Positions 1 to 64,000 of a stretch of 64,000 nucleotides of DNA are shown here, one piece after another. Position numbers and translations under genes: made by a program. The notes under the pieces were generated by a model. That model saw only the letters and a program-made list of their open reading frames with translations. It did no database searches and was not told the origin of the DNA. Source of the DNA: Trachythela sp. YZ-2020 (lineage: Eukaryota; Cnidaria; Anthozoa; Malacalcyonacea; Clavulariidae). Location of the stretch: the NCBI GenBank assembly GCA_016169945.1, contig JADLSH010000282.1:186001-250000 (forward strand), in the 5' to 3' direction. Every line of letters starts with the position of its first letter. Positions within the stretch are counted from its first letter, which is position 1.

Positions 1-126
1 TTGTCCCCATGCGATGATCTATTCCTTCACAGTAGTAACATAACGCATTAACGCCTGAAGTTAAAGAGGTTCTTTTCACCCTTATCAATCACTTCCAGCA
101 CTGTCAGGTATATCCTTGTTTCCATA

Positions 127-2554
127 TTAACTACAATTATGCAAATATGCTAAATCGCGTGTATCACCTCGCGGCGTTTTAAGGCGAGATGCTATCTCAG
201 GATACGTCCGCAAGAGCTGTACCTGTAAAGGTGTTCTCTCTTGATAATCTCTAGCTCCCATATCAGCATCATAAGCCAACAACATCTTAAGTGAGAGACA
301 AGCATCATTCTTTGCCGCAAAATGTATCGGAGACTGTCCTTCTCCTGTTGTCTTGATGTTCACATCGGCGCCATTATTGATAAGAAATTCTACCATCTTC
401 GCGTAGTCTACAGCAGATGCTACATGCAGTGGGGCTCGACCATATTTGTCTTGTTGATCTATACGTGCACCTTAAGAAATAAAGACAAAACATTTTCAAA
501 ATTGTAGATAGGCAACTTCTTGCCTCAAAAGTATTAGTATATTATTTCCATCCTGCATACATTGCCATTGTTTGAAATCGGGGATGAGATAATCTATAGC
601 TGCTAGGCTCTCTAACGATATGCTAGTAATAACAGAGTCAGAGCACACCAATATTGAAGAAAACAAAATGAGTAAAATAATGGATACCACAAACTCAAAA
701 CCACAAGTTCTGTTCTGAATGTTGACAAGAACCCCCCAGACTATGAAAGAGGGCTGGCTCTGTCAAGGTAATGCAAGAAATATTCCACACCTTCGCACCC
801 AAGTAATTTCATTATACTGCTAATGTGTCTTCTCATCAAAACGTTGTAAATTATTTGTATATATACTAGAAATAGTCTACATAATTTACGGTTTGTAATG
901 TTAAGATAATGTATTTTTGATAATATACTTACCAACTCACCATCATTTTATTGTTAGGCAAGTACTAAGGTACATCTAGGTGTTAAATTGTCAACCCCTT
1001 TTCGGGATTAAGTGTCTCATTTCACTTTCATTAGATTTAGTAGTTTAATATTTGACATATTTTTCGTATATTTAGTTCTAAATGATTAATTTTAATAATA
1101 GATTTCATTATTCTCACCATTCTTAAGCAAGAACTGGGCGACATCTAAATGCCAACTTCTCGATACTTCATGAAATATCGTCTGACCATGTTTATCTCGC
1201 GCATTAATGTCCGCTCCATTCTTCAGTAAAGATTCCACGAAGGAGAAGTCAAATGTATCGTTGTCATTATTTGAGCTTGCTAATTGAGCTATGTAATGAA
1301 TCAGTGCATGGTTCCTGAACAAAAAACGAAAATATATATTTACCAAAAATATTTGAAAATTGAGCATTTTTCCAGTTTAGCAGGAAATACAAATCTAAAT
1401 AGAAGATATTCAAAGACTTCATAAACCTTCGCCTGGAAGTTTAGTCAAGTAACTAGTGCATAAATTCACCATGCACTAATAATTGTCCTGTCATTCAATC
1501 AATTTGTCATTGGCCTATATGCCAGTTAGCTCCACAATTCTTTATGATAATATTTTTTGTCGTCGTCCTTACAGACAAAGACCCATACATTAAGTTTCGG
1601 GTTTTTAGGACCAATCTTCCTGAAAAATACAACAAGAACTTCGACGTTTCGAACGAAGGGCTTCGTCTGGAAGTTAGTGGACGAAGGGCCTTCGCTCGAG
1701 ACATCGAAGTTCTTGTTTTATTTTTCACCTATATCAGTAGATTGTAGACTAAATATCTGATACACAGAAGACAAGCTAAATATTTCAAATCGTCAGCAAC
1801 AACTGGAGTGATATATCGGAAAAATGCAGTGGAAAGCGCAAACGTTATATACATGGAATATGCAGATCACCAAAAACATGTCAGCCTATATTTATTTCAT
1901 CTTCTTTTGACGCTTTGAATTTCTCATGCTCATAAATAATTCATGAGACAAAGGCAATACTAGGGCGATTACTAGGGCGATTACTAGGGCGATTACTAGG
2001 GCGATTACTAGGGCGATTAAGGTAGGGGAATCAACTGGAATTTTGCGTTGAATTTGTTTTAAAACACTGGCAAATTGTGGAAATTCCATTAATCGCCAGA
2101 TGTCGTTATTGTATTGATATTAAATTGCCCGAATGTAGTTTAAATACATTGAATGCCCCGTTTTTGAAGGCTCTACACGACGTTTAGAACACGACATTAT
2201 ATTCAACTATCTCTCATGTATGGTATTATACCTTATAATTTCTTCATTGTGACCTTACCTGACTTTAACAGTAGCTCCCATTCCCTTCCCTCTATCATCT
2301 TCAGTGTCCTCTAAATCACTCTCCAGTACTGCATGCATTGCTTGGTTTGTCTTCTTACTCGCCCCAGGGATCTCCTGCATCAACATCTCTTCATACTTCA
2401 TGTAACGTTTCCTGGTCTGCCGTTTGGGTGTCAGTTTCTGCCAGTCATTTGCAATTCTTCTCACGATCGTCAAATTACGTTCGTTAAGCACTTTCACAGG
2501 GGGACCGTTCTCCATCTTGTCTGGTTTTGATGAACTACCGGACTGGTTTTGCAT
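127..2554 (-). CDS. Ankyrin-repeat protein, three exons
   Basis: I read one spliced gene. Exon 1 is 2554-2259, starts with ATG and ends at a GTAAGG donor. Exon 2 is 1314-1118, with a T-rich TTCAG acceptor and a GTGAGA donor. Exon 3 is 470-127, with acceptor TTCTTAAG and a stop. Phases agree at both junctions and the total of 837 nt is exactly 279 codons (278 residues). Exon 1 encodes a charged, low-complexity N-terminus. Exons 2 and 3 encode about four ankyrin repeats: NGADINARDKHGQT, DKYGRAPLHVAS, GQSPIHFAAKND and ERTPLQVQ are diagnostic. The exon 2/3 junction falls inside a repeat and rebuilds it. There is no signal peptide or membrane segment, so a cytosolic protein-binding role is likely, but the partner is unknown. 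The gene model is inferred from splice signals and phase only. Confidence 0.75.
1632..1716. repeat. Inverted repeat in intron 1 of the ankyrin gene
   Basis: Arms of about 28 bp (1632-1660 and 1689-1716), rich in CTTCG/CGAAG, face each other across a short loop. A related CTTCGCTCGAAACGTC-like stretch recurs near 4810-4835, so this is a small dispersed fold-back repeat. Confidence 0.6.
1958..2017. repeat. 12-bp tandem repeat, five copies
   Basis: Five exact tandem copies of TACTAGGGCGAT lie inside intron 1 of the ankyrin gene. Their exactness suggests recent slippage. Confidence 0.9.
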
Positions 2555-5540
2555 GGCTGGTTAAATCTCCAACGCCTTCAACGAAGAAAGATAAGAGATA
2601 CACTGGAATTTTTCCCAAAATCCTTACTATCAAAATAGTATATTTGTTTCCTAGTTGGAAATAGTATGAAAATAGCAATTAGTATTGAGATTGAACTGAC
2701 TCCAGAGAAATTGCTATGGATATATACTATGTGTATAATATGGAAATAATATGGAAATACTAAGGAGATAGCATTTCTATCCATACTATTAATTCCATAT
2801 AAGGTGGATTTTAAACAATTTCCAAGTGATATATCATGGTGGAATACCGAAATTTTCCAGCCAAAAACGTCTGAAAAAAACCTTTCGTTGCGACCCTTTT
2901 ACTCTGCTTTATGAGAATCTCATTTTGGGTATTTCACCCCGACATTCGGCGGGTATTGTCGATCATTACAACCTGAAACATCTTCGATGCTGATTCTTGC
3001 GGCCAATTTTATATCTGAAGTTATTGTAATGTTCAGGATTGAGACAGGAAGGAGACAGGTTTGCAGACGCGTAATTAACCGGCGGTTTCTGAGATATTTT
3101 TTACAATGGCTTTGCAGACTCTAATCCGACGAAGCTGTGTTCTTTACTCCTGACGTATATATTCGGCTATACTAGCATGGGATATTCCAGGGACGAGTTT
3201 CTAAAAATATTTTGTGGGGAAATGCAGTTTTGTTTCATATAGTTCATTAAAACCAGCAAAGTGAAATTCAAGTCGAGCTGTTTGTATTACGATTCTATTA
3301 AGTAAGGCATCTAATATAAGATTTTCCCAAACAATGAACTAAAATCTCTTCAATAAATAATCTTATCAATCCACAATATCATTTTCTCTCTGAATATTAT
3401 TGATGTTTACATTATGAGGTAATACTTCATAACCACTTTAAACAGCACCGGTACCGACCTACTTAATGTCTCACAATCGTCAATAGATGTCTAAACCAAA
3501 CGTTAATAATTATGTGATAACATTCCACTTAATTTTTGCATCTTTCCCACCAGCCACCTTTCTTCTCAGTCCTAATGAATGTATAATAGGAGCGTGTTTT
3601 GGTTGACGGAATGCCAAAGAGTGCTCAGCTCGATATCATACACGATGGAGTCCACTACCGCTGTTTCGTGCAATACAGTCTAGAGTGCCTGGAGTCTACC
3701 TGATAAGTGATTTATTGCACGAAACAGCGGTACTGGAGGCCTCGAGGTAAGCGAAAACTTTACAAAACATACTCTGAACAAAAGCATCTGGTGCGCTCAT
3801 GATTTTAGGAACAAACAAGAAACGCTCTACATCACCGCATATCGTGTATTCTTTATTTTTACATAAATCTTCAGTGCAGAAGGGCATTTGTTCGGAGACC
3901 GGAGTATGTTCTGCGCGGATTGGTGGGCATTAAAAGCGCGCAGAAAACGAGTCATCGTTCTACGGTCTTTGCCCAAGACTGTAGTTTCTATTTAAGAAAA
4001 ATAAACGTGACCGCTTATCGAGTGAGTAGAAATTTTTCAATTTTGAGTTTTTTTAAGTGCAGGTAGGCTTCAAGCGCACACGAATTCTGGAGTCCAACAA
4101 ATGCAATAAGGCATTTAATAAAGAAAACACAGCAAAAATATAGACAGAATATTTAATTTAAAAATAAATTTATTCCTATTTAATCGTCAATGGCCATCAT
4201 ATGAGATATATTAAGGGTGAGGTTTAGTGTTTGGAATTATTAAGGTTAGGGTAAATGTTATCACTCATTATATATTAATGTCGAAGACAGAATCTTGAAA
4301 CAAGATCTTGAAAAGCAATCTTATATTTGAACTACTTATCAGCTTTAACCAACAAACCTTCTATCTATTATATCCCCGCCCCCTCCAGTAATTCATGGAA
4401 ATTTATTGAGCATCTGCCCCTCTTTAAAACGAATAATTCATTTGACAGGAAAGTTTATTTCAGTTGTTCTTGAACTTCGAGATCAAAATGTTGCATGTTT
4501 TACATTTCATAGGGCATGTAAACATTGTGATCTAAATGAACATGGGAACGAACAACATTTTTTAATGTCATGCAAAAACAATTTATTGATAATCTATGTA
4601 AAATAAATAGTTCATTCTGCTCATTTGTCCCCAAGATCTTTTTATATATACTATGGCTATACAAGACACAACAATAATTAATTTAGTTGCTAAATACTGT
4701 TGTGACATTCTTTGGAAGTATTTGGAAGTTCATAGATTGTGTTATATAATTTAGTTTTATATATTTGTATGTTAGATTGTAGTAGATTTTATGTATGTAT
4801 CCATTATAAATATATTCGCTCGAAACGTCAAAGTTCTTATTGTATTGTACAGGTAGTTTTACACAACTCAACCGCCGAATCTTCGTTATACTCTTCGTTA
4901 TTCGTTATATATTTGTTATTATTTTACAATTTCATATCAATTTTTCCTTATATTTCATTTTACAAATCATATATAAAGGTAAAATATATTTGTTTAAATA
5001 GATAAACGCTTATGCACACTATAGAATGCCGTTGAAAGCAACAATTATCTGTTTGAATATATCTAATATCTCATATAATAAACTTGATCCTGTTAAATTA
5101 TGTTAATGTGTTTCAATCTGTTAATCGAAATATTTCCACCGCTATATTTTCTCGCCTCTCCAATTCGCCTCCTTTCCCATTAACCCCCTCCAATGAATAG
5201 CTCGCCCTCCCCCCCTGGGAAGTTACAAGCATTCACGGTAACTAAGTCATCACTACATGCATGCATGTTGTGTGTTTCTTTATTAGATTAGCAAAATCTC
5301 GTTGTAAAGTATCACATCAACTTCAGTCGTATACACAATTGTTTTAGCCTTTTTCTGTCAGCCTTTTACACATGAACAATAGCAATCAAATAGAGTACCA
5401 GTTATGGACAAATGACTTTCTTATCGTTCGTCTATTGTATTTAAAGCTCCCGCCAACACTCAATGTAGAAAGATAGATCACTCAACTAAACTTCAAAACA
5501 GCGCCAAAAGACGACAACTTCGAAAAATATAAGAGAAACG
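2555..5540. other. Gene-poor stretch upstream of the ankyrin gene
   Basis: AT-rich sequence without a convincing coding region; short ORFs lack family signals or codon bias. It contains one perfect inverted repeat (3656-3675 with 3713-3732), annotated separately. I see no RNA gene I can support. Confidence 0.5.
3656..3732. repeat. Perfect 20-bp inverted repeat of a dispersed family
   Basis: The arms TACCGCTGTTTCGTGCAATA and its complement flank a 37-bp loop. The following CCTCGAGGTAAGCGAAAACT (3740-3759) recurs exactly at 28475-28494 next to a similar TATTGC-TGAAACAG arm, so both belong to one repeat family. Confidence 0.7.
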
Positions 5541-5589
5541 GATTGTGAGAACAGAAATCTTGAAGGAGTGTTTAGACATCCTCTTTCAA

Positions 5590-6270
5590 AAACTCGTCTT
5601 CTTTAATTCTTTAATTTTAACATGGTTATCTTTCATCAGAATCTGGTTATTCTTCAACTGTTGTGAAGTATGGGATGTGTTTGGTGCAACACAATCAAAA
5701 CGACTCCAAAAACTGCAAAATAGAGCTGCTAGGACTGATTATAATGAACATGAGCAATGACGTAAATCATTCTACTGCTTTACATGCATTGGGTTGGGAG
5801 CCACTCGAAACAGAAAGGAAGAAAGCTAAAACAAAAATGATGTATAAACTATTAAATAATATGGGTCCCAAATCACTCACTAATATTTTTTCATACAAAA
5901 ATGAGAAAATCGACTACAACCTTCGGGACATTTCAAGTGGTCTTAGTTTACCAAAACCACGTACTAACAATATGAAAAATAGTTTTATGTATGACGGAGC
6001 ACACCTTTGGAATTCCATTCCCAAAGCAATTAGGGAGAGCAGATCTCTTTCTTCCTTTCAAAATAAAATCGCTGCTCACATAAATGAGTACAAAGTAAAT
6101 TGATTACCTGTAAATAGTCTAACAACGTTATTATTATGTAAATAATTTAAAAATAGCTCTAAATTGTAACATTTTTTATTTTTTGCACACGCCCCTCGTG
6201 GAAATCAGCTTCGGTTGACGAGGTCAGCGTGTATAAATAAAGTTTTCTATCTATCTATCTATCTACTCAA
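5590..6270 (+). pseudogene. 3' end of a non-LTR retrotransposon (CR1/L2-like)
   Basis: Only the C-terminal part of a LINE reverse-transcriptase polyprotein remains, in two frames joined near 5740: first a RLQKLQNRAAR motif, the conserved segment after the RT thumb, then FMYDGAHLWNSIPKAIRE and a stop at about 6103. A short 3' UTR ends in a (TCTA)n microsatellite at about 6247-6267, typical of such elements. The 5' part is lost, as expected from incomplete target-primed reverse transcription. The motif MYDGAxxWNSxP is shared with the LINE end at 60.2 kb, so both are from related families. Not functional. Confidence 0.8.
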
Positions 6271-7520
6271 TCCTAATTTAATGTAATTTCTATCACTGCA
6301 CATAAACAATAAACAATAGGGAGTCTGCCAGACCGGAGACTACTGGTACTCCCCAGGAAATTTTACGGATGGCTGCACCAATTAGACTGACTAAAAATAC
6401 AACCATGCCTGCCCAGTATTTAAGGCAATCATGCATTAATGAACCGATTTTTATTGAAACCGATATGAACATGTTATCAGATATTTTCAAATGTTATATC
6501 ACTGCAAAACAGTTTAGTGTTTATCACTGCGCAATTTTCCTTTATCACGTACTGCACAAATTGATTATCACAGCTGGGTATCACAGCTGATAGGTATTAT
6601 AGATATGCTGATAATAAACTAAATTAAAGGACATACGACATGGATTTTACGTTGTAATAATTATAATTTATCAGAAAGAACTTTTAAAATAATTTGTAAC
6701 GTTTTCTAAAGTTTCCCCATATCTCTCCGTTTTCGAGATATTGATGTTCCCTTTGATTTGTAAATGGCACAACTTTTCACGTCACATTGCAAAACGAAGT
6801 TTTTGAATTATCAGTAAATATTTTTCCAATTTTTAGTAAAATCACATAAAACTTGGTTCGTTGCGTATCTATAGCATCTCGTCAAACTTGTCAAATCATC
6901 CTAGTTTTGTTAAAGGAAATAGAACTTGTGAAGTACGTGACGTAGAAATTTGTCTAATTTGCATTTCAGACTACTAACATCTCGAGACGGAAAAGCAATG
7001 TACAATAAAAAAATTCTATAGAATATTATACCATTATCTTCAAAGATCCTTCGTACAAAAGTACATTTAGGGGCTGTTTACATGAGCCCAGTTAAACAGA
7101 CGCCTGGCTACATACTAATTTCACTTTACATGAAAACAGGGCAAACGGGGCGCCCTATCAGCCGGGCTGAAATTTTTATCCAGTGAGTTCCATATATTTC
7201 TGGAGTAAGAACACGAAATTAGGGTTAGGGATTGGGTTGGGATTGGGATCTTTATCAAAGAGATATGATATATAGGTGCGCGAAACATGAGGGTATTACC
7301 ATGCAATTTTTCCATGTAAAGTCTTCGGTCCAAGTAAGCGGCTAGCAAAAATACCTCGTTTAACACAACAATATTATTTCTTAAGTTATTCTTCTTGCTT
7401 AAGTAGTTATAATTCGAAAATTTGTCCAATAAAGCATTAATTTGACTTTCGTGACAAACCTGCACTATTAATTAACTCGTAAACACGTTTTCCCGCCAAT
7501 TTTGCCGCTTGTTAACGTCT
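6270..7520. other. No gene recognised
   Basis: AT-rich sequence with short unconvincing ORFs. No repeat, RNA gene or element end stands out by eye. Confidence 0.4.
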
Positions 7521-7523
7521 CAG

Positions 7524-8095
7524 CCCGGTTAACAGGGCCAGCCCGGCCAACAGGGCCAGCCCGGCTAACAGGGCCAGCCCGGCCAACAGGGCCAGCCCGG
7601 CCAACAGGGCCAGCCCGGCTAACAGGGCCAGCCCGGCTAACAGGGCCAGCCCGGCTAGCTAAATGGATTGCCAATAAATGGAGCCAACAGGGGCCAGCCA
7701 CAGGGCTGGTGCCCAGTTAATTACAGCTGGGTCACACAGGGCCAAAGCTGGTCAACAGGGCTAGCTCCACTAATGTCAACAGGCCAGCCTGAGCTCCGGT
7801 CAACAGGGCCAGCCTGGCTAACAGGGCCAGCCTGGCTAACAGGGCCAGCCTGGCTAACAGGGCCCACAATAGGGCCAGTCGCCTGGCCACAGGCCAGCCT
7901 GCAAGCCGGCCATATTAGGCGCAGTCAGCTCGGCCAACAGGGCCAGCCTCGCCTCCGAACAGCCAGTCTGGCCAACAGGTTGCCCACAGCCTGGCCAACA
8001 GGGCCAGCCTGTTGGCCCAAAGCCTGGCCAGGGCAGTTTGGCGGCTAGCCTGGGCTAACAGGACCTGGCAAGGGCAAGTCTGGCTAGCTGGACCT
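7524..8095. repeat. GC-rich minisatellite (18-bp unit and decayed copies)
   Basis: Near-identical 18-bp units (CAGGGCCAGCCCGGCTAA and variants) run head to tail at 7524-7660. More diverged copies with the core CAGGGCCAGCCTGG continue to about 8095. The composition is sharply GC-rich within AT-rich surroundings. Long open frames on both strands here (Gly-Pro-Ala-Arg and similar) come from the repeat and are not genes. Confidence 0.9.
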
Positions 8096-8250
8096 GAATG
8101 ATGTAATTTTCGTGCATTAGACCCTTTCATAATTTACAATTCGGGATTTACGTTTCTCTCTGTGAGTTGTGACAGCTCCTCAAACTCTTTTAGCGTGTCA
8201 CATGCTGCAAGAGATTTCAAAAAAATATAACAAGATATCGGCCAGAATAT

Positions 8251-8436
8251 ACAATTACTTTATGGTTTCCGTGTTTGGATGGCCTGATCCAAACACGCGG
8301 GAATGTTGCGAGAGTTAAGAAAGCGCGCGAAATCTCGAGCCGAAGGCGAGTGATTTTGCGAGCTTTTCTTAACTCGAGCAACATTCCCAAGTGTTTGGAT
8401 CAGGCCATCCAAACACGGAAACCATAAAGTAATTGT
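8251..8436. mobile_element. Palindromic MITE, about 186 bp
   Basis: Near-perfect arms of about 45 bp begin ACAATTACTTTATGGTTTCC and contain GTGTTTGGATGGCCTGAT. They flank a GC-rich centre holding CTCGAGCCGAAGGCGAG. A third partial arm of the same sequence occurs at 8467-8486, showing nested or repeated insertion. No coding capacity. I could not define a clear target duplication. Confidence 0.75.
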
Positions 8437-8499
8437 TTTATAAAATAACAACAACACGATAGTCTTCCGTGTTTGGATGGCCTGATTTCCATCAATCAG

Positions 8500-9114
8500 A
8501 CGTTTCAGGTCGGGTTTCGACCAAACAGAGCACGCGTTATATACATGTTATTTTATAATGATAATTGTAAACCTTCAAGAATTACTGAGAAGTTCAAGGT
8601 CATTCATTTTGTGCTCAAATCCTGTTATCCAAAATTATTTCCCGGTGTAAAATTTTAAACATGATCACCAACGCAAATATTGGATGATTAATTGATATGG
8701 ATTCTTTTGCGGATTGATAAACTGAAACATCAACAAACAACAAAACTAATGGCTTGCAGGCCATAAAATTTAATAAAATGCTCTCTAAATTACACAACGA
8801 GCAAACGCTGGAAAAAAAATAAAAAATAGAGAGTCTAGAACAGCAGTGATATGTATATAGTATTAGTACAATGTTAAAGTTTAATAACGCAACTTTGATA
8901 AAAGATCATAAATTATCATTTTTAGTAACCGTGTGGTTTTGATATATAAGAGGCAATATACATTCAAGTGGTTAGATTTCGACGCGCATTTTAGGTGACG
9001 TAATCGAGTAACTAAATATCTGCAACTTGTAACAATATTAGATTTTCAAGCATGTCTTAGTGAAAATGTCTGCGAATGTCGTCCCATGTTGTTTAGCTGT
9101 AATGGCTCAACATT
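8500..9114. other. No gene recognised
   Basis: AT-rich sequence between two MITEs. No open frame shows family similarity. Confidence 0.4.
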
Positions 9115-9119
9115 ATGCA

Positions 9120-9568
9120 GGGTGTCCCCAAAAAATGCCCCCCGGCACTACCTTTTGTAGAATTACTATGTTACCTTGAATGGAAAATTCAGTGCATTTT
9201 CCTTTCCCTACACCGGGTTCTGCCTCATCCTTCATTAATTTTTACAGTTAATGAATTATCGACGTTAGCGACAACAAATTATGAGTTTCAGATTAGGGTG
9301 GTAGCCATTTCCTTTAAAAATCCTTTCTAATAGTCTCGAAATATGTTTATCCTAATTTCCGTAATTTGGACAAGTCACAATATTGGTGTCGCCACCTTAA
9401 GTGATTCTAGAAGGCAAATGGTCAGTTATTTTGATCAGACAAATACCAATGAATTGGCATGATACGTTTGTTATTCATTCCAGTGCAAACATTTGTATCT
9501 TAAATTAAAGCTAACGAGTTAAGTAATACCACAAAATATGCTGGGGGGGCATTTTTTCGGGGACACCC
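9120..9568. mobile_element. Non-autonomous DNA transposon, 449 bp
   Basis: Terminal inverted repeats GGGTGTCCCC(A/G)AAAAATGCCCCCC (about 24 bp) bound a non-coding interior. Both ends are flanked by ATGCA (9115-9119 and 9569-9573), which fits a 5-bp target-site duplication. No transposase is present, so it would have to be moved in trans. The superfamily is uncertain. Confidence 0.75.
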
Positions 9569-9573
9569 ATGCA

Positions 9574-12500
9574 GTATATTAACAATGTGCCTTGAAAATA
9601 GTTTTTGTTGCAAGTTGCAGCAATCTATTTAACGTTTCTCTTTTCTTTCTCAAGATCGCTTACTTGAATGTACACTAGAGTTTAATACCAATATATAACT
9701 ATTATGATATTTTAACATAATCGTTTAGAAATATTATTAACGGAAAATCTCCTATCAGTATAATCTTGAGATCGTGATGGAACGATTGCCAAAAATAATC
9801 ACGAAAACCACATTATGGCATTAGAAAGATGTCACGGAGAGGCTGTTTGTCACGAAACATTACGACATAAGGGCATTATAAGAAATGCAGTATAGATATA
9901 AAAGTCAAAATTTATCTACAACAAACAAAGCAAATATTGAGCGCTTTCCGAAAACTAACTGTTACTTTAAATTGTGGTTTTTAATGGACACGAGTATGAC
10001 ATTATACGTTTATAATTAATCAGTGATTTAGTTTTATGATGTTACTGTGCTGTTCAAGCTTTTTGTACAGTATGATTACACTAAAAAAATGTTTAGGCCA
10101 ATGCCTTGATTTGAGAACATACTATATACTGCTAACTTCATACAAAGACACGTCAAAACGCGCCAATATTAAATTATTTTGCACTGAAAAAAAATGTTTG
10201 CGGTTCTGCTCGCGATTTAATTAACGAGGGTTTTGCTGTTTTTGCACCTCAAACCAAGCTTACCTATAATTATACCCGATAACATGCTTGGCTTATATAA
10301 TTGATTATGAAATATATTGAGATTTTGTAGTTCAAATCTGGAGTTCAGCGTTAACCGTTGTGTAGATATGAAAAGAACTGTGGGCGTTGATACTCGTATA
10401 AATGTAAGAAACTCCTAAACAATATAGTCACATATGATTCCAGATGAGAAAAGTCCTTTATAATGTGTGAAACTATCCTAATTCCATATAATTATACAAG
10501 AATAATTTCACAATGTGAAACTGGTTATCACATAATTAATGACCTGTACTTTCACTATATGTGGAAGAATATATGAAACTCAAATTTCATATAATTATGT
10601 GAAAATTCTGAATATCGGATGTGAAATGTGGATTTCATGGATTTTTACCAATGTTCCAATTTGATATGTGGAATAGTATGTAAGGTGTTCATAAGGGATG
10701 AATCTCCTAATTTTACTCGCTCTTTTAATCCTATTTACGCTACATGAAAAGTAGCAAAATTCCTGTGATTTTAAACAGCCCCACAAGTTTTTCTTGCGAT
10801 TCTATCCGACATCCAGTCGATCTTGTTTGATTAATTGTTGCAACTGTTTCTACAAAGTTTAAAACGGGATCACGTGTACCAGCGAAAAATGAATGGAAAT
10901 ATCCAGGGAAAGAGTGCTGATTAAATGTAGGTCAAATGCCAACGAGAACTTCACATAGATCAAATCTCATCACCTCTCATCGGGATATCGTTTGTCAGTG
11001 GGTTTATACTGCTATAAGGGCGCGTTAATAATAAAAATATAATATTATCATAATTCAGGGAGATATGACGAGTAAACAACATGCATACACTGTATTGTCA
11101 TTCATTAAGATGAGGGAATCCAGATTTGGACCGGCATATTCTGCGAACCGGGATGGAAGCACTATAAAATAATTATGGGGTTAAAACACTTGAATGTGCC
11201 TTGGTGATTGAAAATGATGACGGTTGCGCTTTCCATCGAATAGTGATATTTTCAAACTGAGATTCTTGGATTGACCGTTGATTTGTATAAACCAGATTAA
11301 GGTTATAATTTATAGATTTTACTGCCTGTGGGTGGCATATCTGTAGTTTGAAAGCTTTTCAGAATTTTTACAAAGGTTAAAAAAATCAGATAGCGCAATC
11401 GGACCTAATACAGTCGACCGGGACGTTCGAATATGAAACTTGTCTTCTCCAGTAGTGACTCAATAGTTCAAAATTGTTGAGTGTCACTTCGGTTCGCTGA
11501 AAATGCAAAACCAAATTGGGACTCAACATCGTGTTTAAAGAAGCTTCGACTGAAAAATTAACACATTGTCAGCTGCTAATTTGGCATTTGCCTTCCACAC
11601 CTTACAATAGGAAACCCCGGGAGTTGATGATCGCCAGCCTAAAATGGTTAAGAATTGTTGCCGTTCCGAGCCCTTCGGCTGTAGCACCTTCGCTTCAAAC
11701 GTCGAATAATTTTTTTATCTTTTTATAGCCTGCAGAGTATAACAATCCTCTGTTTCTAATAGTTAAACTGCGGTGACGACGAATCCCCAAATTAAAATAG
11801 CTAATAATATGCCCTTCCATTGCAGAAATTGTACTTAAATACAAGATTAATATAATGACAAAGCTTTTAAATACGTTTATAGGAATAATATTTAAACCGC
11901 ACGAATGATTAGTGAAGAATTATTACGGGATTGCTGAATCAAATTGAAAAAGTGTGAATCGAAGGCAAAAAAGCATCCGTAGAAAAAACTTAAAAAGAGG
12001 CTTCAAGGCAGTTTTGTAATGAAACCATATTACTAATATATCTAGTCTAGGCGTCCATGCATTATATGTTTAGTAGAGGTTTGGGCAATCATCATTTTAG
12101 GAATATTTCTTGTGAACAAATATAGATGCAAACTTGTTTATACCACAAGGCACAAACATAGAATCAATTAGTTTTCCACTAAACTCACATCAAAACTCAT
12201 GCAAAACATATTAGTCAAATTTATAGGAACTATCCATAAAAAAGTACGGTTCTTACCTTGGCCAAATCAATCGAGAAAATTGAAAACGTTTCTTTCGATG
12301 TTTCTCTTAGCGTAGGCTGGTTAAAAAAACAGCGGTTTGGGAGAGTTTCTGGAGTAGATCTAAATTAATGCAGCGACAATAAACATCTGTCAATTATAAC
12401 ACAATATCCCGTCGCGTGGATGTAATGTAAGACTGAAGTGATAATTATTCAATGCAGTGTTGAAACTCATCTAGAATACCCTGGTTGACCAAGGTATTGA

Positions 12501-13940
12501 CAATATGACGTAAACATTCATTTTTCTCTGCAGTATATTTGTAAATTTAGCTTTGCGAAACAAAAATATCAACAAAATCTTTGATCTATTATCAGCATTT
12601 TCATAACAAACGGCCTTCTTAATGCTCCAGTGGGCGTCCTTCTAGAATTAATTGAAAATCATTAAATTTTTGTACATTTTATTAATACTCTTTTTAAACT
12701 TGGAAACATTTAATAAATCAATAACAAAATCTTCAGAGAGTTTAAATTGTAAACCTCTTCGACGATAAAACATTTCCAATTCAGTGCCACAAATATCGAG
12801 AAATCATAGCTACATTCAAAGAAACCATCCTGTTTTATACACTTCTACAAAGATTAATGCGATTCACGGGAGTTGCTCTATTAAGAGCAAGCGAGTGCAT
12901 AAGTTTTCATCGGGCATTAATCGAAAACACAATAGTATATATTAATATCGATATAATATATTCCGATTTGCGGCAGTTTTTGCCTTATTTTTATCACGAA
13001 ATAATTTCTACCGAATGCAAAGTTCTAATTATTAAATTCGCACAGTTAAGAGCATAAACTCCTAATTCCTGATAAATAGCGATTTTTAGATAAATATATA
13101 TTTGTGATATTGAAAAACTTGTCAATACTAAACTAAACGTAAATTCGTAAATTTTGTGAAATAGATTTGCGCCTTAAGAACGTATTATCAAATATATTAT
13201 ATAAAATAAATTTTGAGATTAAAGCATGCAAATATACACGAGTATTATTTGTAGTGTAGCATTCCCATTTTCTCTTATTCCTCGCCGACGTTTCGAATTT
13301 CAGCGGTTAACTTGATACCGCGCACCTTCTAGCGCAATGACGTATTACACTAATCTTAACTGGCTATGCGAAGGAGAGAATCATTTCTCTATATATACCG
13401 TATATATTATTTAGTTCCTGCTCTGAATCAAAGTATTCGTATCTATATCTATTTAGTAAACAAATGTGATAAAAAATCATATCTGCATGCCCGGCCGTAC
13501 ATAAATTATAAAGCGTGATGCTTTACGCGATTGCTGGTTTATCTTTCTACTGCATATTATAACAGTAAACGATTTTACTTTACGCTATAACTTCTGTATT
13601 AATATTAATAATATAGATGAAAAAATTACTCAATTCTGATTGGCTAAGAGCAGTGCAATTATTTTTGAAATTGCACATAGCAGTGCAAATTAACAAACCA
13701 AGATCAGAGCCTGGAAACGAGACAAGAAAAATCAACATGGCGGCAGATATTTGCAATGTAAATTTTCACTTTTTACGACTTTTTCTACACTTTCAATGGA
13801 AAATCGTACGTGAATACAACAATTTAAGTTCAAGGAGCACATAGACTGAAAAGTTTGCTAACAAGCAACGAAAACAATGCTTAAACGGCGTAGGTGAGTG
13901 CATAAGTGTTATCAAAGTGTGTAATTTTTTCATGTATATT
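9574..13940. other. Long gene-poor stretch
   Basis: No reading frame in this 4.4 kb carries a recognisable domain. The segment near 13620-13830 (with TGATTGGCTAAGAGCAGTGC and repeated GTGCAA(A/T)T motifs) looks like a dispersed repeat rather than a gene. No tRNA or rRNA was recognised. Confidence 0.45.
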
Positions 13941-13949
13941 ATTAATAAG

Positions 13950-14101
13950 TAATAGTATGGTTTCTCGTGAAATTTGGAAAAACAAACACTCGTGAGTTTT
14001 CAAAGACGTCAAATTGCACTCGTCGTTCGGACTCGTGCAATTTTGATCAACTCACTCGTGCATGTTTTTTCCAACTAATTGCACTCGAAACCATTCTATT
14101 A
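13950..14101. mobile_element. Fold-back MITE, about 152 bp
   Basis: The ends TAATAGTATGGTTTC and GAAACCATTCTATTA are imperfect inverted repeats. The homology continues inward (CACTCGTGAGTT with AACTCACTCGTG) to a central palindrome near 14020. No coding potential. Confidence 0.6.
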
Positions 14102-14109
14102 CCTATACT

Positions 14110-16221
14110 AATAATTCACGGATGCTCAAGAATCTGCAGTATGTTTCATGTTCTGAACAGAATCTTCGCGAGTGAGCAAACGGCAAACGAGCGCAATATT
14201 CTCTTCCAAAGTCAATTTCAATGTCAATTTCACCAAATCGATTATAAAGAGCGTACTGTAAGTTTGCAACAAGCTTGTAAACATATCTTGCTTGTGGGAA
14301 TTCGAACAGTTCAAGTTGGCAGCATGTCTTACAGCTGAAATCATGAACGTGAGCTTGTGTAGATTGCCGTTCTTGATTTCAAACAAAAACCGCTGACGAC
14401 GTAATTAACCGCTGAATGTCCTTGACTGTGTTGGCAAAAACATCGCTTGTTAAGCTTTATAATATATTTAACAGAATCCTACTAAATGTATATAAACAGT
14501 AGCAACAGTATATATATTCACAAGGAAAGTACCTCCTGTTGTGAAAAATGAAGTTGTGCCATTATTTGTATATTGCATGACAAGTTGTCAGTTTTCCCAG
14601 CTTGAGATGTCCATTTAAACTGACCGCAGATTTAAAACTGGAAGATTGTAATATATTATTAAACGTGTTTTAAATTGTGCTCTGAGGAGATATTAATATT
14701 TAATATTTTGGAACGTTTGTTCACACATACAAACCACAATTAAACCCAAAATGGCGTCAATTGGATTTTCAGTTTAAGCAATTAAGCCCTGCAGGCAGGC
14801 GACGTTATTGCAGCACGCGTAAACATTTAAGGCGTCGGCAGTTCTTGCTTTGAATCTGGAATAGCATTTAATGTCGTGATTTAATTAATTTACGCGTCGA
14901 GAATGGCTTCCGCTAAATTGAAAACTCGTTTTTGCACGCGTGATATCGTGTTGACAAAGCATCGTATCTAATGAGTAATGTATATGAAAACAGAATGGCT
15001 GAAGGATGACTCAGAATTCAGTCACAAATATTTAGTGATAATTATGGAATTAATCATTCAGGGGGAATACAGTAATTTGTAATGAAAATAGGTAAAAAAT
15101 TTACAGGATGTCATGAGGGTCTTTAAGGGGTAAAAGGGAGCAGAGATTCGTCTGGTTTTGTCCTGAGAAAATGGGATTTCATGCACTGGGACTGGGATTC
15201 GTTCTCAAAAAAATAGAAAATGGGAAAAGAATCAGGATTTGAGCAAAACATAGGATGGGAATATGATGGGATTTGGTCAAAATTTGGGCAGGGGAAATGG
15301 GATTAATACCTCCCCCCACTTCAGAACCATATTTTATTTTTGAAAATCACAATTACAAGAAAAACTGCAAGTACATTTTCCATAATATAATATAATTGCT
15401 TTTAGTTATAAATACAACATACGGCGTTCATGTCATATAGTTAAAACGTGGGGACAATTTTAATAAAGGTCTGTTATTCACGCGATCACATTTGTCGGAT
15501 CGATTTTCCTCTTCGCGTAAGTGATTTACTGGCACGAGTCAGGCTGTTGGCTCATTATACCTGGAGAAAAGTTGTAGTTGTTGTTGTATTGTGTGAAATC
15601 GGATCCGACAAATCAGACCGTGTAAACAGGGCTTTAAAGGCTCGTTACCACAATCAGATTTGTCGAATCCAATTATCGCATGCCTGTTCAAACGATCTGT
15701 CAAACGATCTGATGTAATATTACAGTCATGCAACCAACACACGTTTTTACGAGCTCCTTGTTTTTTAGTTTTCCATATTGACCATAGAATTGATTATGCA
15801 AGTACACAACGCACCTCTGTCGTAAGTCTGGAAGAGAACTACGCGAGTTTTAACGAGAATTCATCGCTTGTCTTTCACACAACTTACACTAACGAAGATG
15901 CAGTCAAGCCGATCAAGTCGATTCTGCGACCTCTGCTGTATCTTGGAGACGCGGATTGATATCACGAAATCACAAGACCATCCAGCAATTTACGGTCATA
16001 AGTCTGGACGTGAAATCGTCCTTTTACTATGTTGAAATTACTAATATCTTCAATAAATCTAAATTTCCTTCGTGGATTTCAAAAGACGAGTCAGAATTAC
16101 ATTTTTGCATACGATTATACGGACCTGTTACCCCAAGAGACTATGTGAGCAATGCTTCATGTTCAAGCAACAAAAGCTGAATTAAACGCTCGTCGTCCAT
16201 GTCCATATTATGCAAATAGCG
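14110..16221. other. No gene supported; purine-rich tract inside
   Basis: The segment 15115-15300 is a G/A-rich stretch with repeated ATGGGA(A/T) words. The open frames at 15448-15717 and 15660-15959 have no recognised domain and lie near palindromic GGATC-GACAAAT repeats, so I do not call them genes. Confidence 0.4.
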
Positions 16222-16329
16222 TTACGTTCTAATTCACTACGCTCAAACGAACGTAAATTATTTACTTCCTATATACTACAAATCAGCACACGTACACATC
16301 GGATAACATGGGTAATGCTCATCACACCA
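16222..16329. repeat. DIRS element repeat A1
   Basis: Direct repeat shared with 20117-20224 (starting TTACGTTCTAATTCACTACG and ending ATCACACCA). It marks the end of the element after the recombinase gene. Confidence 0.85.
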
Positions 16330-16440
16330 ACCAGATAGGATTTATTTCAGTTTTTTAAATATTTTTTACATACTTCGATTAATATCATTATTATACTTAA
16401 CAAGTGTATCACAACGCAAATAAATTATCTAGTAATGTAT

Positions 16441-17439
16441 CTAAAGCCCGAGACTTTCGGTAACTCGCAGTCTGTTCCTAACACTTTCGTGAACATACGT
16501 GTCCTTTGCGATATCGGTTTTCCACCGCCCGTGTAGTTTTAGAAGTCGTTCTGCAACACACCCATTATTAGCTGCTGCGGTGGCTCCGCCCGATCTCAAA
16601 CTATGTAGACCATATTTCTTCTCGTCGTATCCACATCCTTGTAAACATTCTTTAAATATTTCCCTGCATCTTGTGTAAGAAAGTCTTGTGCCATATAGTT
16701 TGAACATATCGGAAGACCTAAAAAATCTCAAAGGTCTAAAAATAGGTAAGTTCGGTTCAGAACTGGCACTCGCAGCCTCGATATATCGTTGTAAAACGTC
16801 AACTGGACAGTACTTATTGCCCAATTTCTTTATGTATACGTAATTTCCTTCCCTATATACATCGTTTTTAGCGGTGGGTACAAGTATGCGCACATGATCG
16901 TGTTCATAATGAATGTGACTGGTCATTATATTCGCCAATTCGCTATATCGAAAAAATCCGCTAAAGCCAATACTGCATATACAAGCTATTCTCAGGTCTT
17001 TCAGACTGGCGTATGGAAGTGCGTGTTTTTCTATAATCTTTTGTATGATTTCGGCTGTTATTGGTTCTTTCTTATTTATAGGCTGCAATTTCGATCTTTT
17101 AGCAGTTTCTAGGATATTCCGACAGATTGGAGTATCCAGAGGATTTTCAATTTGATATGGTACAAATGTATGCAGCCACTTCAATGCTGCATGAGCAGCG
17201 ACAACATTTGCATAAGATTTCGATTCATCGTGTCTTTTATACAGGTAAATAGCTGCCGTTGATACAGGTATTGGTATAATTATCCTACCAAAAGCCGTTA
17301 CATTCCACTTTAGAAACTTACGAATTTCTTGTAGATATTTTCTGGAAGTAGAATCCGCTCTTGATTTTATGAGAAAATCTACAAAAACCTTGGTTTCAGG
17401 TTTCACATTCCTGGGAACATTTTTCCACTCTGCATGCAC
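16441..17439 (-). CDS. DIRS tyrosine recombinase
   Basis: A 332-residue enzyme of the tyrosine recombinase (phage-integrase) fold. It would insert circular double-stranded DNA made by reverse transcription, which explains the lack of a DDE integrase and of target duplications in these elements. The N-terminal half is a SAM-like core-binding domain. Catalytic residues are visible: Arg164 in GFFRYSELAN, Lys191 in TAKND, His279 and Arg282 in HSLRSGG, His303 in LHGRW, and nucleophile Tyr315 in DTYVH. Length is normal for the family and the frame is intact. It lies downstream of RT/RNase H on the same strand. Confidence 0.88.
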   Translation of the reverse strand: MHAEWKNVPRNVKPETKVFVDFLIKSRADSTSRKYLQEIRKFLKWNVTAFGRIIIPIPVSTAAIYLYKRHDESKSYANVVAAHAALKWLHTFVPYQIENPLDTPICRNILETAKRSKLQPINKKEPITAEIIQKIIEKHALPYASLKDLRIACICSIGFSGFFRYSELANIMTSHIHYEHDHVRILVPTAKNDVYREGNYVYIKKLGNKYCPVDVLQRYIEAASASSEPNLPIFRPLRFFRSSDMFKLYGTRLSYTRCREIFKECLQGCGYDEKKYGLHSLRSGGATAAANNGCVAERLLKLHGRWKTDIAKDTYVHESVRNRLRVTESLGL

Positions 17440-17729
17440 ACTCGTTTAACATCTAATTGAGACAAACAAATGAAACAATATCATAAAACAATTAATGCAA
17501 ACAAATGCCATAGAAAATAAAGTCCTGATACATATTGCAGCGACCAACGTCATAAAACAAATTTATATTGCAATTCATTTAGGCCAGTGCCTATTAATAT
17601 TATACGCATTTTAACATTATTACACACTTTAATCAGGCCAGCGCCATTAATTAATTGGAACAGAGCCAGCGCCCTTAAAACGTATTGCATCGGCCAGCGC
17701 CGTCCATAACTTAATCGTTTAGCACAATT
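17440..17729. other. Spacer between RNase H and recombinase genes
   Basis: Non-coding. It holds three short GGCCAGCGCC-type words between 17635 and 17710 whose role is unknown. Confidence 0.4.
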
Positions 17730-18610
17730 TTATTTGTGAGAAAAATCCATTCTAAGGGCTAAAATTTCTCCATAAAAGCGTTCCGATCCGAGCAATGAAT
17801 TGGTATTTTTCCCGTGTGTTAATACTTCTCTGCCACTAAGGACTTTATAGTCGACTATGAAATTAGCTAAATGTCTCGATATGACTGGCCAGAAATATGA
17901 CGAAGGCCAAAACGGAACAATAACTGTTGCTTTCGCCTCAGATAGATAGTGCAAAGCTCTGGCGATAAGGCAAATTGGTGGAACTACAAGGCAGTTCTCT
18001 CCTATTATATTTTGGACGAAAAAATCCACTCCTGTGCAACCCGGATTCCAATGCCACGAAAAGAACCTTGGGATTTTTGTATTGTAGTAATTCGCAAAAC
18101 AATCTATCGTGTGAGGGCCCCATACTTCCTCCACTTGATCGAAACACTCTTTCGTAATCTGCCAATCATCTATATCAATGAGCCTACTTATGTAATCGGC
18201 TCTTTGTATCTCAGTACGTGGAATCCACTCGATTTCAAATTCAATTTTATGATCTAGACAGAGCTTGTAAATTCTAATTGCTATGTTGTGTAAATCTTTT
18301 CTCATGCTACCGACTCGAGCAATGCTACATGCTGTCTGGCTATCTGAAAACCACTTGACGTAAGCGTGATTTAATAATGGAATAAACGATTCCAAGGCAT
18401 ATTCGATTGCTGAAAGTTCTCTCCAAGTGGAGCTACGTTGACTTTCTTCATTTGTCCAATGCTTATGGCAAATTTGTTCACCATTTAACGACATATGTGC
18501 TCCACAACCCGACGCGCTTGCGTCTGAATAAACAACGTAATGTGACTGAGTTCTAGCCTGAACCAGTTCCTTGAATTCAATTGTTTTAAATTGCTTTCCC
18601 AAAACTCAAT
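17730..18610 (-). CDS. DIRS RNase H plus C-terminal domain (second part of pol)
   Basis: About 290 residues. It starts with the RNase H fold (YSDASASGCG carries the first catalytic Asp, WRELSAIE the Glu, WFSDSQTA the second Asp). A DIRS/PAT-specific C-terminal region follows (VWGPHTIDCFANYYNTKIPR and GCTGVDFF). It degrades the RNA strand of the replication intermediate. The frame differs from the upstream RT by one base; similarity passes from the RT frame to this one near 18600, so this is either a frameshift mutation or a programmed shift. Confidence 0.85.
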
Positions 18611-19900
18611 TTCTCTTATGCAGTAATCATCCATACTAAACTTCAAATCCCAACCGCTAGCTGCGGCTACTGACATGCTGCAATGTCGAATCATTATTTG
18701 ACATACGTTTCGTGTAACTGCACTAGTGGAAATAATCTTTCCTGTAAACGAAGCGAGTTCTCTGGCGGATATGTAAAATTTTTGCGATTTCAAAAACTGG
18801 ATGGTTTGAAAAATGCTTGCTACCCGGCGTTCGGTGATAGAAATTATGCCACTTAAAGAATTCCAGATCAGGCCAAGCCAAACTATTTCTTGGCACGGTT
18901 GCCAGATAGATTTTTCTTCGTTTGCAACTAAACCAGCATGATTAATATCTGCTCTAATTTTTGTCGATAAATTCAAGCAGTCATCGTAATTGCCTTCTGT
19001 TAACCACCCGTCGTCCAGGCATAAAGCTACATTCGTACCCTGGCTTCTCCAATACTTTTCTAACGGTTTCATACATTTTGTAAATACGAAAGGTGCAGTT
19101 GATAAACCAAATGGTAAGACAGTAAACTGGTAATATGTAAATGTTTTATCTTCAGGGCTCTTCCAAGCAAACCCTAGGAATGTTTGGGAAACAGGATGAA
19201 TATCGATATGATGATACCCACTTTTCAGGTCGAAAGAAATCATATAGCTTTCTTTCTGAAAATAAGTCAATGCAGTTTTCCAATCTTCATATTTAATGTT
19301 TTGTTTTCGTACGTAATTGTTCACATGCCTTAAATCCAGAATAAGTCGTAATTTTCCAGATGGTTGAACTGACACAGACGATGGATTAACGACTTGCGGC
19401 ATGGCTTTTGTTTTAATTATCCTGTTGGATTGTAGTAATTCTAAAATCGCTTTCTGTACAAAATCTTCATGTCGTAAAGCTGACTTATTGTTTCGTAAAC
19501 AAACACCTGGTGGAATTTCTATGAATGGTATTTTGTACCCTTCTTGAATAACCGAGAGAACGAAATCTGACGCGCCAATATTTTCCCAAAACGTAACATG
19601 TCTTTTTAACCTACCCTTTACTGAAGGGGCTACAACTGTTTCTAATTCACACTCATATTTATTTTCTGATACCTGATAAATCCACTCTTTGGGGTTGTCA
19701 CTATAAGCTGGATCGTCCGTTTGTGCTTCCAACTGAACCTGCTCCTCCTGATCTGTTATCATGTGTGGGATTAGCAAATGTGAAGCCACTTCTGTTAGAC
19801 CGATAACTGACTGGCCATGATGCTCTGCAATTTCTTGCCCAATGCCCAAGACGTTGGCATCTATAACATCGTTTTTCTTGACCAAATTCTGCACGGCCTA
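18590..19900 (-). CDS. DIRS reverse transcriptase (first part of pol)
   Basis: RNA-dependent DNA polymerase of the DIRS group. The first roughly 125 residues are variable. Then come RT motifs: template-primer region PSGKLRLILDLRHVN (about 179-192), motif A FDLKSGYHH (221-229), motif B PFGLSTAPF (261-269), motif C ALCLDDGW (290-297) with catalytic LDD, and WLGLIWN. There is no in-frame ATG near the start; a splice-acceptor-like T-rich stretch ending in TAG lies just upstream at about 19900, suggesting that the frame is reached by splicing from a gag exon. The frame is open until it passes into RNase H. Confidence 0.85.
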
Positions 19901-19969
19901 ATAATAATAAAAATATATACAGTATCGGACAATTTCGCGTTTCGAAACTCGGGTGGGTCTGTGGGTGGG

Positions 19970-20224
19970 CATTGTTGGTGTATTGAGAGAGTGCCCGTGT
20001 GCTTTCAAACGAGGATTTATCTATCTAGCATTAACCAATGAAATCTAGCCTTTTGAAATTACAAATGCGTGATGTCCTATAATGCAAATTTGTTTGCATA
20101 CCGTAAGAAAATACATTTACGTTCTAATTCACTACGCTCAAACGAACGTAAATTATTTACTTCCTATATACTACAAATCAGCACACGTACACATCGGATA
20201 ACATGGGTAATGCTCATCACACCA
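19970..20224. repeat. DIRS element repeats B1 and A2 (internal junction)
   Basis: B1 (19970-20118) abuts A2 (20117-20224). This is the joint expected when the two ends of the element are fused in a circle and is the template used to restore the termini. Confidence 0.85.
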
Positions 20225-20466
20225 CCCTAATTGAGATATCACAAAGAATAACGCGGGTACCATTACGTACACTCACCGCGAAAAAGCTGATTGTCGCCTG
20301 TCTTGAATTTCTTTGCATCATTGACGTTACTTTTGGGATTATCTTTACGGCGCTTCTCAGCAGCTGATTTGGCTTTCTTAATGCGCTTCTCGTCGTCGGT
20401 ATCAGAAGCCAGATCATCCGATTCGTACTCTTCTACCACTAGCCATCCATCCTTATTCTTGAGATC
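20225..20466 (-). pseudogene. gag-like fragment of the DIRS element
   Basis: An open minus-strand frame encodes a charged segment (DGWLVVEEYESDDLASDTDD followed by a Lys/Arg-rich run) resembling the C-terminal part of cnidarian DIRS ORF1 proteins. It is bounded by an acceptor-like TATAG at about 20466 and a donor-like GCG|GTGAGT at about 20225, so it may be an exon. The rest of gag is missing. Resemblance is from memory of the family, not from a search. Confidence 0.5.
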
Positions 20467-20471
20467 CTATA

Positions 20472-20620
20472 CATTGTTGGTGTATTGAGAGAGTGCCCGT
20501 GTGCTTTCAAACGAGGATTTATCTATCTAGCATTAACCAATGAAATCTAGCCTTTTGAAATTACAAATGCGTGATGTTCTATAATGCAAATTTGTTTGCA
20601 TACCGTAAGAAAATACATTT
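20472..20620. repeat. DIRS element repeat B2
   Basis: 149-bp direct repeat of 19970-20118 with a single clear mismatch (GATGTTC against GATGTCC). It marks the outer end of the element. Confidence 0.85.
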
Positions 20621-20648
20621 GCTTGTTTGCGAATACAGCTGACATGTA

Positions 20649-21078
20649 CAGGGTGTATCAAAAAAACTGCAAATACCATAATTTGTATGCACGAGATCAT
20701 ACATTAGAATTTCAATGGCTGTGCAAATAATTACGCTTCTGGGATTTGAAAATACGTTTCCACGTGCAGTACTATCAAAATAAGCACACAAAGTGAATTA
20801 AAATTAGTTCGATTACGAATGGCTCAGCTAACAACAGAGCAAAAAGTATTTCTTGTTTTAAAGTACGCGCAAACTCAAAACTCGACAGCAGTCATTCGTA
20901 AACTGAGCCATTCGTAATCGAACTCATAAGTTTAATTCACTTTGCGTGCTTGTTTTGATACCCCTGGGAAACGTATTTTCAAACCCAGAAGCGTAATTAT
21001 TTGCACAGCCATTGAAATTCTAATGTATGATCTCGTGCATACAAATTATGGTATTTGCAGTTTTTTTGATACACCCTG
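20649..21078. mobile_element. Mariner-type MITE, 430 bp, inserted in the 5' part of a LINE
   Basis: Inverted termini CAGGGTGTATCAAAAAAACT (arms over 110 bp) are flanked on both sides by TA (20647-20648 and 21079-21080), the Tc1/mariner target duplication. Between the arms, a plus-strand start codon at about 20820 opens a 32-codon frame (MAQLTTEQKVFLVLKYAQTQ at its start) resembling the helix-turn-helix N-terminus of mariner-type transposases. It then stops, so this is an internally deleted derivative. The inner inverted copy of GATTACGAATGGCTCAG makes almost the whole element palindromic. Confidence 0.85.
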
Positions 21079-21082
21079 TAGT

Positions 21083-21109
21083 GGAGATATCGAAGTTAAT
21101 CCAGGCCCA
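21083..21109 (+). other. 2A (StopGo) peptide motif
   Basis: The nine codons read GDIEVNPGP, the consensus D-x-E-x-N-P-G-P that makes ribosomes skip a peptide bond. Such motifs are known at the N-terminus of CR1/L2-type LINE proteins. The MITE now sits directly upstream, so the native N-terminus is cut off. Confidence 0.75.
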
Positions 21110-22280
21110 ATTCAAAGGCGTAAATGTCACGAATGCGAGAAAACAATACGCAAAAATAAAAAAAGAAGTTAACTGTACGTCTTGTTTCAACCTATTCCAC
21201 TCAAAATGTGCTCTTAAAAGTGACATCAGGACCATTTCAACGTGTTTCATTTGTTCTAGATGCCTGTGGACAGAACTGCCTTATCATAAACACAACGATA
21301 GTTTTGCATCTGATTCGGAATATCCCCGCGCATCTCAATATATAAATCTTGATCAAAATGAACAATTGAAGCACATGCAGTTTCTCAGTGCCAGACCGAA
21401 ACATCTAAAATTGATGCACCTTAATACACAAAGCATGGTTTCTACTTTTGACGAACTTGTCTTAACCATCAACCAATATCCTTTCGATGTAATCTGCATG
21501 AGTGAAACTTGGTTAAAAGATAATCCACTGTTACTTCAGCACGTAAACATACCCGGTTATAACTGTGAGTTTAGAAACCGAAACTCAGTCAGAGGTGGAG
21601 GCGTTGGAGCATATAATTATTAGTGAACGCTTGAATTATTGTCGAAGAAAAGACATCGAAACGAAAGAGCCCAGTCTGGAACATCTGTGGCTTGAGTTTC
21701 CAGGCAGAAATAAGCACAGCAAGCTACTCGTTAGAACAATTTATCGCTCTGAAAAGATGTTAACATATTCTGACTGGCTCGGTATATATTCTTAGCTACT
21801 CGGGTATCTAAAAGCTAGCTGGGATGGTTTGATTGTGATGACGGGTGATTTTAATATAGATCTTCTTGGACGACCTAAACCATTGACAACCCAATATTTG
21901 GATATACTCTCGTCTTCAAACCTTTAGCAGCATATTCAAACACCAACTAGAACAACGCACAAAACCTCTACACTTATAGACCACGTCATTTCCAATTCAC
22001 CTACACGTATTTCACATACTGATGTTTTACCTTGGCCTCTGATCAGTGACCATGACGCTGTCTATGCCTGTATCAATATCAAAGTCACGAGATTTCAAAC
22101 AAGGTATAAGTATATAAGATATGAAAAGAATTTCAATGAATTGAAATTTGTTGAAGATTTCAATACTTTACCTTTTTCCTCCATCTATGGGGTTTCTGAT
22201 CCAGAGGATAAACTTGATATTCTCAATTCTTTGGTCACAGAATGCATTGAAAGACACGCATCCTAATTAAGACGAACCAA
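21110..22280 (+). pseudogene. LINE PHD-like finger and AP endonuclease remnant
   Basis: After the 2A motif come paired cysteines (CHECEKT, CTSCFNLFHSKC, CFICSRC), a PHD-type zinc finger, with a frameshift near 21165. Endonuclease motifs follow in three frames: LMHLNTQSM (Asn), VICMSETWL (Glu), MTGDFNIDLL and ISDHDAVYA. The enzyme would nick target DNA to prime reverse transcription. Stops at about 21622, 21796 and 22266 make it non-functional. Confidence 0.8.
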
Positions 22281-22284
22281 AATC

Positions 22285-24396
22285 ACGCGACTCCCTGCAC
22301 CCTGGCTTAAAGATCCCGCTATTCAAGAGCTACAAGAACAAAGAAACAGTTTACAGGCTGCAGCAAGGAAAAGTAAGGACTGCCTAACATGGGAGTTTTT
22401 TCGTTCAGCTCGCAATCGCCTTAAAAGTTTAATCAAGATTACCAAAAGGCGTTTTACGCAAAAAATGCTTTCATCGAAGAAACCTAAAGAAGTATGGAAA
22501 ATAATCCATCGTATCCTGCATCCAGCGCCGCAGAGAATCACCATACACCCTGACAAACTAAACTCTCATTTTACATCTACGACAGAGCGCACAATTGGTA
22601 TGAGTGCCCAAGATGACGATAACAGCTATGACACTATAAGAAACATCATAGAGCATCTTCCTTCACACCATGATAATGACTTCCATATCAATCCAGTTAC
22701 ACATCGCGAAGTTGTAAATGAAATACGTTCTCTTTGAGGGGACTGCTCTACCGGACCAGATCACATTCCTGCCAAAATGATCAAAATCGTGGCAGATGTA
22801 ATGTCTGTCTATAGACTATATAAATGCTTTTATTAACTGACTTTAACTCTTACAATATTGTACCGTTTGTACTTTTATAACCTCTCAAACCGTGTCCTCG
22901 AGCACATGTCTCTCTGACACGTGACTACAGTATATCACATGACTAATATTAATATATCAACATTTCAGCAGAGTACTTGGTTCTCCATTAACTGACATCA
23001 TCAATACCTGTATTGCCAACTACTGTTTTCCGTCCGCGTGGAAAATAGCGCGAATTTGCGCAATTCCCAAAGTAAATCAGTCACTTCGGAAAATTACTTG
23101 CGACCAATATCGATTCTGCCAGTGCTTTCTAAAGTCCACGAACGACTGGTTTTCCGTATGTAAATTCATTGACGAAAACAAATTGCTCAGTAGCTCTATC
23201 TCAGGATACCGGAAAGGCCAATCAACCACAACTGTCCTGCAAGCCATACGAGACGACATCATGAAAGCAATGAATCGGGGAGAAATTACCATAATGATAC
23301 TGGCAGACTTTTCTAAAGCTTTCGACACTATCAGTTTCAAAAGCCGCATCTTGAAGATGAGCAAGCTTGGATTTCGCAAAGATTTTCCTATATGGACACT
23401 AAACTATGTCTCACATCGCAAGCAGTATGTTCAGATTGACGATATTCGCTCAACGATAACTGACGTTAATTTTGGCGTACCTCAAAGTTCCATATTGGGA
23501 CCTGTCTTATTTAACATCTATGTTGCCGACCTTCAGGATGTTATCGATGCCAAAAGCCGTTAATATGCTGACGACACCACAATCTATGAACATGCCAAAG
23601 TCAAGGATTTAAGCAAGTGCAGAGAAACAATATCTAACTCTATCGAACAACTGAACAATTGGTCTGGTGACTGTAGTCTAGCATTAAATTATAAGAAAAT
23701 CAAAACAATGATTTTCTCTACTCAACAAATGTCGAGGGTACATCAACTTGATGATTACAATCCTAAAATATTTGTAAACGATTATGAATTGGAGCGAATA
23801 AAGTCATGCAAGCTTCTTGGAGTATATTTCAATGAACACCTCAAATGGGACGATCATATTAACCACACTATATCGGCCTGCTATGCTACCTTGAGAGTAT
23901 TAAAAAACTCAAACATTTAGCTTCAGACAACCTCAGAAAGCAGTTGGCTGAAGTATTGGTTCTATCCAAGATTGACTATGCTAATGTCGTCTACAATCCT
24001 TTGCCGCAATTTTTGGCAAGACGATTGCAAAAGGTACAATTCGCAACAGCAAGTTTTGTTGTAAATCGGTATGTGAAGTGTAAAAAAGACGTACTGCAAA
24101 TTGGATGGCTCCATGTCAACGAGAGAAGAGATTTAAACATCTTGAAATTATGTTGTAAAGCCCTGCACTTTCCAGAATGGCCAGACTATCTTAAGTTAGA
24201 AAAACAAGCGTGCGTTCGAGAACTTCGTTCAACAAAGTTGGCTAAATTAGTTGTTCCCAGAGAAACAGGAACTTTTCAAGATAGTGCCGCAAAACATTTT
24301 AACTTTCTACCGGACAATACCAGGAACTGTGAGAACTACAAGGATTTTATAACCTTAACCAAAAAATTTTTGCGTCAAAGAGCATACCAAGAATGA
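22285..24396 (+). pseudogene. LINE reverse transcriptase remnant
   Basis: RT blocks are recognisable: GYRKGQSTTTVL, ILADFSKAFDTI (motif A), GVPQSSILGPVLF (motif B) and YADDTTIYEH (motif C, preceded by an in-frame TAA at 23563), then KLLGVYFNEHLKWDDHI and a C-terminal region ending at 24396. At least four stops or frameshifts are present. The stretch 22800-22970 does not fit RT and may be a small insertion. Confidence 0.8.
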
Positions 24397-24802
24397 TTTT
24401 CTACTTGTACTTATATTTTCTACTTATATATCTATATTATTAGTGAGTTTTAAATTAATGTCTATTTATATCAGCTAGAACTTAGTATTTCAACAGAGAA
24501 GAGCCATGTAAGTGGATCTGTTAAATAAATCATTATTATTATTATTATTATTTTTCATTATAATCATAAATCTTTGAAATTCAAACAGTACATATCTTGA
24601 CCAGCTGTGTTTTTCGGAATTTTCGTTCAGTATTGTCTTTTATATTGTTTAAAATCTTCGACTTTGTTGCATTGACTAAAATGAGAAAACAGTAAAAATA
24701 ATCATCATCTTTACAAGCATAATCTACACAAAATACACACACGATTCGTTTCATTTCGTGTTGTTCACTTATTATTATTTACACGCATGCACAGAATGAG
24801 CT

Positions 24803-25126
24803 CTCTCTCCTTCGCAGAGGCTTTGAGAGAAATTATAAAAGGATACGCTAATATTGGATAATAAATAAAAGAATGCGCTAGATGGTAATAAACAAAACGC
24901 CGCTATCGAGTATGATAACCGCGGGCGGCGAAGGGTGAGGCCGCTTTTCCCTCCCTCAGTTTTTTCTTTCCTCCGCCCGCGCTTCGATTTTCAGCGGTTT
25001 CCTCATTATTACCATTTAGCGCGTTTCATTTATTACCATTAATATTTAGCGCATCTTTTATTTATTATCCAATATTAGGGTATCCTTTTATAATTTTTTT
25101 TATCCAAGCCTCTGCGAAGGAGAGAG
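24803..25126. mobile_element. Mutator-like fold-back MITE, 324 bp
   Basis: The ends CTCTCTCCTTCGCAGAGGCT are perfect inverted repeats, and the inverted similarity extends about 150 bp inward to a GC-rich centre with poly-pyrimidine. Both sides carry GAATGAGCT (24794-24802 and 25127-25135), a 9-bp duplication typical of Mutator-like elements. Non-coding. Confidence 0.85.
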
Positions 25127-25329
25127 GAATGAGCTCATGTAGAGTCAATTTTTTATAGCGTAAACAACTTTAACTCGACTTCCGGGCTGCTTTTCTCGCG
25201 TTTCCTTCGGTTAATCAAAATCGAAATTCAAAATATCTCGAAAACGTATCTGTAAACTACCCTTCAAATTTTGTTATGTTATTCTTCGATGAACCATAAA
25301 TCTTCAAAAAGATATTCAGCAAAATTGAA

Positions 25330-26990
25330 TGAATGAATGAAATTTATTATCTTTCCCACAGAGGAGCTTTTCAAAGATAATTACAAAATTAGAAATACTA
25401 AAGTTAATTAAATCTATATACACTTATAAACTATACTATAAAAGTGTTAAATGTCTAATTTGCTAAAAAGTCATTTAGTACTTTGTTTCGAAGACTTCTC
25501 TTAAAATTTGAAACATTAGGACAAATTTTGAAGTTTGGCTCCAATGAGTTCCACAAGCTTACAGTTCGATAGTAAAATGTCCGTTAGCCGGTAGCACTTT
25601 TAAGCAATGGAATGTTCAACTTCTGGGAGTTTCTCGTTGTTCGCTGACTAATGTCTCCACGTTTAATAAATTGATTAGCTAAATAGTCTGGAGCACAGCC
25701 TGTCATGCATTTGAATGCTAAAGTGGCATTTCTCAAATACAACTCGCTAGCTACCGGTAGCCATTTTAGTTCCTTCAATGCTGGTGTGACATGATCGAAT
25801 TTTCTTATACCACATACTATTCTACATGCAAAGTTTTGTATTAATTGCAATTTTTCTATATTGCACTTTGAAGTATTACTCCACACATTAGAACAATAAT
25901 AAAGTCTACCAAAAACCAGACTATTTATTATGATGATGAGAGTACATCTGTCAAACGCATGCTTGACACGATTTATTTGCCCCAGTATGGACATACAGGT
26001 TGAGGTGGTCTTGTTAATATGATGGTTGTAAGTTAAATTAACATCCAGAGTCACGCCAAGGTCCTTCGCCATTTCGATGGAATTTAGTTCCTTTCCCAAC
26101 AGTGTCAGGGAAAAGTCATGTAATTTTGATAGCATCTGTCTGCTCCCAAACACTAGTAGCTTGGTCTTTTCCGGATTCAGAAGTAGGCAATTGCTAAAAC
26201 ACCAATCCCGAACTTTAATTAGATCATCGTTAATATTCTCTATAGCAAGTGATTTACTCTGAAGTTTAAAGGAGTGCAGGAGACCTGTATCGTCTACGTA
26301 GCAATGTGGATCACACTTTTGAGGTACAGCTGGAAGGTCGTTGACATAAATATTAAACAGTAAAGGCCCAAGGATGCTTCCTTGCGGCACACCGTTTGCC
26401 AAAGCCAAGGCATCCGAGACTACACTGTTTATTCGTACAACCTGTTGTCTGTTGGAAAGGTAACTACTGAACCATTGTAAACACGACTGTGAAGCACCCA
26501 TATCTTGTAACTTAGACATCAAAATGTTGTGGTTAACACAGTCAAAAGCTTTGCTCATATCCAATAAGACCAAAGACGTGACTTTCTTTTGATCTATAGC
26601 ATTAAGTATGGAGTCTGCAATGCCAATTAACAAAGTTTCAGTCGAAAAACCACGTTTGTTTCCACTTTGCTTATTTGAAAGTCTTTCTCTCAACGTAAGA
26701 TATTCTGTAAATTGATTGTACGCAACTCTTTCACAAATTTTTGATAAAACTGGTAATAAAGATATTGGCCTGTTATTATTCGCCACTTCCAAGTGATCCT
26801 TTTCCTTTGGAATAGGCGTAACTTCAGCAATTTTCCAAGCTGTAGGAAAGGCTGACGTGGCAAGTGAAGTGTTAATAATTGATGTTATGGTTGACAATAT
26901 AGGCTGAATGCAATCCTTAATCACTCGAATGGGAATTTTGTCTATACCTGGTGATTTGTTGTTAGGCATTGAGGATATTATACTTTCTTG
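25330..26990 (-). mobile_element. 5'-truncated jockey/CR1-type LINE
   Basis: It holds a long intact RT frame, a 3' UTR and a (TTCA)n tail at 25326-25340 on the minus strand. The endonuclease domain is absent, so it was truncated on insertion. Confidence 0.85.
25584..26969 (-). CDS. LINE reverse transcriptase (C-terminal 461 residues)
   Basis: Starts inside the polyprotein at KSPGIDKIP, the first RT block. Further motifs in order are NNRPISLLPVLSKICERV, LVLLDMSKAFDCVNH (A), NGVPQGSILGPLLFN (B), HCYVDDTGLL (C, catalytic DD), KDLGVTLDVNLTYNHHI and a C-terminal IEKLQLIQNFACRIV. The frame is uninterrupted over 461 codons although the element is 5'-truncated, which implies a recent insertion. Coding continues in another frame downstream of 25584 (SLWNSLEPNFK), so the annotated stop is a frameshift. 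Confidence 0.85.
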   Translation of the reverse strand: MPNNKSPGIDKIPIRVIKDCIQPILSTITSIINTSLATSAFPTAWKIAEVTPIPKEKDHLEVANNNRPISLLPVLSKICERVAYNQFTEYLTLRERLSNKQSGNKRGFSTETLLIGIADSILNAIDQKKVTSLVLLDMSKAFDCVNHNILMSKLQDMGASQSCLQWFSSYLSNRQQVVRINSVVSDALALANGVPQGSILGPLLFNIYVNDLPAVPQKCDPHCYVDDTGLLHSFKLQSKSLAIENINDDLIKVRDWCFSNCLLLNPEKTKLLVFGSRQMLSKLHDFSLTLLGKELNSIEMAKDLGVTLDVNLTYNHHINKTTSTCMSILGQINRVKHAFDRCTLIIIINSLVFGRLYYCSNVWSNTSKCNIEKLQLIQNFACRIVCGIRKFDHVTPALKELKWLPVASELYLRNATLAFKCMTGCAPDYLANQFIKRGDISQRTTRNSQKLNIPLLKSATG

Positions 26991-28620
26991 ACCGAAGGAA
27001 AAAAAAATTGTCTCTTCAATCTGTAATCAGAAAATAAAAGTGCAATAGATAAGACATCATGGTTGATATAGTAACATTTACACTATTCCTGTTCATCCAT
27101 AAATGACAGCACAACATTATTTTTCCTGGAAATGCTAATTTTGCTAATTTTCTGTGTCGTAGGTGCATCCAATAAAGATTTAGTTGGAAGCAAAGGTCAC
27201 TGAAATGAACCCAAAGCTTTACAGAAAGTTAGGGAGTACAAAATTCACGTAGATAATCGCTATTTTTAACCGGCTGCCTCTGCAACAGATATTTTAACTG
27301 GACTATTTAGTTTTTATATCTGCGCAATTTTTACCTTAGTTGCGTGACTGGTTTGACTACCCCTAGATCCCGCCCCTGAATCTTGGTCTGTTTTAAACGA
27401 GATTATGTAAACGAATTCGGCAAGTTTTGAAAGAAGCTTTTGCCATTAAGATAGAGATTTATACATGTGATTGCTGTGGAATAATGTACAAATTGTATTG
27501 AAACAATAAAATTAAATCATGAGTGTTTTCATTTTAAAAAGTAAAAGAAATACGCAATATTGCGTGTTACTATGGTCACAGAATAGAGATGAGCAGAAAG
27601 CTCACTCACGTCGGAACCTTTGAAGTTTTTGTGCCCACGCATGCCCGCGCATGTGCCCGTGCATATAATATGGCGAGTTGGGAGCTTTAAATGGCTATAT
27701 CTTTATCATTTTGCGGCCGATTTCCTTAATACGACCAGTATATATTAAACAGAGGGAGGTGACGAATATCATCGTGTCAAAAGACATTTCAAGTCGCGAT
27801 TTCATTCGCTATTTATACGTTTAATCTAGAGGTCCAAGAGTGGTGTGTTCGACGTTTGTCTAGGCATTGCTATTGTGTGCACAATGCACGCATAATTAAG
27901 AGAAACCAGCCATAGACAGTTAGCAATGACGCAAATAGTTACAATTGCAGAGATGAGAACACATGCCCACTTCAGAAACAATGCACGACCAAGGAGATAA
28001 TATACAAGGCAACTGTCACCACAAGCAACACGAACAACACTAAACAGTAAACACTACATAGGCATGCCTGCAAGCACATTTAAAGAGCGACACCGTAGCC
28101 ACGTTAAATCTTTTCACCACAAAAAATACTCAAATGACACCGAACTTTCGAAATATATTTGGAAATTGAAAGAAAACAAAAAGATTTCACCATAACGTGG
28201 TCAAGGATAAAAAAGATGCAATTTATGTTTGGAAGAAAAAGTATGTATCATGAAAGAAGACCAACAATTTTTACTGAACAAAACGGAAATAGTTTCAACA
28301 TGCAGACACAAAAGCAGATTTAAAATAAGAACCTAGAGAAGTAAAGAAATGCATGCAATGTTTGAACGCCCACACGCCCATGTTTCGACCAATACTATTT
28401 AAGCATGGAAAATCTTTTCGAAATCCGTCGCCACTCGATGATCGCTTATTGCGTGAAACAGGGTGTAGTAGATACCTCGAGGTAAGCGAAAACTATGTAT
28501 ATGATATCGAGCACACTTTGGTATTTCGTGAACCAAAACACGTGATTTAATAAATCACGATGTAATAAAGTTCAAATGAAGTAACTCAAGTTTGTCTTTT
28601 TGTCTTACTATATATTAAAT
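26991..28620. other. Gene-poor stretch
   Basis: No coding region is supported. It contains a CpG/GpC-rich alternating tract near 27630-27665 and, at 28447-28494, a second copy of the repeat family seen at 3713-3759. Confidence 0.45.
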
Positions 28621-28675
28621 TATAATTTTTTACAAATTATCGTGTTCTCTGGATTGTGATATATTTTATTTGAGC

Positions 28676-28705
28676 TTTCGACTAGGTGCTTGGAGTCTTC
28701 ATCAG
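28676..28705 (-). ncRNA. Possible hammerhead ribozyme core
   Basis: On the minus strand CTGATGA is followed by a 4-bp helix (GACT/AGTC) closed by a short loop and then GAAA, the conserved core order of a hammerhead. Penelope-like elements are known to carry such ribozymes, but the ORF of the neighbouring one is on the plus strand, one extra base sits before helix II, and I could not assign helices I and III. Tentative. Confidence 0.3.
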
Positions 28706-28959
28706 AAAGTTTCTGAGTTTGAATCTTCGCGCTGTTGTTGACGTTGTTGAAGTCTGCGGGATCGTCTGATTGGCTGAGCAATTTCGGTAAGTTGGAACGC
28801 GGCTGAGTATTGTTATGAATAGTCTATGTTGGGAGGGACGTTGTTGGTGGGTTAAAGGTTAATGAAGATGAAGGGATTTTGTGAGAGCGTTTAAGATATC
28901 GTAGGAATATCGATGCGACAGTTAAATGTTTGTTTATCGATACTGTGCCACGCTTCTTT

Positions 28960-30115
28960 AAACTCACGGGCATGTTTTGTCTTAGCTTGTCCTGGGACGC
29001 GTGACTGTTGTCATGGATAAATCAGATTACATCAATAAAGCTTGTCTTAGTTTGTTCTAGGACGCGTGACTGTTGTCATGGATAAATCAAATTACACCAA
29101 TAAAGTTAAATCACTCATTAATGACACTAATACTTATCAACCACTTGACACCGACCCAAGTAAAACGACAGTGAACCGCATTAACAAGAAACTTAAAACC
29201 CTAAAGGACAAATCGCAACAATCTCCAAATTCTACGGACTGCCAAAAATCCATAAAGAAAATATCCCTCTCCGACCAATTGTTTCCCTTCCTGGATCCCC
29301 CACCTACATCTTATCAAAATACCTCACCGATATCCTAAAACCCCTCATTAAGACATCGTCTCATTCAACAACGCAAACGCGATTTTTTATTCACTTCCAT
29401 TCCTCTTGACACAGCACGAAAGATAACTGAAAAACTACTTACTAGTAACACTTCGTGGCAAACAAAGACGCAACTTAATATACAAGACATCCTTGACTTA
29501 CTTGACCTATGTCTCTCAACGGAGTTCTGTTTCCAAAACAACTACTACCGAAAAATCTCCTGTACTTCTATGGGGTCACCACTTTCCAGTCTCCTTTCTG
29601 AAGCAGTGATGCAAGACCTGGAAAGTAAGGCCGTAACAAACAACAATGAAATCAAAACATGGGACAAATATGTAGATGACGTATTTGCTACTGTTAAAAA
29701 GGACAAAACAGACGACATCTTACAAACGATGGACAGCACCACTAAAAACATCAAATTTACTAAAGAAGAAGAACATGACAATAAACTCGCATTTTAGACG
29801 TACTAATAACAAAAACTGACAACGGCAATTTAAACACACAAGTCTATCGCAAGAAAACACATACAGATCAAAATAATATTAAATTACAATAGCAATCACC
29901 CAACACAGCATAAAATCAGTTGCATCAAAACACTTTTTAACAGAATTGATACACACACTGCAACACTGAACAATCCAAACAAAACGAACGCAAATGTCTA
30001 TACTCTACTTTCTACAACAATGGCTACCTCCTAAACTTTATTAACAAAGTATTATCACATAAGAGACAAACAGACGAAGAGCAACCCTTCTTCATCGCAC
30101 TTATCAAATGCAACC
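28960..30115 (+). pseudogene. Penelope-like element remnant (reverse transcriptase)
   Basis: Fragments in several frames match the Penelope RT. The N-terminal piece is at 29066-29338 (KSNYTNKVKSLIND). The catalytic part is at 29570-29797 (MGSPLSSLLSEAVMQDLE, then WDKYVDDVFA with the YxDD box, then HDNKLAF). Further downstream, in a frame broken by TAA, is VYRKKTHTDQN. A GIY-YIG nuclease domain was not seen. Many stops, so inactive. Confidence 0.75.
28977..29106. repeat. 65-bp tandem duplication in the Penelope element
   Basis: Two copies (28977-29041 and 29042-29106) of a unit containing GACGCGTGACTGTTGTCATG differ at a few positions. The duplication falls at the start of the RT-coding part. 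Confidence 0.8.
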
Positions 30116-30159
30116 AATGTCTCCTGAATAACCTCTCATCTGGTGCTTTTTCAGGGGTA

Positions 30160-31704
30160 CTATAATTTGTTGTAAGACGGGCTGTGAGGAATTTGTTGAG
30201 TTCCTATCCTAAATTAGCTCCTTGTGCATAAGCAATCATTATCACTTTTTTGTTCGAAACTACGAACTTCTGATGCAGTCTCGGGTCATCTTACATTCCT
30301 CACCGCTTCTACTTTGGTATTGGTTCGACCAATACCTCTTTCTGATAAAAGTATCCCATAATAATAATATTTTAATTATCCATCTTAGGACAAGAAATAC
30401 AATGGATTTACAAAATTAAATAGTGCTATGATTACAATTAAAAAATATTTACTATATATGATAGGTAAACTTAAGATTGTGTAAAAAGGTTCAAAATCAG
30501 TTTCATAAAATTACTTGGTTACAGCATCGCGGCATAAACGAGTTTTTGTGTCTTTCTGTTTTGGAAGAGATTTGGTACTCTTTAAAACCTCCGCACAAAC
30601 CATACGGATTGACTATCTTTTCTGGCAGAAGCTTGTGACATGGATGGTCTGGGTCTCTACATATCCGTTCAAACTCACGATTTGCTGCACAACCTCTTCT
30701 ATCTTCTAAGGTTGGTAGGGAGTCATTTCTCAAACCTAATATTCTTAGGCTTCTCAATTGTACCTTTTCCACTTCACTTTGTAAATATCCCGGTAGGCCA
30801 CACCAGACTGGACTAGCATACTCTAGGATAGGTCTAATCTTCGAGATGTAGGTAGTAAGACCAACCTCTGCAGGCAGATGAGCTTTTTTACACTGCCTCA
30901 AATGGTAAAGTCTTTTGTTTGCTTTACGCGTGATTTGCTCAATATGTTCGTTCCATTTCATGTTATTTTGACACCAAACACCAAGTAGTTTAAAAGTTTT
31001 TACTCTTTCAATAACAGCATCTCCTATTTGAATTGGAGGTGGTTCTTGAACAGAATTTGTAAAGCATATCCACATGTCTTTAGTTTTCTTAGAGTTTAGT
31101 TCCATTTTGTTTGTTTCAGCCCACTTACACACACAGTCTATTGCGACTTGCATTGAGCTGTATGTACCTTGTTCGACTAGTTGGTCCTGAGTGCAATCAT
31201 CAGCGTATTTATCCGTATCTATATTCAGATTATCAGGGATCGAGTCTTCCAAATCATTTATATGTACATTAAAAAGTGCTGGCGAAATTACTGAGCCCTG
31301 TGGAACGCCACAAGGGCAGCTGGCAGTTGACGATAAGATTCCGCTTAAATTTACCTGTTGAGTTCTTCCCGTGAGAAAACTTCTAATCCATAACCATAAT
31401 GATTTGTTAATGTTCATATGCGCAAGTTTTTCAAGTAAAATGTTGTGGTTCACCAGGTCGAAGGCCTTCCGGAAATCTAGAAAAACAGCATGAACGCCTT
31501 TTCTACCAGTTAGAGAGTTGTCTGTAGCATTGTACCATTTTTGAGTCATAGATATTAAGGCAGTTACAGTAGACCGTCCGTGGGTAAATGCATGTTGGTT
31601 ATTTTTAACCTTGAGATCCGTGCCATTCAGTTGGAGTTGAAGTTTTTCTAGGACTTTGGCCATCTGGGGAAGTACTGAGATCTGGCGGAAATCATTATCT
31701 ATAT
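30160..31704 (-). pseudogene. LINE, RT half (3' part of the element interrupted by the Polinton)
   Basis: The minus-strand frame runs from the insertion point to a stop at 30503. It shows RT blocks DNDFRQISVLPQ, GVHAVFLDFRKAFDLVNHN (A), CGVPQGSVISPALFN (B), DKYADDCTQ (C) and FKLLGVWCQNNMKWNEHI, and then the C-terminal CGLPGYLQSEVEK. A 3' UTR follows to about 30160. The upstream half with the endonuclease lies at 52750-54330. The frame is continuous across the two halves once the Polinton and one target duplication are removed, so the LINE was intact here when the Polinton inserted. Confidence 0.9.
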
Positions 31705-31710
31705 CACGTG
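31705..31710. repeat. Polinton target-site duplication, left copy
   Basis: CACGTG, repeated at 52744-52749. Six bp is the usual Polinton duplication length. The site is itself palindromic. Confidence 0.9.
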
Positions 31711-32005
31711 AGTAGTTATATACGGCACTATAGCTCACTTTTGAGCGAATATTGAATACGCCCACCCACGCAAGTTGAATAAATTAACCCCACCACGTGA
31801 CACTTCCACATGCACACCACATGCACACCACACACACAACTATTGCGCAACACCGGTCGCTTCGCTTCGCTTCGCGCGCAACAAAATATTGTTACAGATT
31901 TGTAAAATATTGTTACACAAGGTATTATAAAATATTGTTACGAAATATTTTACAAAAAAGGTTTTATAAGAATTAATAATTTAAGTGTGTGGGTGGGTGT
32001 AATAA
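31711..32005. repeat. Polinton left terminal inverted repeat
   Basis: Matches 52457-52743 in inverse orientation almost perfectly, with one 8-bp indel (GGGTGGGT). It ends right at the ATG of the first gene and contains a GC-rich (CGCTTCG)n core with CpG dinucleotides, plus several ATATTGTTAC words. It likely serves as replication origin (protein priming), integrase substrate and promoter. Confidence 0.92.
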
Positions 32006-32656
32006 ATGGAACACGAACAAAACTTAAGTTTTACAGTAAAGGATTTGGGGTATTTAACTATGAACGAACTTAAAGAAAAAGCTAAAAAACTTGGTATTGA
32101 TAAAAAATACACTTATCCGGTAAGGCATCGCAGGGTGATAATTAACGATATTATGGAGGCACAAAGTGCTAAACATGATAGTAGACCTATAAAAGATGTA
32201 AAAAGTAGTAAGGTCCAAGAAGCTCCTAAAACCACAGACAAGGTGTTTGAATTAAGACAGGGGGTGTTTGGTTTAAAACAGGAGGTGCTTGGTTTAAGAC
32301 AGGAGGTGTTTAATGTAAAAAACCTTATATTTTTGTTACAAAGAGATATAGTGGTATTTAGAAACACCCAAGTAGCAGAGGTACAAAAGTTAAAGGAACT
32401 AAAAACAAACCCAAAACAAAGGCTTTTTGAAAACAAATGGGAAAATGGACCTTCAAAAAGTTTAATGGCTATTAACACCAAAGTAGTAGAGGTACAAAAA
32501 ACAAACCCAAAACCAAAGGTTATTGAGAACAAATGGACAAATGGACCTCCAAAAAGTTTAATGACCAAAGTAGTAGAGGTACAAAAAACAAACCCAATTA
32601 ACAAACAAAGTTCTTTTGAAAACAAATGGAAAAATGGACCTCCTAAAAGAACCTAA
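32006..32656 (+). CDS. Polinton hypothetical protein with C-terminal repeats
   Basis: 216 residues, function unknown. The N-terminal LTMNELKEKAKKLGI resembles a SAP-like helix pair. Residues about 75-115 are leucine-rich and probably coiled coil (LRQEVFNVKNL). The C-terminal half has three imperfect repeats of an ENKW-NGPPKS element and KVVEVQKTNP spacers. It is the outermost left gene and starts where the terminal repeat ends, so it would be transcribed inward from the TIR promoter. Codon use is AT-rich like its neighbours. Confidence 0.8.
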   Translation: MEHEQNLSFTVKDLGYLTMNELKEKAKKLGIDKKYTYPVRHRRVIINDIMEAQSAKHDSRPIKDVKSSKVQEAPKTTDKVFELRQGVFGLKQEVLGLRQEVFNVKNLIFLLQRDIVVFRNTQVAEVQKLKELKTNPKQRLFENKWENGPSKSLMAINTKVVEVQKTNPKPKVIENKWTNGPPKSLMTKVVEVQKTNPINKQSSFENKWKNGPPKRT

Positions 32657-32702
32657 ACTAAATTGTTTTATACAAAAACCCATTTTAAAAATAAAATAAA
32701 AT

Positions 32703-32924
32703 ATGCCTTTAAAATATTATAGTTATTTAGTTGGTGAAAGTATTGAATGCACTGCTTGTGGATATACAGGCGCAAAAACAGGTATGAAATTACATTTAAA
32801 AATGAAACATAATAATGTAGAAAAAATTGATGATGATAGTGAACCTTATTGTACTGTTTGCAATAAAAAATTTAAAACAAAAGCTGGGTTATTAGAACAT
32901 ATAAAATCCAAAAACCATTGGTAA
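32703..32924 (+). CDS. Small protein with two C2H2 zinc fingers
   Basis: 73 residues. Finger 1 spans about residues 16-36 (CTACGYTGAKTGMKLHLKMKH); finger 2 about 50-71 (CTVCNKKFKTKAGLLEHIKS). Both show the Cys2-His2 spacing of classical DNA or RNA binding fingers. AATAAAAT directly precedes the start. It may act as a regulator of host or element transcription. Inference only. Confidence 0.8.
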   Translation: MPLKYYSYLVGESIECTACGYTGAKTGMKLHLKMKHNNVEKIDDDSEPYCTVCNKKFKTKAGLLEHIKSKNHW

Positions 32925-32933
32925 AGTAAGTAA

Positions 32934-32969
32934 CATTTCGTTATACCTCTTATAGGGTATAACAAAATG
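32934..32969. terminator. Stem-loop between Polinton genes
   Basis: A 14-bp stem with one mismatch (CATTTCGTTATACC with GGTATAACAAAATG) lies 10 bases after the zinc-finger gene stop and just before the next start. Probable RNA 3'-end structure. Confidence 0.45.
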
Positions 32970-32978
32970 AAATAAAAT

Positions 32979-33521
32979 ATGGACCCAACACAAGTTAAAA
33001 CATGTTTAAGTATTATAGATGATATGATTTTTACTAACAAAATTCTTAAGCTACCAAGTTTTGTTGTAAAAATTAAAAAAAGTACAGACATTACTTTTAG
33101 GTTTCGACGCCAACCATTAGAAAAACTACTGACCATGTTACAAGCTATTCGTACACACAAAAACCCTGTTGGTTTATTACATGGGTTAAAACTTTTATGG
33201 GTTAACTTATTACAAGAGTCTGTGGTTGTGGGTAAAACTTGGTATTGTGTTATATATTTACATAGTTTACAAAAACTTAATTTTCATTATTTTGAAAAAG
33301 GAGTTGTTACAAGTGAGGTAAATTGGTCCGACTTTAAATATAGATTTGGTGCACCATATACACAACGCGACGATGACGAGTTTGTAAGTTATTGGAGTAA
33401 AAAAATAGCGCACAAAGGGTTAACATTTAAAAAATGGAAACAAGAGTTAGAAGATTATAACGAAGAGAAAAATATGGATCTTTTAGATTTAGGTATGTTA
33501 CCTTATAAAAGTTGGGTATAA
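32979..33521 (+). CDS. Polinton hypothetical protein (180 aa)
   Basis: No family recognised. Basic N-terminal half with hydrophobic stretches (PVGLLHGLKLLWVNLLQ) and a C-terminal half rich in aromatic and acidic residues (FKKWKQELEDYNEEKNMDLL). No catalytic Cys-His pattern of the adenovirus-type protease could be found. Starts after a hairpin and AATAAAAT. Confidence 0.7.
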   Translation: MDPTQVKTCLSIIDDMIFTNKILKLPSFVVKIKKSTDITFRFRRQPLEKLLTMLQAIRTHKNPVGLLHGLKLLWVNLLQESVVVGKTWYCVIYLHSLQKLNFHYFEKGVVTSEVNWSDFKYRFGAPYTQRDDDEFVSYWSKKIAHKGLTFKKWKQELEDYNEEKNMDLLDLGMLPYKSWV

Positions 33522-33527
33522 TAAAGA

Positions 33528-33770
33528 ATGAGTTATACTGTAACCACTAAATGTGCATGTGAATGGTGTTTAAATAAGTTAGGGTGCGACTGTTTTCAGT
33601 GTGTCGCGACATATGAAAATGATCCCGAAGATTGTATGTGTGGTGGCACAGATGATTGCGAAGGCCTGTGTGAATGCACTTTGTGTATAGAATTATGTTG
33701 CGATGATGAGTCTGGTGACGGTATGGATAATTCTTATGTGACCGACTGTTTTGATGAGTCTAGCGACTAA
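33528..33770 (+). CDS. Cysteine-rich acidic small protein
   Basis: 80 residues with 17 cysteines, many as CxxC or CxC (CACEWC, CDCFQC, CECTLC), and an acidic C-terminus (CCDDESGDGMD). Probably binds zinc. The spacing does not match a named family that I recognise. A second cysteine-rich gene lies at 43725. Confidence 0.75.
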   Translation: MSYTVTTKCACEWCLNKLGCDCFQCVATYENDPEDCMCGGTDDCEGLCECTLCIELCCDDESGDGMDNSYVTDCFDESSD

Positions 33771-33787
33771 CTAAATCAATAAAAAAT

Positions 33788-33958
33788 ATGTCCAAGGAAA
33801 TAACAAGAAAAAAACCAATGTTTTCACAACCCAAAGGTAAAATAGTAATAGAAAATCTTAAATGCACTATTTGTAATGAAGTTTTTACAAATATGTTTAA
33901 ATTTAAAGACCACTGTGACACTAAACATCCATTTAAAAGAGACAATAATAATTTGTAA
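33788..33958 (+). CDS. Small single C2H2 zinc-finger protein (56 aa)
   Basis: ATG at 33788 and TAA at 33956-33958. One finger, CTICNEVFTNMFKFKDHCDT followed by KH, has C-x2-C-x12-H-x4-H spacing, with basic flanks. Supported by the finger, the AATAAA-like leader and its place in a tight gene row. A 10-bp stem-loop (AATTTGTAAC with GTTACAAATT, 33950-33976) overlaps its stop. Confidence 0.7.
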   Translation: MSKEITRKKPMFSQPKGKIVIENLKCTICNEVFTNMFKFKDHCDTKHPFKRDNNNL

Positions 33959-33992
33959 CTACAAAGGTTACAAATTCATTTAAATAAATAAT

Positions 33993-34511
33993 ATGGCATT
34001 AAGATTTGGATATTCGAATGACGAACCAAACTATATACACAACATAAAACCTTTTAGGGAGTTTCTAACAACTAGTGATTTCCGGTCTTCATATGATGGA
34101 TTGGTTAAAGATAGATGGCGCCATCCTCTTAACAGGAAGACAAGCGGTGCGGAAATGTACATCTGGTGTAACAATTTTTCAGAAAACTCGGGGATAGCTC
34201 TTAGGGCTCACATCTTGGACGGTGACTCTGATATTACAACTCCAATGAGAATATTATATTCTTTATACTGCACAATGTCAGATGGTACAAAAATAACGAG
34301 GGATCTAAAAGAAATAAATTTATCAACTAAACAGATTCCGGGTACAAACTTATTCATATTGGATGAATATTTTAGTATTCCAAAAATTGTCCCGGAGTAC
34401 AAAACCATGAAACTTATGGTTGTAAAATTTAAACAACTTTCTGACGAAACAGGTGGTAACGAGTCAACTCTTCATGTAACAACTTACACTACTGAGTCAA
34501 ACAATCTTTAA
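33993..34511 (+). CDS. Fibre-associated candidate sharing N-terminus with collagen-like gene
   Basis: 172 residues. The first residues MALRFGYSNDEPNY match [14 protein letters not shown] of the next protein, then the sequences diverge. The remainder is rich in beta-prone segments (MRILYSLYCTMSDG, TLHVTTYTTE) and has no membrane helix. I infer an alternative or accessory spike whose shared N-terminal peptide docks on the same virion base. It lies 17 nt upstream of the collagen-like gene on the same strand. No homologue is recognised. Confidence 0.65.
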   Translation: MALRFGYSNDEPNYIHNIKPFREFLTTSDFRSSYDGLVKDRWRHPLNRKTSGAEMYIWCNNFSENSGIALRAHILDGDSDITTPMRILYSLYCTMSDGTKITRDLKEINLSTKQIPGTNLFILDEYFSIPKIVPEYKTMKLMVVKFKQLSDETGGNESTLHVTTYTTESNNL

Positions 34512-34528
34512 CCCTAAATAAATAAAGT

Positions 34529-36349
34529 ATGGCATTAGCATTTGGTTTTACAAAAGATAACCGTTATACATCAATAGGTGGTCAACAAGGTCCACAAGGA
34601 CCATCTGGTCCACAAGGGCCTGACGGAATACAAGGCGAACAGGGTAATCCGGGTCGACGAGGACTACAAGGTTTTAAAGGTCATTATGGACCAAAAGGAG
34701 CTAATGGTAACACAGGAATTCAAGGTTTACAAGGAGTAACCGGTCAAAAAGGTCTCACGGGAGATACTGGACCACAAGGACAACAAGGACTTATTGGAAA
34801 TACAGGACCACAAGGTGCAAAAGGATTAAAAGGAAACATTGGCGACACAGGAGCTAATGGTGACACAGGAACTCAAGGCTTACAAGGTGTCACTGGTCAA
34901 AAAGGTCTTACAGGTAACACTGGTACACAAGGCCAACAAGGACTTAAAGGAAATGTTGGTGCAACAGGACCACAAGGTCCTGCAGGATCTGGATCTGGCG
35001 GTGGTGCACAAGGACAAAAAGGAGACACTGGTGCGACTGGTCCGCAAGGTTTACAAGGTGTCACAGGACAAAAAGGTCTTACAGGAAATACTGGTACACA
35101 AGGCCAACAAGGACTTAAAGGAGAAACTGGTCCAAAAGGTTTAAAAGGACAAAAAGGAAATCAAGGATCATTAGGACATCAAGGAAATATTGGACCACAA
35201 GGTTTACAAGGAGTAACAGGTCAAAAAGGACTTACAGGTAACACAGGTCCCCAAGGACAACAAGGATTAAAAGGAAACACAGGTCCCCAAGGTCCACAAG
35301 GTCCTGCAGGATCTGGATCTGGTGGTGGCGGTGCACAAGGTCCAAGAGGACCAAAAGGTGATACTGGTCCACAAGGACAACACGGAATTACTGGGCCAAA
35401 AGGCTTAACTGGTAACACAGGACCTACAGGACCACAAGGTGCAAAAGGAAGTGATACCGGTATAAAAGGAAATACTGGTGCAAATGGACCAAAAGGTGAC
35501 AAAGGAGATACTGGACCAAGAGGACAACAAGGAAGCCAAGGTCCGCATGGTCTTACAGGCAACACCGGCTTACAGGGAGTTACTGGATTAGAAGGTCCGC
35601 GAGGTTATCAGGGTTTACATGGTATTAAAGGTGATACAGGAATACAAGGCCCGCCAGCTATTAGAGGAACTGATGGTTCAAAAGGTGACAAGGGTGATAA
35701 AGGCGACAAAGGTAACATTGGCCCAAGAGGGTACACAGGCATGGTTGGTTCCAAAGGTGATACTGGTAGCATAGGTGGTCAAGGTAATTCTGGAAATAGA
35801 GGTCAAAAAGGAAATACTGGCCCGCAAGGACCACAAGGACCCGCAGGTCCAACAGGACCCACAGGCCCACAAGGATCTGCGAGTGCTGTTGCTGTAAATT
35901 TTTTCCAAAATTTTGGGAAACTTTATCTTAAAGCTGCGAAAAATAACTCATTTTGTACAAGAAATAACAACAAAATTATTAGTGCGATAGTTCCAACACA
36001 AGGAGATTATATCGTTAAATTTAGATTTAGATTAAAACCATCAGCTTTTGAATCTGGTTCTCCAAATATTACCACCACAGCAGGCTGGTATTCGAAGGAT
36101 GATGCTGACTATGCAGACCTTGACACTTGTATATATGTAGAAAATGTTATCAAATCAGCTTTTAAAGTTGTGACAAATGGTGCTACATATCACACCATTG
36201 GACACGATATTTACATGGAAGGTCTTATCACCATGGCAAAAGGAGCGACAGTTGAGGTAAAATCTTATACAACTTTTTTCGGTGATGATTACAGTTATCT
36301 TACTTACGATGTGTATGATCCTATTATGGTTCTTACAAAAGTTGGATAG
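34529..36349 (+). CDS. Collagen-like fibre protein with globular C-terminal head
   Basis: 606 residues. Residues 1-20 form a short anchor ([14 protein letters not shown]). Residues about 20-450 are Gly-X-Y triplets ([19 protein letters not shown]), interrupted by two flexible GSGSGGG linkers. Residues about 451-606 form a non-repetitive beta-rich domain ([17 protein letters not shown] ... [11 protein letters not shown]). The layout of anchor, triple-helix stalk and head is that of viral and phage collagen-like fibres. There is no signal peptide, so assembly would be intracellular. Placed just before the packaging ATPase, within the virion gene block. Repeats at DNA level (ACAGGACCACAAGG-like) make it prone to length change. 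The head could be a trimerisation or attachment domain; that is inference. Confidence 0.85.
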
Positions 36350-36360
36350 GTGACAAATAA

Positions 36361-36975
36361 ATGAATACACCATTTAACATGCTTATTGTTGGCGCAACGG
36401 AATGTGGTAAAACATATTACCTATTAAACCTACTAACCAACGAGTATAACAAACATTTTCAATACATATTTCTAATCTGTCCAACATTTGAGTACAACAA
36501 AACATATCAAGATTGGAAACATAAAGACTCTCCCGGTTTTTACACAATACAATGTGATCAAGACGAAGTGGATACATTTTTAAAATACATCACCGATAAC
36601 TTTAAAGGTACTAACTCACTAATAATATTAGATGATTGTGCAAGTTCTAAATCTGTTAAAACTAGAACATCTGAGCTTGTAAACTTAGCTTTTTCTGCTA
36701 GGCATTACAACCTAAGTACAATAGTAATTACACAAAAGTTAACAGCAATAACACCATCTTATCGTGAGAACATAGCCAAGTTAGTAGTTTTTGATTCGCC
36801 AAGTGCTCTTGCATGGAAAACAATATCAGATGAGTTCTTAGACATTCCAAAACAAGAACAAGAAGCACTACGAAAAGCCCTTAAAGAAAACAAGTACGCC
36901 AGGTTAGAAATTAATCTTAGATATCCAAGATCACACAAAATAATATTTAAAAAAAACTTATTAAAAATATTTTAA
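36361..36975 (+). CDS. A32/FtsK-HerA-type DNA packaging ATPase
   Basis: 204 residues. Walker A GATECGKT at 11-18, Walker B SLIILDDCA with Asp91-Asp92, and a sensor TIVITQKL with Gln125. These match the packaging ATPase of Polintons, adintoviruses and nucleocytoplasmic large DNA viruses, which pumps the genome into a preformed capsid. Length is normal for Polintons. The start directly follows ACAAATAA. Confidence 0.92.
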   Translation: MNTPFNMLIVGATECGKTYYLLNLLTNEYNKHFQYIFLICPTFEYNKTYQDWKHKDSPGFYTIQCDQDEVDTFLKYITDNFKGTNSLIILDDCASSKSVKTRTSELVNLAFSARHYNLSTIVITQKLTAITPSYRENIAKLVVFDSPSALAWKTISDEFLDIPKQEQEALRKALKENKYARLEINLRYPRSHKIIFKKNLLKIF

Positions 36976-37001
36976 AACATACACAAAATTATGTTTTAAA
37001 A
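36970..37001. terminator. Stem-loop after the ATPase gene
   Basis: TTTTAAAACAT pairs with ATGTTTTAAAA (11 bp) across a 10-nt loop, overlapping the end of the ATPase gene (TTTTAA). Confidence 0.45.
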
Positions 37002-37016
37002 TAAATATTCTAATAA

Positions 37017-37520
37017 ATGGACAATACAGAAGAGACCGAAGCATTACGCAAAGAGTTAATGGATCTTGCAGACAAAGGTTTTATTGACCAAACTAAGACA
37101 TATTTAAGGGACAAAAGAAGGGTGACACATTCTGTACTAAAAAATATAAAGAGCGAGTACATTAAACATAGGGATGACAACAATCGTCAAAAGATGGCAG
37201 TTAAATTTGTAATACTTGCAGTGTCCCTTTCTGATAACTTTTGTGGGTCTTACTTTACAATTAAGGACAGTGGTAAGTTTACAGCAAAAATATTAGAGGA
37301 TGAAAACATAATGTTTGTTATTAGGGATCTAATGCCAAGTTTCGCACCAGATGATTATTATAGTAAATACTTTTTCGCACTTACAGGGTTAGGTGTATTA
37401 TGTTACAACCACATAAACATAACGGACCAAAAACAAAGTGAAGAAGCAATTCCCAGCGAAGAAGAAGCAATTCCTAGCGAACGAAGCAGCGAAGAGACCC
37501 AAGAACCACCACAAGAATAA
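37017..37520 (+). CDS. Polinton hypothetical protein (167 aa)
   Basis: No family recognised. Helical N-terminus (ETEALRKELMDLADKGFID), a central hydrophobic segment (AVKFVILAVSLS), a second one (YFFALTGLGVLCYNHI), and an acidic Pro/Glu/Ser-rich repeat tail (SEEAIPSE duplicated). Last gene of the first rightward block. Confidence 0.7.
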   Translation: MDNTEETEALRKELMDLADKGFIDQTKTYLRDKRRVTHSVLKNIKSEYIKHRDDNNRQKMAVKFVILAVSLSDNFCGSYFTIKDSGKFTAKILEDENIMFVIRDLMPSFAPDDYYSKYFFALTGLGVLCYNHINITDQKQSEEAIPSEEEAIPSERSSEETQEPPQE

Positions 37521-37535
37521 GATTAGGGCAATTAA

Positions 37536-37563
37536 TTTTTAAAGTAAAAAATTACTTTAAAAA
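37536..37563. terminator. Bidirectional terminator-like hairpin
   Basis: TTTTTAAAGTAA pairs with TTACTTTAAAAA (12 bp, loop 4) between two convergent stop codons, 15 bases from one and 12 from the other. Confidence 0.5.
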
Positions 37564-37574
37564 ATATAACTTCG

Positions 37575-37778
37575 CTAATTACTTTCAGAAGAATAATAAC
37601 TATCGTCGTCAGATGTTAGTGTATATTCACTTTCAGAAAGACTTATACTCATAATTTCATCCAATACCAAACTAGTTTCATTTTGTTTTTTTAATATTTT
37701 AATTTGTTCTTCAACTAAAACAAATTCTTTTTCTAATTTTTTAATTTTTTCATCTAATCTTTTAAAGGCCTGTTCCAT
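37575..37778 (-). CDS. Small coiled-coil protein
   Basis: 67 residues from the ATG at 37778, preferred over an ATG four codons upstream because AATAAA directly precedes it. Residues 4-38 form a heptad-like coiled coil (RLDEKIKKLEKEFVLVEEQI). The C-terminus is acidic and serine-rich. Unknown function. Confidence 0.65.
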   Translation of the reverse strand: MEQAFKRLDEKIKKLEKEFVLVEEQIKILKKQNETSLVLDEIMSISLSESEYTLTSDDDSYYSSESN

Positions 37779-37872
37779 TTTATTATGCAAAAAAATTTGT
37801 AAAATACCTATTAAGGCATCTTACAAATTTAAATTTTATATTTTTATTTTTTTGTAAGTAAGTTTAAACAGT

Positions 37873-38277
37873 CTAATCTTCTGCAATACCTTCTGGTATA
37901 TGATCACTTTCAAACCTAAGCATTTTTACTTTAAAGTTTAAATATTTTTCACCTGTGGAATGTTTTTCATACACAGAATTACATACAAACTTAACACTAA
38001 CATTTACTCTGCCAACATTTAAAAGTTCTGTTTTTTGGTTATTTGTTAGGCCAGGTACCGATAAGTATAATGTGTTACCTTTACTACCTTTCATAATTTT
38101 TTTAGTTTTGTGTTTGTCTGACAAATTTGTAAGTCTTTGTACCATCTTTTCGTCATTAATGACAATTGGAACATTATAACCACTATTTTTAAACTTAGAC
38201 TTTTCAACACCCCATGTTAAACAACTTGGGATTTCAAATACTTCAGGCGTTTCAAGTTTTACTGTACTTCCGTTCAT
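37873..38277 (-). CDS. Polinton hypothetical protein (134 aa)
   Basis: Soluble, mixed alpha/beta. Segments such as VFEIPSCLTWGVEKSKF and YLNFKVKMLRFESDHIPEG suggest a conserved Polinton protein, perhaps nucleic-acid binding, but I cannot name the family. A 10-bp stem-loop (37793-37802 with 37821-37830) lies behind its stop. Confidence 0.7.
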   Translation of the reverse strand: MNGSTVKLETPEVFEIPSCLTWGVEKSKFKNSGYNVPIVINDEKMVQRLTNLSDKHKTKKIMKGSKGNTLYLSVPGLTNNQKTELLNVGRVNVSVKFVCNSVYEKHSTGEKYLNFKVKMLRFESDHIPEGIAED

Positions 38278-38303
38278 TCTTACTTTATTGCTAGGTATAT
38301 TTT

Positions 38304-38486
38304 TTATTTCTTATAAGACCCCGCGTAGCGCCCCGCGTAGCGCCCCGCTAGCCCTCGTATACATCTAGGTTTAAATTTTACTTCTATAGTATCGCTATTT
38401 ATAATGTTTATATCAAAAACATCTATTGTTTTATCAGTAATAATATTGTAAAACTCTTGTGGATCTGTTAAAAATTTAGAGATCAT
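38304..38486 (-). CDS. Short hypothetical protein with GRYAG repeats
   Basis: 60 residues. The C-terminus AGRYAGRYAGSYKK is encoded by the CGCTACGC-type microrepeat at 38315-38350, which seems to have invaded the end of the gene. The start follows AATAAAAT. Low certainty that it is expressed. Confidence 0.5.
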   Translation of the reverse strand: MISKFLTDPQEFYNIITDKTIDVFDINIINSDTIEVKFKPRCIRGLAGRYAGRYAGSYKK

Positions 38487-38557
38487 ATTTTATTATACCA
38501 CAATATTTTTATTGTATTTTTTATAAGACCCCGCTAGCATCTATTTTTGTCGTGTCG

Positions 38558-39190
38558 CTACGCTCCACGGGTAGTTTTAATTTCATTATATGCAAAGTAA
38601 CCTAACGCTATCGCGAGAATCCACATGTTGTTACCTAACCACATTAACCCTTTTGCGCCCATACTTAAAACAGTTGAGATAATACTACCGAGGGCAGTAA
38701 ATACAGGTCCAAACTTAGCAAGTATTTTAGCAAGACCTTTCCCAAAAGTAGAGACACCGCGAGCACCGGCGGCAAGAGCTGATCTTGTTGCGCTTACAAT
38801 TCCTGTTATTAATCCTGCAACACCAACACTTATCGCAGCTGTGACACCTAAGTTCTTTTTAGCCCACCTTTTAAACTTTTCAAACTTTGTTAGTGGGTTG
38901 TTATCGGTCTCATTTTGTAAAATTTGTATAACATCATCGAGTACAGGTCTTATATTATTTTGTAATCTTATGTTATCTTGCTCTAACTCTGCAACCTTTG
39001 CAATAGACTCGTACAAAGTTTTTAGGGTGGGGTTTTGTTCTGCTACCGATCGTTCTCTCCAAGTTTTTACCTCGTCGCCTATGAACTTTATTTGTTCCTT
39101 GTAACTAATATTTTGTTTACGAATTCCAGATTGTAAAATTGCTTGTATTTCTCTATCCCACTCTGGTTTTCCCCCGTCCAAATTAACCAT
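38558..39190 (-). CDS. Polinton membrane/virion protein candidate (210 aa)
   Basis: N-terminal half soluble and helical (NISYKEQIKFIGDEVKTWRE, a probable coiled coil at 65-100). C-terminal half has glycine-rich amphipathic or membrane segments (AAISVGVAGLITGIV, TALGSIISTVLSMG, MWILAIALGYFAY). This resembles membrane-active internal virion proteins in layout, but no homologue is certain. No in-frame ATG exists upstream before the stop at about 39290. Confidence 0.7.
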   Translation of the reverse strand: MVNLDGGKPEWDREIQAILQSGIRKQNISYKEQIKFIGDEVKTWRERSVAEQNPTLKTLYESIAKVAELEQDNIRLQNNIRPVLDDVIQILQNETDNNPLTKFEKFKRWAKKNLGVTAAISVGVAGLITGIVSATRSALAAGARGVSTFGKGLAKILAKFGPVFTALGSIISTVLSMGAKGLMWLGNNMWILAIALGYFAYNEIKTTRGA

Positions 39191-39278
39191 TTCAATGTTT
39201 TCATGTTGTGATCTAACATCTTCATAACTATCGCTAATTCTACTATTTAATATGGTCCTAGAATTATTAATTACACTG

Positions 39279-39758
39279 TCATTTAGTTCGTCTTAATTTG
39301 TTCTTTCTTAGTTTTGTCAGTGATGCTTTTCTTCTACCTGAGAATGTTATTTCTTCATTCTTAACATTAATTTTAAACATAAGGCTCATTCTAAGACCTG
39401 CTTCTGAAAATGTTATTACATCATTCTTGTAAAAAATTTTCTTGTTGTTAAACATCAACATATGGACCCTTTTTTTCGCTGAAGGTCTATCAGGTTCTAT
39501 TAATTCTTTTTCTAATATGTTTTTTACTTTTAATTGGTGAAGGGTTTCTATCGCATGCTCTCTAAAAAATTCAGGATTACGAGTATCTATAAGAGGGACA
39601 CTTTCGTCAAGTTTAGAATTGGTAGGTATGTTTGTGGTTGTTTCTTGGTCGTCATCATCAAAATTAGTTTCTTGTTCAGCATCATCATCATCATCATCTG
39701 GTCCAAGATCTTCCACTTCAGGATTTTGGTTTTTCATTTCTAAATCTGGTTCTGACAT
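39279..39758 (-). CDS. Acidic/basic hypothetical protein (159 aa)
   Basis: N-terminus strongly acidic (DDDDDDAEQE, encoded by a TCATCA microrepeat). Middle helical (EFFREHAIETLHQLKV). C-terminus very basic (KASLTKLRKNKLRRTK). The charge layout suggests a DNA- or core-associated protein. Unknown family. AATAAACC precedes the start. Confidence 0.65.
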   Translation of the reverse strand: MSEPDLEMKNQNPEVEDLGPDDDDDDAEQETNFDDDDQETTTNIPTNSKLDESVPLIDTRNPEFFREHAIETLHQLKVKNILEKELIEPDRPSAKKRVHMLMFNNKKIFYKNDVITFSEAGLRMSLMFKINVKNEEITFSGRRKASLTKLRKNKLRRTK

Positions 39759-39825
39759 GGTTTATTTAAACACCTCTTCGTTTGTTACCACAGGTTCTTT
39801 AACTTCATTTACTTCTTTTACTTCG

Positions 39826-40851
39826 CTACGCTTCGTTCGCTACGCTCACTTCGCTTGCTTCGTTCGCTACGCTCACTTCGCTAAGCTCTCTTTCGTAAAA
39901 TCTACCGTGTATATTTTCCCTACTCTCAATGTCTTGTATATCATACATAACAGGATCACCTTGATGAACTTTTGTTATTTTAAATGTCTCCTCCGTAAAA
40001 TTAATTGTGTAACCTTTTACAAACCTAGTACCTGTGTGATATTTTTCAACCCTAACGGTATCGCCTACTTTAAATCTAGGTTTTTTTAGTGCGTTAGTTT
40101 TACCGTACAAAGTTTCCCAAACTACATACTTATTTTTTTCGTTCACATCTGCAGGTTTCATCTTAATACTTCTGTGTATACTGTGATTGTAATTAAATGT
40201 AACATCGCCTAAAATATGTAACCACTTTTTTGTGTTGTGTTCCGTAAAATATTTCCACATTGTTGTTTTTAAAGTCCTATTTAATCTTTCCACAAGAGCT
40301 GCTTTTCGGTTAAAAAAGGCCTTACCATCTTTTTTAATTAAAGTTGTAAAATGTTCTATTCCAAGTTTGGAAAGTAACCCATTGACATTTTTGTTTTTAA
40401 ACTCATTACCATCGTCGTATTGTACAACATCTGGGTACTTACCAAACCTGGTTTTAAATTCACCTAGTATTTTTTCCATTGCGTGGGATACATCGAGACC
40501 TGTTTTTGTTTTGGTTGGTTCTGTGAAAGCGTATCGGGATAATATTTCTATACTTGTTAGGATCCATTTGTACCCATCGTTATCACTAGCACGATCTTTT
40601 GTCATATCAACCATATCAAGTTGTAATTGGTTTCCAAGATCACTAACGATAGTTTTACGATACACATGTTTGCCAATTTTTTGTTTCGTTGTCGTGTAAG
40701 TTTTTTGTGTTAGTAACCAATTTTTAACTTGTTTACGAGTGACATCTAATCCCTCTTCTATTGCTTTTTGGTATAACCTTTCAATACTTTGGTAACCTGT
40801 CCCAGGAGAATGGTACAAATTTCTTAGACCTTGTTCTATTTTAAAACTCAT
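39826..40851 (-). CDS. Polinton retroviral-type (DDE) integrase
   Basis: 341 residues. N-terminal helix-turn-helix-like region with GYQSIERLYQKAIEEGLDVT and RKQVKNWL, typical of Polinton integrases in place of an HHCC finger. Catalytic core: Asp79 (LQLDMVDM), Asp146 (QYDDGNEF) and Glu188 (ALVERLNRTLK). C-terminal SH3/chromo-like domain at about 265-320 (FKVGDTVRVEKY). It inserts the linear genome with a 6-bp stagger, matching the CACGTG duplication. The tail SEVSVANEA is duplicated by the local CGCTACGCT microrepeat. Frame intact. Confidence 0.93.
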   Translation of the reverse strand: MSFKIEQGLRNLYHSPGTGYQSIERLYQKAIEEGLDVTRKQVKNWLLTQKTYTTTKQKIGKHVYRKTIVSDLGNQLQLDMVDMTKDRASDNDGYKWILTSIEILSRYAFTEPTKTKTGLDVSHAMEKILGEFKTRFGKYPDVVQYDDGNEFKNKNVNGLLSKLGIEHFTTLIKKDGKAFFNRKAALVERLNRTLKTTMWKYFTEHNTKKWLHILGDVTFNYNHSIHRSIKMKPADVNEKNKYVVWETLYGKTNALKKPRFKVGDTVRVEKYHTGTRFVKGYTINFTEETFKITKVHQGDPVMYDIQDIESRENIHGRFYERELSEVSVANEASEVSVANEA

Positions 40852-40872
40852 TTATTTTATTTTATTTTAAAG

Positions 40873-41514
40873 TTAAACTATTTCTAATTCTAACAAGGCA
40901 CTCATGTTTACATGGAAGTCGATGTTAGTTGTAAGTTTAAACGATAAGGAATTAAATCTTTGAATTATTGGGGTCTTTGATTTAATGTTGTCGTAAAATG
41001 AGGTGGTATCTAACAGCCCTTGTGTTGTTGTAACCGGTAACGATGCTATTACCTTACTTTGCTTACCGTCTGATCCAAAGTTTTGGAATGAGTCTACAAC
41101 GCTACATTCTATGTTTACAAATTTTAACCCATGATTAACATTGACATGGTTGTTGCTGTGGTGCCAAGTGTTTTTTACCAAGGCGGTGTCTTGTGGGAAG
41201 CCTAACATAGGGCCTATGTTGTTACCCAAGTTTAAAGCTTTTTCAGATTTTATTGAACATGTAGAATTTCGATGGTTTGCAATAAGTTTGATGTTTTCAT
41301 CTTTAAGTTTACTTTGGATATCGGTAAATGTCCAATACCCTTTGTCAAACACAAGGTTATCGGTACCATGTGTAATATTATAAGTTTTTGGAATATTATG
41401 AAACTCCCAAAATATAGTCGCCGACCTGAGGTACAGTTTAGATTTGTTAGTTTGAAATATATTCAAATTCACATTTTTAATGTTGTTTGGTACGAATACA
41501 GTTAACTTTGACAT
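40873..41514 (-). CDS. Penton-like minor capsid protein candidate
   Basis: 213 residues, beta-rich, no membrane segment. Pattern elements seen in Polinton/adintovirus small capsid (single jelly-roll) proteins are present: GYWTFTDIQSKLKDENIKLI, SEKALNLGNNIGPMLGFPQ, NTWHHSNNHVNVNHG and a C-terminal FKLTTNIDFHVNMSALLELE. It would form capsid vertices. It lies next to the integrase on the same strand. Assignment rests on pattern memory and length, not on a structure comparison. Confidence 0.65.
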   Translation of the reverse strand: MSKLTVFVPNNIKNVNLNIFQTNKSKLYLRSATIFWEFHNIPKTYNITHGTDNLVFDKGYWTFTDIQSKLKDENIKLIANHRNSTCSIKSEKALNLGNNIGPMLGFPQDTALVKNTWHHSNNHVNVNHGLKFVNIECSVVDSFQNFGSDGKQSKVIASLPVTTTQGLLDTTSFYDNIKSKTPIIQRFNSLSFKLTTNIDFHVNMSALLELEIV

Positions 41515-41539
41515 TTTATTTATTTATACATTAAATAAA

Positions 41540-42865
41540 ATGGAAGCATTCAAAGAAAAATATCCATATGCAGATGTTACTAAATTTTTATTTCAACCCG
41601 TAAAAACATTGTCGGGTGAGACTTTGTTTGTTAGAATAATGTATGTACATAACGGTAGGGCTTACGATATTAAGGCTTCAACTTTTTCTTTTGCTTGGGC
41701 CTTGGATTGGCAACCAAGAATTTGGAACACAAAGGGTGTTGTGCAAGGATTCACAAAAGGTCTCTTTGCAGGTAGTCCTAGTAATTTAAGTATTTTTGTA
41801 AATAACACACTAAGTTTTAACCCAAAACTTCCAAACCTTGTGGTGACCAAAAACATGTCAAAGTTTAACGACTATGCTGAGAACCCATATCTTGCTGCTT
41901 GTTTGGCTGCTTACATAACAACTTATCTTTGTGGTATTAGTACCAGACACTTCCAATCTAAGAATCCATTTGTAGGTAACTTAGCTAGGTTCCATTTGTA
42001 CTACCACATGAGAAGATTTCTTAGAAGTCCTAATAAGATGAGTAGATTTTTAAACCAAAGAATTAAAAATATAATTAATAATAATATACCTGTTGTGTAC
42101 GAGTGGACAAAAGAATTTCACCAAGGCCAAGAACAAATTGGTACTTGGCTAACAAAACAAGTACCACACAACAGCGTTAGAAATTATAAACCTGAGGTTG
42201 GTAAATTTGGTCAAACTGGTATTAGGTACGAGAGACGCGGTGACAGAACTATTAGAAGTTTAGATGACTACAAAATGTTTATTGCGACAGAGTCAACCGG
42301 TTTAACTCAAACTGGTCAGTTGTTATTCCAACAAAGTTTAGAAGCTTATGTGTACTGTGTACTCGGTGCGCAAGCTAGTACCAGATGGGCTATCGTTGGT
42401 AAAGGTGCGAAGTCTTTACAAACACAAGAGGTTTTCAAAAAACTTGTGGAAGATACAATTATACAAGATGACCAAACTGTAACTATTTCTAATATGAGAA
42501 ATGCCATAAAAAGTACTAATGTAATTTTAAACTTTGCAATTAGTCCTGGTGTAATTCTTATACCTAGCGATATGATAATTTTAAAACAAAAAATACCAGG
42601 TTACAACAACATTTTAATGGTAGTTGGTGGTGATATGGTGTTTGGTCACAATGCACATATTAACAAAGATTTAAACACAATAGAAGAAGAAGAAGAAGAA
42701 GAACCAGTTGTGCCACCAAATACACCTGTGGCAGTAGCGACAAAACCAGATTTAAATTTAGTTTATCCAAGAGAAATACCAAGTACAAGTAAAACAGAAA
42801 CGCAAACGTTATTAGCATTAACTGTGGTAACCGGTTATATTATAAAGTTTTTCTTATTATCTTAA
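41540..42865 (+). CDS. Polinton hypothetical protein with C-terminal membrane anchor (441 aa)
   Basis: The start at 41540 follows TTAAATAAA. It shares a short divergent leader with the penton-like gene. The large soluble domain has aromatic-rich segments (FAWALDWQPRIW, YENPYLAACL-like ENPYLAACLAAYITTYLCG, EFHQGQEQIGTWLTKQV). A Glu-rich linker (EEEEEEEP) and Pro-rich region precede a terminal hydrophobic helix (TLLALTVVTGYIIKFFLLS). A tail-anchored virion or assembly protein is possible. No family recognised. Confidence 0.75.
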   Translation: MEAFKEKYPYADVTKFLFQPVKTLSGETLFVRIMYVHNGRAYDIKASTFSFAWALDWQPRIWNTKGVVQGFTKGLFAGSPSNLSIFVNNTLSFNPKLPNLVVTKNMSKFNDYAENPYLAACLAAYITTYLCGISTRHFQSKNPFVGNLARFHLYYHMRRFLRSPNKMSRFLNQRIKNIINNNIPVVYEWTKEFHQGQEQIGTWLTKQVPHNSVRNYKPEVGKFGQTGIRYERRGDRTIRSLDDYKMFIATESTGLTQTGQLLFQQSLEAYVYCVLGAQASTRWAIVGKGAKSLQTQEVFKKLVEDTIIQDDQTVTISNMRNAIKSTNVILNFAISPGVILIPSDMIILKQKIPGYNNILMVVGGDMVFGHNAHINKDLNTIEEEEEEEPVVPPNTPVAVATKPDLNLVYPREIPSTSKTETQTLLALTVVTGYIIKFFLLS

Positions 42866-42872
42866 ATAAACA

Positions 42873-43166
42873 ATGTCAAACATAGAAAAAATTGAAGTAA
42901 CAGCGAAGCGGAGCGAAGCGACAAAATTATCAGACACAGAAAAAAGTGAACTAAGTAACAGCGAAGCAACAGCGAAGCGGAGCGAAGCGACAGAATTATT
43001 AAAATTATTAAAAAAATTAGAAGAATTAGACGAGTTAAACAAATTAAGAGAGTTAGAAGAATTAAGGGCAATAAACAAATTAAGTAGCCTAACAAAATTA
43101 TTAATAATATCATTAGGCGCAGGTATTATTTTGGGAATTTTATTCGATATGATAAATAAAGTATGA
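42873..43166 (+). CDS. Coiled-coil membrane protein with microrepeat insert (97 aa)
   Basis: Residues 10-41 carry two copies of AKRSEAT, encoded by GCGAAGCGGAGCGAAGCGAC microrepeats. Residues 42-72 are a Leu/Glu coiled coil (LLKLLKKLEELDELNKLREL). A hydrophobic helix follows at 74-93 (LTKLLIISLGAGIILGILF). It overlaps the next gene by four bases (ATGA), implying coupled expression. Confidence 0.7.
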   Translation: MSNIEKIEVTAKRSEATKLSDTEKSELSNSEATAKRSEATELLKLLKKLEELDELNKLRELEELRAINKLSSLTKLLIISLGAGIILGILFDMINKV

Positions 43167-43474
43167 GTGAGAACACAATAACTGACAGTACCAAAGAAAC
43201 AAGTGCCGAGAGAAAAGAGGCTTGTGAAAAACTAAGTGAGTTGTCTAAAAGTGCAAAGAAAAGAAGGTTACCAAAACCAAAACCAAAACCAGACGCTTGC
43301 GAGTCTTACGCTGATTTGCCTTATTTTTTGTTGTTTAAAATACTAGGTATTGTTTTAGGCATCGGTGCGTTATGGAATTATTGCACAGCTAAAGAATGTG
43401 ACAGCGTAAAAGACACACCAAAAGTAGCACCACCTGTAATGAAAAACCCACCGCTTGTAAATTTAGACGACTAA
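43163..43474 (+). CDS. Small single-pass membrane protein (103 aa)
   Basis: Charged N-terminus with a KRRLPKPKPKPK-like basic Pro stretch, one hydrophobic segment (YFLLFKILGIVLGIGALW) and a soluble C-terminus. Function unknown. Part of a row of four short genes with overlapping or nearly touching ends. Confidence 0.7.
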   Translation: MSENTITDSTKETSAERKEACEKLSELSKSAKKRRLPKPKPKPDACESYADLPYFLLFKILGIVLGIGALWNYCTAKECDSVKDTPKVAPPVMKNPPLVNLDD

Positions 43475-43479
43475 AATAA

Positions 43480-43725
43480 ATGGGTTGTAAACCTAGTAAA
43501 TTACAAATTCAACATAATGGTGATCTTTTTAACGAAGACACCGAAGTTCGTAAAAAATTTCTTACAGGTTTTCAAATGGCAAGGCGCGGTAAAGAAGGTA
43601 TAGAAGCTAACATACAGATTGCATTTGTTAAGTCTAGACTTAAGAAATATGAAAAAGTTACAAACATACCACCACAACCACAAATTGAAGAACCCCACGA
43701 ACCAAATAATAATATAGTAGAGTAA
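43480..43725 (+). CDS. Small protein with N-terminal myristoylation/palmitoylation signal
   Basis: 81 residues starting MGCKPSK. Gly2 and Ser6 fit the N-myristoylation signal, Cys3 is the usual adjacent palmitoylation site, and a Lys follows, as in Src-family N-termini. The rest is soluble and helical (VRKKFLTGFQMARRGKEG) with a Pro-rich tail. Dual acylation would tether it to host membranes, fitting the adjacent membrane-protein genes. The stop overlaps the next start (TAATG). Confidence 0.72.
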   Translation: MGCKPSKLQIQHNGDLFNEDTEVRKKFLTGFQMARRGKEGIEANIQIAFVKSRLKKYEKVTNIPPQPQIEEPHEPNNNIVE

Positions 43726-43982
43726 TGATTAACATAATAATTAATGTTTTTGGAAATGACAAATGTATATGTGGTGGCTGTATGTATATTTGTGACATGG
43801 TTAGTGTTATCGAACATATCCTAGATCAACATCCAAATGTAAATGGTGAAATTATGTATAAATGCATGGATTGTGACCTTAAAACTTTAAATGATAACGA
43901 GTTTGAAGACCATGTATGTGGCGAGGTGTGTTCCTGTGGAAGTGAAGAGGTATGTTCGGATTGTGAGTGCCCAAATTGTTAA
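43725..43982 (+). CDS. Cysteine-rich small protein with finger-like motif (85 aa)
   Basis: Fourteen cysteines. CICGGCMYIC and CMDCDLKTLNDNEFEDHVC suggest zinc fingers, and the C-terminus is a CxC/CxxC cluster (CSCGSEEVCSDCECPNC). Similar in style to the 80-residue protein at 33528 but not alignable by eye. It would bind metal; role unknown. Starts with a one-base overlap. Confidence 0.7.
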   Translation: MINIIINVFGNDKCICGGCMYICDMVSVIEHILDQHPNVNGEIMYKCMDCDLKTLNDNEFEDHVCGEVCSCGSEEVCSDCECPNC

Positions 43983-43997
43983 ATAAAAAAATATATT

Positions 43998-44027
43998 TTT
44001 TCTAATCCTGTAACAAGGATTAGAAAA
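43998..44027. terminator. Strong stem-loop at convergent gene ends
   Basis: TTTTCTAATCC pairs perfectly with GGATTAGAAAA (loop 8). It is between the rightward Cys-rich gene and the leftward capsid gene. The same stem recurs after PolB at 51522-51550. Confidence 0.6.
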
Positions 44028-44087
44028 CTTTTTGCGTTATTTTATTTTATTTTTTTTATTTTATTTTATTTTTTTTTTTTACTTAGC

Positions 44088-45305
44088 TTAAAACTCAATA
44101 CTTTGTAGTTGTTTACCCACAATGTTTATAACACCATCGGAGACTATGTACACATAACATGTCAAGTCCTTTGTGGTAACTCTTTTCTTAACTTCCAAGA
44201 GTACACCATCTTGTGTGTTGAGAATCTTTCGCCCTGTACCAGCTGCTGTTTTGTCACAAACAGTTCTCATGTCAACTACCAGTGCAAACTTGTTATTTGT
44301 GTAAAAGTTTTTTATGTTTAATGTATCTGTGGGATAGTCCAAGAAGAAGTTCTCAGCAGATTTAAAAAGTTGATGTTCTTCGAGACCTTGAGAATACAAC
44401 GAGTTTGGTACTCCTTCGATGGTCACTTTTACAGATTTTATGTTTGGAAACACAAAGTGTTCTGAGTCCTCAGTGTCATCGCGAAACAAAAGTACAATAC
44501 CTCTCATTGACTTTCTTGGTACATTAATGTTTAAATTCATTAATGTTGAACCTTTGGCCCATGTTTCCTTTTTCATCAGCATCACCTGTTCGTAAATTAG
44601 TGATCTTCCAACATTGTAAGAATTTAGTGCCTGTTGGTACATCACAGGAGATGTAATTGTTTCGTACTCAAAATGAAGATCTTCGATAGTGTAACCGGCA
44701 ACTGCTTCACCAGATTGAGCTTTCATAATTTCTGTTGCCGGTGGTAATGTAATCTTGTACCTTATGTTAGATTTCATACCGTACGAGGCATATAACCCTT
44801 GGTCTTTCAAGATTTTGCCAATTGGAATATGGACTTTGGTTTTGAAAAGCTCACCAAAATACTTATCAGCTGCTACACTTTTATCACCGGTGTCGTCCCC
44901 ACTCATTATTTTACGAGTGTTCTCGTTGGCAACTCCTTGTGAGATCATACACTCCCTTTTCTTTTCAGTTTCCCAAAGAGCCTTGTAAATCTCATAGTGG
45001 GACTCTCCTGTGTTGTCATATGCAACTTGTCCATCGATAGTTATTTCTAAACTTTTTTGTAAATTACTTGCGAGGTTGTTCAAAAACCAGGACTTGTCGT
45101 TCTTGCTTTTAAACGAACCTACAAGGTATAGGGATCCAGGAACCAAACAAACATTCTCGTATAGTTTTGGAATGTTAATGTAAAGTTCTTGGCTTTCCCC
45201 AATCTCTGTTGGTGTTAGCGTAAACACATTTTGTTTTTTAGGGCCGCGAACTTGCGAGTAAGTTATCTTCTCATAAGTTGGTAAAAGTTCATTAACTTTG
45301 TACAT
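44088..45305 (-). CDS. Major capsid protein candidate (double jelly-roll type)
   Basis: I choose the ATG at 45305 (MYKVNELLP), 405 residues, because AATAAATAA lies just upstream and the open extension beyond it is shared with the oppositely oriented gene. Segments typical of Polinton capsid proteins are visible: NTGESHYEIYKALW, VANENTRKIMSGDDTGDKS, IPIGKILKDQGLYASYGMKS, YKITLPPATEIMKAQSGEAV, LHFEYETITSPVM and NINVPRKSMRGIVLLF. It would form the hexameric capsid shell. A major virion gene in its own leftward block, beside two small membrane-associated genes. The assignment is by pattern memory; a structure prediction would settle it. Confidence 0.72.
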   Translation of the reverse strand: MYKVNELLPTYEKITYSQVRGPKKQNVFTLTPTEIGESQELYINIPKLYENVCLVPGSLYLVGSFKSKNDKSWFLNNLASNLQKSLEITIDGQVAYDNTGESHYEIYKALWETEKKRECMISQGVANENTRKIMSGDDTGDKSVAADKYFGELFKTKVHIPIGKILKDQGLYASYGMKSNIRYKITLPPATEIMKAQSGEAVAGYTIEDLHFEYETITSPVMYQQALNSYNVGRSLIYEQVMLMKKETWAKGSTLMNLNINVPRKSMRGIVLLFRDDTEDSEHFVFPNIKSVKVTIEGVPNSLYSQGLEEHQLFKSAENFFLDYPTDTLNIKNFYTNNKFALVVDMRTVCDKTAAGTGRKILNTQDGVLLEVKKRVTTKDLTCYVYIVSDGVINIVGKQLQSIEF

Positions 45306-45339
45306 AGTGTTATTTATTATATAGATTATATAATAAACA

Positions 45340-45573
45340 ATGGCTGGTGTATTTAAAGATTTACCAAAAGAGTTATACGACTCACTATTAATTGTGTTAG
45401 GGGCTGTTGCAGTCTCTTTCATAAGTAAAAAATTAATGAAGGACTCTCTTGGAGTTCCCGGTACAATGGAAGGTCTGTTGAAACTGGCAGCAGCGTTCGG
45501 TATCAGTACAAGTGTTATCAAGGTATTGGAGGCAAAGAAGATACTACCGACGAACCCATTCAAGGGTGATTAG
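45340..45573 (+). CDS. Small conserved Polinton membrane protein (77 aa)
   Basis: One hydrophobic segment near residues 12-30 (YDSLLIVLGAVAVSFI) and a second weaker one (LLKLAAAFGISTSVIKVL). The C-terminus ILPTNPFKGD is of a type often seen with capsid genes in Polintons. Transcribed divergently from the capsid gene with a 34-bp gap, so the two share a promoter region. Probably a minor virion or membrane component. Confidence 0.7.
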   Translation: MAGVFKDLPKELYDSLLIVLGAVAVSFISKKLMKDSLGVPGTMEGLLKLAAAFGISTSVIKVLEAKKILPTNPFKGD

Positions 45574-45584
45574 AATAATAAATT

Positions 45585-45998
45585 ATGGCAACAACAATTG
45601 CATTATCTGGATTATTTAATGCAATAGCATTTACAGGAACCGGTTACCTGTTTAGACTTTTAGATCACAAAGGATACCAAACTGAAATTAAAAGACACAA
45701 CATCGCGATGGAACAATTAACAGCCTCGAAGAACAAGTGGTATGAAAAACAAGCTGCTAACAAAGAAAAAATTACAGCAATGAGACGACAACTTTTAGAT
45801 GCAAATAGCGATATGAATTCAGTAAACAAGTCCTTGGAGGATCTACAAAAGATTACACATAACAACATGGTGTTTACGACAAGACCTCCTGTGTTAGAAG
45901 ATTTTTATAAACCATCCAAGGAAATGGAGGAGTACAAACATGTAACAGTTGGTGTTGTGGGTTTAGGTATTGGTTGGTTGTTAGCTGTTGTATTGTAA
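45585..45998 (+). CDS. Conserved Polinton protein with central coiled coil and two hydrophobic ends (137 aa)
   Basis: N-terminal hydrophobic stretch (LSGLFNAIAFTGTGYLF), a central basic coiled coil (EIKRHNIAMEQLTASKNKWYE) and a C-terminal hydrophobic helix (VTVGVVGLGIGWLLAVVL). I recall similar small proteins beside capsid genes in other cnidarian Polintons. Eleven bases after the preceding gene; likely co-expressed. Function unknown. Confidence 0.7.
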   Translation: MATTIALSGLFNAIAFTGTGYLFRLLDHKGYQTEIKRHNIAMEQLTASKNKWYEKQAANKEKITAMRRQLLDANSDMNSVNKSLEDLQKITHNNMVFTTRPPVLEDFYKPSKEMEEYKHVTVGVVGLGIGWLLAVVL

Positions 45999-46008
45999 AT
46001 GTAAAATG

Positions 46009-46034
46009 TTTTATTTCCTTTGTGGGAAATAAAA
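46009..46034. terminator. Stem-loop after the coiled-coil membrane gene
   Basis: TTTTATTTCC pairs with GGAAATAAAA across a short loop, 10 bases past the stop and before the convergent BRO-like gene. Confidence 0.5.
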
Positions 46035-46051
46035 TATAAAGGTTTTACTTT

Positions 46052-46432
46052 TTAAAAGTTCTTAAAAATCTTATTTTTTTTACCCAAAACTATATGTAAA
46101 TTTAAAATTTTTAATTCTAATGTTTTACATATTTTAAAAGAATTTATTACCTCAAAATTCAAACACTCGGTTCTCAACCTTTTTGCTAAATTTGGATTTG
46201 GACAGTCATCTATAAGATCCCAAAAACCTAATGCATTAATAAGAATAGTATTTTTGGAAGTGGGGTGATCACACTTGTCCTTATCGTCAATATCTTTAAA
46301 GCTGGATGCATATGGTTTATATCCAAGACTTTCAGCTGCCGATGACCCACAAAATAAAAACTCATCATTTGGTAGCGTTAACATTCTGAAAGTAACATTT
46401 AATTCCTTATTATGTACTGTTATACAATCCAT
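46052..46432 (-). CDS. BRO-N-like protein, short and diverged
   Basis: 126 residues. FCGSSAAESLGYKPYASSF, IDDKDKC and ILINALGFWDLI align with the order of blocks in the BRO-N domain (LGKDVATALGY, DDDKI, LINESGLYTLI) of the neighbouring protein, but the C-terminal VLPAIRKTG block is not conserved. BRO-N proteins bind DNA and often act as regulators in baculoviruses, phages and other large DNA viruses. Probably a diverged paralogue of the adjacent gene. Confidence 0.65.
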   Translation of the reverse strand: MDCITVHNKELNVTFRMLTLPNDEFLFCGSSAAESLGYKPYASSFKDIDDKDKCDHPTSKNTILINALGFWDLIDDCPNPNLAKRLRTECLNFEVINSFKICKTLELKILNLHIVLGKKNKIFKNF

Positions 46433-46470
46433 TTGTTTTTTATAGTGTGTGTTTCTTTACGAAAAATAAA

Positions 46471-47169
46471 TTACATACCTAAATATACACCTTTGTATAT
46501 CTCTCTATTTTTTTCTTTTTGATCATCTAACTCTAATCTTAATTTTTTAGTTTCTAATTCTAATTTTAAAACTTCTAATTTTAAATCTTCTAGATCTAAT
46601 TCCATCTTATAATACTTTACCCAAAAAGCTGTTCCACCAAGTTTACCTCTTTCAACAGCTTTTTCATCTTTTACAAGTTCAGATTTTTCAACCAACACAA
46701 CTCTTGTTTCTTTTTTTTCTTTTTTACATTGTAAATTAATAAGTTCTGAGTTTGGTGCCGCTGTTTCTATTTTTTCAACAAGTGACTCAATAGTATAAGT
46801 ACCTGTTTTTCTAATAGCCGGTAACACCTCACCTGTTACCCATTTTTTAAACTGTATTGCTTTTGGTAATTTGGATCCAAATATAAGTGTATAAAGTCCA
46901 GACTCATTAATTAAAACACTATTTGGTTGATGATGATGGGGGCGTAAAACGCGCCCCCCTTTGCGGGGGGTCATTTGTTCATTCCATTTAAAAACTGAAC
47001 GCCAAAAAATTTTATCATCATCGTTAACATGTGTTTGAATAGCCCATTTTGTATTTTTATAACCTAAGGCTGTTGCAACATCCTTACCCAAAAATAAAAT
47101 CATGTTGTCTTTTACAAAAACCTCGATGTCTAAGTTTAATTTTTCATTTCGAAACTGTTCAATACTCAT
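46471..47169 (-). CDS. BRO-N domain DNA-binding protein
   Basis: 232 residues. The BRO-N domain covers about residues 15-126: MILFLGKDVATALGY, VNDDDKI, LINESGLYTLIFGSKLPKAI and WVTGEVLPAIRKTGTY. The C-terminal part is a long coiled coil (LEDLKLEVLKLELETKKLRL) after a linker. BRO/KilA-type proteins regulate transcription or replication in large DNA viruses. It faces PolB across a 650-bp region packed with iterated motifs that it could bind. An inverted GCGCCCCCC/GGGGGG-type hairpin (about 46950-46970) lies inside the gene. Confidence 0.88.
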   Translation of the reverse strand: MSIEQFRNEKLNLDIEVFVKDNMILFLGKDVATALGYKNTKWAIQTHVNDDDKIFWRSVFKWNEQMTPRKGGRVLRPHHHQPNSVLINESGLYTLIFGSKLPKAIQFKKWVTGEVLPAIRKTGTYTIESLVEKIETAAPNSELINLQCKKEKKETRVVLVEKSELVKDEKAVERGKLGGTAFWVKYYKMELDLEDLKLEVLKLELETKKLRLELDDQKEKNREIYKGVYLGM

Positions 47170-47823
47170 ATTTGTTATTTTTTGTTAGATGGATTTTTTA
47201 AAACTTTCAATTTAAAATAACGTAAAAAATTTCATTTTCCAAATAAGGAAAATGAGATTGGCCGGTACGACATTACGATCATAGTAAAGTTCAAGTTAAT
47301 ATGTTATTAAAATGGAAATGGAATGTTAATGAGGAAGATGTTACCCCTTTATATATAGCAAAGCTGAGAGCGTAGCGAAAACGTAAAAAATTTCATTTTC
47401 TATAAGAGAAAATGAAATGGTCTGTCCGAAAGCCGAAAGCTATTATGAAGCATATTAACACATTTAAAAGATAATAAGAAGAAGAATATAATATTAACAC
47501 ATTTAAGAATTAAATGAGGAAGATGTTACCCCTTTATATAATGTAAAAAATTTCATTTTCTATAAGAGAAAATGAAATGGACTGTCCGAAAACCGAATGA
47601 CAACCTCAGAAAATTAAACAAACAAAATGAGGAAGATGTTACCCCTTTATATAATGCAAAAAATTTCATTTTCTATAAGAGAAAATGAACTTGGTAGTGT
47701 GTGTAATGTAAAAAAAAGAATGTTAAACTTAACAGGAGAAGATGTTATGTACCCCTTTATTTAGTTAGTTAGTTAGTATGGTATATAGCACACATACATA
47801 TATATAGCTCACACACATAATAA
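47170..47823. promoter_or_regulatory. Divergent control region with iterated hairpins and 26-bp repeats
   Basis: Between the BRO-N gene and PolB. Four hairpin units start (G/C)(T/C)AAAAAATTTCATTTTC and fold with GAAAATGA (about 47222-47256, 47382-47419, 47542-47579 and 47655-47690). They alternate with four copies of GAGGAAGATGTTACCCCTTT (47330-, 47515-, 47630- and a variant at 47734-). The regular spacing suggests protein binding sites or an origin-like element. An AT-rich TATATA stretch precedes the PolB start. Confidence 0.7.
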
Positions 47824-50800
47824 ATGGCTAGTAATGATGAAAACCAAAATGGTTCATTTGAACTTATTAGAGTTCGAAGAAATGAAAGTAGAAGGTTCCA
47901 AACTTGTTATATTGTTTACACAATTGTAACAACTGGTCCTGTTGACCCTGTTGATGTTTTTACTTCTGCGTTAACAAAAACCATTAACGAGTGTGAACTT
48001 AAACCTGGTGACAGGATAAGCCTTATGATTAGTCACCCTGAATGGCCCAACCCAATAAGTACACAACTAGTTAAAGTCCCAAAAGGCGGGTTTAATCTTG
48101 ATTTTATGGAAGATGTCTTAGACACTGTGGAGTACAGAGAAGTTCCTTTGGGGGAGTTGCAAATTGATGTACAAGCTGTAAAAATACCTCGTGGGTCTGG
48201 TAAATTAAAATTTAACAAAAATAATGTAAAACTAAAAAAAAGCGTGATAACGATTAAAAATGACGATAAAATGTGTATGGCAAGAGCCATTGTAACAGCA
48301 TTGGCAAATATTAACAAGAGTAAATGGACTAAATCTCAACTTAAAAATGGTTTTAATGCCAGTAGAAAATTACAAAAGGACCAGGCTATTAAACTACACG
48401 AAGAGTCTGGTGTGGAAATTAATGAGGATGGTAATACATTTGAAGATTTAATTGTATTTGCAAAATATTTAAACAAAGAAATTATTGTTATAGATGATAG
48501 TTTTGGTAAAATAAAATTTAGTACTAAACCAACAGGTTCTGACCAAGAAATATATTTGTTCCAAACTGAAGACCATTTTCATGTAATAACAAGTATGCCA
48601 GCTTTCTTGTGTAAAGATTATTACTGTTACACATGTAAAATCTCATACACCAGACGAGACATTCACAAATGTCCAGATAAGTGTTTGTCATGTTTTAAGT
48701 CACACAAATGTAAAGCCGATAATTATGGTAAGTTAGTGCAGTGTGATTTTTGTAACAGGTGTTTTTATGGTCTTGCCTGTTTTGAAGAACATGTGCGACA
48801 TCGAAATAAAAAAGGTGCAAAACTTGACAGAGTTTGTGACAAAGTAAAAGTGTGTTTAGATTGTGGTATAAATGTACCTGGTGGTTATTTAATGGATCAC
48901 ACTTGTGGTTTTGACGACTGTAAAAACTGTGAGAAATATGTAGAAACAAGTACACACAAATGTTACATGGTAAGACAAGAAACAAAAGGTGGGGCTTGTA
49001 CTAAGGTTAAGGGCGAGGGTAAAAAGGAGTGTGATATAGAAGATGTAAAAACCAGATTTTCCTGGTGTGAATGCTGTAAGACAAGAACTGAAAATTACAA
49101 ATTTTTTGACTTTGAGACAACAGATGAGACAGGTGTACATGTTGTTAATGGTGCTAGTGTGCAAGATTATTCTGGTAATAAACTTTGGTTTACTAACATA
49201 GATGATTTTTGTAAGGAGGTTTTTAAGAAAGAAAACACTAACTGCTCATTAATTTCTCATAACGGTAAAGGTTTTGACATACATTTTATATTAAAATGGC
49301 TTGTACAAATTGGTACCAAACCACACAACATTATTTACAGGGGTACAAAAATCATGTATATGCAAATTGGTACACAAAAAGCAAATTTATTTAAATTTAT
49401 TGATAGTTTAAACTTTGTACACCTACCCCTGTATAAATTTCCAAAAACATTTGGTTTAACAGAACTTAAAAAAGGGTTCTTCCCCCACAAATTTAACAAA
49501 ACATGTAACCAAAATTATATAGGTCCTATGCCGTGTGAAGAAATGTATGGACCAAATCAAATGGTTGCAGAAAAACGAAAGGAGTTCAAAGAATGGTACA
49601 AAACTGTAAAAGATAATACATTTGACTTCAAAAAAGAATTTAGAGAATATTGCGAATCTGATGTTGATATCCTTAGAAAGTCGATGATAATTTTAAGAGA
49701 AAATTTTATAAAATCTTCTAACATAGACCCATTACAATATGTAACCATCGCCAGTGTGTGTATGACAATATTTAGAAGTATATCTTTAATTCCTTATACA
49801 ATGGCTGTAATTAAAAGTACTAAAAAGTCTGAAAATTATAGCGATGTTAGCATTAAGTGGGTGGAGTATATATGTGAGACCGAAAAATTGTATATACAAC
49901 ACGCATTAAATGGTGGCGAGTTTAAGATTGATGATGTTGGTAAGGTAGATGGTTATTGTAAAGAAAATAACACAGTGTACGAATTCCAAGGTTGTTACTT
50001 CCATAAATGTGTCAAGTGTTACCCAAATGACGATAGCGGTATGCAAAAGTTAACAGCTAGTAAAAACAAAAAAATATTAGATGCGGGTTACAATCTTGTA
50101 GAAATATACGAGTGTGAACTTTCAAAGGAGTTCAAAGAGTGGGAATATAATATAGAAAATATGAGACCAATAGATGATAGGGATGCATTTTATGGTGGTC
50201 GTACAGATGTAACAAAACTAAAATATGATTTTAAAAATGGTGAAGTTGGTCATAATGATGATATTGTAAGTATGTACCCAACAGTCCAATATTATGATCC
50301 TTTTCCTATCGGTCACCCTGTTAAAAATAATGACAAAACACAAAAGTATGATCCAGAATTATTTGGACTTATTAAATGTAAAGTGTACCCACCAAGAGGT
50401 TTATACAACCCTGTATTACCTGTAAGAACAAAACTTGGTAACGCCACCAAACTATTAACTCCTTTATGTCGTACATGTGCAAGTACACAACAACAAGAAA
50501 AGTGTCAACATAATGACGAAGAAAGGTCATTCATAGGAACTTGGTGTACTCCAGAATTAAAACTTGCCGTAATGGAAGGTTATAAAGTTGGTTGTGTTTA
50601 CGAAACATGGAGTTATAAGTACAATGTATGTAATTTATTCAAAGATTATGTAAGAAAATTTATGAAATTAAAAATAGAATCTTCCAAATTAGAAGTTGGT
50701 CCTGGTACACCTTATCGCGACGAGGCTCATTTTAAAGATGAAGTTTATAAAAGTATAGGTGTAAAACTTGGTGAGATAAAATATAACCCAGGAATGAGGG

Positions 50801-51504
50801 AAATAGCTAAATCATGTTTAGTTAACCTTTGGGGTAAGTTTGGTCAAAAAATACACTATACAGAAACTAAGTTCATAACAGATCCGGACCAATATTATGC
50901 CACCATATTAGACGACACAATACATAATATAAAAATAGATTGTTTAACAGACGATGTAATGTTGGTAAGTTACACTATAAAAAACAAATTTAAAGATAAC
51001 TGTAACAATGTCAATGTTGTGGTTGCTGCGTTTACAACAAGTAACGCAAGAATAAGATTGTACAACCAATATTTAAAACCATTAGGTGATAGGGTTTTAG
51101 GTTTTGACACCGATAGCGTTATGTATATTACAAGATCTGGTGAGACTAAGTTACCAAATGGTAACATGTTGGGCGAGTCAACAGACGAGTTAAATGGTGA
51201 TTACATGGAAATGTGGCGGGCTACAGGTCCAAAATCATATTATGAAAAATTAAAAAGTGGTGAGGAAAAGTGCAAAATTAAAGGTGTCACTTTAAGTCAC
51301 GAAAACAGTAAAAAACTTAACGGTGAAACTATGTCTAAAATTATAGATGGAAGACTAAACAATATAATTACTACCAACACTGTATTTACTAGAAATAAGG
51401 TAACACAGAATATTACAACAGGTCGTGTGGAAAAGAAATTTTCGTTATGCTACAACAAGCGGGTTGTACAACCAGATTTCGATACATTACCTTATGGGTA
51501 CTAA
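47824..51504 (+). CDS. Polinton protein-primed DNA polymerase B with OTU-like N-terminus
   Basis: 1226 residues, intact. Residues about 140-260 have an OTU-type cysteine protease pattern (DDKMCMARAI with Asp148 and Cys151; His253 in EDHFHVIT). Residues about 265-425 are a Cys/His-rich zinc region. The 3'-5' exonuclease follows: Exo I FFDFETTDE (Asp429, Glu431), Exo II SHNGKGFDIHF (Asn480, Asp485), Exo III YCESDVDIL (Tyr609, Asp613). Polymerase: motif A DIVSMYP (Asp813), motif B KSCLVNLWGKFG (Lys996, Asn1001), motif C FDTDSV (Asp1095, Asp1097). All catalytic residues are present. It replicates the linear genome, probably primed by a terminal protein at the TIRs. The start follows ATAATAA. Confidence 0.95.
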   Translation: MASNDENQNGSFELIRVRRNESRRFQTCYIVYTIVTTGPVDPVDVFTSALTKTINECELKPGDRISLMISHPEWPNPISTQLVKVPKGGFNLDFMEDVLDTVEYREVPLGELQIDVQAVKIPRGSGKLKFNKNNVKLKKSVITIKNDDKMCMARAIVTALANINKSKWTKSQLKNGFNASRKLQKDQAIKLHEESGVEINEDGNTFEDLIVFAKYLNKEIIVIDDSFGKIKFSTKPTGSDQEIYLFQTEDHFHVITSMPAFLCKDYYCYTCKISYTRRDIHKCPDKCLSCFKSHKCKADNYGKLVQCDFCNRCFYGLACFEEHVRHRNKKGAKLDRVCDKVKVCLDCGINVPGGYLMDHTCGFDDCKNCEKYVETSTHKCYMVRQETKGGACTKVKGEGKKECDIEDVKTRFSWCECCKTRTENYKFFDFETTDETGVHVVNGASVQDYSGNKLWFTNIDDFCKEVFKKENTNCSLISHNGKGFDIHFILKWLVQIGTKPHNIIYRGTKIMYMQIGTQKANLFKFIDSLNFVHLPLYKFPKTFGLTELKKGFFPHKFNKTCNQNYIGPMPCEEMYGPNQMVAEKRKEFKEWYKTVKDNTFDFKKEFREYCESDVDILRKSMIILRENFIKSSNIDPLQYVTIASVCMTIFRSISLIPYTMAVIKSTKKSENYSDVSIKWVEYICETEKLYIQHALNGGEFKIDDVGKVDGYCKENNTVYEFQGCYFHKCVKCYPNDDSGMQKLTASKNKKILDAGYNLVEIYECELSKEFKEWEYNIENMRPIDDRDAFYGGRTDVTKLKYDFKNGEVGHNDDIVSMYPTVQYYDPFPIGHPVKNNDKTQKYDPELFGLIKCKVYPPRGLYNPVLPVRTKLGNATKLLTPLCRTCASTQQQEKCQHNDEERSFIGTWCTPELKLAVMEGYKVGCVYETWSYKYNVCNLFKDYVRKFMKLKIESSKLEVGPGTPYRDEAHFKDEVYKSIGVKLGEIKYNPGMREIAKSCLVNLWGKFGQKIHYTETKFITDPDQYYATILDDTIHNIKIDCLTDDVMLVSYTIKNKFKDNCNNVNVVVAAFTTSNARIRLYNQYLKPLGDRVLGFDTDSVMYITRSGETKLPNGNMLGESTDELNGDYMEMWRATGPKSYYEKLKSGEEKCKIKGVTLSHENSKKLNGETMSKIIDGRLNNIITTNTVFTRNKVTQNITTGRVEKKFSLCYNKRVVQPDFDTLPYGY

Positions 51505-51521
51505 TATTAAATTAGTTTTAA

Positions 51522-51550
51522 TTTTCTAATCCTTGTTTGGGATTAGAAAA
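51522..51550. terminator. Strong stem-loop after PolB
   Basis: TTTTCTAATCC pairs with GGATTAGAAAA, the same 11-bp stem as at 43998-44027. It lies 18 bases beyond the PolB stop and 13 bases before the convergent stop at 51563. Confidence 0.6.
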
Positions 51551-51562
51551 ATTATATAGTGC

Positions 51563-52021
51563 TTACATTTTATTTCTTCTTCTTTCTCTTTTTTTTACTT
51601 GCTTCTTTTTTGCTTTTTTCTTAGTTACCCTCTTAGTTACTTTTTTGTTACTTTCTACATTAATTTTTACATCATCATCATCACTACTTTCTAATATCCC
51701 ACATTCGCCTCTACAAGGTATAAATTCTTCTTCGATACTTTCTGAAATTTTTGGTTTAAATGTAACCCTTGTTAACTTATCATACAAAGTAGTTTTTCCA
51801 TCACGCTGTTTTTGTAATAGCTCATCTAGGTTGTTTTGCATAATACTTTTTAAAAAATTATCACCTTTGCTTTTTTCAACCATAAACTCGGCAACCATAA
51901 TATGGTGTGTAAGTGGCATTTTGTTTAGTCTAACAAGATTGTTAAAATCATCATCACTTCCATCATCATCACTTTCAACTTGGTACTCCACATCATGGTT
52001 TAAAAAATTTATATAATCCAT
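51563..52021 (-). CDS. Acidic-to-basic hypothetical protein (152 aa)
   Basis: N-terminal region acidic (ESDDDGSDDDF), middle helical (HHIMVAEFMVEKSKGD), C-terminal 35 residues almost all Lys/Arg (KKVTKRVTKKKAKKKQVKKR). The basic tail could bind packaged DNA as a core or histone-like protein; that is inference. TTTAATAA precedes the start. Confidence 0.68.
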   Translation of the reverse strand: MDYINFLNHDVEYQVESDDDGSDDDFNNLVRLNKMPLTHHIMVAEFMVEKSKGDNFLKSIMQNNLDELLQKQRDGKTTLYDKLTRVTFKPKISESIEEEFIPCRGECGILESSDDDDVKINVESNKKVTKRVTKKKAKKKQVKKRERRRNKM

Positions 52022-52120
52022 TTATTAAATTAATTATATAACTTTTCATTTCGTTAAACAATTTAAAAGTATAACGAAATGTTTGGTTTGGAATGTAAGT
52101 AATTCTTTATAATGTATGTG

Positions 52121-52456
52121 TTAAACCATTAATTTCAAAAGCTCCTCAGCTGTAAGCATTTCATTTGGGTCATCTTCTTCAATTTTTAATGCTTCCTCAA
52201 GTGTGCATAGTACCTTACAATGACAATACTTAAAACTAGATTCTTTTGTAATGTGTATTATAACTCTTTCTGGTTGTATCACAACCATAATTACACCAGG
52301 CTCATTGTAGGTTTTAACAGTCACTGGGTGTTTGTATTTCCACTCATCTCGTATGGAAAGTCCAATGCGAACATGGGACGCAAAGGTGTCTTTGTAAAAC
52401 TTAACATGTTGTGTTATTTTTTTTAGTGCTAAGTTTTTTAAAGTATCTACAGGCAT
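52121..52456 (-). CDS. Outermost right Polinton gene with BC-box-like N-terminus (111 aa)
   Basis: The start lies where the right terminal repeat ends (TAATAAATG). Residues 4-13 read TLKNLALKKI, fitting the elongin C-binding BC-box consensus [APST]Lxxx[CSA]xxx[AILV]. A central beta-rich stretch (VTVKTYNEPGVIMVVIQPER) and a C-terminal acidic helix follow. If real, the motif would point to hijacking of a host ubiquitin ligase, but a 10-residue pattern occurs by chance. Family unknown. Confidence 0.65.
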   Translation of the reverse strand: MPVDTLKNLALKKITQHVKFYKDTFASHVRIGLSIRDEWKYKHPVTVKTYNEPGVIMVVIQPERVIIHITKESSFKYCHCKVLCTLEEALKIEEDDPNEMLTAEELLKLMV

Positions 52457-52743
52457 TTATTACACACACTTAAATTATTAATTCTTATAAAACCTTTTTT
52501 GTAAAATATTTCGTAACAATATTTTATAATACCTTATGTAACAATATTTTACAAATCTGTAACAATATTTTGTTGCGCGCGAAGCGAAGCGAAGCGACCG
52601 GTGTTGCGCAATAGTTGTGTGTGTGGTGTGCATGTGGTGTGCATGTGGAAGTGTCACGTGGTGGGGTTAATTTATTCAACTTGCGTGGGTGGGCGTATTC
52701 AATATTCGCTCAAAAGTGAGCTATAGTGCCGTATATAACTACT
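52457..52743. repeat. Polinton right terminal inverted repeat
   Basis: Inverse of 31711-32005, 287 bp, lacking 8 bp present on the left. Ends ...TATATAACTACT. Confidence 0.92.
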
Positions 52744-52749
52744 CACGTG
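52744..52749. repeat. Polinton target-site duplication, right copy
   Basis: CACGTG, identical to 31705-31710. Confidence 0.9.
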
Positions 52750-54330
52750 GATTTGGGACCTTAGCTACAGGTGTTATTAAGGCATGTTTGTATAGTGATG
52801 GGTACTGACATTGATTGATACTACATGTGACAACATTATGTACCACAGGTGCAAGATCTTCCGCGAAACGTTTGAGTAGCCAAGCCGGAATCTCGTCCAC
52901 ACCAGTCGCTTTCCTTGAATTTAAGTGTTTTAAACAACTTTTGACTTGACCAATTGAGGGCAGAGGTGGCGGTGTTTCTTTAAGCAGGTGATTTACTTCA
53001 TCAACGTCCAATTTATTTTCGTTTCTCAGATTTTCCCAAGGTTTAGTAAACACAGATTGTAGTTTTTCAGCTGCCTCTTCAGTTTCTATTTCAGGGGTGT
53101 GCACCCTGGAGTTTGTAGCATTGTTCGCTCCAATAAGAGCATTGATTGTCTTATACCACTTTGCTGGATTAGATGAGCGGAAGTCTTTTGCTTTAGAATT
53201 GTAATACCTGACTTTGGCTTCTGATATTAATCTACGAACAGACTCGCATAATTGATTGTACCGAGCTGTATCACCGCGGGAAAATTCTCGTTGTCGCTGT
53301 TTGATTTTAGTTTTAATGTAGCTAGTCATCCACGGTTTATCGGATTGATGGACCCGAACTGTTTTCTCAGGAATTGTTTCTTCAATTATCTCCGTCAAGG
53401 TGGAACTGAAATTCTTCACTTTCTCATCTATGTCTTGAGCTTCGTACACCATTGTCCAGTCTTCCTGAATAATCTTCAAACTAAGAGCATTGAGATTTCC
53501 AGTTGTCAAGTGCCTAATTCGTTTGGAATTGGCCGGCGTCTTCTGCTGCTCCTTTGGAGTCAGGAGTAGACATTGATGGTCAGAGCGGCCAATTGGAGGT
53601 AGGTGCTGAACTGGGTTGAACCTACTATGCATGTTAGTATAAAATTGATCCAGAATGTTATTGCCTCTCGTTGGAGCTGTCACATGTTTTTTTAAGTCAA
53701 AACGATTACATAGGCGACTTAAATTTAATTTATTAAAATCACCTGCAATTACAATTCCGCATGATGGTCTATCAATTAGGAAGCTATCAAGGCAGGTTGT
53801 AAGGTATTCGATAATGTCATTATTGTTCTCAGCAGGTTGCCCCGGAGGATGATACACCACTTCAACAATTATTGAACTATATGGTCTTGGGGTTCTAGGA
53901 GGCTTCAGTAATAACCATAGCACTTCTTTGTCGCTGGTTTCTGTTGTCATCAAGCGAGTAGCCGGAATACTAGAGTGTACATATGTGAGCACCCCGCCAC
54001 CAATGGTGGCTCTGTCCAAGCGAAAGTTTTTGAACATAGGGCCAATCGTTATTGCAGATTCAGGAATGGCTTCGTTCAACCAGGACTCAGTGAATAAAAC
54101 TACTTCTGGTTTATTTATATATAGCAACAACAGCAGATAGTTCGTCTGTTTTATTAGTTATGTGACATGCATTTAATAGTAGAAAGGTAGGGAGCTTGGA
54201 TTTCGAGGAATGCGGGACGACAGTAGGAATTTCAATAAGGTTATATCGGCTCCTTCTTATCGTGTTATTTGGTCCCGAGATCAAACTAACGTCTCTTACG
54301 TGGGACGTGAGTTCGTTAGGGGCCAAGTTT
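52750..54330 (-). pseudogene. LINE, endonuclease half (5' part of the element interrupted by the Polinton)
   Basis: A minus-strand frame of 463 codons begins with the AP endonuclease: VLFTESWLNEAIPES (catalytic Glu), IVIAGDFNKLNLSR, and IGRSDHQCLLLTP (SDH). A linker follows, then the first RT block (LNSRKATGVDEIPAWLLKRF and ALITPVAKVPNPR) up to the insertion point. The very start is shifted: LPTFLLLNACHITNKTDELS lies in another frame at 54130-54200, with one frameshift near 54120. Jockey/CR1-type. The rest of the protein is at 30503-31704. Confidence 0.88.
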
Positions 54331-54334
54331 GACG

Positions 54335-55215
54335 AAAAAACGGTTTTCTATGATAATCATCCGAAACTGGAACTTTTCAGGATTAAGTGTGAGATTCTGC
54401 TCCTCTAAGGTCTTCAGCAACTTCTCAAGCCTGTCATCATGCTCAGCTTGATTCTTTCCGTGTACAATAATGTCGACCGATATATTATGCACACCTTCGG
54501 AATCACAAATTGCATCACCAACATGATACTGGTAATATTTTGAAGCATTATTCATACAAAAGATTAGACGGGTATAACGATAATTTCCTTTGGGCGTGAC
54601 GGTCGTTGGTATTTCTCTTGATCTCTCATCAAGTTCCAACTGGTGGTCCCATTATTTCAGATCCAACTTCGAGAAGATTTTACTACCATTTATATCATGC
54701 AGAATATTATCTACTGTGGGAATGGAAAACTTTTCTCTAACAATCGCTTCGTTTTCGCTTGTCCTTTTACTTTCTCTATAATACTTTGCTCTTCCAATTT
54801 GTCTCACTTTTTTTTCAACTTTGGACTGTAATCCATATGGAATCCTACGAGCTTTTTATGCTACTGGTTTAACATTGGTGTCTAAGTTTATCTTCAGCTG
54901 TTTGTCCTTTAACTTTCCAATCCCTGTGAAGCACCTCCAATATTTCTCCATCCTGTTTCTGAATGAATTATCATCTTCCACAAAGTTAACACTCTCTGAT
55001 GTTGCAGCTTGCGGTCCAATCTTTAGGACTTCCAAGTGAACAGCAGTTTTTATTCTAAGTAATGGCTTACCAGTACCTTCGATGACAATGAAATCAGCTT
55101 CTTTCACTTTCTTTTCTTGACAAACAACATTATCAATGAATTTCCCTTCTACTTTCAGGGGCTTGCTTGAACCGTATGCATAAATCTGTGTTGCTGTTTT
55201 CTCGGATTTACACTA
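54335..55215 (-). pseudogene. Ty3/gypsy pol remnant (protease and RT start)
   Basis: On the minus strand I see the protease end (EADFIVIEGTGKPLL, then TAVHLEVLKIG), the linker KARRIPYGLQSKVEKKV-type region, and RT motifs ILHDINGSKIFSKLDLK (A, followed by an in-frame stop), VTPKGNYRYTRL, VDIIVHGKNQAEHDDRL (degenerate catalytic box) and LTLNPEKFQF. It then joins the LINE at about 54335. Stops and frameshifts throughout, no LTR seen. Dead fragment. Confidence 0.8.
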
Positions 55216-55224
55216 TCTACTAGA

Positions 55225-55971
55225 AATACATGCATGCTGAATCCCCTCGCCCATTTGATCCAAACAATTTACTCCCAAAAGTTATTGTAATATGAAGTAC
55301 TGAATCGACCACTGTAACCATGGTAACACGCAACACTCTATATTTCCTTTATTTTAATTTGTAAAAAATATTGATATTTTGTACTTTTAACTATAAAATT
55401 ATCATTTATCAATTGCCCAACTATATAAAGTGGGTATGCTATTATGCACTCTTTTAGCTTTGATTTACTGTAACATTCAACCTTAGACGTTCAATGAAGT
55501 TTTTGAGATTTAATATGTTTTTTATTTTTCTATAACGTATTTGAATCAATACTAGAATACTTTTAAGATCAATCAATGCTATATTGACCACACAGAATGA
55601 TCTACGCATTTTCAAATTCACAAACTATACTGTATGCTATAAATCGGCAAAGCGAGTATGCAAAATAGACACTTAGCCGTTTTAAAACGCTCCTTTCTCG
55701 GTCTTTCAACTGTTTTTCTTATCGATTTGTCCTCTATACTTTATCTTGTTTTGGATACTTTTTGATTTGTATTTATTATGTCCTGACCCCAGAGTATTAT
55801 AAAATGAGTGCAAAATTATTTTTGAAAAGAGTTTGCAAAATGGCAGTCTTCTTTCTGTCTGAACTCGCGCACGCGCATAACTTAAAAAACCCTCCATGAC
55901 AAAAAAAGGCGGACAACTTTGCATTCCGCTATGTTTTCACATACCCGGGTGTGAATATCCGAGCGGAATTA
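55225..55971 (+). repeat. Arm 1 of the fold-back repeat family
   Basis: Same sequence family and orientation as 58141-58915 (from AGAAATACATGCATGC through CCATGGTAACACGCAACACT to GAGCGGAATTA). No coding capacity recognised. Confidence 0.75.
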
Positions 55972-56913
55972 GTACCCTCGCACGGCGCCTCGCGCCGGCT
56001 CGGGGATAATTTTCTTCGAGTTTCTTCTAACAGGATTTTGGAATACTTCGAAACTTTGACCGTACTCGGACTCGAAGAAAACCTGGACACTAGAATGAAA
56101 ATCCGGACTCGTCTTTGAGAGGAACCGGATTCGAAACTGGATTCGGAATTGCGAGAACCCGCAGTAGTTTAAGGATGAATAAACAATAACCTCTAATAAT
56201 ATACGTCGGATACGTGTCAAATTTGATAATTCGTGCATTTTCGTTCTCGCGCGGGTACTCTACTATAGTTCGAGACCTAAAATCCGTCTCAAACTAAGAA
56301 TTTCTTGACTGTGAAGAGCCAGCAAGAGGTGGAAACAAGTGGAAAAAGGTATAACATTATTCACAGATAAAAACAGCTGGTAATAATATGTTCGCCTTTA
56401 ATTTATAGGCCGAGGTTTGTTAGTAGGTAGAGAAGAGGGGTTATACGGCGGGTGGTGCAGGTGGTGCACTCAGCACCACCTATGACGTCATCATTTCTTA
56501 AGAATTTTAATTTATTCAGGCTCATGTTAACATTTTGGAACCGCCGCCGTTTGTTTATCTACAGTTTTTTTAGTTTATTAATACTAAGAATAGGAATGAA
56601 CTAGCGCTCGGTATATATTCACTTAAGTTTCCTAATACTTGTGGGACGTAGGTAATGACATCATACGCATGCGCATTAACACAATTTGTAAAATGTAGAG
56701 GGTTATGTTTAGTTTACTCTGAGGTCAATTTATTTATGTTTAGTTCACTCTGAGATCAATTTATTTCAGCTTACCACAGTGCTAATGGCTTTTCTTGGCA
56801 TTTTTGCGAGTCCCGTAGAATTACTCATTCACGGGACGTTGTTGCGGGACATATTTAACAAGTCCCGCTCGAAGGGACGCGTTGGGGACGTCTTGCGGGA
56901 CATATTTAGGGCG

Positions 56914-57185
56914 TGCCGGGGTCCCGTTCGAAGGAATGTATAGGTATCGCCATGGAACAGTCTTACGGGACGTCGAGACGCGTTAAGATGCGTCCCGTAG
57001 CGAGGTCCCGGGGTCCCGTTCGAAGGAACTTATAGGTATCGCCATGGAACAGTCTTACGGGACGTCGGGACACGTTATAGATGCGTCCCGTAGCGACGTC
57101 CCGGGGTCCCGTTTCACAAAATGTGTAGCTCTTGCCATGGAACAGTCTTACGGGACATCGGGACGCGTTAAGACGCGTCCCTTAC
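56914..57185. repeat. Tandem repeat, three copies of about 92 bp
   Basis: Units begin at 56921, 57013 and 57106 (GTCCCGTT...), each holding GCCATGGAACAGTCTTACGG and the palindromic pair ACGGGAC / GTCCCGT. Shorter decayed versions run upstream from about 56810. Satellite-like and non-coding. Confidence 0.85.
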
Positions 57186-58915
57186 TAATTCCGCTCGGAT
57201 ATTTACGCCCGGGTATGTGAAAACATTGTGGAATGCAAAGTCGTCCGCCATTTTTTTTGTCATGGACAGGACAGGACTGGATCTTTTCGTAAGTTATGCG
57301 CATGCGCAATTTCAAGCCGAGAGAAAACTGGTAACTAGCAACATCATGATTGGCTAAGACAACGATTTTGTTTTTATATGTATACGTCAGAAAAATAACT
57401 GCCATCTAGGTATTTTATTTTTGGCATTGATATGAAAACTTTTTTCAAGTCGGGACATATTAATTCAGACAAATATTAAGTCTCCAAAACAAGATAAATG
57501 AAAATTTTTTAGAGGACTTTCACTTACTAAAGTCAATAGGAAAATAAATCAGTCGAAAGGCCGAGAAAGGAGAGGATTTTCGAGTTTTAATGCGTTTTAA
57601 ACGGGTAAGTGTTTATTTTGCATACTTGCTTTTGCAGTTTTGCCGTCAATTGGCATGCACTACAGTTTGTGGTTTTGAAAATGCGTTGTTCATCCTGTGG
57701 TCAATAACAACATTGACTAATCTTAAAAATTGTTTTAGTATTCAAATGCGTTATATAGAATAAGAAATAACATATCTTATCTCAAAAAGTTAATAGTATA
57801 AAAATGCTGTTAAAAAACAGTTGAAGTTTTATGACAATTTCGAAACGTTTTGTGAGATGTCTAAGATTGAATTTTAGAGTAAATCAAAGCTAAAAGAGTA
57901 CAAAATAACATACCTACTTTATATAGTTGGGCAGTTGGTAATTTTATAATTAAAAGTACAAATCTTATCACTATTTTACCAGTTTGTACAGAAAAGAAAA
58001 GAAATATACAGTATTACAGTGTTCGCTTGCGTGTTACCATGGTTACTTCATGTTACAATAACTTTTGGGATGTTCGGGAGAATAATTGTTTGGTTCTAAT
58101 GGCGATTGGCGAGGGGATTCTGCATGTATGTATTTCTAGTTTATTAGAAATACATGCATGCAGAATCCCTTCGCACATTCGAACCAAGCAATTATGCTCC
58201 TCAAAAGTTAAAGGAACATGAAGTATTGAGTCGATCACTGTACCATGGTAACACGCAACACTATATATTTCTTTGTTTTTATTTTACAAATGGTAAAATA
58301 GTCGGATAAGATTTGTACCAATTGACGAACTTTTTAAAGTAGGTATGCTATTATGAACTCTTTTAGCTTTTGATTACTGTAAAATTCAACCTTAAACGTT
58401 TCACAAAAAGTTTCGAAATTTTAAATAAAACCTCAACTGTTATTCGAACAGAATTTTTAAACTTTGCGTTTGTCTTTGAAATAAAGTATTCTAGATTTAA
58501 TATATATGTTGTTTCTTATTCTATAACGTATTTGAATTAATACTAAAATATGTTGTATTAATAACACAGGATGACCTACGCATTTTCAAATTCACAAACT
58601 ATACTGCATGCCGATACGGGAATAGCCAGTATGAAGAAGAGACACTTACCCGTTTAAAACGCTTTAAAACTCGAAAATCGAGTCCTTAAAGTCCTCAAAG
58701 AATTTCATTTATCTTGTTTTGGAGACTTTATTTGTCCGTATTATACGTCCCGACTACCGAGGACAAAACTATTTTGTTAAAAAAGTTTGGAAAATGGCAA
58801 TTAAGTTTGTGACGTATACATTAAAAAACAAATTATTTGTTTTAGCCAATCATGAGGTTGCTAGTTACCAGTTTTCTCTTGGCCTCAACTCGCGCATGCG
58901 GAGCGGAATTAATAC
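57185..58915. mobile_element. Large fold-back (palindromic) element, about 1.7 kb
   Basis: The left arm (57185-58138) and right arm (58141-58915) are inverted copies meeting at about 58139 (TGTATTTCTA...TAGAAATACATG). Matching landmarks include GTGTTACCATGG, CGCATTTTCAAA, ATAAATGAAA and TTGCTAGTTACCAGTTTTC. The ends read CTAATTCCGCTCGG and GGAGCGGAATTA. The left arm has an additional segment (57198-57300) that is missing on the right but present in arm 1 at 55905-55965. No transposase. Confidence 0.75.
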
Positions 58916-58929
58916 CCCTCGTGTGGCGC

Positions 58930-59980
58930 TTCGCCCCGACTCGGGGATACTTACAAAATGGTTAAACAAATTGGTTATATACACGCAATGAATCAGAAAC
59001 CGGCTCTTGGACAAGTAACAAAGCTTGGTCTATTTAAAGGCAAGAATGTTATTGTATAGTATCAGCTGTGTTTTATATGTGCATAATATTATATCTTGTT
59101 CCACCGAGGGCTCCTGATAGTCCAGATATTCCTGCTATTCTCAGCGGTATCCCCACGTATTTAAGTGAGAATCCGATTATCATAGATCATTCATTATGCG
59201 ACCAATCTTCAATTTGAAAATATAACTACATGCGTACTTATGTTAATATGTTCATAGTAAATGTTTGAAGATGTTTTGATCTCACGAAACGTAAGCAAAT
59301 GAATTCTACTCTCCTCTATAATGTACTGGTTGAAAATCACTTGTTTTTATCTTTAAGTGAACATTTTGGCATTTTAGTAATAACTGCATGTTACGATTTA
59401 TCTTCTGTTTTATCCCGACACAGGTCGCTTACCGAAATGGAAATAAGCATTTGGGTATTCAGCTGGATCGTCGGGCAATTCACCCGGACCCTTTTTTTTA
59501 TATAAACAATATTTTAATTTTACATTTGTCCCAAGAGCACATTGCTCATCATGGGGTCTGCATGCCGGATTTTCACCTGTACGATAGAGAAAAATGTAAT
59601 TTTTTATCTACCTTGTCCACAGGCGTTTTATTAATTGGAGCGGGCTGGAAAAATTAGGGAGCGCACGCACGGGCAGCATGATAAATGCGGGAAATGCCTG
59701 CTGAATAATGTTTTGTTTTCGGACAAAAGTGTCAATTACTGGGAAATCCTGAAAAATCTGGCTGAAATGTAGCCCATTCTTACATAAAGCAATACATTTT
59801 CGTATTTTTACTTTTTGCTGGGTATATTTTAATAGTTATTGTTGAAATATGATCCATATGAATTGTCATATGAAACGTTGAAAGTCCTGAAACGTCTTGT
59901 CCTTTCTTGCTCATCACATCTCCATGGCCGAAGACACCGGAAAAACGCACTCAAAATGCAAAGGCTCAATCAATGATAAA
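58930..59980. other. No gene recognised
   Basis: AT-rich sequence. Short open frames at 59299-59505 and 59388-59657 overlap in two frames with no recognisable domain. Confidence 0.4.
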
Positions 59981-59984
59981 AAGA

Positions 59985-60480
59985 TGATGATGATAAACTT
60001 TATTTAACCACGCTAACATTGTCAACTAAAGCCGGTTTCCACAATGGGCGTGTAAAACATTAACAAATTATTACAAGTAAAAGAAAGAAATAGGAAATAA
60101 TTAGCATACAAATATAAAACATGTCATACAATGATTATACTATTTACAAGAATCATGTCATTTTAGCAAAATATTTTCAATTTTAGAGGCAGCCTTTCTC
60201 TTATATTTTCTGGTAGAGAGTTCCATATGGAGGCTCCATCATACATAAACTCTTTTTCATATTGTTCGTATTTGGCTTTTGCAAACGCATGGTACTTGAG
60301 ATGACTGGCATGGTAGTTTAATATTTCCGTTTTGAAAGAAAATAATTCATTAACTAAGACAATTTGGCTTCATGTTATTAAGTGTTTTAAACATATTCTG
60401 TTTGAACAAAAGATGTTGTTCCCATCCTAATATATTCAATACAGTTTGTTGATATACTTCTGTTGTGAAGCTTTTGCAGA
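59985..60480 (-). pseudogene. 3' end of a CR1/L2-like LINE
   Basis: The minus strand encodes EKEFMYDGASIWNSLPENIR, the C-terminal signature of these LINE proteins, followed by a stop, a 3' UTR and an (ATC/GAT)n tail at about 59983-59996. Related to the fragment at 5.6-6.3 kb. 5'-truncated. Confidence 0.75.
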
Positions 60481-60822
60481 ACGTATGGATTGGATTTCAC
60501 AAAATACAAGGTTGAATTATAGAATGGTACAGCGATATGAGTGTCTCGTAATCAACACATTCTTTTATGCGTTTGAGAGCAAATAATCCTGACTACATTT
60601 TCTTACGTATAGTACATGCATTGCTTTCCCACTAAATACAGATTTTCATTAACGTATTTTCACGCTTTGGAATACTTGTTTAGCACCAATCAGTTGAAAT
60701 TGAATTTTTACAACGTTCGATATCAGTTTCTTTGCCATCAGCCATTTTCAAAGGTTTTCTAAATCCGAATTTACTGCATGTTCAAATATCACTTAAACAT
60801 ACAATATATAACCTGAATAATG

Positions 60823-61701
60823 TCATCGTTCAAACAGTGATGTCAAGAAATCTTCGCACAAGATGATTTCTGGTTTAGGAAGCGCTTGATATTTTTTGCT
60901 TTGATCCAAAAAAGAATGCTCCAGTGCTTCATGAGCATAAGGTCTATCATCAACGTTATGACTGATCAACCATGAAACAAACTGTCGAGCATCAAGATTG
61001 TCAAGTTTGTCCAAGTTTTCAGGGTTTCCTGTCAAGATATTCCTCATACGATCATGCACAGACGAACCGAAAGGATGTTCACCTTCGGTTAAAATGAAGA
61101 AAGCAATCATACCCGTAGATTGAACATCAGATTTCTTCTTATAACGTCCTCTCCTTTCTTGATTTCCTGCTTCGATAACTTCAGCAGGCATCCAGCCTTG
61201 CGTTCCTTTCGCATAAGTATTTACTGTGGTTTCACCTTCATTCAAAACACGACTTAGCCCAAAGTCTGCCAATTTCATGTGACCTTCTACATCAACCAAT
61301 ATATTTAATGGTTTGAGATCTCTATGTAATATTCCTTGACCATGAAGAATTTCAAGTCCAAATAATATTTCTTTGATCATTCTTGGACCTTGTTCTTGCA
61401 GGTGTTTACAATCTCGGGAATGAACGTATTCCTTCAATGTTTCTTCACAGAGATCCAAAATAAGATACATGAAGTTGTCGTCCTTGAGAAAATGTTGATA
61501 GCTCAAAATATATGGTGATTTCTTTGTGTCAATGAGACTCAAGATTTCTCTTTCATTTTCATCGGCAGCTTCACACAACACCCTCTTAACAGCCACTTCA
61601 CTGCCATCTTCCATGATACCAACATAAACTGTCGTGCCATATGAACCATTCCCAAGGGACAACTGTTTCTCCGCGGCAAAGTATTGTACCGGTGGTCCAA
61701 C
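60823..61701 (-). CDS. IRE1/RNase L-type protein kinase, last exon
   Basis: The exon starts at 61701 after a polypyrimidine tract and TTTAG acceptor and ends with a stop at 60823. Upstream exons were not found. Kinase motifs: Gly-rich loop LGNGSYGTTVYVG, Lys in VAVKRVL, HRDLKPLNIL, LADFGLSR, and a GTQGWMPAEV activation-segment end. LCEETLKEYV and ILTEGEHPFGSSVHDRMRNI resemble the kinase domain of IRE1 and RNase L rather than ordinary Ser/Thr kinases. In those proteins a KEN ribonuclease domain follows; here the protein ends about 30 residues after the kinase, so the nuclease is absent. All catalytic residues are present. Role unknown: stress or defence signalling is conceivable by analogy. 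Confidence 0.82.
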   Translation of the reverse strand, partial: VGPPVQYFAAEKQLSLGNGSYGTTVYVGIMEDGSEVAVKRVLCEAADENEREILSLIDTKKSPYILSYQHFLKDDNFMYLILDLCEETLKEYVHSRDCKHLQEQGPRMIKEILFGLEILHGQGILHRDLKPLNILVDVEGHMKLADFGLSRVLNEGETTVNTYAKGTQGWMPAEVIEAGNQERRGRYKKKSDVQSTGMIAFFILTEGEHPFGSSVHDRMRNILTGNPENLDKLDNLDARQFVSWLISHNVDDRPYAHEALEHSFLDQSKKYQALPKPEIILCEDFLTSLFER

Positions 61702-62180
61702 CTAAAGCAGAAGGAGAGAAAGGAAAAAAAGGTATTTATACGTAGTTCTCAAAAGTGAAGCGAGTTAATGTCAATAATTGTCAGTATTAAGAACATCGAA
61801 AAACTCAAACCAAAGGAATAGTGAATGTTTCTAACAGTCCAATGTTAATCTACAGTGGGACAGTTAATTACTCGAGCGATAAAGAAAGCCACAGTAGAGG
61901 AGACGCAAAATTTATGAATTTGTAGAATAATTAAATGGCGGATATTCAGTGAAAGCTACAACAAATTGCTCGCTAAATACCGAGAAATAAAGTCCGCATA
62001 ACAAAATAGACGACGATTTCTGGAGGAGGAGTTTTTTACTTCGCAAATACAAAGTAGAGCATAATACTAGAAATACATACATGCAGCAACCCCTCGCATT
62101 TTTAAACCGAACGATGGGAAATTACCAGTGGAGACTGTAGCAGCAAAGTATAAGGATAAATACAAGATGGATTTAGAATA
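61702..62180. other. Intron or intergenic sequence
   Basis: Upstream of the kinase exon. No coding signal. AGAAATACATACATGCAGCA at about 62065 resembles the arms of the fold-back repeat family. Confidence 0.4.
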
Positions 62181-62184
62181 ATGG

Positions 62185-64000
62185 AAAGGTGCGTTTGTGT
62201 GCAGTTTCCTTCGTTCATAAACTATGGATGTTCTGGTGAACTAAACATTATGAATGATGACATCATATTGGAATGCCAGTCAAAGCCTGGGATTTCTGCC
62301 CAGTCTGGAGCATTCCAGTATATATCAAAGCCGCAATTTTCACAATTTTATGGATTTTCGGAAAGAGATTGTGGGAAGGGTTCGAAGGTATGGAGTTCAA
62401 ATTTGAGAGTACATTTAAAGAAGGACTGCATTCAAATGAAATTGTGACAGAGCAGATTCGATGGTCATTTCAGGGAAAGGCGAAAAGTACAGTCGTCGGA
62501 TTTGGTACAGAGACATCATTAGAGGACGTGTTTGTCGCAACTGAACCAGTTTTAATGCGAAAGTTTTGCTGAATTAATCACTGCTGCCAGATATGGGGAA
62601 AAGAGGCATACATTAGTAATGAAGCCAAGTATGTAGGGCGAGCACATCAGTTGGTAGTCGAAGACCCTGGGGAAGTGCCCAGGGCATTCCGGATGGTCCA
62701 CCCAAATGGTTTAGCCAGATGGTTCAAGAGGTCAAAGCAATGGCCTCTACCTCTGGGAGTAAACAAAGTGAACAGACTGGCAGGGGGTGGAGAGCTGGAA
62801 ACCGGGAAACAAGGGGTCTAGAAGAGATCCCCCGTTTGTTACCGTTGTGGTCAAGCTGGTCACTTAAAGATCGGTTGTCGAAATACCCCAACGAATGGGA
62901 ACTCTTTGGGGAAATGGCGGGAAAACGGGAATCAACCTTTGAAGAGGGGCGGTATACCTTTCTTGCAGTATATCTCAGTTAATATATCATTTCCAGAAAA
63001 TGAGGCGGGTGCATACGAAGAAATGACAACTTTTGCCCTGCTTGTGCCTAATACAGCATACAATCAGGGAGTTCCAGCTGTTATTGGTACTAATTTGTTG
63101 AGGCACTATGCTAGTAAATATGATCGTCTGAGCAAGACAGAGAGAAGCCAACGACGGCCTCCCCAGCGTGGCACCGTGTTTTCCAAGCAAATGTGACACA
63201 CAAAAAATTTTGCCAAAGAGAAAGTGGTCAGCCAAAGATCAATTCCACACTCCACCACCTATTAACAGTTGGTGCTCATGAATCCATTGTTGTCTGGGCT
63301 TATGTAATTCTACTGCAGGGTTTAGGTGCAAAGCCATGGTAGAGGCCACTGTCACTTCAAGATTACCTCCAGATGTAGTGGTCACACCATCGCTAGTTTG
63401 TTTGGCTCCTGGGAAAATCGACCTGCAAAATACCTGTGGAAATCACAAATAACTCAGGTTTACCTATTACTCTACCACCGAAAATTGTTACTGGTGAATT
63501 GCATCTGGTGTCAGAAGTGGTGAATGTGGGAAGCATGCCGGAGAGATCACCAACTCAAGGTGATGATTGCTCGGTTAACGTGGAGCATACGCCCTTACGG
63601 AAACACAAGAGAGGAAAGTCAAACATTGTTGAAGGAGATAGACTATATCTTCGCAAAGAGTAATAATGACTTGGGCTGCACTTTATAAGTGCAGCATGGA
63701 ATTAAGCTGACAGGTGACAAGCCTGTAAAGCAACCATGTCAGAGAGTCCCACCACGACAGTTGGACGAATTTCGTGAAGCAGTGAAAGATATGCTCGAGG
63801 CTGGTGTCATCAGGGAATCCAAGAGTCCCTACTCTTCCCCTGTTGTACTTGTCCGTAAAAAGGACAAAGGTTTGAGAAAACAATCAAAGACGCATACCCA
63901 ATCCCGCGTATTAAGGAGACACTGGAAGCTCTCCAAGGGGCAAAATGGTTTTGCACCCTTGATCTTCAGAGTGGATACCTGGAGGTCGAGGTGGCCGAAA
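62185..64000 (+). pseudogene. Ty3/gypsy element, gag to RT start, runs off the window
   Basis: Gag-like segment at 62273-62570 (TEQIRWSFQGKAKSTVVGFG). A CCHC zinc knuckle at 62837-62878 (CYRCGQAGHLKIGC). Protease-like region at 62960-63120 (TTFALLVPNTAYNQGVPAVI, GTNLL). RT start from about 63690 (LDEFREAVKDMLEAGVIRES, PYSSPVVLVRKKDKG, then a frameshift with a short deletion near 63865 before motif A). Several stops and frame changes. No LTR was identified in the window. Confidence 0.8.

Follow-up and report, generated by a model that had tools for sequence, protein, structure and literature searches.

The analysed window (64,000 nucleotides of contig JADLSH010000282.1 from the anthozoan Trachythela sp. 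YZ-2020) contains a Polinton/Maverick element of 21,033 bp (31711-52743), which is inserted inside a LINE frame. The element is bordered by a 6-bp target duplication, CACGTG (31705-31710 and 52744-52749), and by terminal inverted repeats of 281 bp, of which the left one (31711-31991, plus strand) starts with AGTAGT and the right one (52463-52743, minus strand) terminates with ACTACT; their outermost 207 bases are identical, and by reading there is one mismatch further in. These ends, repeats and duplication correspond to the definition of vertebrate Mavericks by a 6-bp target duplication, (AGT)2//(ACT)2 ends and inverted repeats (PMC8097293, in excerpt). The LINE flanks (30503-31765 and 52739-54130, minus strand) have a Pfam match to RVT_1 and a weak one to Exo_endo_phos, and if they are joined without the Polinton, the LINE frame is open across the junction (871 residues). 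As the inverted repeats are near-identical and the LINE frame is otherwise unbroken, the insertion appears to be recent; the element itself looks intact.

Three Polinton/Maverick genes were detected with Pfam, i.e., those for type B DNA polymerase (PolB; 1226 aa, 47824-51504, plus strand, E = 1.5e-47), RVE integrase (39826-40851, minus strand, E = 9.5e-10) and the A32-type packaging ATPase (Pox_A32; 36361-36975, plus strand, E = 4.3e-17). Together with the ends, repeats and duplication, they confirm the Polinton setting that a preliminary description of this DNA had given to the two genes studied here. Another usual Polinton core gene encodes an adenovirus-type protease; no Pfam match to it was obtained in 24 of the 25 listed element ORFs (a 56-aa ORF was left out), and a divergent protease beyond Pfam recognition may be present. 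Candidates are present for two further Polinton proteins, the double jelly-roll major capsid protein and the penton. The candidate major capsid protein (405 aa, 44088-45305, minus strand) has 90 relatives (37-55% identical), and all 13 of those with an organism name come from the octocoral Paramuricea clavata, which fits a cnidarian host. Its PHROGs match is weak and virion-structural (E 0.017); Pfam gave no significant match and the PDB none at all. The gene at 40873-41514 (minus strand) was put forward in the preliminary description as encoding a penton (minor capsid) protein, the proposed docking site for spikes. Its product, which presumably resembles Polinton pentons, had no match in Pfam and PDB sequence searches. 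Five listed ORFs separate this candidate penton gene from the candidate capsid gene, and it thus lies outside the usual place of a penton gene, beside the capsid gene or one gene away from it (PMC4028283, in excerpt). Divergent from the candidate penton gene is a 441-aa gene (41540-42865, plus strand) whose product has no Pfam match at E<=0.1 and a C-terminal end that is hydrophobic by eye.

Next to the packaging ATPase gene, two intact ORFs are located on the plus strand, encoding proteins of 172 aa (P172, a candidate short spike; 33993-34511) and 606 aa (P606; 34529-36349). The spacing between them is 17 bp, and the ATPase gene begins 11 bp past P606. Both proteins begin with nearly the same peptide, MALRFGYSND in P172 (residues 1-10, 33993-34022, plus strand). 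Its counterpart in P606 (residues 1-10, 34529-34558, plus strand) is identical at 6 of 10 positions, or at 5 of 9 if Met is not counted, and two further positions show Y/F and S/T exchanges. The BLOSUM62 score of residues 2-12 of P172 against those of P606 is 27, the top value among the 300 pairs formed by 25 element genes, the runner-up scoring 18. When a million pairs were generated at random with the composition of the element's N-termini, they reached a score of 27 at a rate of 1.2e-5, i.e., with a chance of about 0.004 when multiplied over 300 pairs. The peptide match therefore exceeds chance, and the shared peptide noted in the preliminary description is real, even if "near-identical", as it was called there, is slightly too strong. 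When the first 25 residues of both proteins are aligned locally, the match stops at residue 10, and a loose motif search in the six frames of the window yielded a single extra match (47857, minus strand), whose frame stops after 9 residues. The bodies behind the peptide differ, as had been described: the P172 body resembles the P606 head no more than shuffled sequences do (the score was attained in 159 of 300 shuffles). The same holds for comparisons with the candidate penton (41/300 for the P172 body and 26/300 for the P606 head) and with the candidate capsid protein (207/300 and 220/300, respectively).

The anatomy of P606 as anchor, stalk and head was borne out, with a tail of 17 residues, a Gly-X-Y stalk of 434 (residues 18-451, 34580-35881, plus strand) and a head of 155. 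The 142 triplets of the stalk form five runs (46, 35, 15, 22 and 24) covering 426 of the 434 residues, and the four breaks are short, two of them falling within GSGSGGG stretches. Pfam Collagen is matched with E = 5.4e-63 in six stretches, and with its 142 triplets P606 has the long Gly-X-Y stretch by which a collagen-like protein is recognized. An internal 324-bp repeat in 1.9 copies (34721-35328) implies that the stalk grew at least partly by duplication. Since a collagen stalk must be trimeric, P606 should be a trimer, and with the rise of the collagen helix of roughly 0.29 nm per residue, the stalk would be about 120 nm long if fully helical. Proline occupies the X position in 34 and the Y position in 2 of the 142 triplets; in the fibrillar collagens of animals, proline is far more frequent at Y. 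A low Y-proline fraction (<= 0.10), like that of P606, was found in 63 of 71 viral collagen ORFs from matched loci. The glycine codon GGA is used 63 times in 149 in the stalk compared to 23 in 189 in nine other element genes, an excess that either repeat expansion or foreign origin could cause.

The C-terminal head of P606 (residues 452-606, 35882-36349 including the stop codon, plus strand) is beta-rich. It has no Pfam match at E<=10 and no PDB sequence match; matches in PHROGs are all weak, the best of them (0.011) being that of the head. The Foldseek listing for its weak single-sequence model leans to TNF/C1q jelly-rolls (36 of 50 rows), with no significant match. The TNF/C1q jelly-roll is a fold also found in cellular collagen-stalked trimers, and collagen stalks commonly end in a trimeric jelly-roll. 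BclA of the Bacillus exosporium has a collagen stalk too, and BclA with ExsF/BxpB is among the PDB titles of the head's structural matches. That system is similar to P606 in its jelly-roll head and in the anchoring N-terminal peptide named in the title of 9h3d. For P172, the model consists of the start peptide, a low-confidence stretch to about residue 41 and a beta-sandwich with strands between residues 43 and 168. With a pLDDT below 50 at residues 1-6 and 8-41, this part may be a loose tail and linker, or the model may simply be poor. Foldseek searches with this weak single-sequence model gave 10 PDB matches at E<=0.001, and 8 of these 10 are carbohydrate-binding modules.

On balance, we favor the reading that P172 and P606 are two alternative receptor-binding proteins docked by one N-terminal peptide to the Polinton capsid. 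Both proteins would plug into the capsid, most likely at the penton vertex, via this peptide. P606 would trimerize through its collagen stalk and display a TNF/C1q-type jelly-roll head at the tip, whereas the stalkless P172 would hold a different, carbohydrate-binding-module-like beta-sandwich close to the capsid surface. P172 would thus be an alternative or companion spike, with the tail of P606 and another body. The more specific picture of a modular two-spike system in an animal Polinton, i.e., an interchangeable plug that carries either a collagen fibre of ~120 nm tipped by a trimeric head of TNF/C1q type or a stalkless sugar-binding head, is possible rather than probable. If true, it would mean that adenovirus docking and the collagen-and-knob spike of tectiviruses are united in one integrating element.

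P606 could instead be the sole spike, with P172 serving as a cement, collar or adaptor protein at the same capsid site or under the fibre, without receptor binding. Indeed, P172 has no stalk, the birnavirus capsid protein VP2 is among the structural matches of its weak single-sequence model, and vertex partner proteins are known, e.g., P2 bound to P5 in PR772 (PMC6750898, in excerpt). However, the prevalence of carbohydrate-binding modules among the matches of P172 fits a binding head, at the low confidence of its model, and we consider a purely structural P172 somewhat unlikely.

It is less probable still that the shared peptide is no docking signal but a remnant of 5' gene end duplication, or a signal that acts in expression or maturation. 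The DNA of both gene starts is alike, with ATGGCATTA followed by ATTTGG in either gene and AAATAAATA immediately upstream of both, in favor of this reading. AT-rich, AATAAA-like leaders are, however, also present before element genes without the peptide (by eye), and residues 7 and 8 of the peptide differ yet keep their type (Y/F, S/T). Note that AT-rich leaders resembling AAATAAATA stand by eye right before the start codons of several element genes (e.g., 33983-33992, 34519-34528 and 41515-41530); they may be promoter or polyadenylation signals.

Collagen combined with a C1q/TNF head is a common architecture in animals, the head model leans the same way and the stalk differs from other element genes in its GGA usage, but we regard it as highly improbable that P606 is a captured host gene with a non-attachment role such as immune modulation, given its scarce Y-position proline, a head without Pfam match, the lack of an apparent secretion signal (by eye) and a start peptide shared with the neighbouring P172 gene. 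The GC3 value is little informative on host capture, being 0.219 in the head, inside the element's range of 0.217-0.365, and 0.145 in the stalk, below it.

Neither P172 nor the P606 head had any relative, compared to 90 for the candidate capsid protein: when 5.8 billion proteins were searched by a method that needs shared 5-residue words, 0 of 8 candidates for P172 and 0 of 163 for the P606 head were confirmed at E<=0.001. When the viral_contigs collection was scanned singly with P172, the capsid protein, ATPase, PolB and integrase, a search with the reach of close relatives only, no relative was confirmed. A capsid alignment (A1) found no relative in viral_contigs and genome_contigs, neither of which was built from animal genomes. 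P606 led to 226 confirmed loci in viral_contigs, and the best 80 of these were examined. They appear to be matched through Gly-X-Y, and the 24 other element proteins found nothing at E<=1e-3 in these best 80 loci. Furthermore, none of the 71 distinct collagen ORFs of loci L001-L081 starts with MALxFG at the first Met of its frame. A search for DNA encoding the peptide and then Gly-X-Y identified one locus (L081), which we attribute to chance: its translation starts with a MALxFG-like peptide, but no collagen stalk follows, and it is nested in a longer frame of phage-like sequence. No other element with the pair emerged from these searches.

The proposed spikes have counterparts in several known systems. 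The knob of the tectiviral protein P5 is TNF-like. In PR772, three P5 chains take part in the penton base and, beyond it, form a collagen-like stalk that ends in a knob (PMC6750898, in excerpt). The P5 proteins of PR772 and PRD1 are similar to the proposed P606 spike in having a capsid anchor, a collagen-like stalk and a C-terminal knob that is trimeric, and P2 is a second protein at their vertex (PMC6750898, in excerpt). However, P5 is anchored through an entire penton-like domain and has a short collagen motif (residues 124-140; PMC6750898, in excerpt), whereas in P606 a peptide precedes 434 residues of collagen; the tectiviral N-terminal penton-like base domain is absent from P606, with merely 17 residues preceding the stalk. 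In this respect P606 is closer to the adenovirus fibre, which consists of a short N-terminal peptide, a shaft and a C-terminal knob, although the adenoviral shaft is a triple beta-spiral, that of P606 is Gly-X-Y collagen and P172 is shaftless. In adenovirus, penton monomers leave a cleft between them in which the N-terminal peptide of the fibre lies (PMC3386624, in excerpt), and fibres of avian-type adenoviruses can pair on one penton base (PMC12220804, in excerpt). Neither P172 nor P606 has a Pfam or PDB sequence match to the adenovirus fibre.

Collagen-like proteins have been described for virophages (PMC3671162, in excerpt) and a dinoflagellate element (PMC12721341, in excerpt). The closest case is that of the protist polinton-like viruses, i.e., Polinton-type viruses with collagen repeats in fibres for which an attachment role was proposed, two examples carrying an avian-adenovirus-type N-terminal domain (PMC12220804, in excerpt). 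The suggestion that the pair is not a described Polinton module thus went too far, as collagen-like fibres are published for these viruses (PMC12220804, in excerpt). As fusion partners, the protist fibres carry either an endosialidase chaperone at the C-terminus (n = 23) or phage tail repeats (n = 20) (PMC12220804, in excerpt); P606, in contrast, has no such Pfam match, and its tail of 17 residues is common to a separate, stalkless partner. In animal Polintons, Mavericks or adintoviruses, no collagen fibre was found in the open-licence listings and excerpts examined, and the word "collagen" is absent from PMC11071296, PMC11071308, PMC10120064, PMC4028283, PMC8097293 and PMC4642659. As collagen-like fibres are known in protist polinton-like viruses and the stalk of tectiviral P5 is collagen-like, we consider the two genes, with their putative common plug and a collagen shaft of 434 residues borne on a peptide tail, a new variant rather than a new kind of system.

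This layout, a tectivirus-type collagen stalk on an adenovirus-type short tail, bears on the relation of both spikes. Polintons carry capsid genes, yet particles of vertebrate Mavericks were, according to a 2021 paper, not observed (PMC8097293, in excerpt). Since putative attachment genes are open in a recently inserted element, it can be argued that particles of this element leave the cell and infect, and P172 and P606 are concrete proteins to seek in Polinton particles.

Among the other genes noticed, two neighbouring ones (46052-46432 and 46471-47169, minus strand) encode Bro-N domains (E 1.6e-6 and 8.2e-25, respectively), and a protein kinase ORF (60823-61662, minus strand; Pkinase, E 2.9e-44) in the right flank presumably belongs to the host.
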